Of a stretch of DNA of 44,983 bases, positions 1 to 44,983 are shown one piece after another; positions within the stretch are counted from its first letter, which is position 1; each line of letters begins with the position of its first letter. Made by a program: the position numbers and the translations under genes. The DNA comes from Microcystis viridis FACHB-1342 (GTDB lineage Bacteria; Cyanobacteriota; Cyanobacteriia; Cyanobacteriales; Microcystaceae). Under the pieces are notes generated by a model that worked only from the letters and a program-made list of their open reading frames with translations, had not been told where the DNA came from and searched no databases. The stretch spans positions 1-44,983 of the forward strand of contig NZ_JACJSV010000039.1 of NCBI RefSeq assembly GCF_014698335.1, read 5' to 3'.

Positions 1-179
1 AGCGGGAATCCGATAGAGAGGTTCGTAGTTAACCCAGTACGGGTCAAAGCGTACAAAGCTAATTCTAGATGCAATATTTGCGTACAGAATTAGTAACTAT
101 TCTGCACTAACAAGAACAAGATTAACTTATAACTTACTCTAGTGCAGTCAAACCCGATCGCCTGAAGCGATCAAAACTA

Positions 180-252
180 TCCAGGGTGCAGGAGTTGAAC
201 CTGCCTAGCACGAATTATGAGTTCGTTGCCTCAACCGCTCGGCCAACCCTGG
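180..252 (-). tRNA. tRNA-Ile(CAU), lysidine type (less likely tRNA-Met)
   Basis: On the minus strand a full cloverleaf can be folded: a 7-bp acceptor stem (CCAGGGT pairing with ACCCTGG), a 3-bp D stem, a 5-bp anticodon stem (ACGAA/TTCGT), loop CTCATAA with anticodon CAT, a 5-nt variable loop, a 5-bp T stem (GCAGG/CCTGC) around TTCAACT, and discriminator A. The loop CTCATAA is the one found in E. coli tRNA-Ile2 and chloroplast trnI-CAU, whose C34 is changed to lysidine to read AUA codons. The elongator Met loop usually differs. The CCA end is not encoded. Confidence 0.9.
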
Positions 253-316
253 GTTATACTATTAACTCATTATAGATCGGTAATTACTCTGAACGTGAAA
301 ATTCAGCCCCACCAAG

Positions 317-610
317 ATGAAAAAATTTGCAATCAGCACCTCCTTGCAGTTAGGACTCCTTTTGATGGTAGCCATGTTAGCCGCCGGTTTCGGTAGCGGT
401 TGGGTAGCCTATCAATTGGGAATCGCCTCCCTGAAGGGAGTCAGTCAACCGGATATCAACCCCGCTAAAAAGTTTACCAACGATCGCACCAGTTATGGTC
501 GCAATCAAACTTTTATCCCCGTGAAAGAACAAGAAGTAATTAAAAGAGTGAGAGTTTATATGCAACAACAGAAAAACAAACCGCAATCAAAGAACGAAAC
601 CAAGGGATAG
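317..610 (+). CDS. Small single-pass membrane protein, unknown function
   Basis: A 97-residue protein with one hydrophobic segment near the N-terminus (about residues 10-34, rich in L, A and G), then a charged, probably extracytoplasmic or lumenal tail rich in K, N and Q. No catalytic motif is visible. It lies 32 bp upstream of the CNNM/CorC-type gene on the same strand, so the two may be co-transcribed. Family and function are not recognised. Confidence 0.7.
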   Translation: MKKFAISTSLQLGLLLMVAMLAAGFGSGWVAYQLGIASLKGVSQPDINPAKKFTNDRTSYGRNQTFIPVKEQEVIKRVRVYMQQQKNKPQSKNETKG

Positions 611-642
611 GCTTTAAAAAAGGCGAATTTTGCCTTTTCGCT

Positions 643-1977
643 ATGGATAATCAGGATTTATTGACTCGTTTAATTTTAGTCTTTTTACTAATCGTCCTCA
701 ATGCTTTTTTCGTAGCGGCGGAATTTTCGCTTGTGTCGGTCCGTCGTACCCGCGTCAGTCAGCTAGTGGCTGCGGGAGATGTGCCAGCGCAGACGGTACA
801 ATCTCTACAAAGAAGTCTCGATCGCTTACTTTCCACTACTCAATTAGGCATCACCCTTTCTAGTTTAGCTTTAGGTTGGATCGGGGAGAGTACCATGACC
901 GTTTTTGTGAAGAAATTACTAAGTTTTTTACCCTTTTCTTTAAACTGGCAAAATCTTCTCTCCCATGGTTTCTCTCTTTGTCTAGCTTTTTTAATTGTTG
1001 CCTATCTCCAGATAGTTTTTGGGGAACTTTATCCCAAATCCCTAGCTTTAATTTATGCCGAACCGATGGCGCGATTATTAGCAGCACCTATTGGCGTTAT
1101 TTCCCGGATTTTTAAGCCTTTTATCGGTATTCTCAACCAATCAACTCGTTTTTTATTGGTTTTAACCCGTATTCCCGAAGTGGATCTACAGCGTTCCAGT
1201 CGGGTAACTTCCGAGGAATTACAATTAATTATCAGCATGGAAGGGGAATTAACGGGATTAGAAGCAGCGGAAAGGAAAATCTTAAACAATGTTTTCCAGT
1301 TTGGCGAAATCACTGCCTCAGAAATTATGGTTCCCCATAACCGTTTAATAGCTATTCCCTCGACCGCAACTTTTGAGGAATTATTGCTCCAAGTAGTTAA
1401 CAGAGGCTATTCTTGTTATCCTGTGGAAGGAGATTCCAGCGATGATATCCGTGGTCTGATCGATTTTAAAGATTTAGCTTTACCCCTTGCCGAAGGTCAG
1501 TTAAATTTAACAACCCCGATTAAAACTTGGTTGAAACCTGTGCGTTTTTTCCCCGAAACCACTCCCTTAAATGAATTACTAACAGTGATGCGGGAATCAT
1601 CCTTAAAGATGGTTATCATTGTGGATGAATTTGGCAGAACAGCCGGTTTATTAACTCTGAAAGATTTAATCGGTGAGATTCTGGGAACTTTTTCCCCTAG
1701 TGATCAATCAGGAATATTAGAATACCAAATCCTCGATGAATCAACTTTTCTCGTACAAGCACAAATGAATTTAGAGGACGTGAACAAAGCATTAAATTTA
1801 AGCTTACCCTTGGCCGATGAATACCAAACCCTAGCCGGTTTTATCCTCCATCATTGGCAAAAAATACCGAGGGTGGGAGAACAATTATATTACCAAAATT
1901 TAGAATTTACCATCATTTCTAAGGTAGGCCCTCGCTTGGAACAAATTAAAATTTATCGACAACAATTATCCTCATGA
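643..1977 (+). CDS. CNNM/CorC (HlyC) family membrane protein with CBS domains
   Basis: 444 residues with the usual architecture of the hemolysin-like CNNM/CorC family. An N-terminal DUF21 membrane region (about residues 1-190) has several hydrophobic helices, including the typical N-A-F-F-V-A-A-E-F start. A CBS pair follows (about 205-330, with V-I-I-V-D-E-F-G in the second unit), then a C-terminal CorC_HlyC domain (about 350-440). Family members are linked to Mg2+/Co2+ or Na+ efflux and ion homeostasis; which ion applies here cannot be read. Length is normal. It is likely in the plasma membrane, with the CBS part cytoplasmic. Confidence 0.9.
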   Translation: MDNQDLLTRLILVFLLIVLNAFFVAAEFSLVSVRRTRVSQLVAAGDVPAQTVQSLQRSLDRLLSTTQLGITLSSLALGWIGESTMTVFVKKLLSFLPFSLNWQNLLSHGFSLCLAFLIVAYLQIVFGELYPKSLALIYAEPMARLLAAPIGVISRIFKPFIGILNQSTRFLLVLTRIPEVDLQRSSRVTSEELQLIISMEGELTGLEAAERKILNNVFQFGEITASEIMVPHNRLIAIPSTATFEELLLQVVNRGYSCYPVEGDSSDDIRGLIDFKDLALPLAEGQLNLTTPIKTWLKPVRFFPETTPLNELLTVMRESSLKMVIIVDEFGRTAGLLTLKDLIGEILGTFSPSDQSGILEYQILDESTFLVQAQMNLEDVNKALNLSLPLADEYQTLAGFILHHWQKIPRVGEQLYYQNLEFTIISKVGPRLEQIKIYRQQLSS

Positions 1978-2053
1978 TATAAATAATAAACAACTTTTCT
2001 CATTGCTCCTTTTTGATTGTTAATCGCGTCAATAGCTGCCCACTCCTATCACC

Positions 2054-3175
2054 ATGAAACACCTTTTGGCACTCCTCCCCCTCAGCTTGGGATTAATTGC
2101 CCTCACCCCCGCAAATTTGCCCCTAGAACGCCTTGAAATCTCACAATTAGGAACATCTACGGGATACGATGAACGACTGCCAAAGGACAAAAAAACCCTA
2201 CTACAAGCTATCGATCATAGTTTACGTTATCTAAATAGCTCGGCGGCGATCCGCGCCTATCAAAATTATCCTATTCCTGAAATAACTCGTCAGCGAGTGC
2301 AGCGTTCCTTAGTACGTTTTCGTCAATTAGTGCAGAATTCTCCCACTCCCGCAGCTCTACAAAAGGCAGTTAAAAAAGAATTTATTTGGTATCGTTCTTT
2401 GGGTAATGATAGTCAGGGAAATGTTAAGTTTACTGGTTATTTTGAGCCAATTTATCAAGCAAGTCGGCAAAAAAACGCCGAGTATAAATATCCTCTCTAT
2501 CGCCAACCTGCTAACTTTTCTCGCTGGTCTAAACCCCATCCAGCTAGGGTAGAATTAGAGGGAAAAGATGGTTTACTAGGGGAAAATAGCCGTCTAGCGG
2601 GATACGAATTAGTCTGGTTAAAAGATCGCTTAGAAGCTTATTTAGTTCATGTGCAAGGTTCGGCAAAATTACGTTTACCTAATGGTCAAATTATGAGCAT
2701 CGGTTTTGATGGCAATACCGAGCATCCCTACACAAGTCTGGGAAAAGAAATGATTGCCGATGGTATTTTTCCTGCTGAGGGTTTAACCTTACCAATGGTT
2801 TTGGATTTTCTCAGAAGTAATCCTGAGCAATTAAAGAATTATATCCCCCGCAATAATCGGTTTATTTTCTTTCGAGAAACCCACGGTGCGCCTCCCACTG
2901 GTAGTATTGGAGTTCCGGTTTTACCAGAAAGATCGATCGCTACAGATAAAAGTATTTTTCCCCCCGGTGCTTTAGCGGTAATTGAGACAGAAATTCCCCA
3001 GGAAAATCTTAATAAAAAATTAGTGAGTCGCTATGTTCTCGATCAAGATACTGGCAGCGCAATTAAAGGTACTGGGAGGGTAGATATTTTTATGGGAACA
3101 GGAAAAAATGCTGGCGATAAAGCTGGTTTAGTTAATACCCCCGGTCAGTTATATTATTTATTATTGAGGGAATAG
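2054..3175 (+). CDS. mltA: Membrane-bound lytic murein transglycosylase A (MltA)
   Basis: 373 residues with an N-terminal signal peptide (hydrophobic stretch at residues 3-22). The MltA core includes F-T-G-Y-F-E-P-I-Y near residue 126, and a C-terminal 3D domain contains V-D-I-F-M-G-T-G with the conserved aspartates. The enzyme cleaves the MurNAc-GlcNAc bond of peptidoglycan to give 1,6-anhydro-MurNAc and acts in the periplasm or outer envelope. No lipobox cysteine is visible in the signal region, so lipoprotein anchoring as in E. coli is not supported. The length fits cyanobacterial MltA proteins. Confidence 0.9.
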   Translation: MKHLLALLPLSLGLIALTPANLPLERLEISQLGTSTGYDERLPKDKKTLLQAIDHSLRYLNSSAAIRAYQNYPIPEITRQRVQRSLVRFRQLVQNSPTPAALQKAVKKEFIWYRSLGNDSQGNVKFTGYFEPIYQASRQKNAEYKYPLYRQPANFSRWSKPHPARVELEGKDGLLGENSRLAGYELVWLKDRLEAYLVHVQGSAKLRLPNGQIMSIGFDGNTEHPYTSLGKEMIADGIFPAEGLTLPMVLDFLRSNPEQLKNYIPRNNRFIFFRETHGAPPTGSIGVPVLPERSIATDKSIFPPGALAVIETEIPQENLNKKLVSRYVLDQDTGSAIKGTGRVDIFMGTGKNAGDKAGLVNTPGQLYYLLLRE

Positions 3176-3253
3176 GAAATAGTATAGGTAGAATTAAGAT
3201 AGACTTCCCAGAATCGGTTATCATACTTAAGTGATAATTTAAACAATAGAATC

Positions 3254-4414
3254 ATGAAAAAAACCGTAAATATAGATTGGTCGGATTGTGGTCCAATTAC
3301 TTTAGTAGTCGTGCAGCCGACTTCTTTTTGTAATCTCAATTGTGATTACTGTTATTTACCCGATCGCCATTTAAAAAATACCTTATCCTTAGATTTAATC
3401 GAGCCGATTTTTCAGAGGGTTTTTAGTAGTCGTTTTCTCCAAGATAATTTTACCATTTGCTGGCACGCAGGCGAACCCTTAGCAGTTCCCATCAGTTTTT
3501 ATGAAAGTGCCTTTGCTAAAATTGCAGAAGTTAGCGAGAAATATAATCAGCAGGGTTATTGTTTTCGTCATTCGGTACAAACTAACGCCACTTATATTAA
3601 CGATGCTTGGTGTCAATTATTTAAAAAGCATGATGTTTATGTAGGAGTCAGTCTTGATGGACCGGCTTTCATTCATGATATCCACCGGCAAAATCGTAAG
3701 GGAACTGGCAGTCATGCTGCTACTATGCGGGGGATTTCTTTCTTGCAAAAACATGAAATTGATGTTAGTATCATCGCTGTTTTAACAGAAGATTCCCTCG
3801 ACTATCCCGACGAAATTTTTAACTTTTTCTGGGATCATGGTCTTACCGATGTGGCTTTTAATATGGAAGAAACCGAGGGGATTCATTCGCAATCTTCCTT
3901 AGATAAATTAGGGATTGAACAACGTTATCGCCAGTTTATCGCCAGATTTTGGCAGTTAGTCACGGCTAAACAAGGAGAATTTAAGCTGCGGGAATTTGAA
4001 TCGATCTGTAGTTTGATTTATGCCGATGAACGCTTAGAAAATACCGATATGAATCGACCTTTTATGATTGTCAATTTTGATAATCAAGGTAATTTTTCCA
4101 CTTTTGATCCGGAATTACTATCGATTAAAACCCAACCCTACGGTGATTTTATCTTTGGTAATGTTTTGAGCGATTCCCTAGAATCTATCTGTGAAACTGA
4201 GAAATTTCAAAAAATTTACGCTGATATACGCGGTGGAGTCGATTTATGTCGCCAAAAATGCGATTATTTTGGGGTTTGTGGGGGTGGTGCCGGTAGTAAC
4301 AAGTATTGGGAAAATGGCACTTTCAACTCCACAGATACTAAAGCCTGTTTATACCGGATTAAGTGTATCACCGATATCGTTCTTGATCGCCTAGAAAATT
4401 TATTAGAAGTTTAA
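3254..4414 (+). CDS. grrM: Radical SAM/SPASM peptide maturase, GrrM/OscB type
   Basis: 386 residues. The radical SAM cysteines are C26, C30 and C33 in F-C-N-L-N-C-D-Y-C-Y-L-P-D-R, a signature I associate with GrrM, the maturase of Gly-rich repeat precursors (GrrA) and a cyclophane (crosslink) former. The C-terminal SPASM region has the C-G-G-G-A-G-S-N-K-Y and later Cys motifs that bind auxiliary Fe-S clusters. A GrrA precursor normally lies next to the gene. None is seen upstream (78 bp to mltA) or downstream (repeats, then Uma2), so this copy is an orphan within the window. The broad family is certain; the GrrM subtype is likely. Confidence 0.82.
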   Translation: MKKTVNIDWSDCGPITLVVVQPTSFCNLNCDYCYLPDRHLKNTLSLDLIEPIFQRVFSSRFLQDNFTICWHAGEPLAVPISFYESAFAKIAEVSEKYNQQGYCFRHSVQTNATYINDAWCQLFKKHDVYVGVSLDGPAFIHDIHRQNRKGTGSHAATMRGISFLQKHEIDVSIIAVLTEDSLDYPDEIFNFFWDHGLTDVAFNMEETEGIHSQSSLDKLGIEQRYRQFIARFWQLVTAKQGEFKLREFESICSLIYADERLENTDMNRPFMIVNFDNQGNFSTFDPELLSIKTQPYGDFIFGNVLSDSLESICETEKFQKIYADIRGGVDLCRQKCDYFGVCGGGAGSNKYWENGTFNSTDTKACLYRIKCITDIVLDRLENLLEV

Positions 4415-4437
4415 AGATTTTTTTAGCTATCAGTAAA

Positions 4438-4625
4438 CAGTTATCAGTTATCAGTTATCAGTTAAGTAGCTGGTTATAATTAAATTAAAAATGGATTTTA
4501 GGTTCGATCCCCCCTGCCCCCCTTGATAAGGGGGGTGCCGATCCCCCCTTAGTCCCCCCTTAATCCCCCCTTAATAAGGGGGGCATCTGATAATTTTTAA
4601 CGCCTACCTACTTATCAGTTATCAG
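4438..4625. repeat. Heptamer STRR (CAGTTAT) interrupted by a family C element (4464-4613)
   Basis: Just after grrM there is a run of CAGTTAT heptamers (4438-4463). It is split by a ~150-bp insert with inverted ends (AAGTAGCTGG at the left, CCTACCTACTT at the right) and resumes as TTATCAG units (4612-4625). The insert carries runs of C and G that form hairpins (CCCCCCTTGATAAGGGGGG type). The left end is repeated at about 16509 and 27903, and the right end at about 33858, so this is a dispersed element that landed in a tandem array. No gene is seen in 4415-4702. Confidence 0.7.
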
Positions 4626-4702
4626 TTCACTGATTATTGTTTACTAATAACCTATGAAAAAACTTAATCTAAATACCATTTTTCCAAAGTAATGGCATGG
4701 TA

Positions 4703-5413
4703 TTATTCTTCTTCTAAGGTTAATCCTAACGCCTCTAAGCGTTCCGCTAGTCGATCCGCGCGTTTCTTTTCTTTATCGGCACGTTTCTTTTCTTTATCGG
4801 CGCGTTTCTGTTCTTTATCAGCGCGTTTCTTTTCTTGACGCATTTGAGACTCTAACTCAACAGTTGTTAAAAATTTCTCTCCATCGGGACGATACAATTC
4901 TAAACTAGATTTATCCCAGATAAAACGCATACCTAAGCGGGGACTTATCCAGTCATTGATGGGGATAATTTCTCTTAAATTTTCTCCCTGTCTTTGCCAA
5001 CCTTGTAAACGACAGCGCATCGTGTTATATAAATAGTATTCTTCTACACTATATGTGTCATAAAACTCTAATTTTCGACTCATCTCTGCTTTTGTATTCT
5101 TCGGTGATAGAATTTCAAAAACTACTTGAGGAGCGATATTTTCTTCCTGCCATTGACGATAGGAACCCCTCCGTCCTTTGGGACGGCCAAAAGCTACCAT
5201 CACATCGGGAGCAACCGGTGAAACCAAAGTAGAACGCAGAGGATACCAGAGTAAATCTCCGGCAATAAACACCCTAGGGTCATCGGCAAAGATAATCTCT
5301 AAATTCTCCTTAATTTTGACAATCCACTCATATTGTTCGGTATTATCTGCCATCGGTTGACCATCACTATCTGGGAAAAGAAGATCGTCGTCAATATCAA
5401 GATAACTAACCAT
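4703..5413 (-). CDS. Uma2 family endonuclease (DUF820) with a repetitive coiled-coil tail
   Basis: 236 residues. The Uma2/PD-(D/E)XK-like region covers about 1-190, with P-D-V-M-V-A-F-G-R-P-K-G and V-V-F-E-I-L-S-P-K-N. These are typical DUF820 motifs, a family hugely expanded in cyanobacteria and of uncertain biological role. The tail (about 190-228) repeats A-D-K-E-(Q/K)-K-R four or more times and is predicted to be a charged coiled coil. The DNA there is a ~21-bp tandem repeat (TTCTTTTCTTTATCGGCACG type), so copy number probably varies between strains. The start ATG at 5413 is preceded by an A/T-rich leader. Confidence 0.88.
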   Translation of the reverse strand: MVSYLDIDDDLLFPDSDGQPMADNTEQYEWIVKIKENLEIIFADDPRVFIAGDLLWYPLRSTLVSPVAPDVMVAFGRPKGRRGSYRQWQEENIAPQVVFEILSPKNTKAEMSRKLEFYDTYSVEEYYLYNTMRCRLQGWQRQGENLREIIPINDWISPRLGMRFIWDKSSLELYRPDGEKFLTTVELESQMRQEKKRADKEQKRADKEKKRADKEKKRADRLAERLEALGLTLEEE

Positions 5414-5617
5414 TGTCTTTTATTTTTAATAGATGGTTGTTTTTTGATTGTAGCAAGATAATTATGAATTATGAATTATGAATAGGAATTATGAATTGGG
5501 GAGTGGGGGAGATGGGGGAGTGGGGGAGTGGGGAGGAGGGAGAAAAAAGCTGATGGCTGACAAAAGGTCTTAAGCGGCGGTTATATCTAGTAGAGTCTAT
5601 ATTTATCAAAAAGTTAA

Positions 5618-5646
5618 TTGACTAGAATCTATAAAAGCGTTAGGAT
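5618..5646 (+). promoter_or_regulatory. Candidate sigma-70 promoter of the ndhR-ndhF3 operon
   Basis: TTGACT (5618-5623), a 17-bp spacer and TAGGAT (5641-5646) lie 41 bp upstream of the ndhR start. A/T-rich sequence with ATCAA and TTGAT half-sites surrounds it, as expected for an autoregulated LysR-type operator. The rest of the 5414-5687 gap holds AATTATG heptamer repeats (about 5463-5497) and a G-rich GGGGGAGT tandem (about 5498-5535). The -35 is good and the -10 matches 4 of 6. Confidence 0.45.
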
Positions 5647-5687
5647 TGATGGTGACAAATAGTTATTATTGAGGAGGAGATAAGAAC

Positions 5688-6632
5688 TTGATACAGGCAA
5701 CCCTGCACCAGTTAAGGGTTTTCGAGGCTACCGCACGACACAGTAGCTTCACCAAGGCGGCCGAGGAGTTATTTATCACTCAACCTACCGTCTCAACCCA
5801 AGTCAAACAACTCACAAAAGCTGTGGGTTTACCGCTATTCGAGCAAATTGGCAAACGTTTATTTTTAACCGAAGCGGGTCAGGAATTACTGTTCACCTGT
5901 CAAGAGATTTTTAATAAATTGGACAACTTTCAGATGAAAGTGGCCGATATTAAGGGAACTAGACAGGGAAAACTGACTTTAGGCGTAATTACTACCGCTA
6001 AATACTTTGTGCCGCGATTACTGGGGGCATTTTGTCAACAGTATCCCGGTATCGACATCGCCCTACAGGTGACTAATCACCAGAAACTGCAAGAGCGAAT
6101 GTTAAATAACGAGGATGACCTCTATATTCTCAGTCAACCGCCGGAAGAAGTGGAACTTTGTTCTCAGTCTTTTCTGGAAAATCCTCTAGTGGTGGTGGCG
6201 CGACGGGATCATCCATTGGTGGGACAGAAAAATCTCCCCCTTGAGTGCCTCAACCATCAACCTTTTATTATGCGCGAATCGGGATCTGGAACCCGCCAAG
6301 CGGTACAAAAATTATTTAATCTCCACGATATTAAAGTTAAGGTGCGTTTGGAATTAGGCAGTAACGAGGCCATCAAACAGGCTATTTCTGGCGGTTTGGG
6401 ACTATCGGTACTATCTAAGCACACTCTCATCTCGGAAGGGGAAAACGGCGAATTAGCCATCCTCGACGTGGAACAGTTTCCGATTCAGCGCAATTGGTAC
6501 GTTTGTTATCTGGCCGGAAAACAACTTTCCGTGATTGCCGATGCTTTTTTAAAATACCTGCTGGAAGCTAGTCAAGCCATCCCGATTCATGCCCCGTTAA
6601 AAAATGGCCACAGCCTATTAGTGACCCATTAA
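5688..6632 (+). CDS. ndhR: LysR-type regulator NdhR/CcmR of CO2 uptake
   Basis: 314 residues. An N-terminal winged helix-turn-helix (about 1-65, with A-A-E-E-L-F-I-T-Q-P-T-V-S) is followed by a LysR substrate-binding domain (about 90-300). The N-terminal sequence resembles cyanobacterial NdhR/CcmR, the 2-oxoglutarate-responsive repressor of the inducible NDH-1MS CO2-uptake operon and of bicarbonate transporters. A TTG start is chosen because a strong Shine-Dalgarno (GAGGAGG, 5671-5677) sits 10 bp upstream. It lies 46 bp before ndhF3 on the same strand, so regulator and target are probably co-transcribed. Confidence 0.9.
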   Translation: MIQATLHQLRVFEATARHSSFTKAAEELFITQPTVSTQVKQLTKAVGLPLFEQIGKRLFLTEAGQELLFTCQEIFNKLDNFQMKVADIKGTRQGKLTLGVITTAKYFVPRLLGAFCQQYPGIDIALQVTNHQKLQERMLNNEDDLYILSQPPEEVELCSQSFLENPLVVVARRDHPLVGQKNLPLECLNHQPFIMRESGSGTRQAVQKLFNLHDIKVKVRLELGSNEAIKQAISGGLGLSVLSKHTLISEGENGELAILDVEQFPIQRNWYVCYLAGKQLSVIADAFLKYLLEASQAIPIHAPLKNGHSLLVTH

Positions 6633-6678
6633 ACCTTAAACTTTAATTCAGGATCATTTTTCTTCTTGAGGTGGTTAT

Positions 6679-8532
6679 ATGTTCGAGTCCTTCAGCCAGA
6701 CTATCTGGTTGGTACCTCTTTATGCCTTTGCGGGCGCACTTCTCGCCCTACCCTGGTCTCCCGGTATTATCCGGCAAACTGGCCCGCGACCGGCCGGTTA
6801 TCTGAACTTGATCATGACCTGCTGGGCTTTTTTGCATAGCCTTTTTGCTTTGCTCGCCGTTTGGGGTCGTCCGCCCCAATCTATAGCATTTAATTGGCTA
6901 AATGCCGCAGATTTAAGCATATCTTTAGATGTGCAGATTTCGGCCGTTAATATCGGGGCTTTACTGCTAATTACCGGCTTAAACCTCGCCGCCCAGGTAT
7001 ATGCGATCGCCTATCTAGAAATGGATTGGGGTTGGGCAAGGTTTTATTCTCTCGTCGCCCTCTTTGAAGGGGGTATGTGCGCCCTAGTTATCTGTAATTC
7101 GCTATTTTTCAGCTATTGTGTGCTAGAAGTTCTCACCCTCGGCACTTATCTGCTGATTGGTTTCTGGTTCAATCAATCTCTGGTGGTAACGGGGGCGCGG
7201 GATGCTTTCCTAACCAAACGGATTGGCGATTTAATCCTCTTGATGGGAGTGGTGGCCCTTTTACCCCTGGCGGGAACCTGGAACTTTGACCAATTGGCAG
7301 AATGGGCGGCTACAGCCAATTTAAACCCCAATGTGGCTAATTTACTCTGTTTAGCCCTGATTGCGGGTCCAATGGGCAAATGCGCTCAATTTCCCCTGCA
7401 TTTATGGCTAGATGAGGCCATGGAAGGACCGATGCCCGCGACAATTCTGCGGAATACCGTCGTCGTTTCCACTGGCGCTTGGTTATTGGTCAAATTAGAG
7501 CCAGTGCTACAATTATCGCCCTTAACTTTACAGGTGATGATCATTGTTGGCTCTGTTACTGCCATCGGTGCGGGGTTAATTGCGATCGCCCAGATCGATG
7601 TTAAGCGTTCCCTTTCCTATTCCGTCAGTGCCTACATGGGACTGATTTTTATCGCTGTTGCCACCGGACAAACGGAAACCGCTTTAGTGTTACTCTTTAC
7701 ATACGCGATCGCTATGTCCCTGTTAGTCATGGTGGTGGGTAACATCATTTGGAATAATATCAGCCAAGATTTAAGCCAATACGGCGGTTTATGGTCTCGT
7801 CGTCCCGTTTCTGGCATTTGTTATCTCGTCGGTGCCGCTAGTTTAGTCGCACTGCCTCCCTTTGGTGGTTTTTGGGCATTAGCCCGCATGGGCGATCACC
7901 TCGCAGAAATCAGTGGTTTACTGTTATTAGTGCTATTGTTGGTCAATGCCTTAACTGCCTTTAGTGTCACTAGAGAATTTTGCGTTTTCTTTGGCGGTAA
8001 AATCAAACCAATGACCCTGCGCTCTCCGGAAGCTCTTTGGCCCTTAGTTATCCCCATGACTGTGACCATGGGTTTCGCCCTTCATCTGCCGATTTTATTA
8101 GCGCAATGGCATTTATTACCAAGTAACTTAAATCTGGGAGTTGCTTTTCTCTTGGTACTTTCCACTGCTGGGGGCGTAATTCCGGCAGCATATATTTATC
8201 TGAATGAAAATATCTCCAAACCGATCGTTTTTCAACCGAAAGCCCTTCAAGATTTCTTTGCTAACGACCTTTATACAGCCAAATTGTATAAAGTCACCAT
8301 CGTTTTTGTCGTCGGATTAATCTCGCAAATTATTAACTGGATCGATACCTTTCTGGTGGATGGCATCGTTAATCTGGTGGGATTAGCCACGGTTTTTGGT
8401 GGTCAGAGTTTGAAATATAACGTCTCAGGACAGACCCAATTTTACTTTCTGTCGATTATTTTGGGGGTGGCTTTGATTGGTATTATCATCTGCTGGCCCC
8501 TACTAGCACAAATTTCTCTAGTTTTCAGTTAA
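6679..8532 (+). CDS. ndhF3: NAD(P)H-quinone oxidoreductase subunit F3 (CO2-uptake NDH-1MS)
   Basis: 617 residues with about 15 hydrophobic segments, an antiporter-like (Proton_antipo_M) core at about 110-420 (including W-L-D-E-A-M-E-G-P-M-P-A-T near 242) and a C-terminal extension. NdhF3 is a proton-pumping membrane subunit of the low-CO2-induced NDH-1MS complex in the thylakoid. The complex couples ferredoxin-driven electron flow to hydration of CO2 to bicarbonate. Position after ndhR and before ndhD3/cupA supports F3 rather than F1 or F4. A Shine-Dalgarno-like GAGGTGG lies just upstream of the ATG. Confidence 0.93.
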   Translation: MFESFSQTIWLVPLYAFAGALLALPWSPGIIRQTGPRPAGYLNLIMTCWAFLHSLFALLAVWGRPPQSIAFNWLNAADLSISLDVQISAVNIGALLLITGLNLAAQVYAIAYLEMDWGWARFYSLVALFEGGMCALVICNSLFFSYCVLEVLTLGTYLLIGFWFNQSLVVTGARDAFLTKRIGDLILLMGVVALLPLAGTWNFDQLAEWAATANLNPNVANLLCLALIAGPMGKCAQFPLHLWLDEAMEGPMPATILRNTVVVSTGAWLLVKLEPVLQLSPLTLQVMIIVGSVTAIGAGLIAIAQIDVKRSLSYSVSAYMGLIFIAVATGQTETALVLLFTYAIAMSLLVMVVGNIIWNNISQDLSQYGGLWSRRPVSGICYLVGAASLVALPPFGGFWALARMGDHLAEISGLLLLVLLLVNALTAFSVTREFCVFFGGKIKPMTLRSPEALWPLVIPMTVTMGFALHLPILLAQWHLLPSNLNLGVAFLLVLSTAGGVIPAAYIYLNENISKPIVFQPKALQDFFANDLYTAKLYKVTIVFVVGLISQIINWIDTFLVDGIVNLVGLATVFGGQSLKYNVSGQTQFYFLSIILGVALIGIIICWPLLAQISLVFS

Positions 8533-8612
8533 AGATTTGATAACTTAGGCTTTTCTTTAGCATCCCCGGCCCTGACAATAGGATTTGTCCTGATTAATGG
8601 AAACAATTACCT

Positions 8613-9338
8613 ATGTTCAATACCTCTCGTCGCCAATTAATCCGTTATGGGGGTGGTTTTTTGGGAACCAGTCTAGCCGCCTCTGTTTTGGGTTCTCAGT
8701 TGTCCAAAAGTAACGCCCAAACTGCTGTTAATTCCCAGCCATGGCTAACGGCTCAAAATCAAGGATTGAACCCAGACCAGGCCTTAACTATGCTCATGGA
8801 AGGCAATCAACGTTTCTGGGAACGAAGAAAAAAAAGTCCTAACCGCGATCAAACTCGACTCACAGAAGTGGCCGAAAGTCAAGCCCCTTTTGCGGCAATT
8901 TTGGGCTGTGCCGATTCTCGCGTACCAGCAGAAATCGTTTTTGATCAAGGATTAGGAGATCTATTTGTTTGTCGGGTAGCGGGAAATTTAGCCACTTCCG
9001 AAGAAATTGGTAGCCTTGAATTCGGCACGTTGGTGTTAGGAGCCAAGGTAATTGTTGTCCTTGGCCATTCTCGTTGTGGAGCGGTAAAAGCCACCATTGA
9101 AGGGGGTCGATTCCCGGGTCAAATCGGTCGTTTAATCGATGGCCTACAGGTGGGAGTTGATCGGGCCGAAAAACAACCCGGTTCTAACAAACTTGAGCGA
9201 GCAATTAAATCCAATGTTGTCTATCAAGTAGAGAAATTAGGCAAATCCCCAGTTATTGGTGAATTAGTGGACGGCAAACAATTAAAAGTTGTCGGTGCTT
9301 ACTATGATCTCGATACCGGCAAAGTGAGTTTAATTTAG
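8613..9338 (+). CDS. Beta-class carbonic anhydrase with Tat signal (EcaB-like)
   Basis: 241 residues. The N-terminus has a twin-arginine signal (S-R-R-Q-L-I, then a hydrophobic region and a likely A-x-A type cleavage near residue 36). Beta-carbonic-anhydrase ligands are present: C99, D101 and R103 in C-A-D-S-R, and H152 and C155 in G-H-S-R-C-G. The protein should hydrate CO2 reversibly after export to the lumen or periplasm. It lies inside the CO2-uptake operon, between ndhF3 (80-bp gap) and ndhD3. Synechocystis EcaB, also an exported beta-CA, has been reported to work with CupA/CupB; orthology is inferred. No lipobox Cys is seen. Confidence 0.9.
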   Translation: MFNTSRRQLIRYGGGFLGTSLAASVLGSQLSKSNAQTAVNSQPWLTAQNQGLNPDQALTMLMEGNQRFWERRKKSPNRDQTRLTEVAESQAPFAAILGCADSRVPAEIVFDQGLGDLFVCRVAGNLATSEEIGSLEFGTLVLGAKVIVVLGHSRCGAVKATIEGGRFPGQIGRLIDGLQVGVDRAEKQPGSNKLERAIKSNVVYQVEKLGKSPVIGELVDGKQLKVVGAYYDLDTGKVSLI

Positions 9339-9416
9339 TCAATTCTAGATTAGTCATCGTGTCGGTTGGCTAATCCTTTTCTCATCCCAGTCATTATAAA
9401 TTTGATCGATACCAAT

Positions 9417-10967
9417 ATGCTCAGTACCCTGCTTTGGTTGCCAATAATTGGAGCAATTATCGTCGGTCTTTTCCCCGATAAATTTGCCCCAGCAAAATTA
9501 CGTCAAATTACCCTCTTTTTTGTTGCCGCCGTCCTCTTTTGGTCTTTATATCTGCTGACTCAATATAACTTAACCAGCAATGGCTTTCAATTTTCTGAAT
9601 ACCGCGAATGGGCAAAACCAATCGGTTTAAATTATAACCTCGGAGTCGATGGTTTGTCCTTACCGTTAATTATTTTAAGCTGTTTCTTGACAGGAATAGC
9701 TATCTATAGTAGCGAAGAAAAAATAGAGCGTCCCCGACTTTATTACATCCTAATCCTCCTGATTAACGCCGGGGTTTCTGGGGCATTAATGGCCAAAAAC
9801 CTGCTGCTGTTCATCGTTTTCTATGAACTAGAATTAATCCCCTTTTATCTGATGATTGCTATCTGGGGAGGCGAAAAACGTGGCTATGCTTCGATTAAAT
9901 TCCTTCTCTATACTGCTGTCTCTGGGTTATTAGTCCTAGCGGCATTTTTAGGGATAGGTTTCCTCAACGGTGGTACTTTTGACTATTCCTCCCTCTCCAC
10001 CGCCGATTTCTCCCAAAAAACCCAGTTACTACTCTTAACTCTGCTGTTAGTGGGATTTGGCATCAAAATCCCCCTCGTACCTCTCCATACTTGGCTACCA
10101 GATGCCTACACGGAAGCTTCCCCCGCTACAGCAATTTTACTAGGTGGTATCCTCGCTAAACTCGGTACTTATGGCTTAGTTCGCTTTGGTCTGCAATTAT
10201 TCCCGGAAACTTGGTCTTTAATCGCCCCCGGACTGGCAATTGTCGGCGTTATTAGCGTTATTTATGGAGCTTTGAGCGCTATTGCCCAAAAAGACATTAA
10301 ACGCATGGTGGCCTACAGTTCGATCGGTCACATGGGCTATATACTGGTAGCAGCCGCCGCCGGCACGGGTTTAAGCGTCCTTGGTGCCGTCGCGCAGATG
10401 ATTAGCCACGGTCTTATTCTCGCCCTCTTATTCTATCTGGTGGGCATTGTCGAACGCAAAGCCGGAACTAGAGATTTAGACGTTTTAAACGGTTTAATGA
10501 ACCCAATTCGCGGTTTACCCCTGGTTAGCGCCCTATTAATTCTCGCCGGTATGGCCAGTGCTGGTATCCCCGGATTAGTGGGATTTGTGGCGGAATTTAT
10601 CGTTTTTCAGGGTAGTTTCTCCCGTTTTCCCGTGCAGACGGTTCTCTGTATCATCGCTTCCGGTTTAACGGCGGTTTACTTTGTTATCCTGCTTAATCGC
10701 ACCTGTTTTGGTAAATTGGATAATAAACTTGCCTACTATCCCAAAGTCCTGAAATCGGAAACTATACCCGCTTTTGTCCTAATGGTATTAATCGTCTTTT
10801 TAGGTATTCAACCCAATTATTTAGTCCGTTGGATTGAACCCACCACTAACTCGATGGTTGCCAGCTTATCGGGACAAGCAAAACCTAGTTTTGTGTTACA
10901 AAAATCTCCGCAAAAGTCCTCAAAAACCAACTGGTTTAATCGGGGTAAATATTTGAGTAATAGTTAG
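9417..10967 (+). CDS. ndhD3: NAD(P)H-quinone oxidoreductase subunit D3 (CO2-uptake NDH-1MS)
   Basis: 516 residues from the ATG at 9417. An in-frame TTG at 9366 would add 17 residues, but neither start has a convincing Shine-Dalgarno, and the ATG gives the usual NdhD beginning (M-L-S-T-L-L-W-L-P). It is a multi-spanning antiporter-like subunit with F-Y-E-L-E-L-I-P-F-Y near 140 and the H-T-W-L-P-D-A-Y-T-E-A motif in the middle. It pairs with NdhF3 and CupA in NDH-1MS. The TAG stop overlaps the left end of a family A MITE: T is from the target duplication and AG is from the element. Confidence 0.92.
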   Translation: MLSTLLWLPIIGAIIVGLFPDKFAPAKLRQITLFFVAAVLFWSLYLLTQYNLTSNGFQFSEYREWAKPIGLNYNLGVDGLSLPLIILSCFLTGIAIYSSEEKIERPRLYYILILLINAGVSGALMAKNLLLFIVFYELELIPFYLMIAIWGGEKRGYASIKFLLYTAVSGLLVLAAFLGIGFLNGGTFDYSSLSTADFSQKTQLLLLTLLLVGFGIKIPLVPLHTWLPDAYTEASPATAILLGGILAKLGTYGLVRFGLQLFPETWSLIAPGLAIVGVISVIYGALSAIAQKDIKRMVAYSSIGHMGYILVAAAAGTGLSVLGAVAQMISHGLILALLFYLVGIVERKAGTRDLDVLNGLMNPIRGLPLVSALLILAGMASAGIPGLVGFVAEFIVFQGSFSRFPVQTVLCIIASGLTAVYFVILLNRTCFGKLDNKLAYYPKVLKSETIPAFVLMVLIVFLGIQPNYLVRWIEPTTNSMVASLSGQAKPSFVLQKSPQKSSKTNWFNRGKYLSNS

Positions 10968-11178
10968 GGTTGGCTTAATAAATCTAAAAACCTTGTTGGA
11001 TAAGACTTTTAGACTTTTTTGACCTCAAAAAGTGCCAGCCGAGAGTGATCGGGGCGAAAATTCCGGGACTTTTTTCCTGAAAATTAGGTAATTGACCGTC
11101 TGAAAATGGGTAAAACCCTACACCCCACACCCCACACCCCACACCCTGCCCCCACGAAAAACTTTTTCAGCAGACCCT
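10966..11178. mobile_element. MITE family A, copy 1 (between ndhD3 and cupA)
   Basis: A ~213-bp non-autonomous element with inverted ends (AGGGTTGGCT at the left; the right end CAGACCCT is its imperfect complement), flanked by a 4-bp direct repeat AGTT (10962-10965 and 11179-11182). It contains a CCCCACA heptamer run (about 11118-11150). Copies lie at 13999-14194, 30408-30623 and 38175-38353. It carries no coding potential. It fills the ndhD3-cupA gap and so interrupts the operon. Confidence 0.78.
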
Positions 11179-11241
11179 AGTTAGTTATCCCTTGCTGTTT
11201 CCGAATTATTGTAACCGCTGCTAATTACTTTACCTAAAACT

Positions 11242-12537
11242 ATGACTGGGACATTAATCAAAGCCAAAATTCCCCCTTCTACTCACGAATTCGCCGACAT
11301 TATCCACCGGTTAGAAGCGGGTGGCTCCATGTTGCCGGATACTCCCGAAAACCTGATGCAAATTATCGGCATTTATAAAGCTTATGCTGTGCCGATGGAT
11401 TTTTATTGGCGAGATCTGCTCTATATTGCCGAACGAGTTTTCCTCGATCCTTTGCCCTTTTTTAAATATTTTCTACCCCAAGAATACCTAGACCTACAAA
11501 ATCATTACGCTGGCGATAATGCCGATTTACGCATCTGGCGCGGTACGGGTTCCGCTCACCCTGAATTGTTAGAATTCATGGATAAAGGTAAAACCAGAAA
11601 AATGCCCAGATTAATCCATCACCTCTGGCATGACCGTATTAATATGGAATTTGCTGAAGCCTGTATGCAAGCCATGTTATGGCATGGCCGCGATATGGGT
11701 TGGGGTTTATTTGATGCCTATCTCGATTCAGAAGAATATCGCCAAAATGCCGACCGCGCTATTAAGGCCTATTTCAAGAAAAATCCCGTCATGATGAAAC
11801 TTTATGACCTGTTCCCCGATATGTTTTTGGAACAGGTGCGGATGATGTCCTACTACTCTAATTTAGGACTATTCTGGGAAGTGATGGCCCCGGTATTTTT
11901 CGAGATGTCTGATATCTACGATGAAGGAGGGTTTAAAGGTGTTCCTGATGCCATGAATTTCCTCGTTAATGGTATTTTTGCCATCGCTGGCCGGCCGATT
12001 TATCATCACGTTTATATTGATGGTCAATGCTACGAAATTATCCCCAAATCAAAGGCTTTTACTTGGCTTTATGAAGCAGCTTTACCCTATGTAGAAGCGG
12101 TCTTTTATCGTACTGCTCCCTTCCGGGGTACAAAGTCCTATAATGCCCAAGCAAAACAGGTTCCTGACGAACAAAAAGACTTTCACTATGGCATTCTTTA
12201 TGCGGATGTTTTCCCCGTGGGTACTGCGGGAATTCCTCCCACTTTGTTAATGGATGATATGTATCATTTTTTACCCCAATATCTAATTGATTACTATCAG
12301 CAAAACTGCCGGGGGGAAGACGATATTTTGATTCAATTGGGGATTAGTTTCCAGCGCTCGATGTATAATGTTACTTCAGCAGTTATTCAAGCTCTACGCA
12401 CTGCTTTACTCTATCCCCTCGACGATCCTAATCCCAAACATTTACTTAAAAATCGTCAATTCTTTGAGGCACAAATGGACAGATTTAAACGTCCCGAAGC
12501 GCGTCTTAGAGATATCCAAAGTCCTAATTATCGTTAA
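11242..12537 (+). CDS. cupA: CO2 hydration protein CupA/ChpY
   Basis: 431 residues, mostly helical, with the typical ChpY/CupA start (S-T-H-E-F-A-D-I-I-H-R-L-E-A-G-G) and conserved H- and D/E-rich patches. CupA is the peripheral CO2-hydration subunit of the high-affinity, low-CO2-inducible NDH-1MS complex, bound at the NdhD3/NdhF3 end on the cytoplasmic side of thylakoids. Linkage to ndhD3 indicates CupA rather than CupB. The small fasciclin-domain gene cupS, which commonly follows, is not present downstream. A short hairpin terminator lies 21 bp after the stop. Confidence 0.93.
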   Translation: MTGTLIKAKIPPSTHEFADIIHRLEAGGSMLPDTPENLMQIIGIYKAYAVPMDFYWRDLLYIAERVFLDPLPFFKYFLPQEYLDLQNHYAGDNADLRIWRGTGSAHPELLEFMDKGKTRKMPRLIHHLWHDRINMEFAEACMQAMLWHGRDMGWGLFDAYLDSEEYRQNADRAIKAYFKKNPVMMKLYDLFPDMFLEQVRMMSYYSNLGLFWEVMAPVFFEMSDIYDEGGFKGVPDAMNFLVNGIFAIAGRPIYHHVYIDGQCYEIIPKSKAFTWLYEAALPYVEAVFYRTAPFRGTKSYNAQAKQVPDEQKDFHYGILYADVFPVGTAGIPPTLLMDDMYHFLPQYLIDYYQQNCRGEDDILIQLGISFQRSMYNVTSAVIQALRTALLYPLDDPNPKHLLKNRQFFEAQMDRFKRPEARLRDIQSPNYR

Positions 12538-12557
12538 GGTTTTTGGGTTATTTTTCT

Positions 12558-12582
12558 GGTGGGTTTATCGCCCACCTTTTTT
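12558..12582 (+). terminator. Rho-independent terminator after cupA
   Basis: Stem GGTGGG / CCCACC with a 7-nt loop, followed by six T residues, 21 bp after the cupA stop codon. It marks the end of the ndhR-cupA operon and separates it from the kinase gene. Confidence 0.75.
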
Positions 12583-12615
12583 GATTATGAGATAACCGAC
12601 ACCCAATGTCATACT

Positions 12616-12720
12616 AATACTAAATCCCTTGAGTAACCCACAGAAAACGGGTTTTTCCGAGAAACCCGTTTTCTACTCGAGGGAATAAATAATCAGTATT
12701 TAATAGCCAGATTTAGTATT
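12616..12720. mobile_element. MITE family D, copy 1 (upstream of the kinase)
   Basis: A 105-bp element with 11-bp terminal inverted repeats AATACTAAATC / GATTTAGTATT. The centre forms a long hairpin (GAAAACGGGTTT.. pairing with ..AAACCCGTTTTC). A partial copy in the opposite orientation ends the kinase gene at 13723-13790. Related ends occur at 30313-30407 and near 35810-36033. It occupies most of the 306-bp cupA-kinase gap. The remaining ~120 bp hold the likely kinase promoter, with nothing else obvious. Confidence 0.78.
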
Positions 12721-12843
12721 AAGTACCTAAGCAAAATTAATTACACATTTCGATAAAGCTTTTGCTTCTTGCCTTCGTTAAAACCACCCACTTACTAGGA
12801 TAGTTACAGAACGTAAAAATTGGCTAATTCAGGAGTTATTATT

Positions 12844-13782
12844 ATGCTAGACCAAATGATGAAGATGTTAGAAGGGCAACAAATAGGCCCCTATCGTCTT
12901 AATAAATTTCTCGGTGCGGGTGGTTTTGGTGGTGTATTTCATGCTAGTGAAATGGTCAGAAATACATCGGTCAAAGAAGTTGCCATTAAAGTTATCCCCG
13001 AAAGTAGCGATGATAAATTAATTGAGTTAACAAATTCCAGAAAGTTAGAACATCCTAATTTAATTAAGAGTTATGCGGTGGGGGAATTTACTTTTCTCAA
13101 TACTGAAATGCTTTATTTAGTCATGGAATTGGCACAGGGTAGCCTAGAAAATCACATTGCCAAAGCCAGTTTGTCAGCGGATGAGATTACAAATATTACT
13201 GCTCAAGTCGCCCAGGGCTTAAATTATCTTCATCGACAAAATAAAGTCCATCGAGATTTAAAACCGGGTAATATCCTCAAGGTTAATCAACAATACAAGT
13301 TAGCAGATTTTGGCTTAATTAGAACCTTAAATAACAAAAGCCACACTCAAACAGTCCACAATACCGGTACAATTATTTATATGCCTCCCGAAGCCTTTAG
13401 GGGGGATATTTCCTCAGCCTGGGATTTGTGGTCATTAGGTATTATGTTAATCCAAATGACCACTAATCAACTTCCCTATAAGTTTAATAATGATATTCAC
13501 CAGTTAATGGCAAAGGTGATGAATTGTGATTTACAAATCCCCAGTTTACCGAAAGAGTTTAAACCGATTATTGAAGGGTGTTTGCAAAAAGATAGAAAAC
13601 AAAGATGGACAGCACAACAGGTTTTAAATGCCTTACAAGCAGTCAAAAAGCCTGTTTCACCAATACCCCTAATTGCTTCACCTACTCCATTTACCGAAAA
13701 AATATCCAACGGAGTAACACTAGAGGTAGAAAACGGGTTTCTCCGAGAAACTCGTTTTCTGTGGGTTACTCAACGGATTTAG
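12844..13782 (+). CDS. Hanks-type serine/threonine protein kinase
   Basis: 312 residues from ATG 12844, chosen over an upstream TTG (12820) because AGGAG (12832-12836) sits 7 bp before it. The Gly-rich loop (G-A-G-G-F-G-G-V), the V-A-I-K lysine, H136-R-D138-L-K-P-G-N and D155-F-G are intact, so it should be an active soluble cytoplasmic kinase. There is no membrane segment or sensor domain. After the kinase fold (about 10-270), the last 19 residues and the stop codon are encoded by a family D hairpin repeat (13723-13782), so the original C-terminus was probably lost. The substrate is unknown. Confidence 0.9.
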   Translation: MLDQMMKMLEGQQIGPYRLNKFLGAGGFGGVFHASEMVRNTSVKEVAIKVIPESSDDKLIELTNSRKLEHPNLIKSYAVGEFTFLNTEMLYLVMELAQGSLENHIAKASLSADEITNITAQVAQGLNYLHRQNKVHRDLKPGNILKVNQQYKLADFGLIRTLNNKSHTQTVHNTGTIIYMPPEAFRGDISSAWDLWSLGIMLIQMTTNQLPYKFNNDIHQLMAKVMNCDLQIPSLPKEFKPIIEGCLQKDRKQRWTAQQVLNALQAVKKPVSPIPLIASPTPFTEKISNGVTLEVENGFLRETRFLWVTQRI

Positions 13783-13790
13783 GATAATAT
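13723..13790. mobile_element. MITE family D, partial copy 2 (3' end of the kinase gene)
   Basis: The sequence from GAGGTAGAAAACGGG to GGATTTAG matches the reverse complement of most of the element at 12616-12720, including the central hairpin. The half that would carry the other terminal repeat is missing. It supplies the kinase's last codons and stop, and with the upstream copy it puts the kinase between inverted repeats. Confidence 0.75.
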
Positions 13791-13791
13791 T

Positions 13792-13855
13792 GGTGCGTTA
13801 CGTCGCCTATGTAATTAATGTAAATTAAATAATATTGTGGCGCTCCTAACGCACC
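13792..13855. repeat. Family E short inverted-repeat element
   Basis: A 64-bp sequence bounded by GGTGCGTTA and TAACGCACC. The interior is A/T-rich with a repeated AATATTG. It is probably another tiny MITE-like element. It begins the 450-bp gene-free stretch 13783-14232, which consists entirely of repeats. Confidence 0.5.
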
Positions 13856-13904
13856 CTACCTACTCAGATGAGCAGTTTCGACGATTACAACAGCATAGCG
13901 TCCT

Positions 13905-13977
13905 GTAGGGGGGAAGCATTCGAACAATAACCTATCGGTGAAACCGGAGATTTTCTATCCGAATGCTTCACCCGTAC
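13905..13977. repeat. Family B palindromic REP-like repeat, copy 1
   Basis: A 73-bp imperfect palindrome: GTAGGGG(G)GAAGCATTCG at the left, CCGAATGCTTCACCCGTAC at the right, with CAATAACCTATCGGTGAAACC in the middle. It is followed at once by CTTTTTGCCGCAAACCCT (to 13994), which is the right end of a family A element, so a truncated A element seems to carry this B copy, as at 38264-38336. Confidence 0.7.
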
Positions 13978-13998
13978 TTTTTGCCGCAAACCCTATTT

Positions 13999-14194
13999 AG
14001 GGTTTGCTGAATAAATCTAAAAACTTTGTTGGGTAAGACTTTTATACTTTTTGTCAATCAAAAAGTACCAGGTATGGGAGTGATCAGGGGGAAAATCCCT
14101 GGACTTTTTCCCTAAAAATTAGGTAATTGGCCACCTCAAAACCGGTAAAACCCCACACCCCACACCCCACGAAAAACTTTTTGCCGCAAACCCT
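13999..14194. mobile_element. MITE family A, copy 2
   Basis: A 196-bp element with good inverted ends AGGGTTTGCTGA and GCCGCAAACCCT. The interior is clearly homologous to 10966-11178 and 30408-30623 and includes a shorter CCCCACA run (about 14152-14170). It abuts the right end of another A-type fragment (…AAACCCT at 13994). No target duplication is seen. It lies 38 bp from the stop of the broken mazF-like gene. Confidence 0.75.
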
Positions 14195-14232
14195 AACTAT
14201 TGATTATGTTTCCGCTGCAACTAGCGCACAGA

Positions 14233-14577
14233 CTAATCTTCGCTTTCTTGATCATTCCTCTCTTCAAACCCTAGCCAAAAAAGTAACGCATTCTCAACCT
14301 CCATCATTTGCTCAGATGTCAGATTTCCTAATTTACGCAAAAGCTTTGCATGGGGAATTGTAACGATGTTTTGTACATCAAAGACTCCTTCTCTAAGGAA
14401 GCTAGCTTAGACTTTCACTTCAAATCTTGAACCACGAGAGCTTGTCGTATGTGGAACCAGAGTCGCTAAGGCACGCTCTTGATTGCGCGCAGGAATACTG
14501 ATAACCAAACAGGGTCTGACTTTGGCCACATAACCCAGATCAACCAGCCAAACCTGACCACGATCAGGGCTATCCAT
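14233..14577 (-). pseudogene. MazF/PemK-like toxin gene broken by one in-frame stop
   Basis: From ATG 14577 the frame reads R-G-Q-V-W-L-V-D-L-G…R-P-C-L-V-I-S, the MazF/PemK core, then reaches TAA at 14407-14409 after about 56 codons. The same frame continues as A-S-F-L-R-E-G-V-F-D-V-Q-N-I-V-T-I-P… to a TAG at 14233-14235, giving a normal MazF length of ~114 residues. A single substitution (perhaps CAA to TAA) therefore explains the break. MazF enzymes cut mRNA; this copy should be inactive unless the stop is read through. The start overlaps the antitoxin stop by 8 bp. Confidence 0.75.
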
Positions 14578-14761
14578 AGGAAGCTTCCTGATCATCTAAT
14601 TCTAGAAAAATTCCCTCGGCATTGAGGACTAGATCTTCATCAGATAAGGGCGGAAAATCCAGGTGAATTGTCCGCTTCAGAATCTCTAATAGCAAATCTA
14701 ACCGCTCTGAGTCTGTCAAGCGGTCAAAGGTATCTAAAAGTTCCTGAACTATAGCAGTCAT
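14570..14761 (-). CDS. Putative antitoxin upstream of the MazF-like toxin
   Basis: 63 residues from ATG 14761 (an in-frame ATG at 14785 would add 8 residues). It is acidic and helical at the N-terminus, with the C-terminal half rich in D/E and L. It shows no AbrB-like MazE fold that I can recognise. Its stop overlaps the start of the MazF-like frame (T-ATG-GATAG), the classic translational coupling of toxin-antitoxin pairs, so the role is inferred from context. Because the toxin is broken, this may be a relic or may act on other toxins. Confidence 0.7.
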   Translation of the reverse strand: MTAIVQELLDTFDRLTDSERLDLLLEILKRTIHLDFPPLSDEDLVLNAEGIFLELDDQEASYG

Positions 14762-14812
14762 AGCAGTTACTCTATATCTGCTCAATACTATAACACAAGC
14801 TTAACAAGGATC

Positions 14813-15271
14813 TTAGTCATTACTTGACAGCCCCAATAAATTCCGAATGTAAGTTTGGAATCCCCCCAAACCGCCATCGTCATCCCAACGCTGTCTGAAA
14901 GTTGGTAACTTCTCCAATTCCATCACATTCCCACCCTGATACCTGACTCGATAATCAAACATCGCATCTGCTTTTGCTGATACAGGTGGATTATCAAAAT
15001 CAATAGCCCAAAGCACCTCAACAATTCGATAGATGTCGTAATTATCTTTGCCAATTTCACGTTTGGCTTTGCAGTCGAGAACTTTTACTAAATGGGTAAC
15101 ATACCCTCGCTGTCTGAGTAGTATCAAACTATCTTTTTCGGGTTTATTGGCATTGACTTCATCGTCTTTCCATGCCAGTTGGAAGGGCGATGAAACCTTA
15201 TATTTCCGATATGCCCATGTACCATCGTTTCGCCTGACATTTTTAGTCCACTTCAGAGCTTGTAAATCCAT
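14813..15271 (-). CDS. Unknown protein downstream of fbp
   Basis: 152 residues, soluble, rich in D, K, R and W, with no signal peptide or membrane segment. The first third (K-W-T-K-N-V…W-A-Y-R-K-Y-K-V) and the middle (V-T-H-L-V-K-V-L-D) suggest a compact beta-rich domain of the kind seen in small accessory or restriction-linked proteins, but I do not recognise the family. The start is 28 bp after the fbp stop on the same strand, so it may be read from the fbp promoter. Confidence 0.6.
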   Translation of the reverse strand: MDLQALKWTKNVRRNDGTWAYRKYKVSSPFQLAWKDDEVNANKPEKDSLILLRQRGYVTHLVKVLDCKAKREIGKDNYDIYRIVEVLWAIDFDNPPVSAKADAMFDYRVRYQGGNVMELEKLPTFRQRWDDDGGLGGFQTYIRNLLGLSSND

Positions 15272-15298
15272 GTCAATATCTCGAAATAAAACTATAAG

Positions 15299-16345
15299 TT
15301 AAACTCGATCGCGATGACGTCGATCAGCGATAAAAGACTCCACCAATTTAACATCTTCGACACTACCGATCACTAAAGGTGTGCGGGTGTGTAATTTATC
15401 GGGAACGATATCTAAAAGATTTGTCACCCCATCACTAGCTTTACCTCCTGCCTGTTCAATTAAAAAAGCAAGGGGGGCAGTTTCATAAATTAAGCGCAAT
15501 TTTCCCTGGGGATTTTTAACAGTACCCGGATAGAGAAAAACACCACCCTGCATTAAAATTCGATGGATATCTCCCACTAATGCCCCACTGTAACGGGCCG
15601 TGTAACCATCATGACGGTGGACATAACGGGTATAGTCGCGAATTGCCTCATCCCACTGCCAAAAATTGCCCTCATTGGTACTATAAATCGGGCCATGGTC
15701 GGGGATAATAATATTCTCTTGGGCGAGGATAAATTCCCCTAAACTGGGGTCAAGGACAAAGGCATGAACACCGCGACCGATCGAGTAAACTAAAATAGTC
15801 GAGGGTCCGTAGAGAATATAGCCAGCGGCGATTTGTTTACGACCATTTTGCAGTAAATCTAGGGCTTCTCCGTCTAAATCATTGCCTTCCTGTTGACGGA
15901 TGGCAAAAATCGAACCCACATTTAGGTTAATATCCACATTGGAAGAACCATCGATCGGGTCGTAGAGTAGGGTATAGCGACCGATGGGACAGTTTTCTGG
16001 GATATAATAGGGTTTATCCATTTCCTCGGAAGCAAGACGGCAAACTAAACCACTTTGCTTAAAAACCGAGATAAATACTTCATTGGCAAAAACGTCCATT
16101 TTCTTGACCGATTCCCCTTGGACGTTGGTTTCTCCAGTAAAACCTAGCACATCCGCCATTAATCCCGCTTTACTGAGACGACGGGCAATTAATTTCCCCG
16201 CTAGGGCAATCCGACTCATAATTGCGCTTAAATCCTGCGCGTCGGGGGAAAAGCTTTGTAGTTGTTGCAGGACGTGACGGGAGAGGGTGGTACAATCTCG
16301 ATCGAGGCTATGTTCGGGGATAGAAAAGGGAATATTGCTAACCAT
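15299..16345 (-). CDS. fbp: Class I fructose-1,6-bisphosphatase
   Basis: 348 residues with the class I signature Y-D-P-I-D-G-S-S-N (metal-binding aspartates), E-E near residue 100, and a C-terminal [13 protein letters not shown]. It hydrolyses fructose 1,6-bisphosphate to fructose 6-phosphate in gluconeogenesis. In many cyanobacteria the Calvin-cycle reaction is done mainly by the bifunctional class II enzyme (GlpX type), so this one may be secondary. The length is normal. Confidence 0.94.
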
Positions 16346-16508
16346 AACTGTAATTGCCAGTAATAAAGTAAAAAAAGGGAAACTCGTCTAGTCTCAATTA
16401 TGACTATGATTTGATCCTAGCCAAAATTTTTCCCATTGCGGGCTAATTTTTAGATCAGTTTTAGAGTTGGCTAATTTTTATCCCATTGATCATTAAATTT
16501 TGGTCAAT

Positions 16509-16616
16509 AAGTAGCTGTTTATAATTAAATTGAAGATAAACTTTGGTTTCGATTCCCCCTTGATAAGCTATCCATTAGTCACATCTTTCTTAACATAAAA
16601 TTTGACAAAAAGAGAA
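16509..16616. repeat. Family C repeat, copy 2 (partial)
   Basis: It shares AAGTAGCTG..TATAATTAAATT and the …GATTCCCCC segment with 4464-4613, and shares the following CTATC.ATTAGTCA.AT.TTTCTTAACA…AAAAGAGAA part with 27903-27990. It may be the eroded end of an insertion sequence. The rest of the gene-free stretch 16346-16767 contains AGCATCTCA (about 16679), which is inverted as TGAGATGCT near 16786 at the broken end of the transposase gene. No gene is seen there. Confidence 0.5.
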
Positions 16617-16767
16617 AAGTGTGCAAGATGGCTCAAGGGGGTTCTATAGGGGGACTAATTTGTAGCTTGTAGTTGGGAGCATCTCACCTTTGTAACCCCT
16701 AAATCAGGTTTTTATGTCAAGCTATTTTGAAAACCTTGCTAGAAAACAGTTTTAGGGATAAGTATAA

Positions 16768-17208
16768 TTACTCACTTGCATAAATGAGATGCTCTCTTTG
16801 TAGCAATGATGTGGCCTCTAGATGAGAATATTTTGTCTCTATTTTAAATTTTTTGATGACCGATAAGACAACTTCTATAAATATATCATTCAGTCCATGT
16901 TTGTATAATTCATCCATGACTCTCCCAATTTTATCATCATTGATATAATCGGTTTTTATTTCTTCTCCCAATAATTCTTCGATTCCTTTATCTTCAAAAA
17001 ATTGACTAAATAAGTATAAAGGCCTTGAAACAAATCCTAATCCATTGATTAGAATAGCTTTGACCACTGTTCCTGCTGAAATTTTTTCTCGGGAGTCAAT
17101 TCCTAATTTAGAGTTGATTATTTCAACTATTCTTATTTCGTCAATTAGTCCGGCTACTATTCCTAAGTGATCTAGGTTTTTAATTTTTACCTCTGAGATA
17201 GGAGACAA
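16768..17208 (-). pseudogene. Truncated IS transposase N-terminus (DUF4277, IS1634-like)
   Basis: 146 codons. The N-terminus (about 1-125) reads like the DUF4277 domain that starts IS1634-type DDE transposases: D-H-L-G-I-V-A-G-L-I-D-E-I, then I-N-G-L-G-F-V-S-R-P-L-Y. A full transposase exceeds 500 residues and carries the catalytic DDE core, which is absent here. After H-L-E-A-T-S-L the frame runs into unrelated sequence containing the AGCATCTCA inverted repeat, so a deletion or insertion junction lies near 16810. It is not expected to be active. Confidence 0.8.
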
Positions 17209-17348
17209 TTTTTGTACCTTTAATAGATTTTTGAGCTTTTTGATTGTCTCACTTTTTTGGGACTAATTCTCTGAGTATTTTTATTTATTTTTTTCTTGAA
17301 TGAGTTTATGCTATTTTATGCTACATTTTGAAGTGCGGAGTGTCGGAT

Positions 17349-17432
17349 AAAAAAAATCAACCCATGAACGAACAACGCACCCAATTCTGTCTAAATTATG
17401 ATTTTTTTGATTGTTTGATTGACTAGGATTTT
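17349..17432. repeat. Family H direct repeat, copy 1
   Basis: An ~84-bp sequence (CCCATGAACGAACAACGCACCCAAT, then …GATTGACTAGGATTTT) nearly identical to 18501-18584. Shorter relatives of the GAACAACGCACCCAA core lie at about 18017 and 19600. The 426-bp gap 17209-17634 consists of A/T-rich IS-proximal sequence, this repeat and the family G element. Confidence 0.7.
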
Positions 17433-17578
17433 GGCTCTCTTGGATTTGGTGGGTGAAATGTATTCTAAGATACATTCCTCCTAGCGAGGGGGTGGAAGGA
17501 ACCACAAAGACACAAAGGACACAAAGATTGATCGATCATATTGTAAGTTAAACTTATCACACAGAACCTATAAGAGCC
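17433..17578. mobile_element. MITE family G, copy 1
   Basis: A 146-bp element with inverted ends GGCTCTCTT / AAGAGCC and an interior that includes ACAAAGACACAAAGGACACAAAG. The reverse complement recurs almost intact, with the same length within 1 bp, at 34436-34580. There are no coding frames. Its size, inverted ends and second locus suggest a MITE. Confidence 0.75.
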
Positions 17579-17634
17579 GGATTTTTTTCGGCTATCATCC
17601 CGGTGATACAATTCTGATAATCTCCCCATTCAAT

Positions 17635-17880
17635 CTAAACAGCGCACTCAATTGATTCTTGACGATGACTAATGAGTTCAAAAGTTATCGCTGCTTGAGG
17701 TTCAAGAGTAATTAGATGATTTAGTTGTAATAATTCTGGAATCATCTGTCGTAATTTAGCTGTTAAAGCTGCGATGGTATCAGCTTCGATGACTAATCCC
17801 GGAATATCTTCACTCTCTGCTACCCACACTTGCGCCTCTCGATCCCAAAATGCTTCTACTTGGTACGGTTTTTGATTCAT
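17635..17880 (-). CDS. DUF1902 (HicB-like fold) small protein
   Basis: 81 residues. The pattern Y-Q-V-E-A-F-W-D-R-E-A-Q-V-W-V-A-E-S-E-D-I-P-G-L matches DUF1902, a HicB-like half-antitoxin fold in which a beta strand carrying W…S.D.PG leads into a helix. It resembles a solo antitoxin or regulator; no hicA-like partner is next to it on its own strand. It sits 210 bp upstream of, and divergent from, hicBA. Function is inferred only from the fold family. Confidence 0.75.
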   Translation of the reverse strand: MNQKPYQVEAFWDREAQVWVAESEDIPGLVIEADTIAALTAKLRQMIPELLQLNHLITLEPQAAITFELISHRQESIECAV

Positions 17881-18090
17881 GATGATTTAGTTCAAGTGAG
17901 TAGAATTAGCTTATATATCAATCAAGATTATACAGTGCGATCGCATTTTTGACAACCCTACCACCAATCCCCAACTCTTGATGATCGCCGATGAATCGCT
18001 TATAATTGAATCAAACGAACAAAGCACCCAATCCTATCCAACCCTCATTAGGTTCTGCCTAATTTTCAATTAAGTACGGGATGATAAAAT

Positions 18091-18297
18091 ATGCAATATC
18101 AAGTCAATCTCAAACAAACAGAAGAGGGATATGCTGTTTGGTGTCCTAGTTTACCCGGTTGTGCTTCTCAAGGGACAACTAAAGAAGAAGCACTCAATAA
18201 TATTCAAGATGCAATTCAGTCTTATTTAGAAGTTGCTGCAGAATTAAATCAAGGGATCGAATCTTATTATGTAGAAGTTGAATTAAATCATGCCTAG
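18091..18297 (+). CDS. hicB: HicB family antitoxin
   Basis: 68 residues with the HicB fold: Y-A-V-W-C-P-S-L-P-G-C-A-S-Q-G-x-T-K-E-E-A-L-N-N-I-Q. It neutralises the HicA mRNA interferase. No added DNA-binding domain (HTH or ribbon-helix-helix) is seen, so it is a short form. The stop overlaps the hicA start by 8 bp (ATGCCTAG), with antitoxin first, an order often seen in cyanobacteria. Confidence 0.9.
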   Translation: MQYQVNLKQTEEGYAVWCPSLPGCASQGTTKEEALNNIQDAIQSYLEVAAELNQGIESYYVEVELNHA

Positions 18298-18502
18298 TCT
18301 TGCTGGAATTAATCATCAACGAGCAATTAAAGCGTTTGAAAAAGCAGGATTTCAGATTGTTCGACAGGGTAAGCATATTACCATGACTGATGGACAACAT
18401 ATTCTCACTATTCCAAGGGCTAATCCAATCAATGCTTATACAATGGGAACAATTATTAAAGGTTCTGGATTAACTATTGAAGAATTTAAAAAACTTTTAT
18501 AA
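18290..18502 (+). CDS. hicA: HicA family mRNA interferase toxin
   Basis: 70 residues with the HicA double-stranded-RNA-binding-like fold: A-F-E-K-A-G-F-Q-I-V-R-Q-G-K-H-I, with the catalytic histidine H29, then I-P-R-A-N-P-I and a C-terminal G-L-T-I-E-E-F. It cuts mRNA and tmRNA when not bound by HicB. It looks complete. The TAA stop (18500-18502) is contiguous with the A-run that begins family H repeat copy 2. Confidence 0.9.
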   Translation: MPSLAGINHQRAIKAFEKAGFQIVRQGKHITMTDGQHILTIPRANPINAYTMGTIIKGSGLTIEEFKKLL

Positions 18503-18584
18503 AAAAAATTAACCCATGAACGAACAACGCACCCAATCCTGTCTAAATTATGATTTTTTTGATTATTTGATTGACTAGGATTTT
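18501..18584. repeat. Family H direct repeat, copy 2
   Basis: Nearly identical to 17349-17432 and in the same orientation. It starts inside the hicA stop codon and is followed by ATTATCCCTGTGATAGAATTCTGATAATC…, which recurs at about 19451-19496 and in part at 17595-17633. The two H copies bracket the DUF1902-hicBA block, so recombination between them would delete the toxin-antitoxin genes. Confidence 0.7.
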
Positions 18585-18637
18585 TTTTGGATATTATCCC
18601 TGTGATAGAATTCTGATAATCTCCCCATTAAATCCCT

Positions 18638-18710
18638 GTAGGGGCGAAGCATTCGGATAGAAAATCTAGGGTTTCAGCGATAAGTTATTGCCCGAATGCT
18701 TCGCCCCTAC
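18638..18710. repeat. Family B palindromic REP-like repeat, copy 2 (upstream of the RAYT)
   Basis: 73 bp with GTAGGGGCGAAGCATTCGG at the left and CCGAATGCTTCGCCCCTAC at the right, a near-perfect inverted pair. The loop contains a GGTTTCAGCGATA-type core. It lies 59 bp before the RAYT gene. Confidence 0.75.
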
Positions 18711-18769
18711 CCCCGAACAATAACCTATCGCTAAAGATAACTGAATTAACCGCCACCATCCGCCACGCC

Positions 18770-19303
18770 ATGAATGAACCCCAAAAACATCGACAATCTA
18801 TTCGTTTAAAAGGCTATGATTATAGGCTTAATGGAGCTTATTATATAACAATTTGTTCTTATCAGAAGCAGTATTTATTTGGTGAAATTGTTGAAGGAAA
18901 TATGGAGCAGAATTTACTTGGTGATACTGTTGAAGCAGTATGGTATAGACTGCCTCTAAATTTTAAATTTATTGAACTAGATGCTTTTATTGTCATGCCC
19001 AATCATATTCATGGAATTATAGTAATACAAAATTATGATCTGGAAAAGACCGAATACGATTCTCAATATACTCACGGTACAATGCCGGAATCTTTGGGGG
19101 CTATTGTGCAGAATTTCAAATCAATTTCTAGTCGTAAAATTAATCGTTTATGTGGCGATCGCCTGAAAATTTGGCAGCGCAATTATTATGAACATATCAT
19201 TCGCAATGAAAATTCTTATCAAAAAATCCGGCAATACATTCTTGATAATCCGCGAAATTGGGAACAAGACGAGAACAATCTGAATAAATTCAAACCAATG
19301 TAG
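18770..19303 (+). CDS. REP-associated tyrosine transposase (RAYT, Y1/IS200-like)
   Basis: 177 residues. It shows R-L-K-G-Y-D-Y at the start, the HuH metal site H79-x-H81 in M-P-N-H-I-H-G-I, and the nucleophile tyrosine region R-N-Y-Y-E-H-I-I-R-N (Y139 or Y140). These match the RAYT/TnpA_REP branch of Y1 transposases, which nick single-stranded DNA at palindromic REP sequences and are usually not part of an IS. Here the gene is surrounded by three family B palindromes (18638, 19351, 19497), the likely cognate repeats. It looks intact. Confidence 0.9.
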   Translation: MNEPQKHRQSIRLKGYDYRLNGAYYITICSYQKQYLFGEIVEGNMEQNLLGDTVEAVWYRLPLNFKFIELDAFIVMPNHIHGIIVIQNYDLEKTEYDSQYTHGTMPESLGAIVQNFKSISSRKINRLCGDRLKIWQRNYYEHIIRNENSYQKIRQYILDNPRNWEQDENNLNKFKPM

Positions 19304-19352
19304 GGGCAAATAACCTGTGGGGACAAATAACCTGCGGGGACGAATAACCTGT
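19303..19352. repeat. Three-unit 17-bp tandem repeat after the RAYT
   Basis: GGGG(A)CRAATAACCTGY is repeated three times (19303, 19319 and 19336) and runs straight into family B copy 3. The first unit includes the end of the RAYT coding region and its stop. The AATAACCT core also occurs in the loop of the B repeats, which suggests local slippage or repeated insertion at one B arm. It opens the 443-bp gene-free stretch before the CHAT gene. Confidence 0.65.
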
Positions 19353-19422
19353 AGGGGCGAAGCATTTGGGCATAACATATCGCTGAAACTATAAATTTCT
19401 TATCCGAATGCTTCGCCCCTAC
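19351..19422. repeat. Family B palindromic repeat, copy 3
   Basis: 72 bp with GTAGGGGCGAAGCATTTGG at the left and CCGAATGCTTCGCCCCTAC at the right, starting 48 bp after the RAYT stop. Confidence 0.75.
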
Positions 19423-19496
19423 CCCGGGCAATAAACTAATAACCTTCGCCTATTATCCCTGTGATACAATTCTGATAATCTCCCCATTAAATCCCT

Positions 19497-19569
19497 GTAC
19501 GGGCGAAGCATTCGGACAATAACCTATCGCTGAAACCCTAAATTTTTTATCCGAATTCTTTGCCCCTAC
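19497..19569. repeat. Family B palindromic repeat, copy 4
   Basis: 73 bp with GTACGGGCGAAGCATTCGG at the left and CCGAATTCTTTGCCCCTAC at the right, slightly degenerate. It is preceded by the same ATTATCCCTGTGATA…CCCCATTAAATCCCT flank as copy 2, so at least 45 bp of flank were copied with it. After it come a GAATGAACAACGCACCCAA core and the promoter region of the CHAT gene. Confidence 0.7.
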
Positions 19570-19746
19570 CCATCAATTCCCCATCTGCCACGCTATGAAT
19601 GAACAACGCACCCAAACATACCTAAACCTCATTAATCAATTATCATCGTCCTCATTCAATTATGTCCAATTTTTTACGGAATGGCGAATCAAGGTGTTGT
19701 AGTTCTGATAAGTTTCGTGGTTTAGAAGTGATAAGGAGTCTAAATT

Positions 19747-22700
19747 ATGTTTGAACGGTTTACAGAGAAAGCGATTAAGGTAATTATGTTAGCGCAGGAG
19801 GAAGCGCGTCGCTTGGGGCATAATTTTGTAGGAGCGGAGTTTATATTTTTAGGGTTAATCGGTGAAGCATCAGGAGTTGCGTCGCAAGTTTTAAGACAGC
19901 AGGGAATAACGCTAAAAAATGCTCGAATTGAAGTTGAAAAAATTCTAGGAAAGGGTTCAGGAATTAGCCCAGAAATGAATCCTGTAGATATTCCTTTTAC
20001 AGAGTCGGCAAAACTCGTTTTAAACAGTGCATTATCATTTGCTGATAAATTAGGGAGTGAATCTATTGATACAGAGCATTTACTGATTGGGATTTTTCAA
20101 CAAGGGGAAAGTACAGCGATAATTTTACAAAATTTACAGGTTAATCTAAAAGATTTAACTGTTTCTTTGACTCAGTATTTTCAGCAGCAACCCTCTAATC
20201 AGTTACCTCAAACTGTTTATGTTCTGCTTTACAATGTGGGAGCAGATGATGAGGGTATTCATACTATAAGCACAGGCAATAAGGATACAATATTAATATT
20301 TGAGACTCAAGAAGATGCGGCTACTTTCGCACGACGATTAGGGGAGCAGAATTTTCCTGTACCGAGTGTTGAAGCAATAGAATATGAGGATATTTTGGGA
20401 TTTTGTCAGCAACAGGGTGATGATTGGGAATTTGTAGCGCAAGGAACAAATAGAACTCCTCCTTCTCAAAATCAAACGATAAATCAGCAAAATAATTTTG
20501 TAGATCAATCGTCACAAGGATTAACTCTTAATACTGAAATACCTAACCAGCAAGAATATGTAAGATTCTTAATGGAGACATTACGAAAAATTTCTGAAAA
20601 TCCTAATCCTCAAGTTATTTATCCCTTCTGGGCGCAAAATTTGGATAAACTGGATGATAATTTAGCGCGAATTCTAGACAGTTTAGCGAGAAAGACATTA
20701 ACGCAAGCCGCGCAAGAACAAGCCTATGCTTTCGCTGTTGTGGTTATTGGCAATTTCATTAACTTAATCCGACAATTTCCCCTCGGTGACATCGCCGCTC
20801 ACAAAGAAATTGCCATTACGGGTTATGAAATAGCCTTAACTATCTTCACTTTTGAAGCATTTCCCCAAGATTGGGCAATGACACAGAATAATCTCGCTAA
20901 TGCTTACTGTGACAGAATCAGAGGGGAGAAAGCCGAGAATTTGGAAAGGGCAATCGCCGCTTACCAGGAAGCTTTGAAAGTTTATACTTTTGACGAATTT
21001 CCCCAACAATGGTCAGACACACAGAACAATCTCGCCATTGCTTACCGTAACAGAATCAGAGGAGATAAAGCCGAGAATTTAGAAAGATCGATCGCCGCTT
21101 ATCAGGAATCCTTGAAAGTGAGGACTTTTGACGCATTTCCCAAAGCTTACTTAAACCTGATTAATCAGCTATTATCCTGCAATGATGGCGATGAACCTCG
21201 CATTATGCAGGAAAATCAGGAATTGCTGGATGAGGGGTTGGTACAGGTAATGGTAGCCGTAGCGCAACAATACGGGAATGCAGGAAGGGAAAATGAGGCA
21301 CGATGGCTGATATATATAGCGCAACAGTTAGCGGAAGATTTAGAGATATGGTCGGATGAAACAACAGAAAAGGTAAATACCGATCAAGATTATCTAACAT
21401 TTTTTGGAGAGGTATTGCAATTGCTTACTAACGATCCAGATATAAATATCAAAATCATTTATCCTTTTTTTGAAAAAAATTTAGATAAACTAGATGAAAA
21501 CCTAATAGCTGTTCTAGATAATTTTGTAAGAAATATATTATTGCCATCTGCTGACTCGGAAACAGCTAGAACTATTACAGCGTCGATTGTTAACTTTAGT
21601 CGTCTTATTCAAGAGTTTCCTCATGGTGATATTTCTATGAATCAAGAAATTGCCATAGCTGGTAATGAGCTTGTCTTAACAATTGATAATGATCCTATTG
21701 ATCGAGCACTGACACAAAACAATCTTGGGATTGCCTATCGTAACAGAATAAAAGGAGACAAAGCTGAGAATTTAGAAATAGCGATCTCTTTGTATAATGA
21801 AGCATTGAGGATTAGAACCTTTGATGCTTTTCCACAAAACTGGGCAGCGACCCAAAATAATCTGGCTAATGTTTATCGTGAAAGGATTATGGGGGATAAA
21901 GCCGATAATTTAGATAAGGCAATCGCTACCTATACCGAAGTCTTAAAGGTTTATACTTTTGACGCATTTCCCAAACAATGGGCAGAGATACAGAATAATC
22001 TCGCCTTAGCTTATAGTGACAGAATCAGAGGAGAGAAAGCTGAGAATTTAGAAAGAGCGATCGCTACTTACAAAGAAGTTCTCAAAGTTTATACTTTTGA
22101 TAGTTTCCCCGAAAAATGGGCATACATACAAAATCTTTTGGGTGCAACTTATATCGAAAGAATAAAAGGCAATAAGGTGGAAAATTTAGAACAAGCGATT
22201 GCTGCTTGTAATGAAGCTTTGAAAGTTTATACTATTGAGACATTTCCCCAAGATTGGGCAATGACACAAAATCTTCTTGCTCTTGCTTATTCTTACAGGA
22301 TACTGGGAGATAAAGATGATAATATTGAAAAAGCAATCAATACTTATGCAGTAGCTGAACAGGTTATTACGTTTGATACTGATTCTGAATCATGGGCAAT
22401 CATACAAAATAATTTGGGAATTGCTTACTATGAAAGAATCCGAGGTGATAAAGCTGAAAATCTAGAAAAAGCTCTCGAAGTTTATGAAAGCTCACTCAAA
22501 ATCAGAACTTTTGAACAATTTCCTGAATATTGGGCAGATACGCAACATAATCTCGGGAATACTTACCGTCAGAGAATTAAAGGTGATAAAGCTGAAAACA
22601 TCGAAAAATCCATTGAAGCCTATACAAATGCCCTAAAAGTCAGAACTTTTGAAAATTCACCACTTTTGTGGGCAGAAACACGAAATAGTCTCGGTAACGC

Positions 22701-24489
22701 TTACTGCCAAAGAAAGGTAGGCAACAAAGCTGAGAATTTAAAAAAAGCAATCACACTTTTTACCGATGCCTTAAAAATTTGGACAAACGAAAATAATTTG
22801 TTCAGTTGTTTAATGGTTGCTAGTAATTTAGCTAACTTATACTATAATGAAGAACAATGGCAACCTGCCACAGAAGCCTATCATATCGCCATTGAAGCCG
22901 TCGAAAATGCTCGCTTAGAGGCACTTAACCCCCGCAGTCGTGAACAAACCCTCTCTCATGCCATTGGTGTTTTCCATCGCATTGTGCAAGCATATCTTAA
23001 TTTCAATCAGCCTGAGAAGGCATTAGAATATATCGAACGCAGTAAAGGGCGTAATCTGGTGGAATTAATCACCCAGAAAAACCTAAATCCCCAAGGGGTT
23101 AGTCAAGAAATCATCGCCCAATTAAATGAATTAAAACAACGAGTTTTTAATGAAAAAATTCGCTTACACCATCAAAGCATTAACCAAAATTTAATGCGTA
23201 GTGATAACTTAACTCCTTACGTTCCAGATCACAGTTATCTGAAAGAATATCAACAAGACTTAGATAATTTTATTGCAAGAGAAATTAAAGATCCTCTCTT
23301 TAGCCTCACTCAAAAAGTTGAGCCGATCCCATTTACAGAGATTCAGGCTTTAACTGATGCTGAAACTTGTCTGCTGCAATGGTACATTACAGGGGAGAAA
23401 ATACTCGCTTTTGTGGTGTCTGCTGAGGGAGAGGTTAAAGTTTGGCAATCTTCCGAGGATGATGTAAAGCAATTATTTGATACAATCAACAATTATCTAC
23501 AGCTTTACTACTCCAAAAATGGCAAACAAGAATGGAGAAATCAACTGTCTAACCTCCTACAGACTTTTGCTGAAACTCTGCATATTAATGATATTTTTGC
23601 CCTGATTCCCGATACTTGTCAACGCTTAATTATTATTCCCCATGTGTATCTGCATATTCTCCCTATTCACGCTTTCCCGATTAACAAAAACCAAATTTTA
23701 CAGGATAAGTATGATGTACAATATGCCCCTAGTTGTCAAATCTTGCAAAAAATCTCCCAAACTTCTCACCATTCCGACTTTAATAAACTGTTCGCTATTC
23801 AAAACCCCACTAAAGACTTATCTTACACTGACTTAGAAGTTAATATCCTCTCAACTTTCTTTACTGAACCTCAAGTTATCGCCCAAGATAACGCCACTAA
23901 AAACGCTGTTCTTCCCCATCTCAAATCCTCAGATAACCACTGTTATCACTTCTCCTGTCATGGAAGCTTTAACCCAGCTAATCCCCTTGAATCCGCCTTA
24001 TTCTTAGCCAATAAAGAACCCCTAACATTAGGCGAAATCTTTGAACTGCGCTTGAATAAATGTCGCCTTGTCACCCTTTCTGCCTGCGAAACTGGCTTAA
24101 TTGATTTAAACTCTATCAGCGATGAATATATCGGTTTACCCAGTGGTTTTCTGTTTGCAGGAAGTCCCAGCGTTGTCAGTAGTTTATGGACAGTTAATGA
24201 TTTATCAACCTCCTTCTTGATGATTAAATTATATGAGATTTTATTTAATGAGAATCAGCAAGTTTCTGTACCAGTTGCTTTGAAAATGGCACAAAATTGG
24301 TTGAAGAATTTGACAAGTGAACAATTTATTTTAGAAGCTGATTCAATGATAGATAAGCTCTGTCATGATAAGCCAAGAACAGCTAAATCTTATAAAGAAT
24401 CAGCCCGTCAATTATTAGTACAAAATCCTGAAGAATATCCCTTAAAAAATCCCTTCTATTGGGCTGCATTCATAGCATCTGGACAATAG
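19747..24489 (+). CDS. Giant Clp_N-DUF3110-TPR-CHAT protein (caspase-like protease candidate)
   Basis: 1580 residues; the start is set by AAGGAG at 19733-19738. Domains in order: a double ClpC-type N-domain (1-145, E-R-F-T-E-K-A start), with no AAA+ ATPase after it; a DUF3110-like domain (156-234, V-Y-V-L-L-Y-N…E-G-I-H); a Q/N-rich linker; two related helical modules (about 272-400 and 555-680), each leading into ~50-residue TPRs (F-P-Q-x-W-A-x-T-Q-N-N-L-A-x-A-Y, then G-D-K-A-E-N-L-E); and a C-terminal CHAT domain with catalytic H1405 (C-H-G) and C1447 (S-A-C-E-T-G). CHAT proteins are separase/caspase-like cysteine peptidases, often in defence or cell death. ClpC N-domains bind adaptors or phospho-arginine substrates. 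Function is inferred. Confidence 0.88.
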   Translation: MFERFTEKAIKVIMLAQEEARRLGHNFVGAEFIFLGLIGEASGVASQVLRQQGITLKNARIEVEKILGKGSGISPEMNPVDIPFTESAKLVLNSALSFADKLGSESIDTEHLLIGIFQQGESTAIILQNLQVNLKDLTVSLTQYFQQQPSNQLPQTVYVLLYNVGADDEGIHTISTGNKDTILIFETQEDAATFARRLGEQNFPVPSVEAIEYEDILGFCQQQGDDWEFVAQGTNRTPPSQNQTINQQNNFVDQSSQGLTLNTEIPNQQEYVRFLMETLRKISENPNPQVIYPFWAQNLDKLDDNLARILDSLARKTLTQAAQEQAYAFAVVVIGNFINLIRQFPLGDIAAHKEIAITGYEIALTIFTFEAFPQDWAMTQNNLANAYCDRIRGEKAENLERAIAAYQEALKVYTFDEFPQQWSDTQNNLAIAYRNRIRGDKAENLERSIAAYQESLKVRTFDAFPKAYLNLINQLLSCNDGDEPRIMQENQELLDEGLVQVMVAVAQQYGNAGRENEARWLIYIAQQLAEDLEIWSDETTEKVNTDQDYLTFFGEVLQLLTNDPDINIKIIYPFFEKNLDKLDENLIAVLDNFVRNILLPSADSETARTITASIVNFSRLIQEFPHGDISMNQEIAIAGNELVLTIDNDPIDRALTQNNLGIAYRNRIKGDKAENLEIAISLYNEALRIRTFDAFPQNWAATQNNLANVYRERIMGDKADNLDKAIATYTEVLKVYTFDAFPKQWAEIQNNLALAYSDRIRGEKAENLERAIATYKEVLKVYTFDSFPEKWAYIQNLLGATYIERIKGNKVENLEQAIAACNEALKVYTIETFPQDWAMTQNLLALAYSYRILGDKDDNIEKAINTYAVAEQVITFDTDSESWAIIQNNLGIAYYERIRGDKAENLEKALEVYESSLKIRTFEQFPEYWADTQHNLGNTYRQRIKGDKAENIEKSIEAYTNALKVRTFENSPLLWAETRNSLGNAYCQRKVGNKAENLKKAITLFTDALKIWTNENNLFSCLMVASNLANLYYNEEQWQPATEAYHIAIEAVENARLEALNPRSREQTLSHAIGVFHRIVQAYLNFNQPEKALEYIERSKGRNLVELITQKNLNPQGVSQEIIAQLNELKQRVFNEKIRLHHQSINQNLMRSDNLTPYVPDHSYLKEYQQDLDNFIAREIKDPLFSLTQKVEPIPFTEIQALTDAETCLLQWYITGEKILAFVVSAEGEVKVWQSSEDDVKQLFDTINNYLQLYYSKNGKQEWRNQLSNLLQTFAETLHINDIFALIPDTCQRLIIIPHVYLHILPIHAFPINKNQILQDKYDVQYAPSCQILQKISQTSHHSDFNKLFAIQNPTKDLSYTDLEVNILSTFFTEPQVIAQDNATKNAVLPHLKSSDNHCYHFSCHGSFNPANPLESALFLANKEPLTLGEIFELRLNKCRLVTLSACETGLIDLNSISDEYIGLPSGFLFAGSPSVVSSLWTVNDLSTSFLMIKLYEILFNENQQVSVPVALKMAQNWLKNLTSEQFILEADSMIDKLCHDKPRTAKSYKESARQLLVQNPEEYPLKNPFYWAAFIASGQ

Positions 24490-24491
24490 AA

Positions 24492-24878
24492 TTAAGCATT
24501 AAATTGACACCATTGTTTGATCCCCTTTTTCGCCAAATAAATAACAACAGAAGTTGCTACTGATATTGGGATTTGTCCCCCCGCCGCTAACGTTGCTACT
24601 GCTACAGTTAGTAAATCTTTCATGAGATCATTTATAAAATCATCATCACACACAATAGAACGGCATTTTTTAGCTAATTTATCTAGAATATTATCTTCTT
24701 CCCCTGCTCTAGTAGGAATCTTCACACCTGTTTCCATTGCCAATAAACCAGCAGATTTAATTAAATCGCCGTCTGTTTCTGCAATTAAGTCTAAAGCATC
24801 CAAAGCTTCAGGATAATCCTTAAATTGCTGCCGATAGTGTTGTATTTCTTCCGGTGTTAACTGAGTTGTATTGTCCAT
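24492..24878 (-). CDS. Small protein with Gly/Ala/Val-rich hydrophobic C-terminus; possible partner of the CHAT protein
   Basis: 128 residues from ATG 24878. An upstream ATG at 24914 lies before the predicted transcript start, so it is rejected. The N-terminal module (L-T-P-E-E-I-x-x-Y-R…A-L-D-x-I-A-E-T-D-G-D-L) is shared with the 50-residue neighbour. The C-terminus (about 80-122) is hydrophobic and Gly/Ala/Val-rich (L-L-T-V-A-V-A-T-L-A-A-G-G…V-V-I-Y-L-A-K-K-G), suggesting a membrane-active or bundle-forming helix. The gene converges on the CHAT gene with only 2 bp between stops. Family not recognised; a role as CHAT substrate or regulator is a guess. Confidence 0.7.
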   Translation of the reverse strand: MDNTTQLTPEEIQHYRQQFKDYPEALDALDLIAETDGDLIKSAGLLAMETGVKIPTRAGEEDNILDKLAKKCRSIVCDDDFINDLMKDLLTVAVATLAAGGQIPISVATSVVIYLAKKGIKQWCQFNA

Positions 24879-24916
24879 AGTGCTATTGTTAAAACTAAAA
24901 CTAATTTTCTCCATCC

Positions 24917-24944
24917 ATTATAATGCGATCGCCGATCTTGTCAA
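24917..24944 (-). promoter_or_regulatory. Perfect-consensus sigma-70 promoter of the small convergent gene
   Basis: Read on the minus strand: TTGACA, a 16-bp spacer containing GCGATCGC (HIP1), then TATAAT. Both hexamers match consensus exactly. The predicted start near 24910 gives a ~30-nt leader before ATG 24878. The -35 overlaps the stop codon of the 50-residue gene. Confidence 0.75.
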
Positions 24945-25093
24945 GTGCAAAAACCTGCGGGTACAGCATCCTCAAGATAACCTTCGCATTCTTCAATCGC
25001 ATCCAAAGCAGCGATCGCACTTAGATTATCTGCCAATTCAGCGCGAAACTGGGCAATTTCTTCAGGAGTAACTTTAGTTGATTCAATATCCAT
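24941..25093 (-). CDS. 50-residue truncated paralogue of the neighbouring small protein
   Basis: A short frame, ATG 25093 to TGA 24941. It reads M-D-I-E-S-T-K-V-T-P-E-E-I-A-Q-F-R…A-A-L-D-A-I-E-E-C-E-G-Y-L-E-D-A, aligning with the first ~45 residues of the 24492-24878 product (T-P-E-E-I, R, A-L-D-x-I, E, G-x-L). The hydrophobic C-terminal half is absent. It is either a stand-alone domain, perhaps an antidote-like short form, or a remnant of tandem duplication. Same strand and order as the larger gene. Confidence 0.55.
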   Translation of the reverse strand: MDIESTKVTPEEIAQFRAELADNLSAIAALDAIEECEGYLEDAVPAGFCT

Positions 25094-25240
25094 AGGTTAT
25101 TCTTATTTACAGACAATGCTAATTGTATAGTTTCTATTTTGCCCATCTATCGATAGTTTTTAATAGAAAGTGTTAATCTAACTGGTTACTGATAACTGAA
25201 AAGGTTCTTAATTCCCTACCATTGTGATAATTGCTGTCAT

Positions 25241-27793
25241 TTAAACCACGACAAAATTAACTAATTTGCCCGGGACAACAATCACTTTTTTGATTTCCTT
25301 ACCCTCTAAATAACGTTGGGCGATTTCTGATTCCAGGGCGAGGGTTTCTAGGGTGCTTTTATCGGCACTAGCGGGAACTTGTATCGTGCCTCTGGTTTTT
25401 CCCAAAATTTGGATGACAAGGGTAATCTCGTCCACAATAAGGGCAGTGGGATCAACTTTTGGCCAGGGTTGCAGGTGAATTGATTGGCTATGACCTAAAG
25501 CTTGCCATAATTCTTCGCTAAGATGGGGAGCAAAGAGGGAAAGTAAGATTAATAGGGTTTCGATTCCTTCCCGATAAATGGGGGATGCAAAACACTTATT
25601 ATCCCCTAAAGCGTTACTGAGTTTCATCAATTCGGAAATGGCGGTATTAAATTGATAATCTCCTTCTAAATCCTCGGAGATTTCTTTAATAGCGGTGTGA
25701 ATTGCCCGTCTTAAATCCTTGTCAGTTTTCGAGAAAGTTTCTATTTTTTTGACTTGCTTGGGTTTATTTTCAATATATTCGCTGACTAAACGCCACACCC
25801 GATTAAGAAAGCGAAATTGTCCTTCTACCCCCGCATCATCCCACTGTAAATCTTTTTCTGGGGGTGCGGTAAAAAGTATAAACATTCGGGCAGTATCGGC
25901 CCCATATTTTTCCAGGACTTTCAGAGGATCAACGCCGTTATATTTCGACTTAGACATTTTTTCAAAGAAGAAAGATAGAACTTCTCCCGTGTCTTTATCG
26001 CAATATTTATCCTCTTGATAGATAACATTTTCTGCGGGGACATATTTGCCAGTTTCGGGATTTTTGTAGGTTAATCCCTGTACCATTCCCTGGGTTAATA
26101 GACGGTTAAAAGGTTCATCGACATTAACTAAACCTCGGTCTCTTAAAACTTTGGTAAAGAAACGAGAATAGAGTAAATGTAGGATAGCGTGTTCGATTCC
26201 TCCGACGTATTGATCCACGGGCATCCAATCATTAACCTTCTCGAATTGAAAGGGTATATCTTCATTTTTAGCATCGGTATAACGGAGGAAATACCAACTA
26301 GAATCGATGAAAGTATCCATAGTGTCCGTTTCCCGTTTTGCGGGAGTGCCACAGCGAGGACAATCCACATTTACCCAGTCTTCTAATTTGGCTAAAGGGG
26401 AAGCACCTCGACCGCTAAATTCGACATTTTCCGGTAAAGTAACGGGTAAATTATCGATAGGTACTGGCACGGTTCCACAGTTAGGACAGTGGATAACTGG
26501 AATCGGACAACCCCAATATCTTTGACGGGAAATTAACCAATCCCGGAGGCGATATTGTATTCTAGCTTTGCCGTAACCTTGGGCAGTGGCATAATCAATA
26601 ATAGCGGTTTTTCCTGCTGTAGAATGCAACCCATTAAATTGAGCGGAATTAATCATAATTCCCGCTTCTGTGTAGGCCTCTTTTAACTCAATTTCGCCAC
26701 TTTCTGGAGTAATAACTATCTTAATTGGCAGATTATTTTCCTGAGCGAATTTAAAATCGCGACTGTCGTGAGCCGGGACTCCCATCACTGCCCCTGTCCC
26801 GTATTCGTAGAGGACATAATCAGCAATTAAAATCGGAATTTCTTCACCGGTAAAAGGATTAATTGCCACTCCTCCGGTTTTAATACCGCGTTTGGGTTTA
26901 TCTTCGGCAGTTCTTTCTAATTCGCTTTCGCTGGCTATCTCTTGAATAAAAGTTTCTACGGCCGATTTTTGTTCGGGAGTGGTAACTTGTAAAGTTAAGG
27001 GATGTTCGGGAGCAAGTACCACATAAGTGACTCCATAAACCGTATCGGGACGAGTGGTAAAAACAGCAATTTTTTCTGGGGAATTAACAAGAGGAAATTC
27101 TAAATAAGCACCTACCGATTTACCAATCCAGTTGGCCTGCATGGTTTTAACCCGTTCTGGCCAACCGGTAAGTTTATCTAAATCAGTGAGTAATTGTTCG
27201 GCATAATCGGTGATTTTTAGGAACCATTGCCGGAGTAATTTTCTTTCTACTTTAGCACCCGATCGCCAAGATTTTCCTTCACTATCTACCTGTTCATTGG
27301 CCAAGACAGTTTGATCGATAGGATCCCAATTCACTGCCGCTTCTTTTTGGTAGGCTAATCCCGATTCAAAAAACTGTAAAAATAGCCATTGGGTCCAACG
27401 ATAATATTCCGGGGAACAGGTGGCAACTTCTCTTTCCCAATCGATAGATAATCCTAACTGTTGTAATTGCCGTTTCATCTGGGCAATATTTTGATCAGTC
27501 CATTTTGCCGGAGGAACTCCTCTTTCAATGGCGGCATTTTCTGCGGGTAATCCGAAAGCATCCCACCCCATGGGATGCAGCACGCGATAACCCTGCATTC
27601 TTTTCAGACGGGCAATCACATCGGTGATAGTATAGTTACGAACGTGACCCATGTGCAGGTTGCCTGATGGATAGGGGAACATGGAGAGGGCGTAAAATTT
27701 CGGTTTATCGGCGTTTTCTGGGGTTTTGTCCAATCCCATTTGCTGCCAAATCTTCTGCCATTTCTGTTCGATTTCTGCGGGGTTGTACGGCAC
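25241..27793 (-). CDS. leuS: Leucyl-tRNA synthetase
   Basis: 850 residues, the normal bacterial LeuRS length. The class I signatures are HIGH-type H47-M-G-H50 and K612-M-S-K-S616. The zinc/CP1 editing region in the middle (about 220-400, with the T-T-R-P-D-T and D-S-R-D motifs) indicates intact proofreading. It charges tRNA-Leu with leucine in the cytoplasm. It is transcribed alone, with the start preceded by an A/T-rich leader on the minus strand. Confidence 0.97.
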
Positions 27794-27902
27794 TGGGGTC
27801 TTTTCTCCTGAGTTTTATCTATCCTTCCTATTTTACAGCAGCCGGCTGGGGGCGATTGCCAGTCTTGGGGTTATCTACCCTAGCAAAAACCCTCTGGGTT
27901 TT

Positions 27903-27990
27903 AAGTAAGTGGTTCTAATTAAATATGAAGATAGATTTTGGGTTCGATCCCCCCTATCGATTAGTCAGATATTTCTTAACAAAAAGAGAA
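27903..27990. repeat. Family C repeat, copy 3 (partial)
   Basis: AAGTAAGTGG…AATTAAATATGAAGATAGATTTTGGGTTCGATCCCCCC, followed by CGATTAGTCAGATATTTCTTAACAAAAAGAG. It is homologous to 16509-16616 and, for the first half, to 4464-4520. It lies in the leuS promoter-side gap (27794-28227). Confidence 0.6.
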
Positions 27991-28062
27991 GAAACTTAAA
28001 AAAAGGGGAAACGATTGATAGCTATAGTTTTGAAAGAAAGAATCAAGGTGGAGGTCAGCAAA

Positions 28063-28176
28063 AAAATGGAGAAATGGGCAGCCCAAGAATTACAGTATGG
28101 TGGAAAACTTGGCTGGACAGCTTAGTACAAGTGTTCTAAAAGTTTCGGAAAATCTAGCCGCGATGAATGGCAATCT
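28063..28176 (+). pseudogene. Possible IS4-type transposase N-terminal remnant
   Basis: ATG 28065 begins M-E-K-W-A-A-Q-E-L-Q-Y, resembling the start of some IS4/Tn5-like transposases (…W-A-x-x-E-L-Q-Y-A-x-L-G-D-x-R-L). After G-G-K-L-G-W-T-A a stop occurs, while the next frame gives S-V-L-K-V-S-E-N-L-A-A, like the following R-L-I-K-L-V-E-N-L-A part. That would be a frameshifted, heavily deleted remnant. It is short, so this is tentative. Confidence 0.35.
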
Positions 28177-28227
28177 TTGTGTGACACTATTTATAAAAAG
28201 GTTCCGCTCAATTTATTCTTGATCAAT

Positions 28228-28803
28228 ATGCTATTAAAATTACCTCAAAAGCTAAAAATTAAGCGACTAATATTATTAGTATTCTGCCTAGGAATAGGAG
28301 TATTTGTCTGGTGGTTATCCTGGCAATCCACCGGGATGAGCCAAATTCAACGCCCCGAAACAGTTGCCCAACAAATTTACCAAGCAATGCCAGATTTACC
28401 GAAAGAAAACAACTATATCCGTCGAGAGACAGGAGTGATCGATCCGAATAATACCCTAATAAGTCGCTTTCTTCGTTATCATCAAGATACCAAAAAAAGA
28501 TTTACTCTCATCCGTTTTGATTGGCAATTAACCCTAGGGGATTACCTAGGAGTGAACGAGAAAATCAGCGAAGAAAACTATCCCGGACAAGCAACCCTTA
28601 CCGTTAATCCTATGGCTGCCGATATCAAAGCGATGAACAGTCTTAATCGTCGTCAACGGCAGCAGTTAGTCACCCTTCTAGTCGAAATTTATAACCCCGC
28701 TATTCTCCCCCAAGAAACCCCCACTCCTAACCCTTCTCCTAGTCCTTCTCCTAGTCGTCCATCTTTATCAAAACCGGGAGATGCCGACCTATTAAAATTC
28801 TAG
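28228..28803 (+). CDS. Membrane-anchored cyanobacterial protein, unknown function
   Basis: 191 residues from ATG 28228; the frame is open from 28177, but the upstream 17 residues look like run-in sequence and neither start has a clear Shine-Dalgarno. One N-terminal membrane segment (about 13-32, L-I-L-L-V-F-C-L-G-I-G-V-F-V-W-W) is followed by a soluble domain with R-F-L-R-Y-H-Q-D and F-D-W-Q-L-T-L-G-D-Y-L, and a Pro/Ser-rich tail (T-P-N-P-S-P-S-P-S-P-S-R). It is 6 bp upstream of the DUF1818 gene, so the two form an operon. Confidence 0.75.
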   Translation: MLLKLPQKLKIKRLILLVFCLGIGVFVWWLSWQSTGMSQIQRPETVAQQIYQAMPDLPKENNYIRRETGVIDPNNTLISRFLRYHQDTKKRFTLIRFDWQLTLGDYLGVNEKISEENYPGQATLTVNPMAADIKAMNSLNRRQRQQLVTLLVEIYNPAILPQETPTPNPSPSPSPSRPSLSKPGDADLLKF

Positions 28804-28809
28804 AAAATT

Positions 28810-29178
28810 ATGGAAAAAATTCTCAAATATGGTTCGGGTTGGCGACTCGGTTGGAATCCTACGGCAGCCATTTATAAAGGATTAATTGGTGGCGATGATT
28901 GGGCGATCGAATTAACCGAGGCCGAGTGGCAAGATTTGCGTCGGTTACTATCACAATTGACCGCAACTATGGCGGCCATGGCCACAGAATTAATGGATGA
29001 AGAAAGTATTGCTTGTGAAGCGGAAAGCGAGCTTTTATGGTTAGAAGCGGCAGGATTTCCTGATAATTATTCCCTGCGATTTATTCTCTATCAAGGTCGC
29101 GGTTGTGAGGGCAATTGGTCAGCCACTGCCCTGCCAGAGTTGCTCGCCGCTTGGGACAATTTGCTTTACAATTTTTAA
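28810..29178 (+). CDS. DUF1818 family protein
   Basis: 122 residues with the pattern G-x-G-W-R-L-G-W-N, then D-D-W-A-I-E-L-T-E-A-E-W and a final W-x-x-L. This matches DUF1818, a small soluble family found in cyanobacteria and plastid-bearing organisms whose role is unknown. Length and start (ATG, 6 bp after the previous stop) are normal. Confidence 0.85.
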   Translation: MEKILKYGSGWRLGWNPTAAIYKGLIGGDDWAIELTEAEWQDLRRLLSQLTATMAAMATELMDEESIACEAESELLWLEAAGFPDNYSLRFILYQGRGCEGNWSATALPELLAAWDNLLYNF

Positions 29179-29243
29179 GAAAGCGGTGGACATAAGTTAA
29201 TTTTTGTTTCCCCCTCTTGACTTTTTGATTCCCCTGTGCTGCC

Positions 29244-30314
29244 ATGATTGCCCATCCGAGGACGAAGACCGATAATCTCACCTACACTCCGCCCCCATTG
29301 CTGAAAAACGGTTTTGCCATGACTCTCTATGTGTCCCTAAAAGCGCGAGAAACCTGGCAAAATACGATCGCTATTCCCGAACCAGTCTATCAAGAAACCA
29401 TTTTCACCGGGGCCAATGCCGTCCCTATCTACGGGATTGTTTCCATTCCCCCGCAAGCGAAAGGAACAATTATCGGGACCTACGGCATCACGGGAGACTT
29501 AGATAATCAATGGTTTTTAAGGATTTTAGGCAGAAAAGCCGTAGCGAGAAACTACGCAGTCGTCCTCTTCGATTGGCGGGCCCACGGTAAGACAGCCGAA
29601 TTATCCCCGACTCTCACCTCCGATGGCATCTATGAAGGGCTAGATTTCATTCATATTGCCGCCCAAGCTCAAAAAATGGGCTGTCCCGCCCCTTTTTGGT
29701 TCACAGGTTACTCTCTGGGGGGACAATTAGCCCTCTGGGGAATTAAATCGGCAGAGAATCAGGAAGATATGGGGATCGATCCCGTCGCTATCGGTGGTGG
29801 GGCGGTAATTTGTCCTAATTTAGACTCTAATCGTTCCTTATCCTATCTCGTCCGGGATACCTGGGGGAAACATTTGGAAAAAGCGATCGCCAGGGAATTA
29901 CGCAAGTTAGCCAAACGCATCCATCAAGCTCATCCCGATCATATCGATCCCGAAGCAATTACTCGCGCCACCACGATTGCCGGATTCGATCGAGAATTAG
30001 TGATTAAAAAGCTAGGATTTGAGACAGTTTTTGACTATTATGCCGCTAGTAGTCCCTTGCCCTTTCAACCCTATTTAACTAAACCCACTTTTATCCTCTA
30101 CGCGGCCGATGATCCCCTCTTTTCCCCCGCAGTTATTCCCGATCTGCAAGCAGCGATCGCTGATAATCCCCACGTGGATCTACTCTTAACCAACCACGGT
30201 GGTCATGTGGGTTATATCAGCAGTTTATCCTGTCAGCGTCAGTGGGGCGATAGCGATCGCTGGTGGGCATGGAATCGGGTTTTAGACTGGTTTGACCAAA
30301 AAACTGGCAAATAA
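29244..30314 (+). CDS. Alpha/beta hydrolase, YheT/EMB8-like
   Basis: 356 residues. The start T-Y-T-P-P-P-L-L-K-N-G resembles the P-P-x-x-L-x-N-G-H opening of YheT/EMB8 proteins, which supports the full-length start. The nucleophile elbow G-Y-S-L-G-G lies near residue 154, the acid in A-A-D-D-P-L-F, and the catalytic His in N-H-G-G-H-V-G-Y near 315, so the triad is complete. It is likely an esterase or lipase-like hydrolase of unknown substrate, cytoplasmic with no signal peptide. Confidence 0.85.
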   Translation: MIAHPRTKTDNLTYTPPPLLKNGFAMTLYVSLKARETWQNTIAIPEPVYQETIFTGANAVPIYGIVSIPPQAKGTIIGTYGITGDLDNQWFLRILGRKAVARNYAVVLFDWRAHGKTAELSPTLTSDGIYEGLDFIHIAAQAQKMGCPAPFWFTGYSLGGQLALWGIKSAENQEDMGIDPVAIGGGAVICPNLDSNRSLSYLVRDTWGKHLEKAIARELRKLAKRIHQAHPDHIDPEAITRATTIAGFDRELVIKKLGFETVFDYYAASSPLPFQPYLTKPTFILYAADDPLFSPAVIPDLQAAIADNPHVDLLLTNHGGHVGYISSLSCQRQWGDSDRWWAWNRVLDWFDQKTGK

Positions 30315-30407
30315 TACTAAATCCGTTGAGTATAGGTTACATATCAAGATAGGCACTCATGCAAGAGGGGGAATAGATAATCAGTTTTTAATAACCAGAT
30401 TTAGTAT
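30313..30407. mobile_element. MITE family D, copy 3
   Basis: ~95 bp with ends AATACTAAATC and GATTTAGTAT. The interior differs from copy 1 (GTTGAGTATAGGTTACATATCAAGATAGGCACT), a second subtype that recurs inverted near 35810-35840 and 35977-36033. The left end begins inside the hydrolase stop region (TAATACT). It is abutted by family A copy 3. Together they fill the 319-bp gap between convergent genes. Confidence 0.65.
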
Positions 30408-30623
30408 AGGGTTGGCTGAATAAATCTAAAAACCTTGTTGTATAAGACTTTTAGACTTTTTTCCCATCAAAAAGTGCCAGACCTTGGGGTGATCGGGGGG
30501 GAAATTTAGGCACTTTTTCCCTGAAAATTAGGTAATTGACCCCCTGAAAATGGATAAAACCCCACACCCCACACCCCACACCCCACACCCTGCCCCCACG
30601 AAAAACTTTTTGCCGCAAACCCT
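30408..30623. mobile_element. MITE family A, copy 3
   Basis: 216 bp with AGGGTTGGCTGA and GCCGCAAACCCT ends, flanked by AGTAT on both sides (30403-30407 and 30624-30628). It therefore seems to have inserted into the terminal repeat of the family D element beside it. It contains a longer CCCCACA heptamer run (about 30560-30592) than copy 2. Confidence 0.78.
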
Positions 30624-30633
30624 AGTATAGTTT

Positions 30634-31629
30634 CTAGGAGTCAAGGGCCGCTAGAAACTCCTCCACCTGTTCCCGAGTCGGTTGGGATGCGATCGCGCCT
30701 GCTCTTCTTGTCACCATTGCCCCCACCGCACAGGCATAAATCACCGCGTTACGCGCTAAATCGGCATTTTCCTCGATTTTATCGCCTACAAGACCGGCAC
30801 GAGCTAAAAAACCCGCCACAAAGCCATCCCCCGCCCCAGTGGTATCCACTACCTCCCCAGAAAAAGCCTCGACATTGCCGCTATTTTCGCCTAAATGATA
30901 TTTACAACCTTTTGCGCCGCCAGTAACCAGAATTGCCCCTAAATTGGGGTATTTTGACGATATTTCTCCCGGGTTATCAGTGCCAAATAACCATGCTGCT
31001 TCTTCCTCGCTACATTTGAGCAAATCGGCCTGGGCAATAAAATCTCGAATCTGATCAGGAGCAACCTCAAGATTAGTCCAAAAAACCGGTCGCCAGTTGA
31101 TATCGATCAATACTTTCACTCCGTAAATTTTAGCCAATTCGAGGGCGCGTTGCATTGCCCGGCGGGAAAGGGGATAGGCTAACCCTAGGGTTCCCATCAC
31201 TAGATAATCGGCATTTTTAAACAGATTTTCGGGCAATAGGTCAGCATTAAGGGCAGTATCGGCAAAATCAGTCGTTTTTCTGCCGCCAAAACCCGCAAAA
31301 TGTCTGTCTCCCCCAGCATCGCGGGTGACATAAACTTGTCGGGTGGGTAGGGTGGCATGATACTGTACACCAGTGGTATCGACTCCGAGAGCGTCTAGCA
31401 AGGCGATTAACTGTTCTCCGGGTTGATCTTTGCCCACACAACCGATAAAAGCCGAATTTATGCCCAATTTTCGCAATCCACAGGCCACGTTTGCCGGCGC
31501 ACCCCCCGCGTAGGTTGTCCAAGAAGTTACTTTCTCTATAGAGCGATCGCTTTGATCGGCAATTAGATCATAGAGGATTTCCCCTAAACAAATGACAGAC
31601 ACCGGCGAAGATCTTTGATTGTTAAGCAT
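30634..31629 (-). CDS. PfkB family carbohydrate kinase (fructokinase-like)
   Basis: 331 residues with both PfkB signatures: the N-terminal G-G-A-P-A-N-V-A-C-G-L-R-K-L-G and the C-terminal D-T-T-G-A-G-D-G-F-V-A-G-F, where the second D is the catalytic base. The fold and the sugar-binding motif near the start (V-I-C-L-G-E-I-L-Y-D-L) resemble bacterial and plant fructokinases that make fructose 6-phosphate. The exact sugar cannot be told from sequence. The gene ends 11 bp from family A copy 3. Confidence 0.9.
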   Translation of the reverse strand: MLNNQRSSPVSVICLGEILYDLIADQSDRSIEKVTSWTTYAGGAPANVACGLRKLGINSAFIGCVGKDQPGEQLIALLDALGVDTTGVQYHATLPTRQVYVTRDAGGDRHFAGFGGRKTTDFADTALNADLLPENLFKNADYLVMGTLGLAYPLSRRAMQRALELAKIYGVKVLIDINWRPVFWTNLEVAPDQIRDFIAQADLLKCSEEEAAWLFGTDNPGEISSKYPNLGAILVTGGAKGCKYHLGENSGNVEAFSGEVVDTTGAGDGFVAGFLARAGLVGDKIEENADLARNAVIYACAVGAMVTRRAGAIASQPTREQVEEFLAALDS

Positions 31630-31632
31630 TGC

Positions 31633-31689
31633 TGTGGGGTGTGGGGTGTGGGGTGTGGGGTGTAGGGTGTGGGGTGTGGGGTGTGGGGA
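31633..31689. repeat. TGTGGGG heptamer STRR
   Basis: About eight tandem TGTGGGG heptamers, one with TGTAGGG, lying just upstream of the pfkB start. It is the reverse complement of the CCCCACA heptamer inside the family A MITEs. Next to it are CTCCTATCTCCTGA direct repeats (about 31708-31737). The rest of 31690-31901 is A/T-rich and probably holds the divergent promoters. Confidence 0.85.
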
Positions 31690-31901
31690 GAATAAATAAA
31701 ATAATCTCCTATCTCCTGACTCCTATCTCCTGACTCCCGATCACTGATTAATAACTTGTCAAGAAATCACGATAAATAAACTAGAGATTATCTTAGACAT
31801 TTAGTATAATCAAACACATAGATTAGGGGAAATTGCTCATAAATCAGCCCGATCGAGCGTGAATCCTCTTTTATTTTTTAGTCTTAGACTAAGGAAATAT
31901 C

Positions 31902-32372
31902 ATGGTTGATTGTAGTCAGATTCAGTTTGACGAGGATAAAAGCAAGATAGATTTATTGCAACTACGAGAATTATTTAATTTAACCGCATTTTGGGCAATA
32001 GATCGCCGTTTAGAAGATTTAGAAACCGCAATTGACTATAGTGATCCGGTGGTGACGGTGTGGAATGAGCGGCAATTAATTGGTTTTGCTCGGGCCACTT
32101 CTGACGGCATTTATCGGGCAACTATTTGGGATGTGATTGTTCATCCCGATTATCAGGGAGCCGGTTTAGGACGTAAATTAGTAGAAACAGTTTTGGCCCA
32201 TCCCCGAATAAATCGGGTGGAAAGAGTCTATTTGATGACTACTAACCAACAACAATTTTACCAGCGCATTGGTTTCCAAAGCAACGCCACCACGACGATG
32301 GTATTATTTAATCGTTATCCCGAGGAGTTTTCCTGTCCGGCGATCGAGGTAAAGAAAAAACGATCTCTGTGA
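31902..32372 (+). CDS. GNAT family N-acetyltransferase
   Basis: 156 residues. The acetyl-CoA loop motif A is V-H-P-D-Y-Q-G-A-G-L-G-R-K-L-V (the Q/R-x-x-G-x-G/A type), and a C-terminal F-Y-Q-R-I-G-F is typical of GNATs. The sequence style is close to cyanobacterial and plastid GNATs (the NSI/serotonin N-acetyltransferase-like group), but the substrate cannot be read. The last 65 bp overlap the end of the histidine-kinase-like gene on the other strand. Confidence 0.88.
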   Translation: MVDCSQIQFDEDKSKIDLLQLRELFNLTAFWAIDRRLEDLETAIDYSDPVVTVWNERQLIGFARATSDGIYRATIWDVIVHPDYQGAGLGRKLVETVLAHPRINRVERVYLMTTNQQQFYQRIGFQSNATTTMVLFNRYPEEFSCPAIEVKKKRSL

Positions 32373-33117
32373 GCTTGTCCTGACTATTGTTATCGATTCG
32401 ATCTAAGCTCATTTCCCCCCCCGATACTTCGATAATTCCCTTCGCTAACTGGAATTTAAGACTAGGAGAAAAGCCAAGAACTTGAGTAAATTGTTTGACT
32501 TCTTCTGGCTTTGATTCTAAACTCAAGGATGAAATTTCTGGCATTGGCCAGAGAGGGATTTCCCCCGTAAATTCTAGACTAATAGTGACTTTTTTCTCGT
32601 CAAGAGCGCTTACGGATATACAAATAGAGCCACTTCCTGGGTTGGCGATCGCTGCATCGACGAGAAGAACAAGAGCGGAGGATAAACATTGATAATCGGC
32701 AATAATAGCAATATCATCAGTTAAAGGGCTAAATTTAAGCTGAATATTGCGATTAGCTGCCTGTAAATAGGTTAAACTTGCCCAATCTTCCCAGAGTTTA
32801 GTTAAAGAAAAAATTTCTCGCTCCAGAGGTATAGTACCCGACTCTAGCTTCGAGAGATTAATCATCTCATCGAGCATTGCCATCAGTTTACGGCCTGCCA
32901 GTTGTCCCTGGGCGATAAATTCCCTTTCTTCGGCCGAACTTTCACAAAGATCGGCGAGAATCATTTGATGGATACTGATCATACTGCTCAATGGCGATCG
33001 CAATTCGTGGGCAACCCGTCCTAAAAAACTGCTTTTGAGGTGATTAATTGCCACAGCCATCTGATAAGCGAGGCGAGTTTGCTGTAATTCCCGTTTTAAA
33101 GCGTCAATATCGTCCAT
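32308..33117 (-). CDS. Histidine-kinase-like protein with a degenerate ATPase domain
   Basis: 269 residues from ATG 33117, 2 bp after the Sua5 stop (translational coupling likely). An N-terminal coil leads to a HisKA domain with H37-E-L-R-S-P, and the dimerisation helices are good. The HATPase region is weak: the N-box reads L-L-V-D-A-A-I-A-N without the expected Asn, and no D-x-G-x-G (G1) is visible, so ATP binding is doubtful. There is no sensor or membrane segment. It may be a pseudokinase or phosphate-relay dimer. It overlaps the GNAT gene convergently. Confidence 0.82.
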   Translation of the reverse strand: MDDIDALKRELQQTRLAYQMAVAINHLKSSFLGRVAHELRSPLSSMISIHQMILADLCESSAEEREFIAQGQLAGRKLMAMLDEMINLSKLESGTIPLEREIFSLTKLWEDWASLTYLQAANRNIQLKFSPLTDDIAIIADYQCLSSALVLLVDAAIANPGSGSICISVSALDEKKVTISLEFTGEIPLWPMPEISSLSLESKPEEVKQFTQVLGFSPSLKFQLAKGIIEVSGGEMSLDRIDNNSQDKLTEIVFSLPRSPDRKTPRDND

Positions 33118-33119
33118 AT

Positions 33120-33707
33120 TTACAGAAAAACTGCCCCTTGTCGTAAGATATCCCATCTTTGACATTGCCAACGCGCGACGGTGGAGGGTTGTCCACTATT
33201 AATTATTCCCCATGCTTGCCTTTCTGTGGGTGCTAACACCGTCACCGAGGGAAAAGTAGTCATAATCGCTTCTGGAGTTAATAAAGGCTCTTGTCCTGAC
33301 AGATTAGCACTTGTGGTCGCTAAAACACCAGTTCGACCGAGAATTTCTCTTGCGATCGCATGAGCGGGAACTCGGATACCAATCGTGCTAGAATCCTTAG
33401 GGTTAAGAACTTTTGGTACTTTTTCAGAAGCGGGTAAAACCAAAGTTAGGGAGCCGGGCCAGTATTTTTCGGTCATTTGCCGCCAAATTTCCCTTTCTTC
33501 CTGATTTCCCTTGACATAATCCCATAAATCTGCTGCTGAGGCCGCCATTAGAATTAAAGGTTTATCAAAAGTCCGTTTTTTAGCGGCAAAAACTAAGGCA
33601 GCATAGGGGGGAGAAACCGCTAAAGCGGGGACTGTATCCGTGGGAAAAGAAACCACTTGACCACTTAAGGCCGCGTGAACAATTTCGTTAAGAGAAGCAG
33701 TAGGCAT
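33120..33707 (-). CDS. Sua5/YciO/YrdC family threonylcarbamoyl-AMP synthase
   Basis: 195 residues with the YrdC fold: V-S-F-P-T-D-T-V-P-A-L, K-K-R near residue 43, W-P-G-S-L-T-L-V-L, I-G-I-R-V-P, and A-T-T-S-A-N-L-S-G. This family makes threonylcarbamoyl-AMP from Thr, bicarbonate and ATP for the t6A37 modification of tRNAs reading ANN codons. It is the short TsaC-type without the Sua5 C-terminal domain. It is upstream of, and coupled to, the histidine-kinase-like gene. Confidence 0.92.
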   Translation of the reverse strand: MPTASLNEIVHAALSGQVVSFPTDTVPALAVSPPYAALVFAAKKRTFDKPLILMAASAADLWDYVKGNQEEREIWRQMTEKYWPGSLTLVLPASEKVPKVLNPKDSSTIGIRVPAHAIAREILGRTGVLATTSANLSGQEPLLTPEAIMTTFPSVTVLAPTERQAWGIINSGQPSTVARWQCQRWDILRQGAVFL

Positions 33708-33769
33708 TGAGAATTGATCATTTTTGGGGACTAATTTAGCCTAAGACTTTTTGGTACAATTTTAAACGG

Positions 33770-33880
33770 GTAGGGTTGATTCATGAATCAACCCTACCTT
33801 GAATCAACTCTACCTTGAATCAATCCTACTTGATCAGCGGTGGATCTGAAAGTTTTTAACACCTACCTACTTATCTCCAA
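33770..33880. repeat. Palindrome and tandem repeats before the GIY-YIG gene
   Basis: A 28-bp perfect palindrome (GTAGGGTTGATTC / GAATCAACCCTAC arms) is followed by two further CTTGAATCAAnnCTAC units. Then comes AGTTTTTAACACCTACCTACTTAT, which matches the right end of family C copy 1 (about 4594-4615). This is probably a degraded mobile element between Sua5 and the GIY-YIG gene. Confidence 0.6.
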
Positions 33881-33900
33881 CCAATTAGCGACGATTAATT

Positions 33901-34428
33901 ATGAATGAGTCTGATACTTTTGCTAATCTCGAACAATTAGAATACATTCCCTACCTAGATGCCACCGGTAATATCTGTGTTGATTTCCAGGGAAAAATCG
34001 GGGTTTATGCCATTTTTGATCGAGAACAAGTCTTAGAGTTTGTCGGCTATTCTCGTGATATTTATCTCAGTTTAAAACAACATCTTGCCCGACAGCCTCA
34101 AGCTTGTTATTGGCTAAAAATACAGGTGATTGAGCGTCCTAATCGAACTATTCTCGAATCGATTAAACAAGCTTGGCTAAGAGAAAGTCAGGCAGTAATC
34201 GGCGATGAAAAACTCTGGACAGAACCAATTGATGCTAAATTAGCCATGACTGAGACAGAAAAAGAAATTTATCAAAGTGCTGACGAAGTAGGGCAAATCA
34301 AGTTATTAAAACAGGTATCCAGACGAGTAGAAAACGATGTTTTATCAACTCTAGAAAAACGGGGAGTACAGATGGAAATTCGTTTTAATCCTAAGTTAAA
34401 AGAACAGGGTTTGCTCGATTTGAAGTAA
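33901..34428 (+). CDS. GIY-YIG superfamily protein
   Basis: 175 residues with the GIY-YIG strand pair G-V-Y-A-I-F and F-V-G-Y-S-R-D-I, a downstream Arg-rich helix and a conserved-position Glu (R-E-S-Q near 98). This is the stand-alone cyanobacterial type, similar to the GIY-YIG part of plant chloroplast glutaredoxin S16. Nuclease activity is possible but unproven in this branch. The C-terminal ~70 residues form a helical, charged extension. Confidence 0.8.
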   Translation: MNESDTFANLEQLEYIPYLDATGNICVDFQGKIGVYAIFDREQVLEFVGYSRDIYLSLKQHLARQPQACYWLKIQVIERPNRTILESIKQAWLRESQAVIGDEKLWTEPIDAKLAMTETEKEIYQSADEVGQIKLLKQVSRRVENDVLSTLEKRGVQMEIRFNPKLKEQGLLDLK

Positions 34429-34435
34429 AAATTCC

Positions 34436-34580
34436 GGCTCTCTTATTCTTTGTGTAATAAGTTTAACTTATATAGTAGCGATCAGTCTTTGTGTCCTTTG
34501 TGTCTCTGTGGTTCGTCCCACTCACTCGGCCGCAAAACTGTATTTTAGAATACATTTTACCCACCAAACCTAAGAGAGCC
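34436..34580. mobile_element. MITE family G, copy 2
   Basis: 145 bp with GGCTCTCTT and TAAGAGAGCC ends; the reverse complement of 17433-17578 over its whole length. It lies 7 bp after the GIY-YIG stop and upstream of trpD. The remaining ~80 bp before trpD hold the likely trpD promoter. Confidence 0.78.
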
Positions 34581-34659
34581 AAATTACTAGGAGCGCTCGA
34601 TTCTCCAGACAAACCGCTATGATAGTATATCGCCCCATCCCCACAGCAATGGAACAGCG

Positions 34660-35694
34660 ATGACCAATCAAGACTGGCCAAACCTACTGCAGCAACTACT
34701 CGATCGAAAATCCCTTTCCCTTAACCAAGCTGAAGAATTAATGACCGGATGGTTAAACGGCCAGATTCCGGAAGTTTTATCGGGGGCGATTTTAGCGGCT
34801 TTGCAAGCAAAAGGAGTCTCGGCCGCCGAATTAGCGGGAATGGCCGGAGTTTTACGGCAACAATCTCGCTTAGAAGACCCTAAACCCCATACTACTCCCG
34901 TTATCGATACCTGTGGCACCGGCGGTGACGGGGCCTCAACCTTTAATATTTCCACTGCCGTGGCTTTTGTGGCGGCCGCCGGGGGCGTAAAAGTGGCTAA
35001 ACACGGCAATCGCTCCGCCTCCAGTAAAGTCGGTTCGGCCGATGTTTTAGAATATCTTGGGGTTAATTTAAGCGCCCCTAGCGAGAAAGTGGCGGCGGCT
35101 TTAGATGGGGTGGGAGTGACCTTTCTTTTTGCCCCTGGTTGGCATCCGGCCCTGAAAAGTGTGGCTAATCTCCGCAAAACCCTGAAAGTTCGCACGGTTT
35201 TTAATCTTCTGGGTCCTCTAGTTAATCCTCTCCGTCCCACAGGTCAAGTTATCGGGGTTTATGACCAGCAATTTCTCACCCCCATGGCCACAGCTTTAGC
35301 ACAAATGGGAACCCCCAAGGCGATTATTGTTCACGGCCGGGAAAAACTCGACGAGGTGGGGTTGGGAGATCTGACCGATATGGCTTTATTAAATAATGGC
35401 GAGGTGATTTCTGCGGCAATCGATCCCTTGTCAATTTCTATCCCTAGAGCCAGTTTAAATGCCCTTAAAGGCGGGGAAGTGCCAGAAAATGCCGAAATCC
35501 TCAAAAATGTTCTGCAAGGGGGGGGAACGCCCGCTCAACGGGATGCTGTGGCGATTAATGCCGCTCTTGCCCTACAGGTGGCAGAAAAGGTCACTTTTGG
35601 CGATCATGCTGCTGGTTTCGCCCTCGCTCGCGAGATTTTAGCCAGTGGGTTAGCTTGGCAAAAATTAGAGGAGTTGGTTAAGTTTCTCGCTTAG
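34660..35694 (+). CDS. trpD: Anthranilate phosphoribosyltransferase
   Basis: 344 residues. The PRPP-binding motif D-T-C-G-T-G-G-D-G lies near 82-90, N-I-S-T-A follows, K-H-G-N-R-S-x-S-S is the anthranilate/PRPP site, and the second metal motif G-L-G-D-L-T-D-M contains the conserved D. It joins anthranilate and PRPP in the second step of tryptophan synthesis. Length is normal. It stands alone here, as is common in cyanobacteria, where trp genes are scattered. Confidence 0.95.
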
Positions 35695-36194
35695 GAAAAT
35701 TCAGAGGAGACAGAAAGCAGTCGCGATGCCAAAGTTGACACCACCAAGCATGACAATATTCTGATTGACGAATTGGCGTTATTTCAGCTTCTATTTTCCA
35801 GTCAGTGCCTCTCTTGATATGTAGCCTATACTCAACGGATGGCCGTATTACTTACGATTTTATTGCTCAATCCAAGTTTTTGGGGGGTTCTACCCCCCAA
35901 ACCCCGGAGCGCATTAGTTTTTCGGTAGGATGCTTACACGCGGCTGCTGATACATCTGTAATAATTTAAGAGTCACTCCACTTGCAGGAGTGCCTGTCCT
36001 GATATGTAGCCTATACTCAACGGATTTAGTATGATTGACGAATTTGCGTTATTTCAGCCTCTATTTTCAAGTTAGGAGATTATTTTTATTTATTCTCCCA
36101 TCTCCCCACACCCCACACCCCACACCCCACTTCCCCACCTCAATGCACTTACTGCATGATATAAATGCCTAAACACGATGGTTAGGAGATTTCT
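35695..36194. repeat. Repeat-filled intergenic region between trpD and nirA
   Basis: No gene is seen. A 41-bp direct repeat (TGATTGACGAATT.GCGTTATTTCAGC…, at 35762-35802 and 36033-36073) brackets two family D fragments (TGATATGTAGCCTATACTCAACGGAT at about 35815-35840 and 36001-36026). Between them is a 9-bp-stem hairpin TTTGGGGGG / CCCCCCAAA (35879-35901) without a T tract. A CCCCACA heptamer run lies near 36113-36130. The structure suggests insertion with flank duplication. Confidence 0.6.
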
Positions 36195-36208
36195 GTTACA
36201 AACAATAC
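36195..36208 (+). promoter_or_regulatory. Possible NtcA site upstream of nirA
   Basis: GTT-N8-TAC, one mismatch from the NtcA consensus GTA-N8-TAC, lies 175 bp before the nirA start. A/T-rich -10-like sequence (TTAAAT) follows at about the usual 22-bp spacing. NtcA activates nirA in other cyanobacteria. The mismatch keeps this tentative. Confidence 0.4.
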
Positions 36209-36382
36209 AAAATCACCCAAGTTAAAAAGAATTAAATAACAAATAGAGACTAGGTAAATTACTAAATTTTTGCTAATGACGACAGTATTTTACAGAATAC
36301 TTATTGTTAAATCCGGATTTCTTCATTTCTAACCCGCACCAACTAGAACAATTACACCCACAAACCAAAAGGAGATAGATTC

Positions 36383-37924
36383 GTGGTACAAGCACCTGAA
36401 AAAGATGGAACAACTCTCAATAAATTCGAGAAATTTAAAGCCGAAAAAGACGGATTAGCCATTAAAGATGAACTAGATCATTTTGCCCAAATCGGTTGGG
36501 AAGCGATGGATAAAACCGATTTAGAACATCGCTTAAAATGGGTGGGGGTTTTTTATCGTCCTGTCACCCCGGGTAAATTCATGATGCGTTTGCGGGTTCC
36601 TAACGGCATTATTAGCGGTGAGCAAATGCGCGTTTTAGGGGAAATTGTGCAGCGTTACGGCGATGATGGCAATGCCGATATTACTACTCGTCAAAACCTA
36701 CAATTACGCGGTATTCGTATCGAAGATATTCCTGATATTTTCCAACGACTAAAATCCGTGGGCATGACTTCGGTACAATCGGGCATGGATAATGTCAGAA
36801 ATATTACCGGTTCACCCATGGCGGGACTAGACGCAGATGAATTAATTGACACCAGGGAATTAGTCCAAAAAGTCCAAGATATGATTACCAACTGCGGTCA
36901 AGGTAATTATCAATTTACCAATCTGCCCCGCAAATTTAATATTGCCATCGAGGGGGGCCGGGATAACTCGGTTCATGCGGAAATTAACGATATTGCCTTT
37001 GTTCCTGCCTATAAAGAAGGAGAATTAGGCTTTAATGTCGTGGTGGGTGGCTTTTTCTCGGCTAAACGCTGTGAAGCGGCAATTCCCATGAATGTTTGGG
37101 TGAGACCTAATCAGGAGGTGGTGGATTTATGCCGAGGGATTTTAGAAGTTTACCGCGATAACGGATTGCGTGCCAATCGTCAAAAATCCCGTTTAATGTG
37201 GTTAATTGATGAGTGGGGAATCGAGGAATTCAGGACGCGGGTGGCTAATCAGTTAGGTTATCCCTTGGCAACGGCAGCCGAAAAAGACGCTATTGACTGG
37301 GAAAAACGGGATCATTTAGGAGTTTTTCCCCAAAAACAGGAGGGATTGAGCTATATCGGTCTTTGTGTTCCCGTTGGTCGTCTATTTGCCGATGATATGT
37401 TCGATTTAGCCCGGATTGCCGAAGTGTATGGCAGCGGAGAATTGCGTTTAACTGTGGAACAAAACGTGATTATTCCCAATATAGCGGCTGAAAATATGCC
37501 AACTCTTTTAACCGAGCCTTTACTGGCTAAGTTTACCCCCAATCCCACTCCTTTACAACGAGCGCTCGTTTCCTGTACGGGGGCGCAATTCTGCAATTTT
37601 GCCCTGATTGAAACCAAAAATAAGGCTGTGGACTTGATTCGTCAGTTAGATGCTGAATTAAATATCCCCCGGGGTGTGCGTATGCACTGGACTGGTTGCC
37701 CTAACTCCTGCGGACAACCCCAAGTGGCCGATATCGGTTTGATGGGGACAAAAGCTCGCAAAGACGGCAAAACCGTCGAGGGAGTTGACCTCTACATGGG
37801 GGGTAAAGTGGGTAAAGATGCTCACCTGGGAAGTTGTGTACAAAAAGGGATTCCCTGTGAAGACCTAAAATCGGTGTTAACTTCTATCCTCATTGAGCAA
37901 TTTGGGGCGACACCGAAGGGTTAA
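36383..37924 (+). CDS. nirA: Ferredoxin-nitrite reductase
   Basis: 513 residues with a GTG start chosen for its AGGAG (about 36370) 9 bp upstream. The siroheme/4Fe-4S cysteines are C398 and C404 (S-C-T-G-A-Q-F-C) and C439 and C443 (G-C-P-N-S-C-G), with the N-terminal ferredoxin-type half-domains before them. It reduces nitrite to ammonium with six electrons from ferredoxin, the second step of nitrate assimilation. It stands without nrt/nar genes in the window. Sulfite reductase is the alternative; length and motif style favour NirA. Confidence 0.94.
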   Translation: MVQAPEKDGTTLNKFEKFKAEKDGLAIKDELDHFAQIGWEAMDKTDLEHRLKWVGVFYRPVTPGKFMMRLRVPNGIISGEQMRVLGEIVQRYGDDGNADITTRQNLQLRGIRIEDIPDIFQRLKSVGMTSVQSGMDNVRNITGSPMAGLDADELIDTRELVQKVQDMITNCGQGNYQFTNLPRKFNIAIEGGRDNSVHAEINDIAFVPAYKEGELGFNVVVGGFFSAKRCEAAIPMNVWVRPNQEVVDLCRGILEVYRDNGLRANRQKSRLMWLIDEWGIEEFRTRVANQLGYPLATAAEKDAIDWEKRDHLGVFPQKQEGLSYIGLCVPVGRLFADDMFDLARIAEVYGSGELRLTVEQNVIIPNIAAENMPTLLTEPLLAKFTPNPTPLQRALVSCTGAQFCNFALIETKNKAVDLIRQLDAELNIPRGVRMHWTGCPNSCGQPQVADIGLMGTKARKDGKTVEGVDLYMGGKVGKDAHLGSCVQKGIPCEDLKSVLTSILIEQFGATPKG

Positions 37925-37950
37925 TTAACAAGTTTATTGATACGCTGAAT

Positions 37951-37975
37951 GGGGGGTTTGTCCCCTCTTTTTTTT
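37951..37975 (+). terminator. Probable terminator after nirA
   Basis: A G-run and C-run (GGGGG…TCCCC) form a short stem with a ~5-nt loop, followed by TCTTTTTTTT, 27 bp after the nirA stop. Confidence 0.6.
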
Positions 37976-38050
37976 CTGTATCTCTGTTGGGTGAAATTGG
38001 CAAACCTTTTGCTATGTTAGGAGGCAGATAGGAGTAGGAAAATCCTTATA

Positions 38051-38146
38051 TATAGCGTTTCTCACACCTGTGTGGCACAGTCAAACCTTTGCTGATTAAG
38101 CTTTTCACCATCGACAATGTACCTCTTGCGAACAGGAAACGCTATA
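38051..38146. mobile_element. Family F short inverted-repeat element
   Basis: 96 bp bounded by TATAGCGTTTC and GGAAACGCTATA. CACACCTGTGTGG forms a second small palindrome inside. No coding frame. It is a single copy in the window and has a MITE-like layout. Confidence 0.55.
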
Positions 38147-38174
38147 TTTTCCTACCAGATGGGAATCGTTACTT

Positions 38175-38353
38175 AGGGTTTGCTGAATAAATGTGAAATA
38201 TAGACGAGGTAAGAGTTTTAGGGTACTGTTTCGCCCCCACAGGTGCAAGATTTTGAGAGTCCTGTAAGGGCGAAGCATTCGGGCAATAACCTATCGGTGA
38301 AACCGTAGATTTTCTATCCGAATGCTTCGCCCCTACTTTTTGCCGCAAACCCT
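38175..38353. mobile_element. MITE family A, copy 4, with nested family B (38264-38336)
   Basis: 179 bp with AGGGTTTGCTGAATAAA at the left, GCCGCAAACCCT at the right, and a 4-bp target duplication ACTT (38171-38174 and 38354-38357). Most of its interior is replaced by a family B palindrome (GTAAGGGCGAAGCATTCGG…CCGAATGCTTCGCCCCTAC). The right edge lies on the sphX stop codon: TAG on the minus strand takes T from the target site and AG from the element. Confidence 0.8.
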
Positions 38354-39386
38354 ACTTCGCTTCAAATTGAGCTTGTTTGCGAAGTAATTCCCCGATGGTT
38401 AAATTGGGTTGAGGTCGGCCATTAAAAACCGTTCCTACCTCAAATTTTTGCAACTGTACCCGTGCCAAATGATAGGCCTCATCCGGTAGGGGAATATAAC
38501 CAATACTATCTAATAAATCAGGAACTCGATCGAGATAATATTTAACAAATTTCTCTAAAGCGGGATTCTCTTGGGCTTTTTGAGCATTAACATAAATAAA
38601 CAAAGGACGAGATAAAGGCTGATATTTACTATCCTCGACATTGCCGCGAGTTGGTTCAATACCGTTAACTTTCAAAGCTTTTAATTTATCCCGATTTTGT
38701 TCATAGTAAGCATGGCCAAAATAGCCTAAAGCGTTGGCATCTTGACTGACGGCATTAACTAAAGCTTGGTCATCTTCACTAAAATTAAAGTCCCCACGAC
38801 TGGCATCTTTGCCGTTAATTACATCACTAAAAAAATCGTAGGTTCCGGAATCTTTACCCGGCCCGTGAAGGGTAATCGGTTGGTCGGGCCAAGCGGGATT
38901 AATTTGATTCCAACGTTTGATTTTATTCTCGGCCGCTGGTTCCCAAATAGTTCTTAATTCTGTGGTGGAAATATCATCAACCCAGTTATTTTTGGGATTG
39001 ACTACCACGGTTAAAGCATCAAAAGCGATCGGTAGTTCGATAAATCTGACCTTATTAGCATCACATTCTTTTAATTCTTCCACAGAAATCGGCCGAGAAG
39101 CATTATTAATATCCGTTTCTCCCGCACAAAATTTTCTAAAACCGCCGCCAGTTCCTGAAATATTAGCGTCAATTTTAACATCAGCCAAAGCTTTGTTAGG
39201 GGTATTAGCTTTAAAATCTTCGAGAACTTTATCAGTAATTGGTGCTACGGTACTCGAACCATCGATTTTAATTGGTTTTAGATCTTGAGGATTAATATTG
39301 GCACAAGCGGGTAAAAGTAGAGCAGTTCCTAGTATGGTTGCCACTACTTTGGTCGGACGAGATAGCTGAGTAAAGATTTCTAGCAT
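38352..39386 (-). CDS. sphX: Phosphate-binding protein SphX (PstS family)
   Basis: 344 residues from ATG 39386 (a TTG nine bases upstream is possible). A lipoprotein signal ends in L-L-P-A-C, so it is anchored in the periplasm. It has phosphate-binding motifs of the PstS fold (D-G-S-S-T-V, N-A-S-R-P-I, G-P-G-K-D-S-G-T), and its composition resembles SphX, the phosphate-starvation binding protein of cyanobacteria. It diverges from pstS across a 375-bp region with a Pho box. The stop codon is formed at the edge of a family A MITE. Confidence 0.9.
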   Translation of the reverse strand: MLEIFTQLSRPTKVVATILGTALLLPACANINPQDLKPIKIDGSSTVAPITDKVLEDFKANTPNKALADVKIDANISGTGGGFRKFCAGETDINNASRPISVEELKECDANKVRFIELPIAFDALTVVVNPKNNWVDDISTTELRTIWEPAAENKIKRWNQINPAWPDQPITLHGPGKDSGTYDFFSDVINGKDASRGDFNFSEDDQALVNAVSQDANALGYFGHAYYEQNRDKLKALKVNGIEPTRGNVEDSKYQPLSRPLFIYVNAQKAQENPALEKFVKYYLDRVPDLLDSIGYIPLPDEAYHLARVQLQKFEVGTVFNGRPQPNLTIGELLRKQAQFEAK

Positions 39387-39674
39387 AGGTGTCAAAAGGA
39401 GAAAGTAAAAACGGGTATTGGGGAGACTTTTCAGTTATCAGTGGGGAAGTGGGAAGAAAAAAGCTGAGGGATGATGGCTAAAAACCTTAATCTTTTCTTT
39501 GTTGTTTTTACGTCACTATAATGGTAGGGAAAGAGAAACCCCCTATATAGACGGGAAAAGTTAGCGGCTTTACCCGCGACTTAAAACTAATGTTTAGTCA
39601 AAATAGATAGTAAAAGAAGTTGAGATTTTTGTCTAGTTATCGAGAAAACTTTTCTTGACAATACATTACGTTCT

Positions 39675-39704
39675 TTTATTCACTTCTTAACCTATTCTTT
39701 ACCA
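39675..39704 (+). promoter_or_regulatory. Three-unit Pho box (SphR site) upstream of pstS
   Basis: TTTATTCA, CTTAACCT and CTTTACCA are 8-bp direct repeats spaced by 3 bp. They fit the cyanobacterial Pho box PyTTAAPyPy(T/A): exact for the middle unit, one mismatch in each of the others. They lie 58 bp before the pstS ATG, and a TAAGAT -10-like box follows at 39725-39730. The rest of 39387-39674 is A/T-rich with a partial TTATCAG copy; I found no equally good box facing sphX. Confidence 0.7.
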
Positions 39705-39761
39705 AGCAGTGGTAACTTTTAGCGTAAGATTTAAGGCAGTTTACGGATCAAAATTAATCCT

Positions 39762-40883
39762 ATGCCCAGCAGAAACAAGACCAATTTACTAACAGCCTTA
39801 TCCCTAGCGACTCTAACAGCGACTTTAACCGCTTGTGGTGGCGGCGATACGGCGGGAACCAGCGGAGAGGGAAGCAATAGAATCGCCCAGGTTCCCCTAA
39901 AAGGAGAGGTCGCCCTCAATGGTGCGGGTGCTTCTTTTCCTGCACCCCTATATCAAAACTGGTTTGTCACCATTAATCAACTATTTTCCAAACTACTAAT
40001 TAACTATCAATCTACCGGTAGCGGGGCGGGAGTCGAACAATTTATCCAAGGTACGATCGATTTTGGCGCTTCCGATGTGGCCATGAGTGACGAGGATATG
40101 GCCAGAGTTAGCCGAGGGGTTTTACTGCTACCGATGACGGCGGGAAGCATCGTTATGGCTTATAATTTGCCCGGAGTAGAAGGGCTGAAACTAAGTAGAG
40201 AAGCCTATGTAGGCATCTTTTTAGGCACGATTACCCGTTGGAACGATGCCAAAATTGCCGCCGATAACCCCGATTTAAAACTACCCGATGAAGAAATTAC
40301 CGTAGTTCACCGGGCAGACGGTAGCGGGACAACGGGAGTTTTTACCAAGTTTTTAAGCGCCGTTAGTCCCGAATGGAAAAAAAGCATCGGTGAAGGAAAA
40401 GCCGTACAATGGCCGACCAAAAAAGGTAAATTTCTTGGCGGTAGAGGCAATGAGGGTGTAACTGCCCTAATTCAACAAAATCAAGGCTCGATCGGCTATA
40501 TCGAGTACGGTTTCGCTAAAAATAATAACCTGCCCATGGCCGTTTTACAAAACCAAGCCGGTCAATTCGTTATCCCCAATGAAACCAACGCCGCTGCCAC
40601 CTTAGCCACGGTGGAATTACCCGAAAATCTGCGGGCTTTTATCATCGATCCGCCGGGAGAAAATTCCTATCCCATTGTCACCTATACCTGGATGTTGGTT
40701 TACAAAAAATACAACGATCCCCAAAAAGCTTTAGCAATGGAGGCGATGATTGAATTTGGACTTAACCAAGGACAAGAACAAGCAGCTCCCCTTGGTTATA
40801 TTCCCCTACCGAAAAACGTTCGGGAACGAGTAGCCGCCGCTGCCGATGTCATCTATCCTGATTACACGATCAACGTGGATTAG
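39762..40883 (+). CDS. pstS: Phosphate ABC transporter substrate-binding protein PstS
   Basis: 373 residues with lipoprotein signal L-T-A-C-G-G-G. Phosphate-site motifs are G-A-G-A-S-F-P-A-P, G-S-G-A-G-V and H-R-A-D-G-S-G-T-T. It binds inorganic phosphate in the periplasm for PstCAB. It is the first gene of the pst operon, behind the Pho box, and a clear PstS subtype distinct from the SphX-like paralogue across the promoter. Confidence 0.94.
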   Translation: MPSRNKTNLLTALSLATLTATLTACGGGDTAGTSGEGSNRIAQVPLKGEVALNGAGASFPAPLYQNWFVTINQLFSKLLINYQSTGSGAGVEQFIQGTIDFGASDVAMSDEDMARVSRGVLLLPMTAGSIVMAYNLPGVEGLKLSREAYVGIFLGTITRWNDAKIAADNPDLKLPDEEITVVHRADGSGTTGVFTKFLSAVSPEWKKSIGEGKAVQWPTKKGKFLGGRGNEGVTALIQQNQGSIGYIEYGFAKNNNLPMAVLQNQAGQFVIPNETNAAATLATVELPENLRAFIIDPPGENSYPIVTYTWMLVYKKYNDPQKALAMEAMIEFGLNQGQEQAAPLGYIPLPKNVRERVAAAADVIYPDYTINVD

Positions 40884-40977
40884 TCGCCGAAAAAATGTAT
40901 TCAAAGTTACAATAGTAGTGGAGAAAGGCCAATTTCTCCCTTAGCTGCCGCAAACTAGCTGGATTTAAACCCTAATC

Positions 40978-41937
40978 ATGAGTGCGCCCACAGTTCCACC
41001 CGACTCAAATTTTAAAGAACGTCCAGAATCGGAAAAAATCCTCGATAAAGGCTTTGTTGGATTAACCACCGCCTTTGCCATCGCTATTGGGCTGATTTTG
41101 CTCCTAATTGCCCTAGTTATTTTTATTCGGGCCCTACCAGCGATTCAAACCTTTGGTCTGGGATTTTTGACCAGTAGTGCTTGGAATCCCGTGCGCGGTC
41201 GGGAAGAATTCGGAGTTCTGCCCGTTATCTACGGAACTCTCGTTAGTTCTCTGATTGCCCTCCTGATTGCTGTTCCCCTCGGCATCGGTTCAGCCATTTT
41301 TTTAAGCGAAGATTTTATTCCCTTAAATGCGCGGACAATTTTGGTTTTTCTCGTACAACTTTTGGCCGCTATTCCCAGTGTTGTTTACGGATTATGGGGT
41401 ATCTTTGTATTGATTCCTATCCTCAGACCCCTTGGTAACTGGTTAAATGCTAATTTTAGTTGGATTCCTCTGTTTAGTACTCCTTTAGGGGGTCCTGGAA
41501 TGTTACCGGCGGGGGTTATTTTAGCAATTATGATCCTGCCGATTATTATCGCTATCTCTCGCGACTCTTTGGCCGCTTTACCGCCGGATTTGCGACAAGC
41601 TTCCCTAGGTTTGGGGGCCACCCGTTGGGAAACGATTTTTCGGGTATTAATTCCTGCCGCTTTTTCTGGGATTGTCGGGGGGATTATGTTAGCTTTAGGG
41701 CGTGCTTTAGGGGAAACCATGGCAGTAACGATGATTATCGGCAATTCTAACCGCATTAGTGCCTCTATTCTCGCCCCCGCTAACACGATCGCTTCCTTAT
41801 TGGCTAACCAATTCGCCGAAGCATCGGGAATGCAAGTATCGGCACTCATGTATGCGGGTTTTGTTCTCTTGGTTTTGACCCTAGTAGTCAATATCTTCGC
41901 AGAATTAATCGTTAATCGCGTCAAAGCTAAGTATTAA
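40978..41937 (+). CDS. pstC: Phosphate ABC transporter permease PstC
   Basis: 319 residues with six or more membrane helices and the EAA-type cytoplasmic loop (L-P-P-D-L-R-Q-A-S-L-G-L-G-A-T-R-W). One half of the membrane channel for phosphate, pairing with PstA. It lies 94 bp after pstS and 17 bp before pstA. Confidence 0.94.
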   Translation: MSAPTVPPDSNFKERPESEKILDKGFVGLTTAFAIAIGLILLLIALVIFIRALPAIQTFGLGFLTSSAWNPVRGREEFGVLPVIYGTLVSSLIALLIAVPLGIGSAIFLSEDFIPLNARTILVFLVQLLAAIPSVVYGLWGIFVLIPILRPLGNWLNANFSWIPLFSTPLGGPGMLPAGVILAIMILPIIIAISRDSLAALPPDLRQASLGLGATRWETIFRVLIPAAFSGIVGGIMLALGRALGETMAVTMIIGNSNRISASILAPANTIASLLANQFAEASGMQVSALMYAGFVLLVLTLVVNIFAELIVNRVKAKY

Positions 41938-41954
41938 GCCATCTTTTAACTGAT

Positions 41955-42848
41955 ATGGATAGTGCGAATTTAGGCAATAATCTCAAAAAGAAACCGAGTA
42001 GTCCTCGATCGCTATTGGGGACAATTATGACCGTTCTCTCGGCTTTATGTTTAGCTGTCACCGTGATTCCCCTTTTTGCCGTCCTAGGCTTTGTTTTTGT
42101 GCAAGGGGTGGGTCGTTTAAACGCTAATCTCTTTACTAAATTACCGCCACCACCGGGTTTAGGAGGAGGAGGCATCGCTAATGCCATTTTAGGCACAATT
42201 ATCGTCGTTGCCCTGGCTACAGCGATCGCAGTTCCCATCGGCGTTTTAGCGGCGGTTTATCTCTCGGAATTTAGCGGTGATAACAAACTTGCCCAGGGTG
42301 TGCGCTTTGCTACCAACGTTCTAGCGGGTGTCCCTTCGATTATTGTCGGGGTTTTCGCCTTCGGTTTGTTAGTTGCGCCCTTATTTGGCGAAGGAACAGC
42401 CCTTTTAGGCTTTTCTGCCCTGGCCGGTTCGATCGGTTTAGCGGTGTTAATGTTACCGACTATTATTAGAACCACCGATGAGGCTTTAAAAATCGTTCCC
42501 CAAGACATCCGCTGGGCAGCCATGGGTTTAGGGGCCTATAACTACCAAACCGTCCTAAAAATCGTCCTTCCTGCGGCAGTTCCCGCTATTTTAACCGGTG
42601 TAACCTTAGCAATTGCTAGGGCTGCTGGGGAAACCGCCTCCTTAATTTTTACGGCATTATTCTCTAACTTTTGGCCTCGGGGTGTCTTTGAACCGATTGC
42701 CACCCTTTCGGTCCTAGTTTTCAACTTTGCTACTGCCCCTTTTGCCCCTCAACAGCAATTAGCTTGGGCAGGTGCTTTAATTCTCGTGCTTTTGGTGTTG
42801 GTAACTAACATTTTATCCCGTTTAGCCACGCGCCAGAAAACCTATTAA
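41955..42848 (+). CDS. pstA: Phosphate ABC transporter permease PstA
   Basis: 297 residues with about six membrane helices and an EAA loop (V-P-Q-D-I-R-W-A-A-M-G-L-G-A). Second half of the phosphate channel. A Gly/Pro-rich stretch (P-P-P-P-G-L-G-G-G-G) sits between helices 1 and 2, as in other PstA proteins. Confidence 0.93.
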   Translation: MDSANLGNNLKKKPSSPRSLLGTIMTVLSALCLAVTVIPLFAVLGFVFVQGVGRLNANLFTKLPPPPGLGGGGIANAILGTIIVVALATAIAVPIGVLAAVYLSEFSGDNKLAQGVRFATNVLAGVPSIIVGVFAFGLLVAPLFGEGTALLGFSALAGSIGLAVLMLPTIIRTTDEALKIVPQDIRWAAMGLGAYNYQTVLKIVLPAAVPAILTGVTLAIARAAGETASLIFTALFSNFWPRGVFEPIATLSVLVFNFATAPFAPQQQLAWAGALILVLLVLVTNILSRLATRQKTY

Positions 42849-42943
42849 GTCAAGGAAAAAGTGAAAAGCAAAAAGGGATATTTAAGTAAAAATCTACCTA
42901 TCTTTCTGATTCCTAAATTAGCCAAATTCAAGGTAAATAATTT

Positions 42944-43747
42944 ATGCTAACTAATTCTAACCCCCATTCTACAGGAACCGTTTTAAAGGTCGATAAGGCT
43001 GATATTTACTATGGTAATTATCGGGCAGTGCGGGACGTTTCCATCGATATTCCCAAAAATAGAGTCACCGCTTTTATCGGACCCTCTGGCTGTGGAAAAA
43101 GTACCATTCTCAGGTGTTTTAATCGTCTCAATGATTTAATTCACGGTTTTCGTATTGACGGCAAAGTTTTTTATCATAACCAAGATATTTACTCTCAAGA
43201 GGTAGATCCTGTCGAAGTCAGAAAATATATCGGTATGGTGTTCCAGCGCCCTAATCCTTTTCCCAAATCCATCTACGATAATGTGGTTTACGGAGCGCGA
43301 TTAAATGGTTATAAAGGCGATTTAGATGAATTAGTAGAAACTTCCTTGCGTCGAGCAGCTCTCTGGGAAGAAGTAAAAGATAAACTAAAAGAAAGCGGTT
43401 TTTCCCTATCGGGGGGACAACAACAAAGATTATGTATTGCTCGCACTATTGCCGCTCAACCAGAAGTATTATTAATGGATGAACCCTGTTCGGCACTGGA
43501 TCCAATTTCAACTTTAAAAGTTGAGGAATTAATGCACGAATTAAAAGAACGTTATACAATTATTATTGTTACTCACAATATGCAACAAGCTACTAGAGTA
43601 GCGGATTTAACGGCTTTTTATAACGCTGAACCCACCGATAAAGGTGGCAAAATTGGTTATTTAGTCGAGTTTGATCATACGGACAAAATCTTCGGTGATC
43701 CTCAAGAACAAGCAACTAAAGATTATGTTAGTGGACGTTTTGGCTAA
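42944..43747 (+). CDS. pstB: Phosphate ABC transporter ATPase PstB, copy 1
   Basis: 267 residues with Walker [10 protein letters not shown], signature L-S-G-G-Q-Q-Q-R, Walker B V-L-L-M-D-E-P and an H-loop (V-T-H-N). It powers phosphate import at the PstCA interface. It is followed by a second, closely similar pstB gene. Confidence 0.95.
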
Positions 43748-43748
43748 A

Positions 43749-43787
43749 TCAGTTATCAGTTATCAGTTATCAGTTATCAGTTATCAG
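43749..43787. repeat. TCAGTTA heptamer STRR between the two pstB genes
   Basis: Five perfect TCAGTTA heptamers plus TCAG, two bases after the pstB1 stop, followed by a pyrimidine-rich tract. It is the same heptamer (rotated) as at 4438-4625. It sits inside the operon, so it is transcribed. Confidence 0.9.
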
Positions 43788-43851
43788 CTTTTTTCTTCCC
43801 TCTTTCCCTGTCCCTTCTCCCTTTTCCCCAACACCTATTCCTTTAAAGATT

Positions 43852-44649
43852 ATGTATAGTAGCGATGTTGTCACCGATGCGGTTTTGAGAACCAAAAACT
43901 TAAATGTTTACTATGGTTCTAATCTCGCTGTTCGTGATGTTAACCTTGATATTCCTGAGAAAAAAGCGATCGCTTTTATCGGTCCTTCTGGCTGCGGAAA
44001 AAGTACAGTTTTGCGCTGTTTTAATCGCATGAATGATCTAGTTAAAAGTGCCAAAATTGAGGGAAAAGTTACCTTTCGGGGCCAAGATATTTATGGTAAT
44101 TCCGTTAATCCTATCGGGTTACGCAGTCGCATCGGTATGGTTTTTCAGAAACCGAATCCTTTCCCCAAATCTATCTATGAAAATATCGCTTTTGGGGCGC
44201 GCTTAAATGGTTACATCGGTGATATGGATCAATTAGTAGAGGAATCTTTAAAAAAAGCCGTTCTCTGGGATGATGTTAAAGATAAACTCAAGGAAAGTGG
44301 TTTAGCTTTATCGGGAGGACAACAACAAAGGTTATGTATTGCTCGCGCTATTGCGGTTAAACCGGAAGTTGTTTTAATGGATGAACCCTGTGCGGCACTC
44401 GATCCAATTTCTACCCTAAAAATTGAGGAATTAATTCACGAATTGAAAACCCAATATACTATAGTTATTGTCACCCACAATATGCAACAAGCGTCGCGGG
44501 TTTCTGATTTAACGGCTTTTTATAATGCTGAACCGACCCCAAAAGGTGGTAAAGTGGGTTATTTAGTGGAATATGATCGCACCGAGGTTATCTTTCAAAA
44601 TCCCGCTCAAGAGTCCACTAGAGATTATGTTAGCGGTCGTTTTGGTTAA
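43852..44649 (+). CDS. pstB: Phosphate ABC transporter ATPase PstB, copy 2
   Basis: 265 residues with the same Walker A, L-S-G-G-Q, Walker B and H-loop motifs as copy 1 and a parallel layout from end to end. This is a tandem duplication, well diverged at the DNA level. Two pstB genes at the end of a pst operon are seen in other cyanobacteria. Whether the two form a mixed dimer is unknown. Confidence 0.94.
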
Positions 44650-44828
44650 AGTATTAATAATTAATCGTTATTCACGACTCCGGGATAGATTAATTTTTTT
44701 CATCTGGAATGATTGAAAAACGATTAAATTAACTGATTGCGAAACCCGGTGGACAATCATCTGGCACTTGAGTTAAACAGAGTTTTACTTTATCGCTGGG
44801 TAAAGCTGTTTTTGAAGCTGGAACTTCA

Positions 44829-44983
44829 TCAATTTTCACATAGAAAAACAGGTAATGATTCGGTAGTAGTGGCGTAGCTCTCTTGCTTACCTGGTATGAA
44901 TTGTGTAAAATATTTATTAATAAAAATAATTGGAACCCGATCAGTCTTTAAACCTCTAGCTTGATCATGACTTTTCTGATAAA
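44829..44983 (-). CDS. Partial open frame at the window edge, possibly frameshifted gene end
   Basis: On the minus strand a frame open from the window edge (…R-V-P-I-I-F-I-N-K-Y-F-T-Q-F-I-P-G-K-Q-E-S-Y…) ends at TGA 44829-44831. A second frame overlapping it continues as F-F-Y-V-K-I-D-E-V-P-A-S-K-T-A-L-P-S and …C-L-T-Q-V-P-D-D-C-P-P-G-F down to TAA 44729-44731. Both look protein-like, so either one gene is frameshifted near 44845 or only the second frame is a remnant. No family recognised. 44650-44728 holds nothing I can name. Confidence 0.35.
   Translation of the reverse strand, partial: YQKSHDQARGLKTDRVPIIFINKYFTQFIPGKQESYATTTESLPVFLCEN

What the first reader, a model, noticed from the sequence alone, without database searches (positions are those of the whole stretch)
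19747..24489. Clp_N-DUF3110-TPR-CHAT fusion: a caspase-like protease with a ClpC-type recognition head
The sequence shows a double ClpC N-domain without any AAA+ module, a DUF3110-like domain, long TPR arrays and an intact His-Cys CHAT dyad (H1405, C1447) in one 1580-residue chain. ClpC N-domains bind adaptors or tagged (phospho-arginine) proteins, and TPR-CHAT proteins act as proteases in defence and cell-death systems. The inference is that the Clp_N/DUF3110 head senses stress-tagged proteins and gates the CHAT protease.
Basis: partly seen in the sequence, partly recalled or inferred. Interest (0 to 1): 0.85.

Follow-up and report, generated by a model that had tools for sequence, protein, structure and literature searches.

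The report
Caspase-like protease with ClpC-derived head
In the bloom-forming cyanobacterium Microcystis, a caspase-like protease carries a diverged copy of the cell's own ClpC docking domain at one end and, at the other, a tail that is exchanged together with a small neighbouring gene, which looks like a modular cell-death or defence switch.

Summary
Window 19747-24489 (+) encodes 1580 aa: double Clp_N, DUF3110, TPR arrays and a CHAT domain whose H1405/C1447 align with Csx29-type motifs; no AAA+. The same domain order is in 4 of 12 Microcystis species genomes (one split over two contigs), broken in a fifth, and in one other genus. Such a partner accompanies 10 of 17 related CHAT loci. Over 22 pairs, partner similarity follows the CHAT tail (partial r 0.68 given the core; 0 of 2000 permutations), not the core (0.06). 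A 45-codon stump of another partner type lies just beyond the present one, so tail and partner were replaced together. The head is a diverged ClpC copy (57-61% identity; ten ClpCs 94-100% among themselves). Likely mechanism: head as bait or sensor, tail gripping a cognate partner (substrate or inhibitor), activation unleashing proteolysis. Ligand, trigger and outcome are inferred. New variant of the TPR-CHAT kind.

The parts
19642..19746 (+). leader shared with relatives at other chromosomal sites (about 105 nt before the ATG)
   Evidence: blastn left border at 19642 in L035, L036, L039 and L041; alignment A6
19747..24489 (+). Clp_N-Clp_N-DUF3110-TPR-CHAT protein, 1580 aa
19747..20187 (+). double Clp_N head (residues 1-147), diverged copy of the ClpC N-domain; first 29 residues identical to own ClpC
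20215..20463 (+). DUF3110 domain (residues 157-239)
   Evidence: Pfam E 1.6e-27; modelled b-b-b-a-b-a-b
20521..22900 (+). TPR scaffold (approximate borders), 46-aa units, in two consecutive blocks that each begin with an NLDKLD-type helical segment
   Evidence: the block reading is by eye from the sequence
23608..24486 (+). CHAT protease domain (residues 1288-1580)
   Evidence: Csx29 alignment
23959..23961 (+). codon of H1405 (HFSCHG), predicted catalytic His
   Evidence: invariant in the four rows of A2, this protein and three relatives
24085..24087 (+). codon of C1447 (LSACETG), predicted catalytic Cys
   Evidence: invariant in the four rows of A2, this protein and three relatives
24307..24450 (+). 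variable CHAT tail (residues 1521-1568) that covaries with the partner
24492..24914 (-). small partner gene, 140 aa (homologues suggest the start at 24875, giving 127 aa), modelled all-helical, 2 nt from the CHAT gene, tail-to-tail
24959..25093 (-). stump (first 45 codons) of a displaced partner of another type, 95.6% identical to the G006 partner
18770..19303 (+). Y1 transposase upstream, probable mobility context
   Evidence: Pfam Y1_Tnp E 1.5e-5

Best explanation
The gene encodes a self-contained, modular protease switch of the TPR-CHAT kind. The N-terminal head (a diverged copy of the ClpC N-domain plus a DUF3110 domain) is a bait or sensor for something that binds ClpC and/or DUF3110 proteins in the cell. 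The TPR scaffold carries the binding event to the CHAT domain. The variable CHAT tail holds a cognate small helical partner encoded tail-to-tail beside it. When the head is engaged, the CHAT active site is set and it cuts the partner as its substrate; if the partner is instead an inhibitor, the partner lets go and other targets are cut. The outcome is most likely growth arrest or death of an infected or severely stressed cell. Shown here: domains, predicted fold of the head, catalytic motifs, the linked partner, joint replacement of tail and partner, and different heads on a nearly constant core. Inferred: what the head binds, that binding activates, what is cut, and the outcome.
For: Domains and catalytic motifs. 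Partner within 700 nt, tail-to-tail, at 10 of 17 loci with a complete CHAT end (only the convergent orientation was counted; an 11th has a broken one farther off). Without that condition, 19 of the 30 best-scoring partner loci have a CHAT ORF in the stretch, on the opposite strand and tail-to-tail each time; 12 of 22 pairs overlap by 4 nt. Tail and partner as one unit: tail-partner r 0.77, partial given the core 0.68, 0 of 2000 permutations; core-partner given the tail 0.06; window against G006: core 96%, tail 30%, partner 31%. Direct fossil: a 45-codon stump of a G006-type partner beyond the present partner, with the same break in G005. In Csx29 the substrate Csx30 is held by CHAT residues downstream of the catalytic Cys (Y706, W720, A723), whether or not the protease is active (PMC10028731, passages); the two tails were not aligned here. 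Head exchange: G006 has a 96%-identical CHAT core with a different N-terminus and no Clp_N/DUF3110. Head divergence from a conserved ClpC domain. Turnover at the leuS flank: partner stumps in 4 and a PLD-helicase ORF in 3 of 10 other Microcystis genomes with a usable flank; the G011 helicase resembles defence models.
Against: No activity, binding or expression was measured. The tail and the partner are adjacent, so linkage alone would exchange them together. Related loci exist without the partner (6 of 17, plus one broken), so it is not obligatory for TPR-CHAT proteins at large; the other Clp_N-CHAT proteins found (G495, G440, G616) show none in the stretches held. The partner family also has members with no CHAT ORF nearby and is in 217 of 291 genomes, so it may have another role. 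PADLOC has no convincing model for the protein and none for the partner. No Microcystis phage is among the organism names of the phage records with DUF3110. TPR-CHAT proteins also serve development and division (HetF, PMC8406250, abstract start and passages).
Confidence: 0.5

Rival explanations
1. Endogenous proteostasis sensor: the head reads host Clp adaptors, degrons or tagged proteins under stress (for example ClpS or NblA during nutrient starvation) and the CHAT protease adjusts phycobilisome breakdown or programmed death in blooms. No phage is involved.
For: The head keeps the first 29 residues of own ClpC exactly and the ClpC fold. NblA and ClpS are the known ClpC adaptors in cyanobacteria (PMC7966870, passages). 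A CHAT-domain gene of Microcystis aeruginosa (MAE 55030) rose about 9-fold under low N and low P and 17- to 25-fold with organic matter (PMC3720943, passages); I did not establish that it is this gene or a close relative.
Against: Patchy presence (6 of 388 genomes of the order with Clp_N and DUF3110 in one stretch, one of them broken), differing sites, head divergence and partner turnover are unlike a housekeeping regulator.
Confidence: 0.25
2. The partner is an inhibitor (antitoxin-like), not a substrate: it clamps the CHAT tail and keeps the protease off; tails and inhibitors are swapped together as in polymorphic toxin-immunity pairs. This can hold together with either reading of the head.
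For: Joint exchange of tail and complete partner gene, with a stump of the displaced one left behind; partner stumps without a complete CHAT gene at the leuS flank of four other Microcystis genomes.
Against: The closest characterised relative, Csx29, holds its substrate with CHAT residues after the catalytic Cys (PMC10028731, passages); a substrate would show the same covariation.
Confidence: 0.35
3. Regulatory protease in the manner of HetF: a TPR-CHAT protein controlling division or differentiation, the head only a localisation domain.
For: HetF is a cyanobacterial CHAT-TPR protein in the divisome (PMC8406250, passages).
Against: Intact in only 4 of 12 Microcystis species genomes, at differing sites, with partner turnover.
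Confidence: 0.1
4. A decaying accessory gene with no current function.
For: Broken copy in G004; head dN/dS 0.47-0.67 in nine pairs and 1.28 in one.
Against: Catalytic motifs invariant in this protein and three relatives; CHAT core dN/dS 0.17-0.27; partner dN/dS 0.21-0.44 within its types.
Confidence: 0.05

Closest known systems
Csx29 / Craspase (type III-E CRISPR TPR-CHAT protease) with substrate Csx30
   Same: TPR scaffold plus CHAT with the same His and Cys motifs; dedicated partner encoded close by; substrate held by CHAT residues downstream of the Cys (PMC10028731, passages)
   Different: No CRISPR effector is known for this protein; the head is Clp_N-DUF3110; the partner is a 127-140 aa helical protein, convergent, with no convincing solved relative found. 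The NCBIfam Csx29 model reached only 102 bits against a cut-off of 300
HetF (cyanobacterial CHAT-TPR protein)
   Same: CHAT plus TPR, cyanobacterial
   Different: HetF has its CHAT at the N-terminus and a transmembrane domain and acts in division (PMC8406250, passages)
Mycobacterial ClpC2 (partial ClpC homologue)
   Same: Competes for a ligand of the ClpC1 N-domain and senses it (PMC10030653, passages): a precedent for a Clp_N copy as bait; a review calls it a decoy (PMC13192320, passages)
   Different: Not described there as joined to a protease
Cyanobacterial orthocaspases (C14) with Clp_N
   Same: Clp_N joined to a caspase-like protease: two of 473 in PMC8283722 (passages); one found here, G370, L187:4464-6137
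   Different: C14 instead of CHAT; the one found here has no TPR or DUF3110 and no partner in the stretch held
Clp_N-TPR-CHAT proteins of other cyanobacteria (G495, G440, G616; found here)
   Same: Clp_N plus TPR-CHAT
   Different: No DUF3110 and no partner of this family in the stretches held; their heads group apart from the Microcystis heads in the tree

Membership tests
CHAT proteases (PF12770) | CHAT domain over the curated cut-off | tested here: met
   163 bits against cut-off 24, residues 1288-1580
CHAT proteases (PF12770) | His and Cys catalytic dyad | tested here: met
   H1405 and C1447 align with the CHG and ACET motifs of Csx29-type chains; by sequence only, geometry not modelled
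CHAT proteases (PF12770) | proteolytic activity | not testable with these tools
   needs purified protein
Csx29 (type III-E CRISPR) | NCBIfam NF041237 over its cut-off | tested here: not met
   102.4 bits against 300
Csx29 (type III-E CRISPR) | gene beside Cas7-11 | not tested
   no dedicated Cas7-11 search was made
ClpC / Hsp100 unfoldases | double Clp_N N-domain | tested here: met
ClpC / Hsp100 unfoldases | AAA+ modules | tested here: not met
   no AAA family among 19 Pfam rows
DUF3110 (PF11360) | match over the curated cut-off | tested here: met
   96 bits against 20.2
catalogued anti-phage defence systems (PADLOC-DB 2.0.0) | match to a model | tested here: not met
   only row Cas11d E 0.076 in the TPR part; partner none at E 0.001
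toxin-antitoxin-like or polymorphic pair | two adjacent genes whose specificity parts are replaced together | tested here: met
   adjacency (linkage) not excluded as the cause
toxin-antitoxin-like or polymorphic pair | toxicity of one gene, neutralised by the other | not testable with these tools
   needs expression assays

The most novel reading that the evidence does not exclude
A bacterial 'integrated decoy' receptor: the cell has fused diverged copies of two of its own proteins that cyanophages may use (ClpC, the partner of NblA, which Microcystis phage Ma-LMM01 encodes; and DUF3110, of which 269 phage records carry a homologue, none of them named as a Microcystis phage) to a caspase-like executioner whose tail and small partner are swapped as matched pairs. 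When a phage factor grips the bait, the protease fires. This would be the bacterial counterpart of plant immune receptors with integrated decoy domains (the plant comparison is from recall).
Probability: 0.25. Interest if true: 0.92.

Novelty: new variant of a known kind. Interest (0 to 1): 0.74.

Why it matters
TPR-CHAT proteins are common in cyanobacteria, but to my knowledge (recall) few have a known trigger or substrate. This locus supplies both candidates at once: a head whose ligands can be guessed from the protein it resembles, and a genetically matched partner at the active end. It makes the question of what turns such a protease on, and what it cuts, directly testable, and it suggests that bacteria too may use copies of their own proteins as bait. 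The partner family, found in 217 of 291 genomes of the order with or without CHAT and without a convincing solved relative, is a new handle on these proteases in bloom-forming species.

Tried and rejected
Phospho-arginine sensing: PF00217 gave 0 matches in the genome, but also none in the 14 control genomes, so it is uninformative. The pArg-contacting residues of ClpC are known to me only from recall; the glutamates that I take to be among them are kept in both Clp_N repeats of the head (E31, E110; alignment), so binding is not excluded.

Capture of the clpC promoter with the head: similarity to own clpC begins at the ATG; the leader is not shared.

Phage origin of the DUF3110 head: the fused domain is nearer to the host's DUF3110 (40% identity) than to phage copies (23-30%, 22 records, E 2e-3 to 0.7), so a host copy is more likely. 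A phage relative of the partner: no match in 50,697 phage records at E 0.01.

Fixed insertion site between the gene at 15299-16345 and the one at 25241-27793 (leuS, named by eye): in the four other Microcystis genomes of one or two contigs (G002, G004, G007, G008) the two lie 163 kb to 2.0 Mb apart, and in the seven draft ones on different contigs, so only the leuS flank was compared.

A census of Clp_N fusions: the row list was cut off and at most 6 candidates a genome were scored, so the fusions named here are examples, not a count. Nine stretches were opened; proteins of eight were scanned with Pfam, while L189 looked like a broken ClpC in the ORF list and was not scanned. L186 (G122) showed Clp_N and nothing else.

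Full report
What is there. Window 19747-24489 (+) is one open frame of 1580 aa. Pfam finds Clp_N twice, DUF3110 at 157-239, TPR families through the middle and CHAT at 1288-1580, all over their cut-offs, and no AAA domain. The best solved match of the N-terminus is a plant ClpC1 N-domain (E 1.1e-41); the predicted head has the ClpC N-domain fold followed by a b-b-b-a-b-a-b DUF3110 (mean pLDDT 78.8). H1405 and C1447 align with the CHG and ACET motifs of Csx29-type proteins; Csx29's catalytic pair is H615/C658 (PMC10028731, passages). The CHAT domain was not modelled.

Where it lives. One relative, G003, matches a named record of Microcystis sp. LSC13-02 (contig of the same length, L099), so the genus is Microcystis. 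Full-length relatives with the same domain order are in G005 (1621 aa), G003 (1346 aa) and, outside the genus, G020 (1493 aa); G010 has it split over two contig ends; G004 has a broken copy. The neighbouring ORFs show at least three chromosomal surroundings in Microcystis, and a leader of about 105 nt before the ATG is shared by five of the loci, so the unit moves or recombines as a piece. The window copy lies downstream of a Y1 transposase and of local copies of a 126-nt repeat.

The head. Ten cyanobacterial ClpC N-domains, the genome's own included, are 94-100% identical to each other, but the fused heads are only 57-61% identical to own ClpC, although the window head's first 29 residues are the same. 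The nine foreign ClpCs came from a search by likeness to the head, which favours well-conserved ones. Head dN/dS is 0.47-0.67 in nine of ten pairs and 1.28 in one (G000-G010, on few changes); the CHAT core shows 0.17-0.27. In a tree of 27 Clp_N sequences the Microcystis-type heads are one clade (100/100), while Clp_N heads of two other CHAT proteins (G495, G440) pair with the head of a kinase (99/97); 10 of 22 inner branches are weak, so more than one capture is likely but not proven. Clp_N without the ClpC body also occurs joined to a C14 caspase (G370), to Ser/Thr kinases (G582, G530) and, in a 2551-aa protein, to TPR-CHAT (G616). A paper lists Clp_N in two of 473 cyanobacterial orthocaspases (PMC8283722, passages). 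PF11360 (DUF3110) is in 185 of 386 sampled genomes of the phylum, mostly in short frames. The host's DUF3110 protein has matches in 269 phage records at E 0.01, named Synechococcus (205), Cyanophage (42), Prochlorococcus (16) or Marine (6), each over less than 80% of the query; in one annotated case the gene lies between a recombinase and a recombination endonuclease gene. DUF3110 is also in a second large protein of this genome beside AAA and beta-propeller-like ORFs.

At 24492-24914 (-), 2 nt beyond the CHAT stop, lies a 140-aa gene. Homologues suggest that it starts at 24875, and the first 13 residues of the model are disordered. Among the loci L001-L034 fetched with P0001 (its best matches), 17 hold a complete CHAT end; 10 have the partner within 700 nt in convergent orientation, which was a condition of the count, an 11th (L028) has a broken one farther off, and 6 have none; five further ORFs with only partial CHAT matches were not counted (with for L028). 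Of the 30 loci fetched with the partner profile, where no orientation was asked for, 19 have a CHAT ORF, all on the opposite strand and tail-to-tail; 11 have none in about 3.4 kb. The family as a whole is in 217 of 291 genomes of the order. A plasmid of Nostoc linckia NIES-25 carries the pair too. The model of the partner is confident and all-helical (pLDDT 86) with no convincing solved relative.

Tail and partner are exchanged together. For 22 CHAT-partner pairs, partner identity correlates with the CHAT tail (residues 1521-1568; r 0.77) more than with the core (1340-1520; r 0.49). Given the core, the tail correlation is 0.68 (0 of 2000 label permutations reach it); given the tail, the core correlation is 0.06. 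Copies with a missing or broken CHAT end (L028/L195, L198, L215) and repeat fetches of the same place were left out before the count; some included ORFs are cut by the fetched stretch or shortened (for example L209). Window against G006: core 96%, tail 30%, partner 31%; against G010: 93%, 24%, 28%. The 22 pairs are not independent (G132 and G265 are near-copies, and several come from one genus), and adjacency alone would also move the two together. The fossil is direct: beyond the present partner lies a stump of 45 codons that is 95.6% identical to the G006 partner; a stump with the same end, of a somewhat different sequence, is in G005. Of 18 pairs checked for such stumps on the 5' side of the partner, 4 gave a hit: the window, G005 and, over 19 residues only, both G016 loci. 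So a G006-like CHAT gene most likely had its tail and partner replaced by another type. G006 itself has a different N-terminus (hydrophobic start, no Clp_N or DUF3110) on that nearly identical core, so heads are exchangeable as well. At the leuS flank of the 11 other Microcystis genomes (10 usable; G003 only 568 nt) there are partner stumps in 4 (G004, G007, G008, G010) and a PLD-helicase ORF in 3 (G001, there split, G007, G011); only the G011 copy was scanned, and it resembles PADLOC's HKD+Snf2 model (E 6e-21). Four of the ten (G002, G005, G006, G009) show neither.

How it probably works. In Csx29 the substrate is held by CHAT residues after the catalytic Cys, in the active and the inactive state, and activation sets the active site at a distance (PMC10028731, passages). 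By analogy the variable tail here holds the partner, the head and TPRs decide when the site is set, and the partner is then cut. The alternative that the partner is an inhibitor fits the same data nearly as well. For the head, a ClpC copy that competes for a ClpC ligand has a precedent: mycobacterial ClpC2 (PMC10030653, passages). In cyanobacteria the ClpC adaptors are ClpS1/S2 and NblA (PMC7966870, passages), and the Microcystis phage Ma-LMM01 carries its own nblA, transcribed about twenty-fold above the host's during infection (PMC4103541, abstract and passages). Hence the bait reading, which is inference; no phage of Microcystis is among the names of the DUF3110 phage records. CHAT is counted among effector domains of bacterial defence systems (PMC10907252, passages). 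A host stress signal through NblA or ClpS is the main rival.

Known or new. TPR-CHAT proteases are known; the searches made here did not turn up this architecture or the partner in print: 'CHAT'+'Clp_N'+'TPR' (1 paper, on orthocaspases), 'DUF3110' (1 paper, ecological), 'CHAT'+'caspase'+'cyanobacteria'+'TPR' (18 papers, 15 listed, passages of four read), 'CHAT domain'+'ClpC'+'cyanobacteri' (0 papers). That library holds only open-licence papers. The protein is a member of the CHAT family, not of Csx29 (model cut-off missed) and not of ClpC (no AAA). I rate it a new variant of a known kind, with the tail-partner pairing the most solid new point and the decoy head the boldest.

Noticed in passing
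L044:5785-12087 (G000:C107): DUF3110 sits in a 1130-aa protein directly behind an AAA/NACHT-like ORF and a beta-propeller/APAF1_C-like ORF that overlap in different frames: a split or broken STAND-type locus with DUF3110 in the same genome.
   Followed up: partly
L222:4007-4276 (phage S-SRM01) and 269 phage records: DUF3110 is carried by many cyanophages; in S-SRM01 it lies between the recombinase and recombination endonuclease genes. Its role is unknown.
   Followed up: partly
L185:5608-7806, L188:3469-5619, L182:3927-6638: Clp_N heads are also fused to Ser/Thr kinases, and six Clp_N stretches to AAA domains, in other cyanobacteria.
   Followed up: no
L187:4464-6137: A C14 caspase with a double Clp_N at its C-terminus (G370), the mirror arrangement of the window protein.
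   Followed up: no
L204, L205, L207, L210-L212, L214, L216-L219: Relatives of the partner (about 125 aa) without a CHAT ORF in the stretch held; a stand-alone paralogue of unknown function seems widespread in cyanobacteria.
   Followed up: partly
L229:5932-8754 and the leuS flanks of other Microcystis genomes: The leuS 3' flank is a turnover spot: a PLD-helicase ORF in G001 (split), G007 and G011, and partner stumps in G004, G007, G008 and G010.
   Followed up: partly
window 17359-17432, 17579-17635, 18511-18636, 19451-19495: Full or partial copies of a 126-nt repeat cluster just upstream of the gene beside a Y1 transposase; one weaker copy lies on the contig of the second CHAT locus, C135.
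   Followed up: partly
L042:10583-11044, L183:6783-7160, L181 N-terminus: By eye, a helical-looking module of about 70 aa (Y-NLI-QLL-C-GEE pattern) recurs inside, or as a small gene just before, these TPR-CHAT proteins.
   Followed up: no
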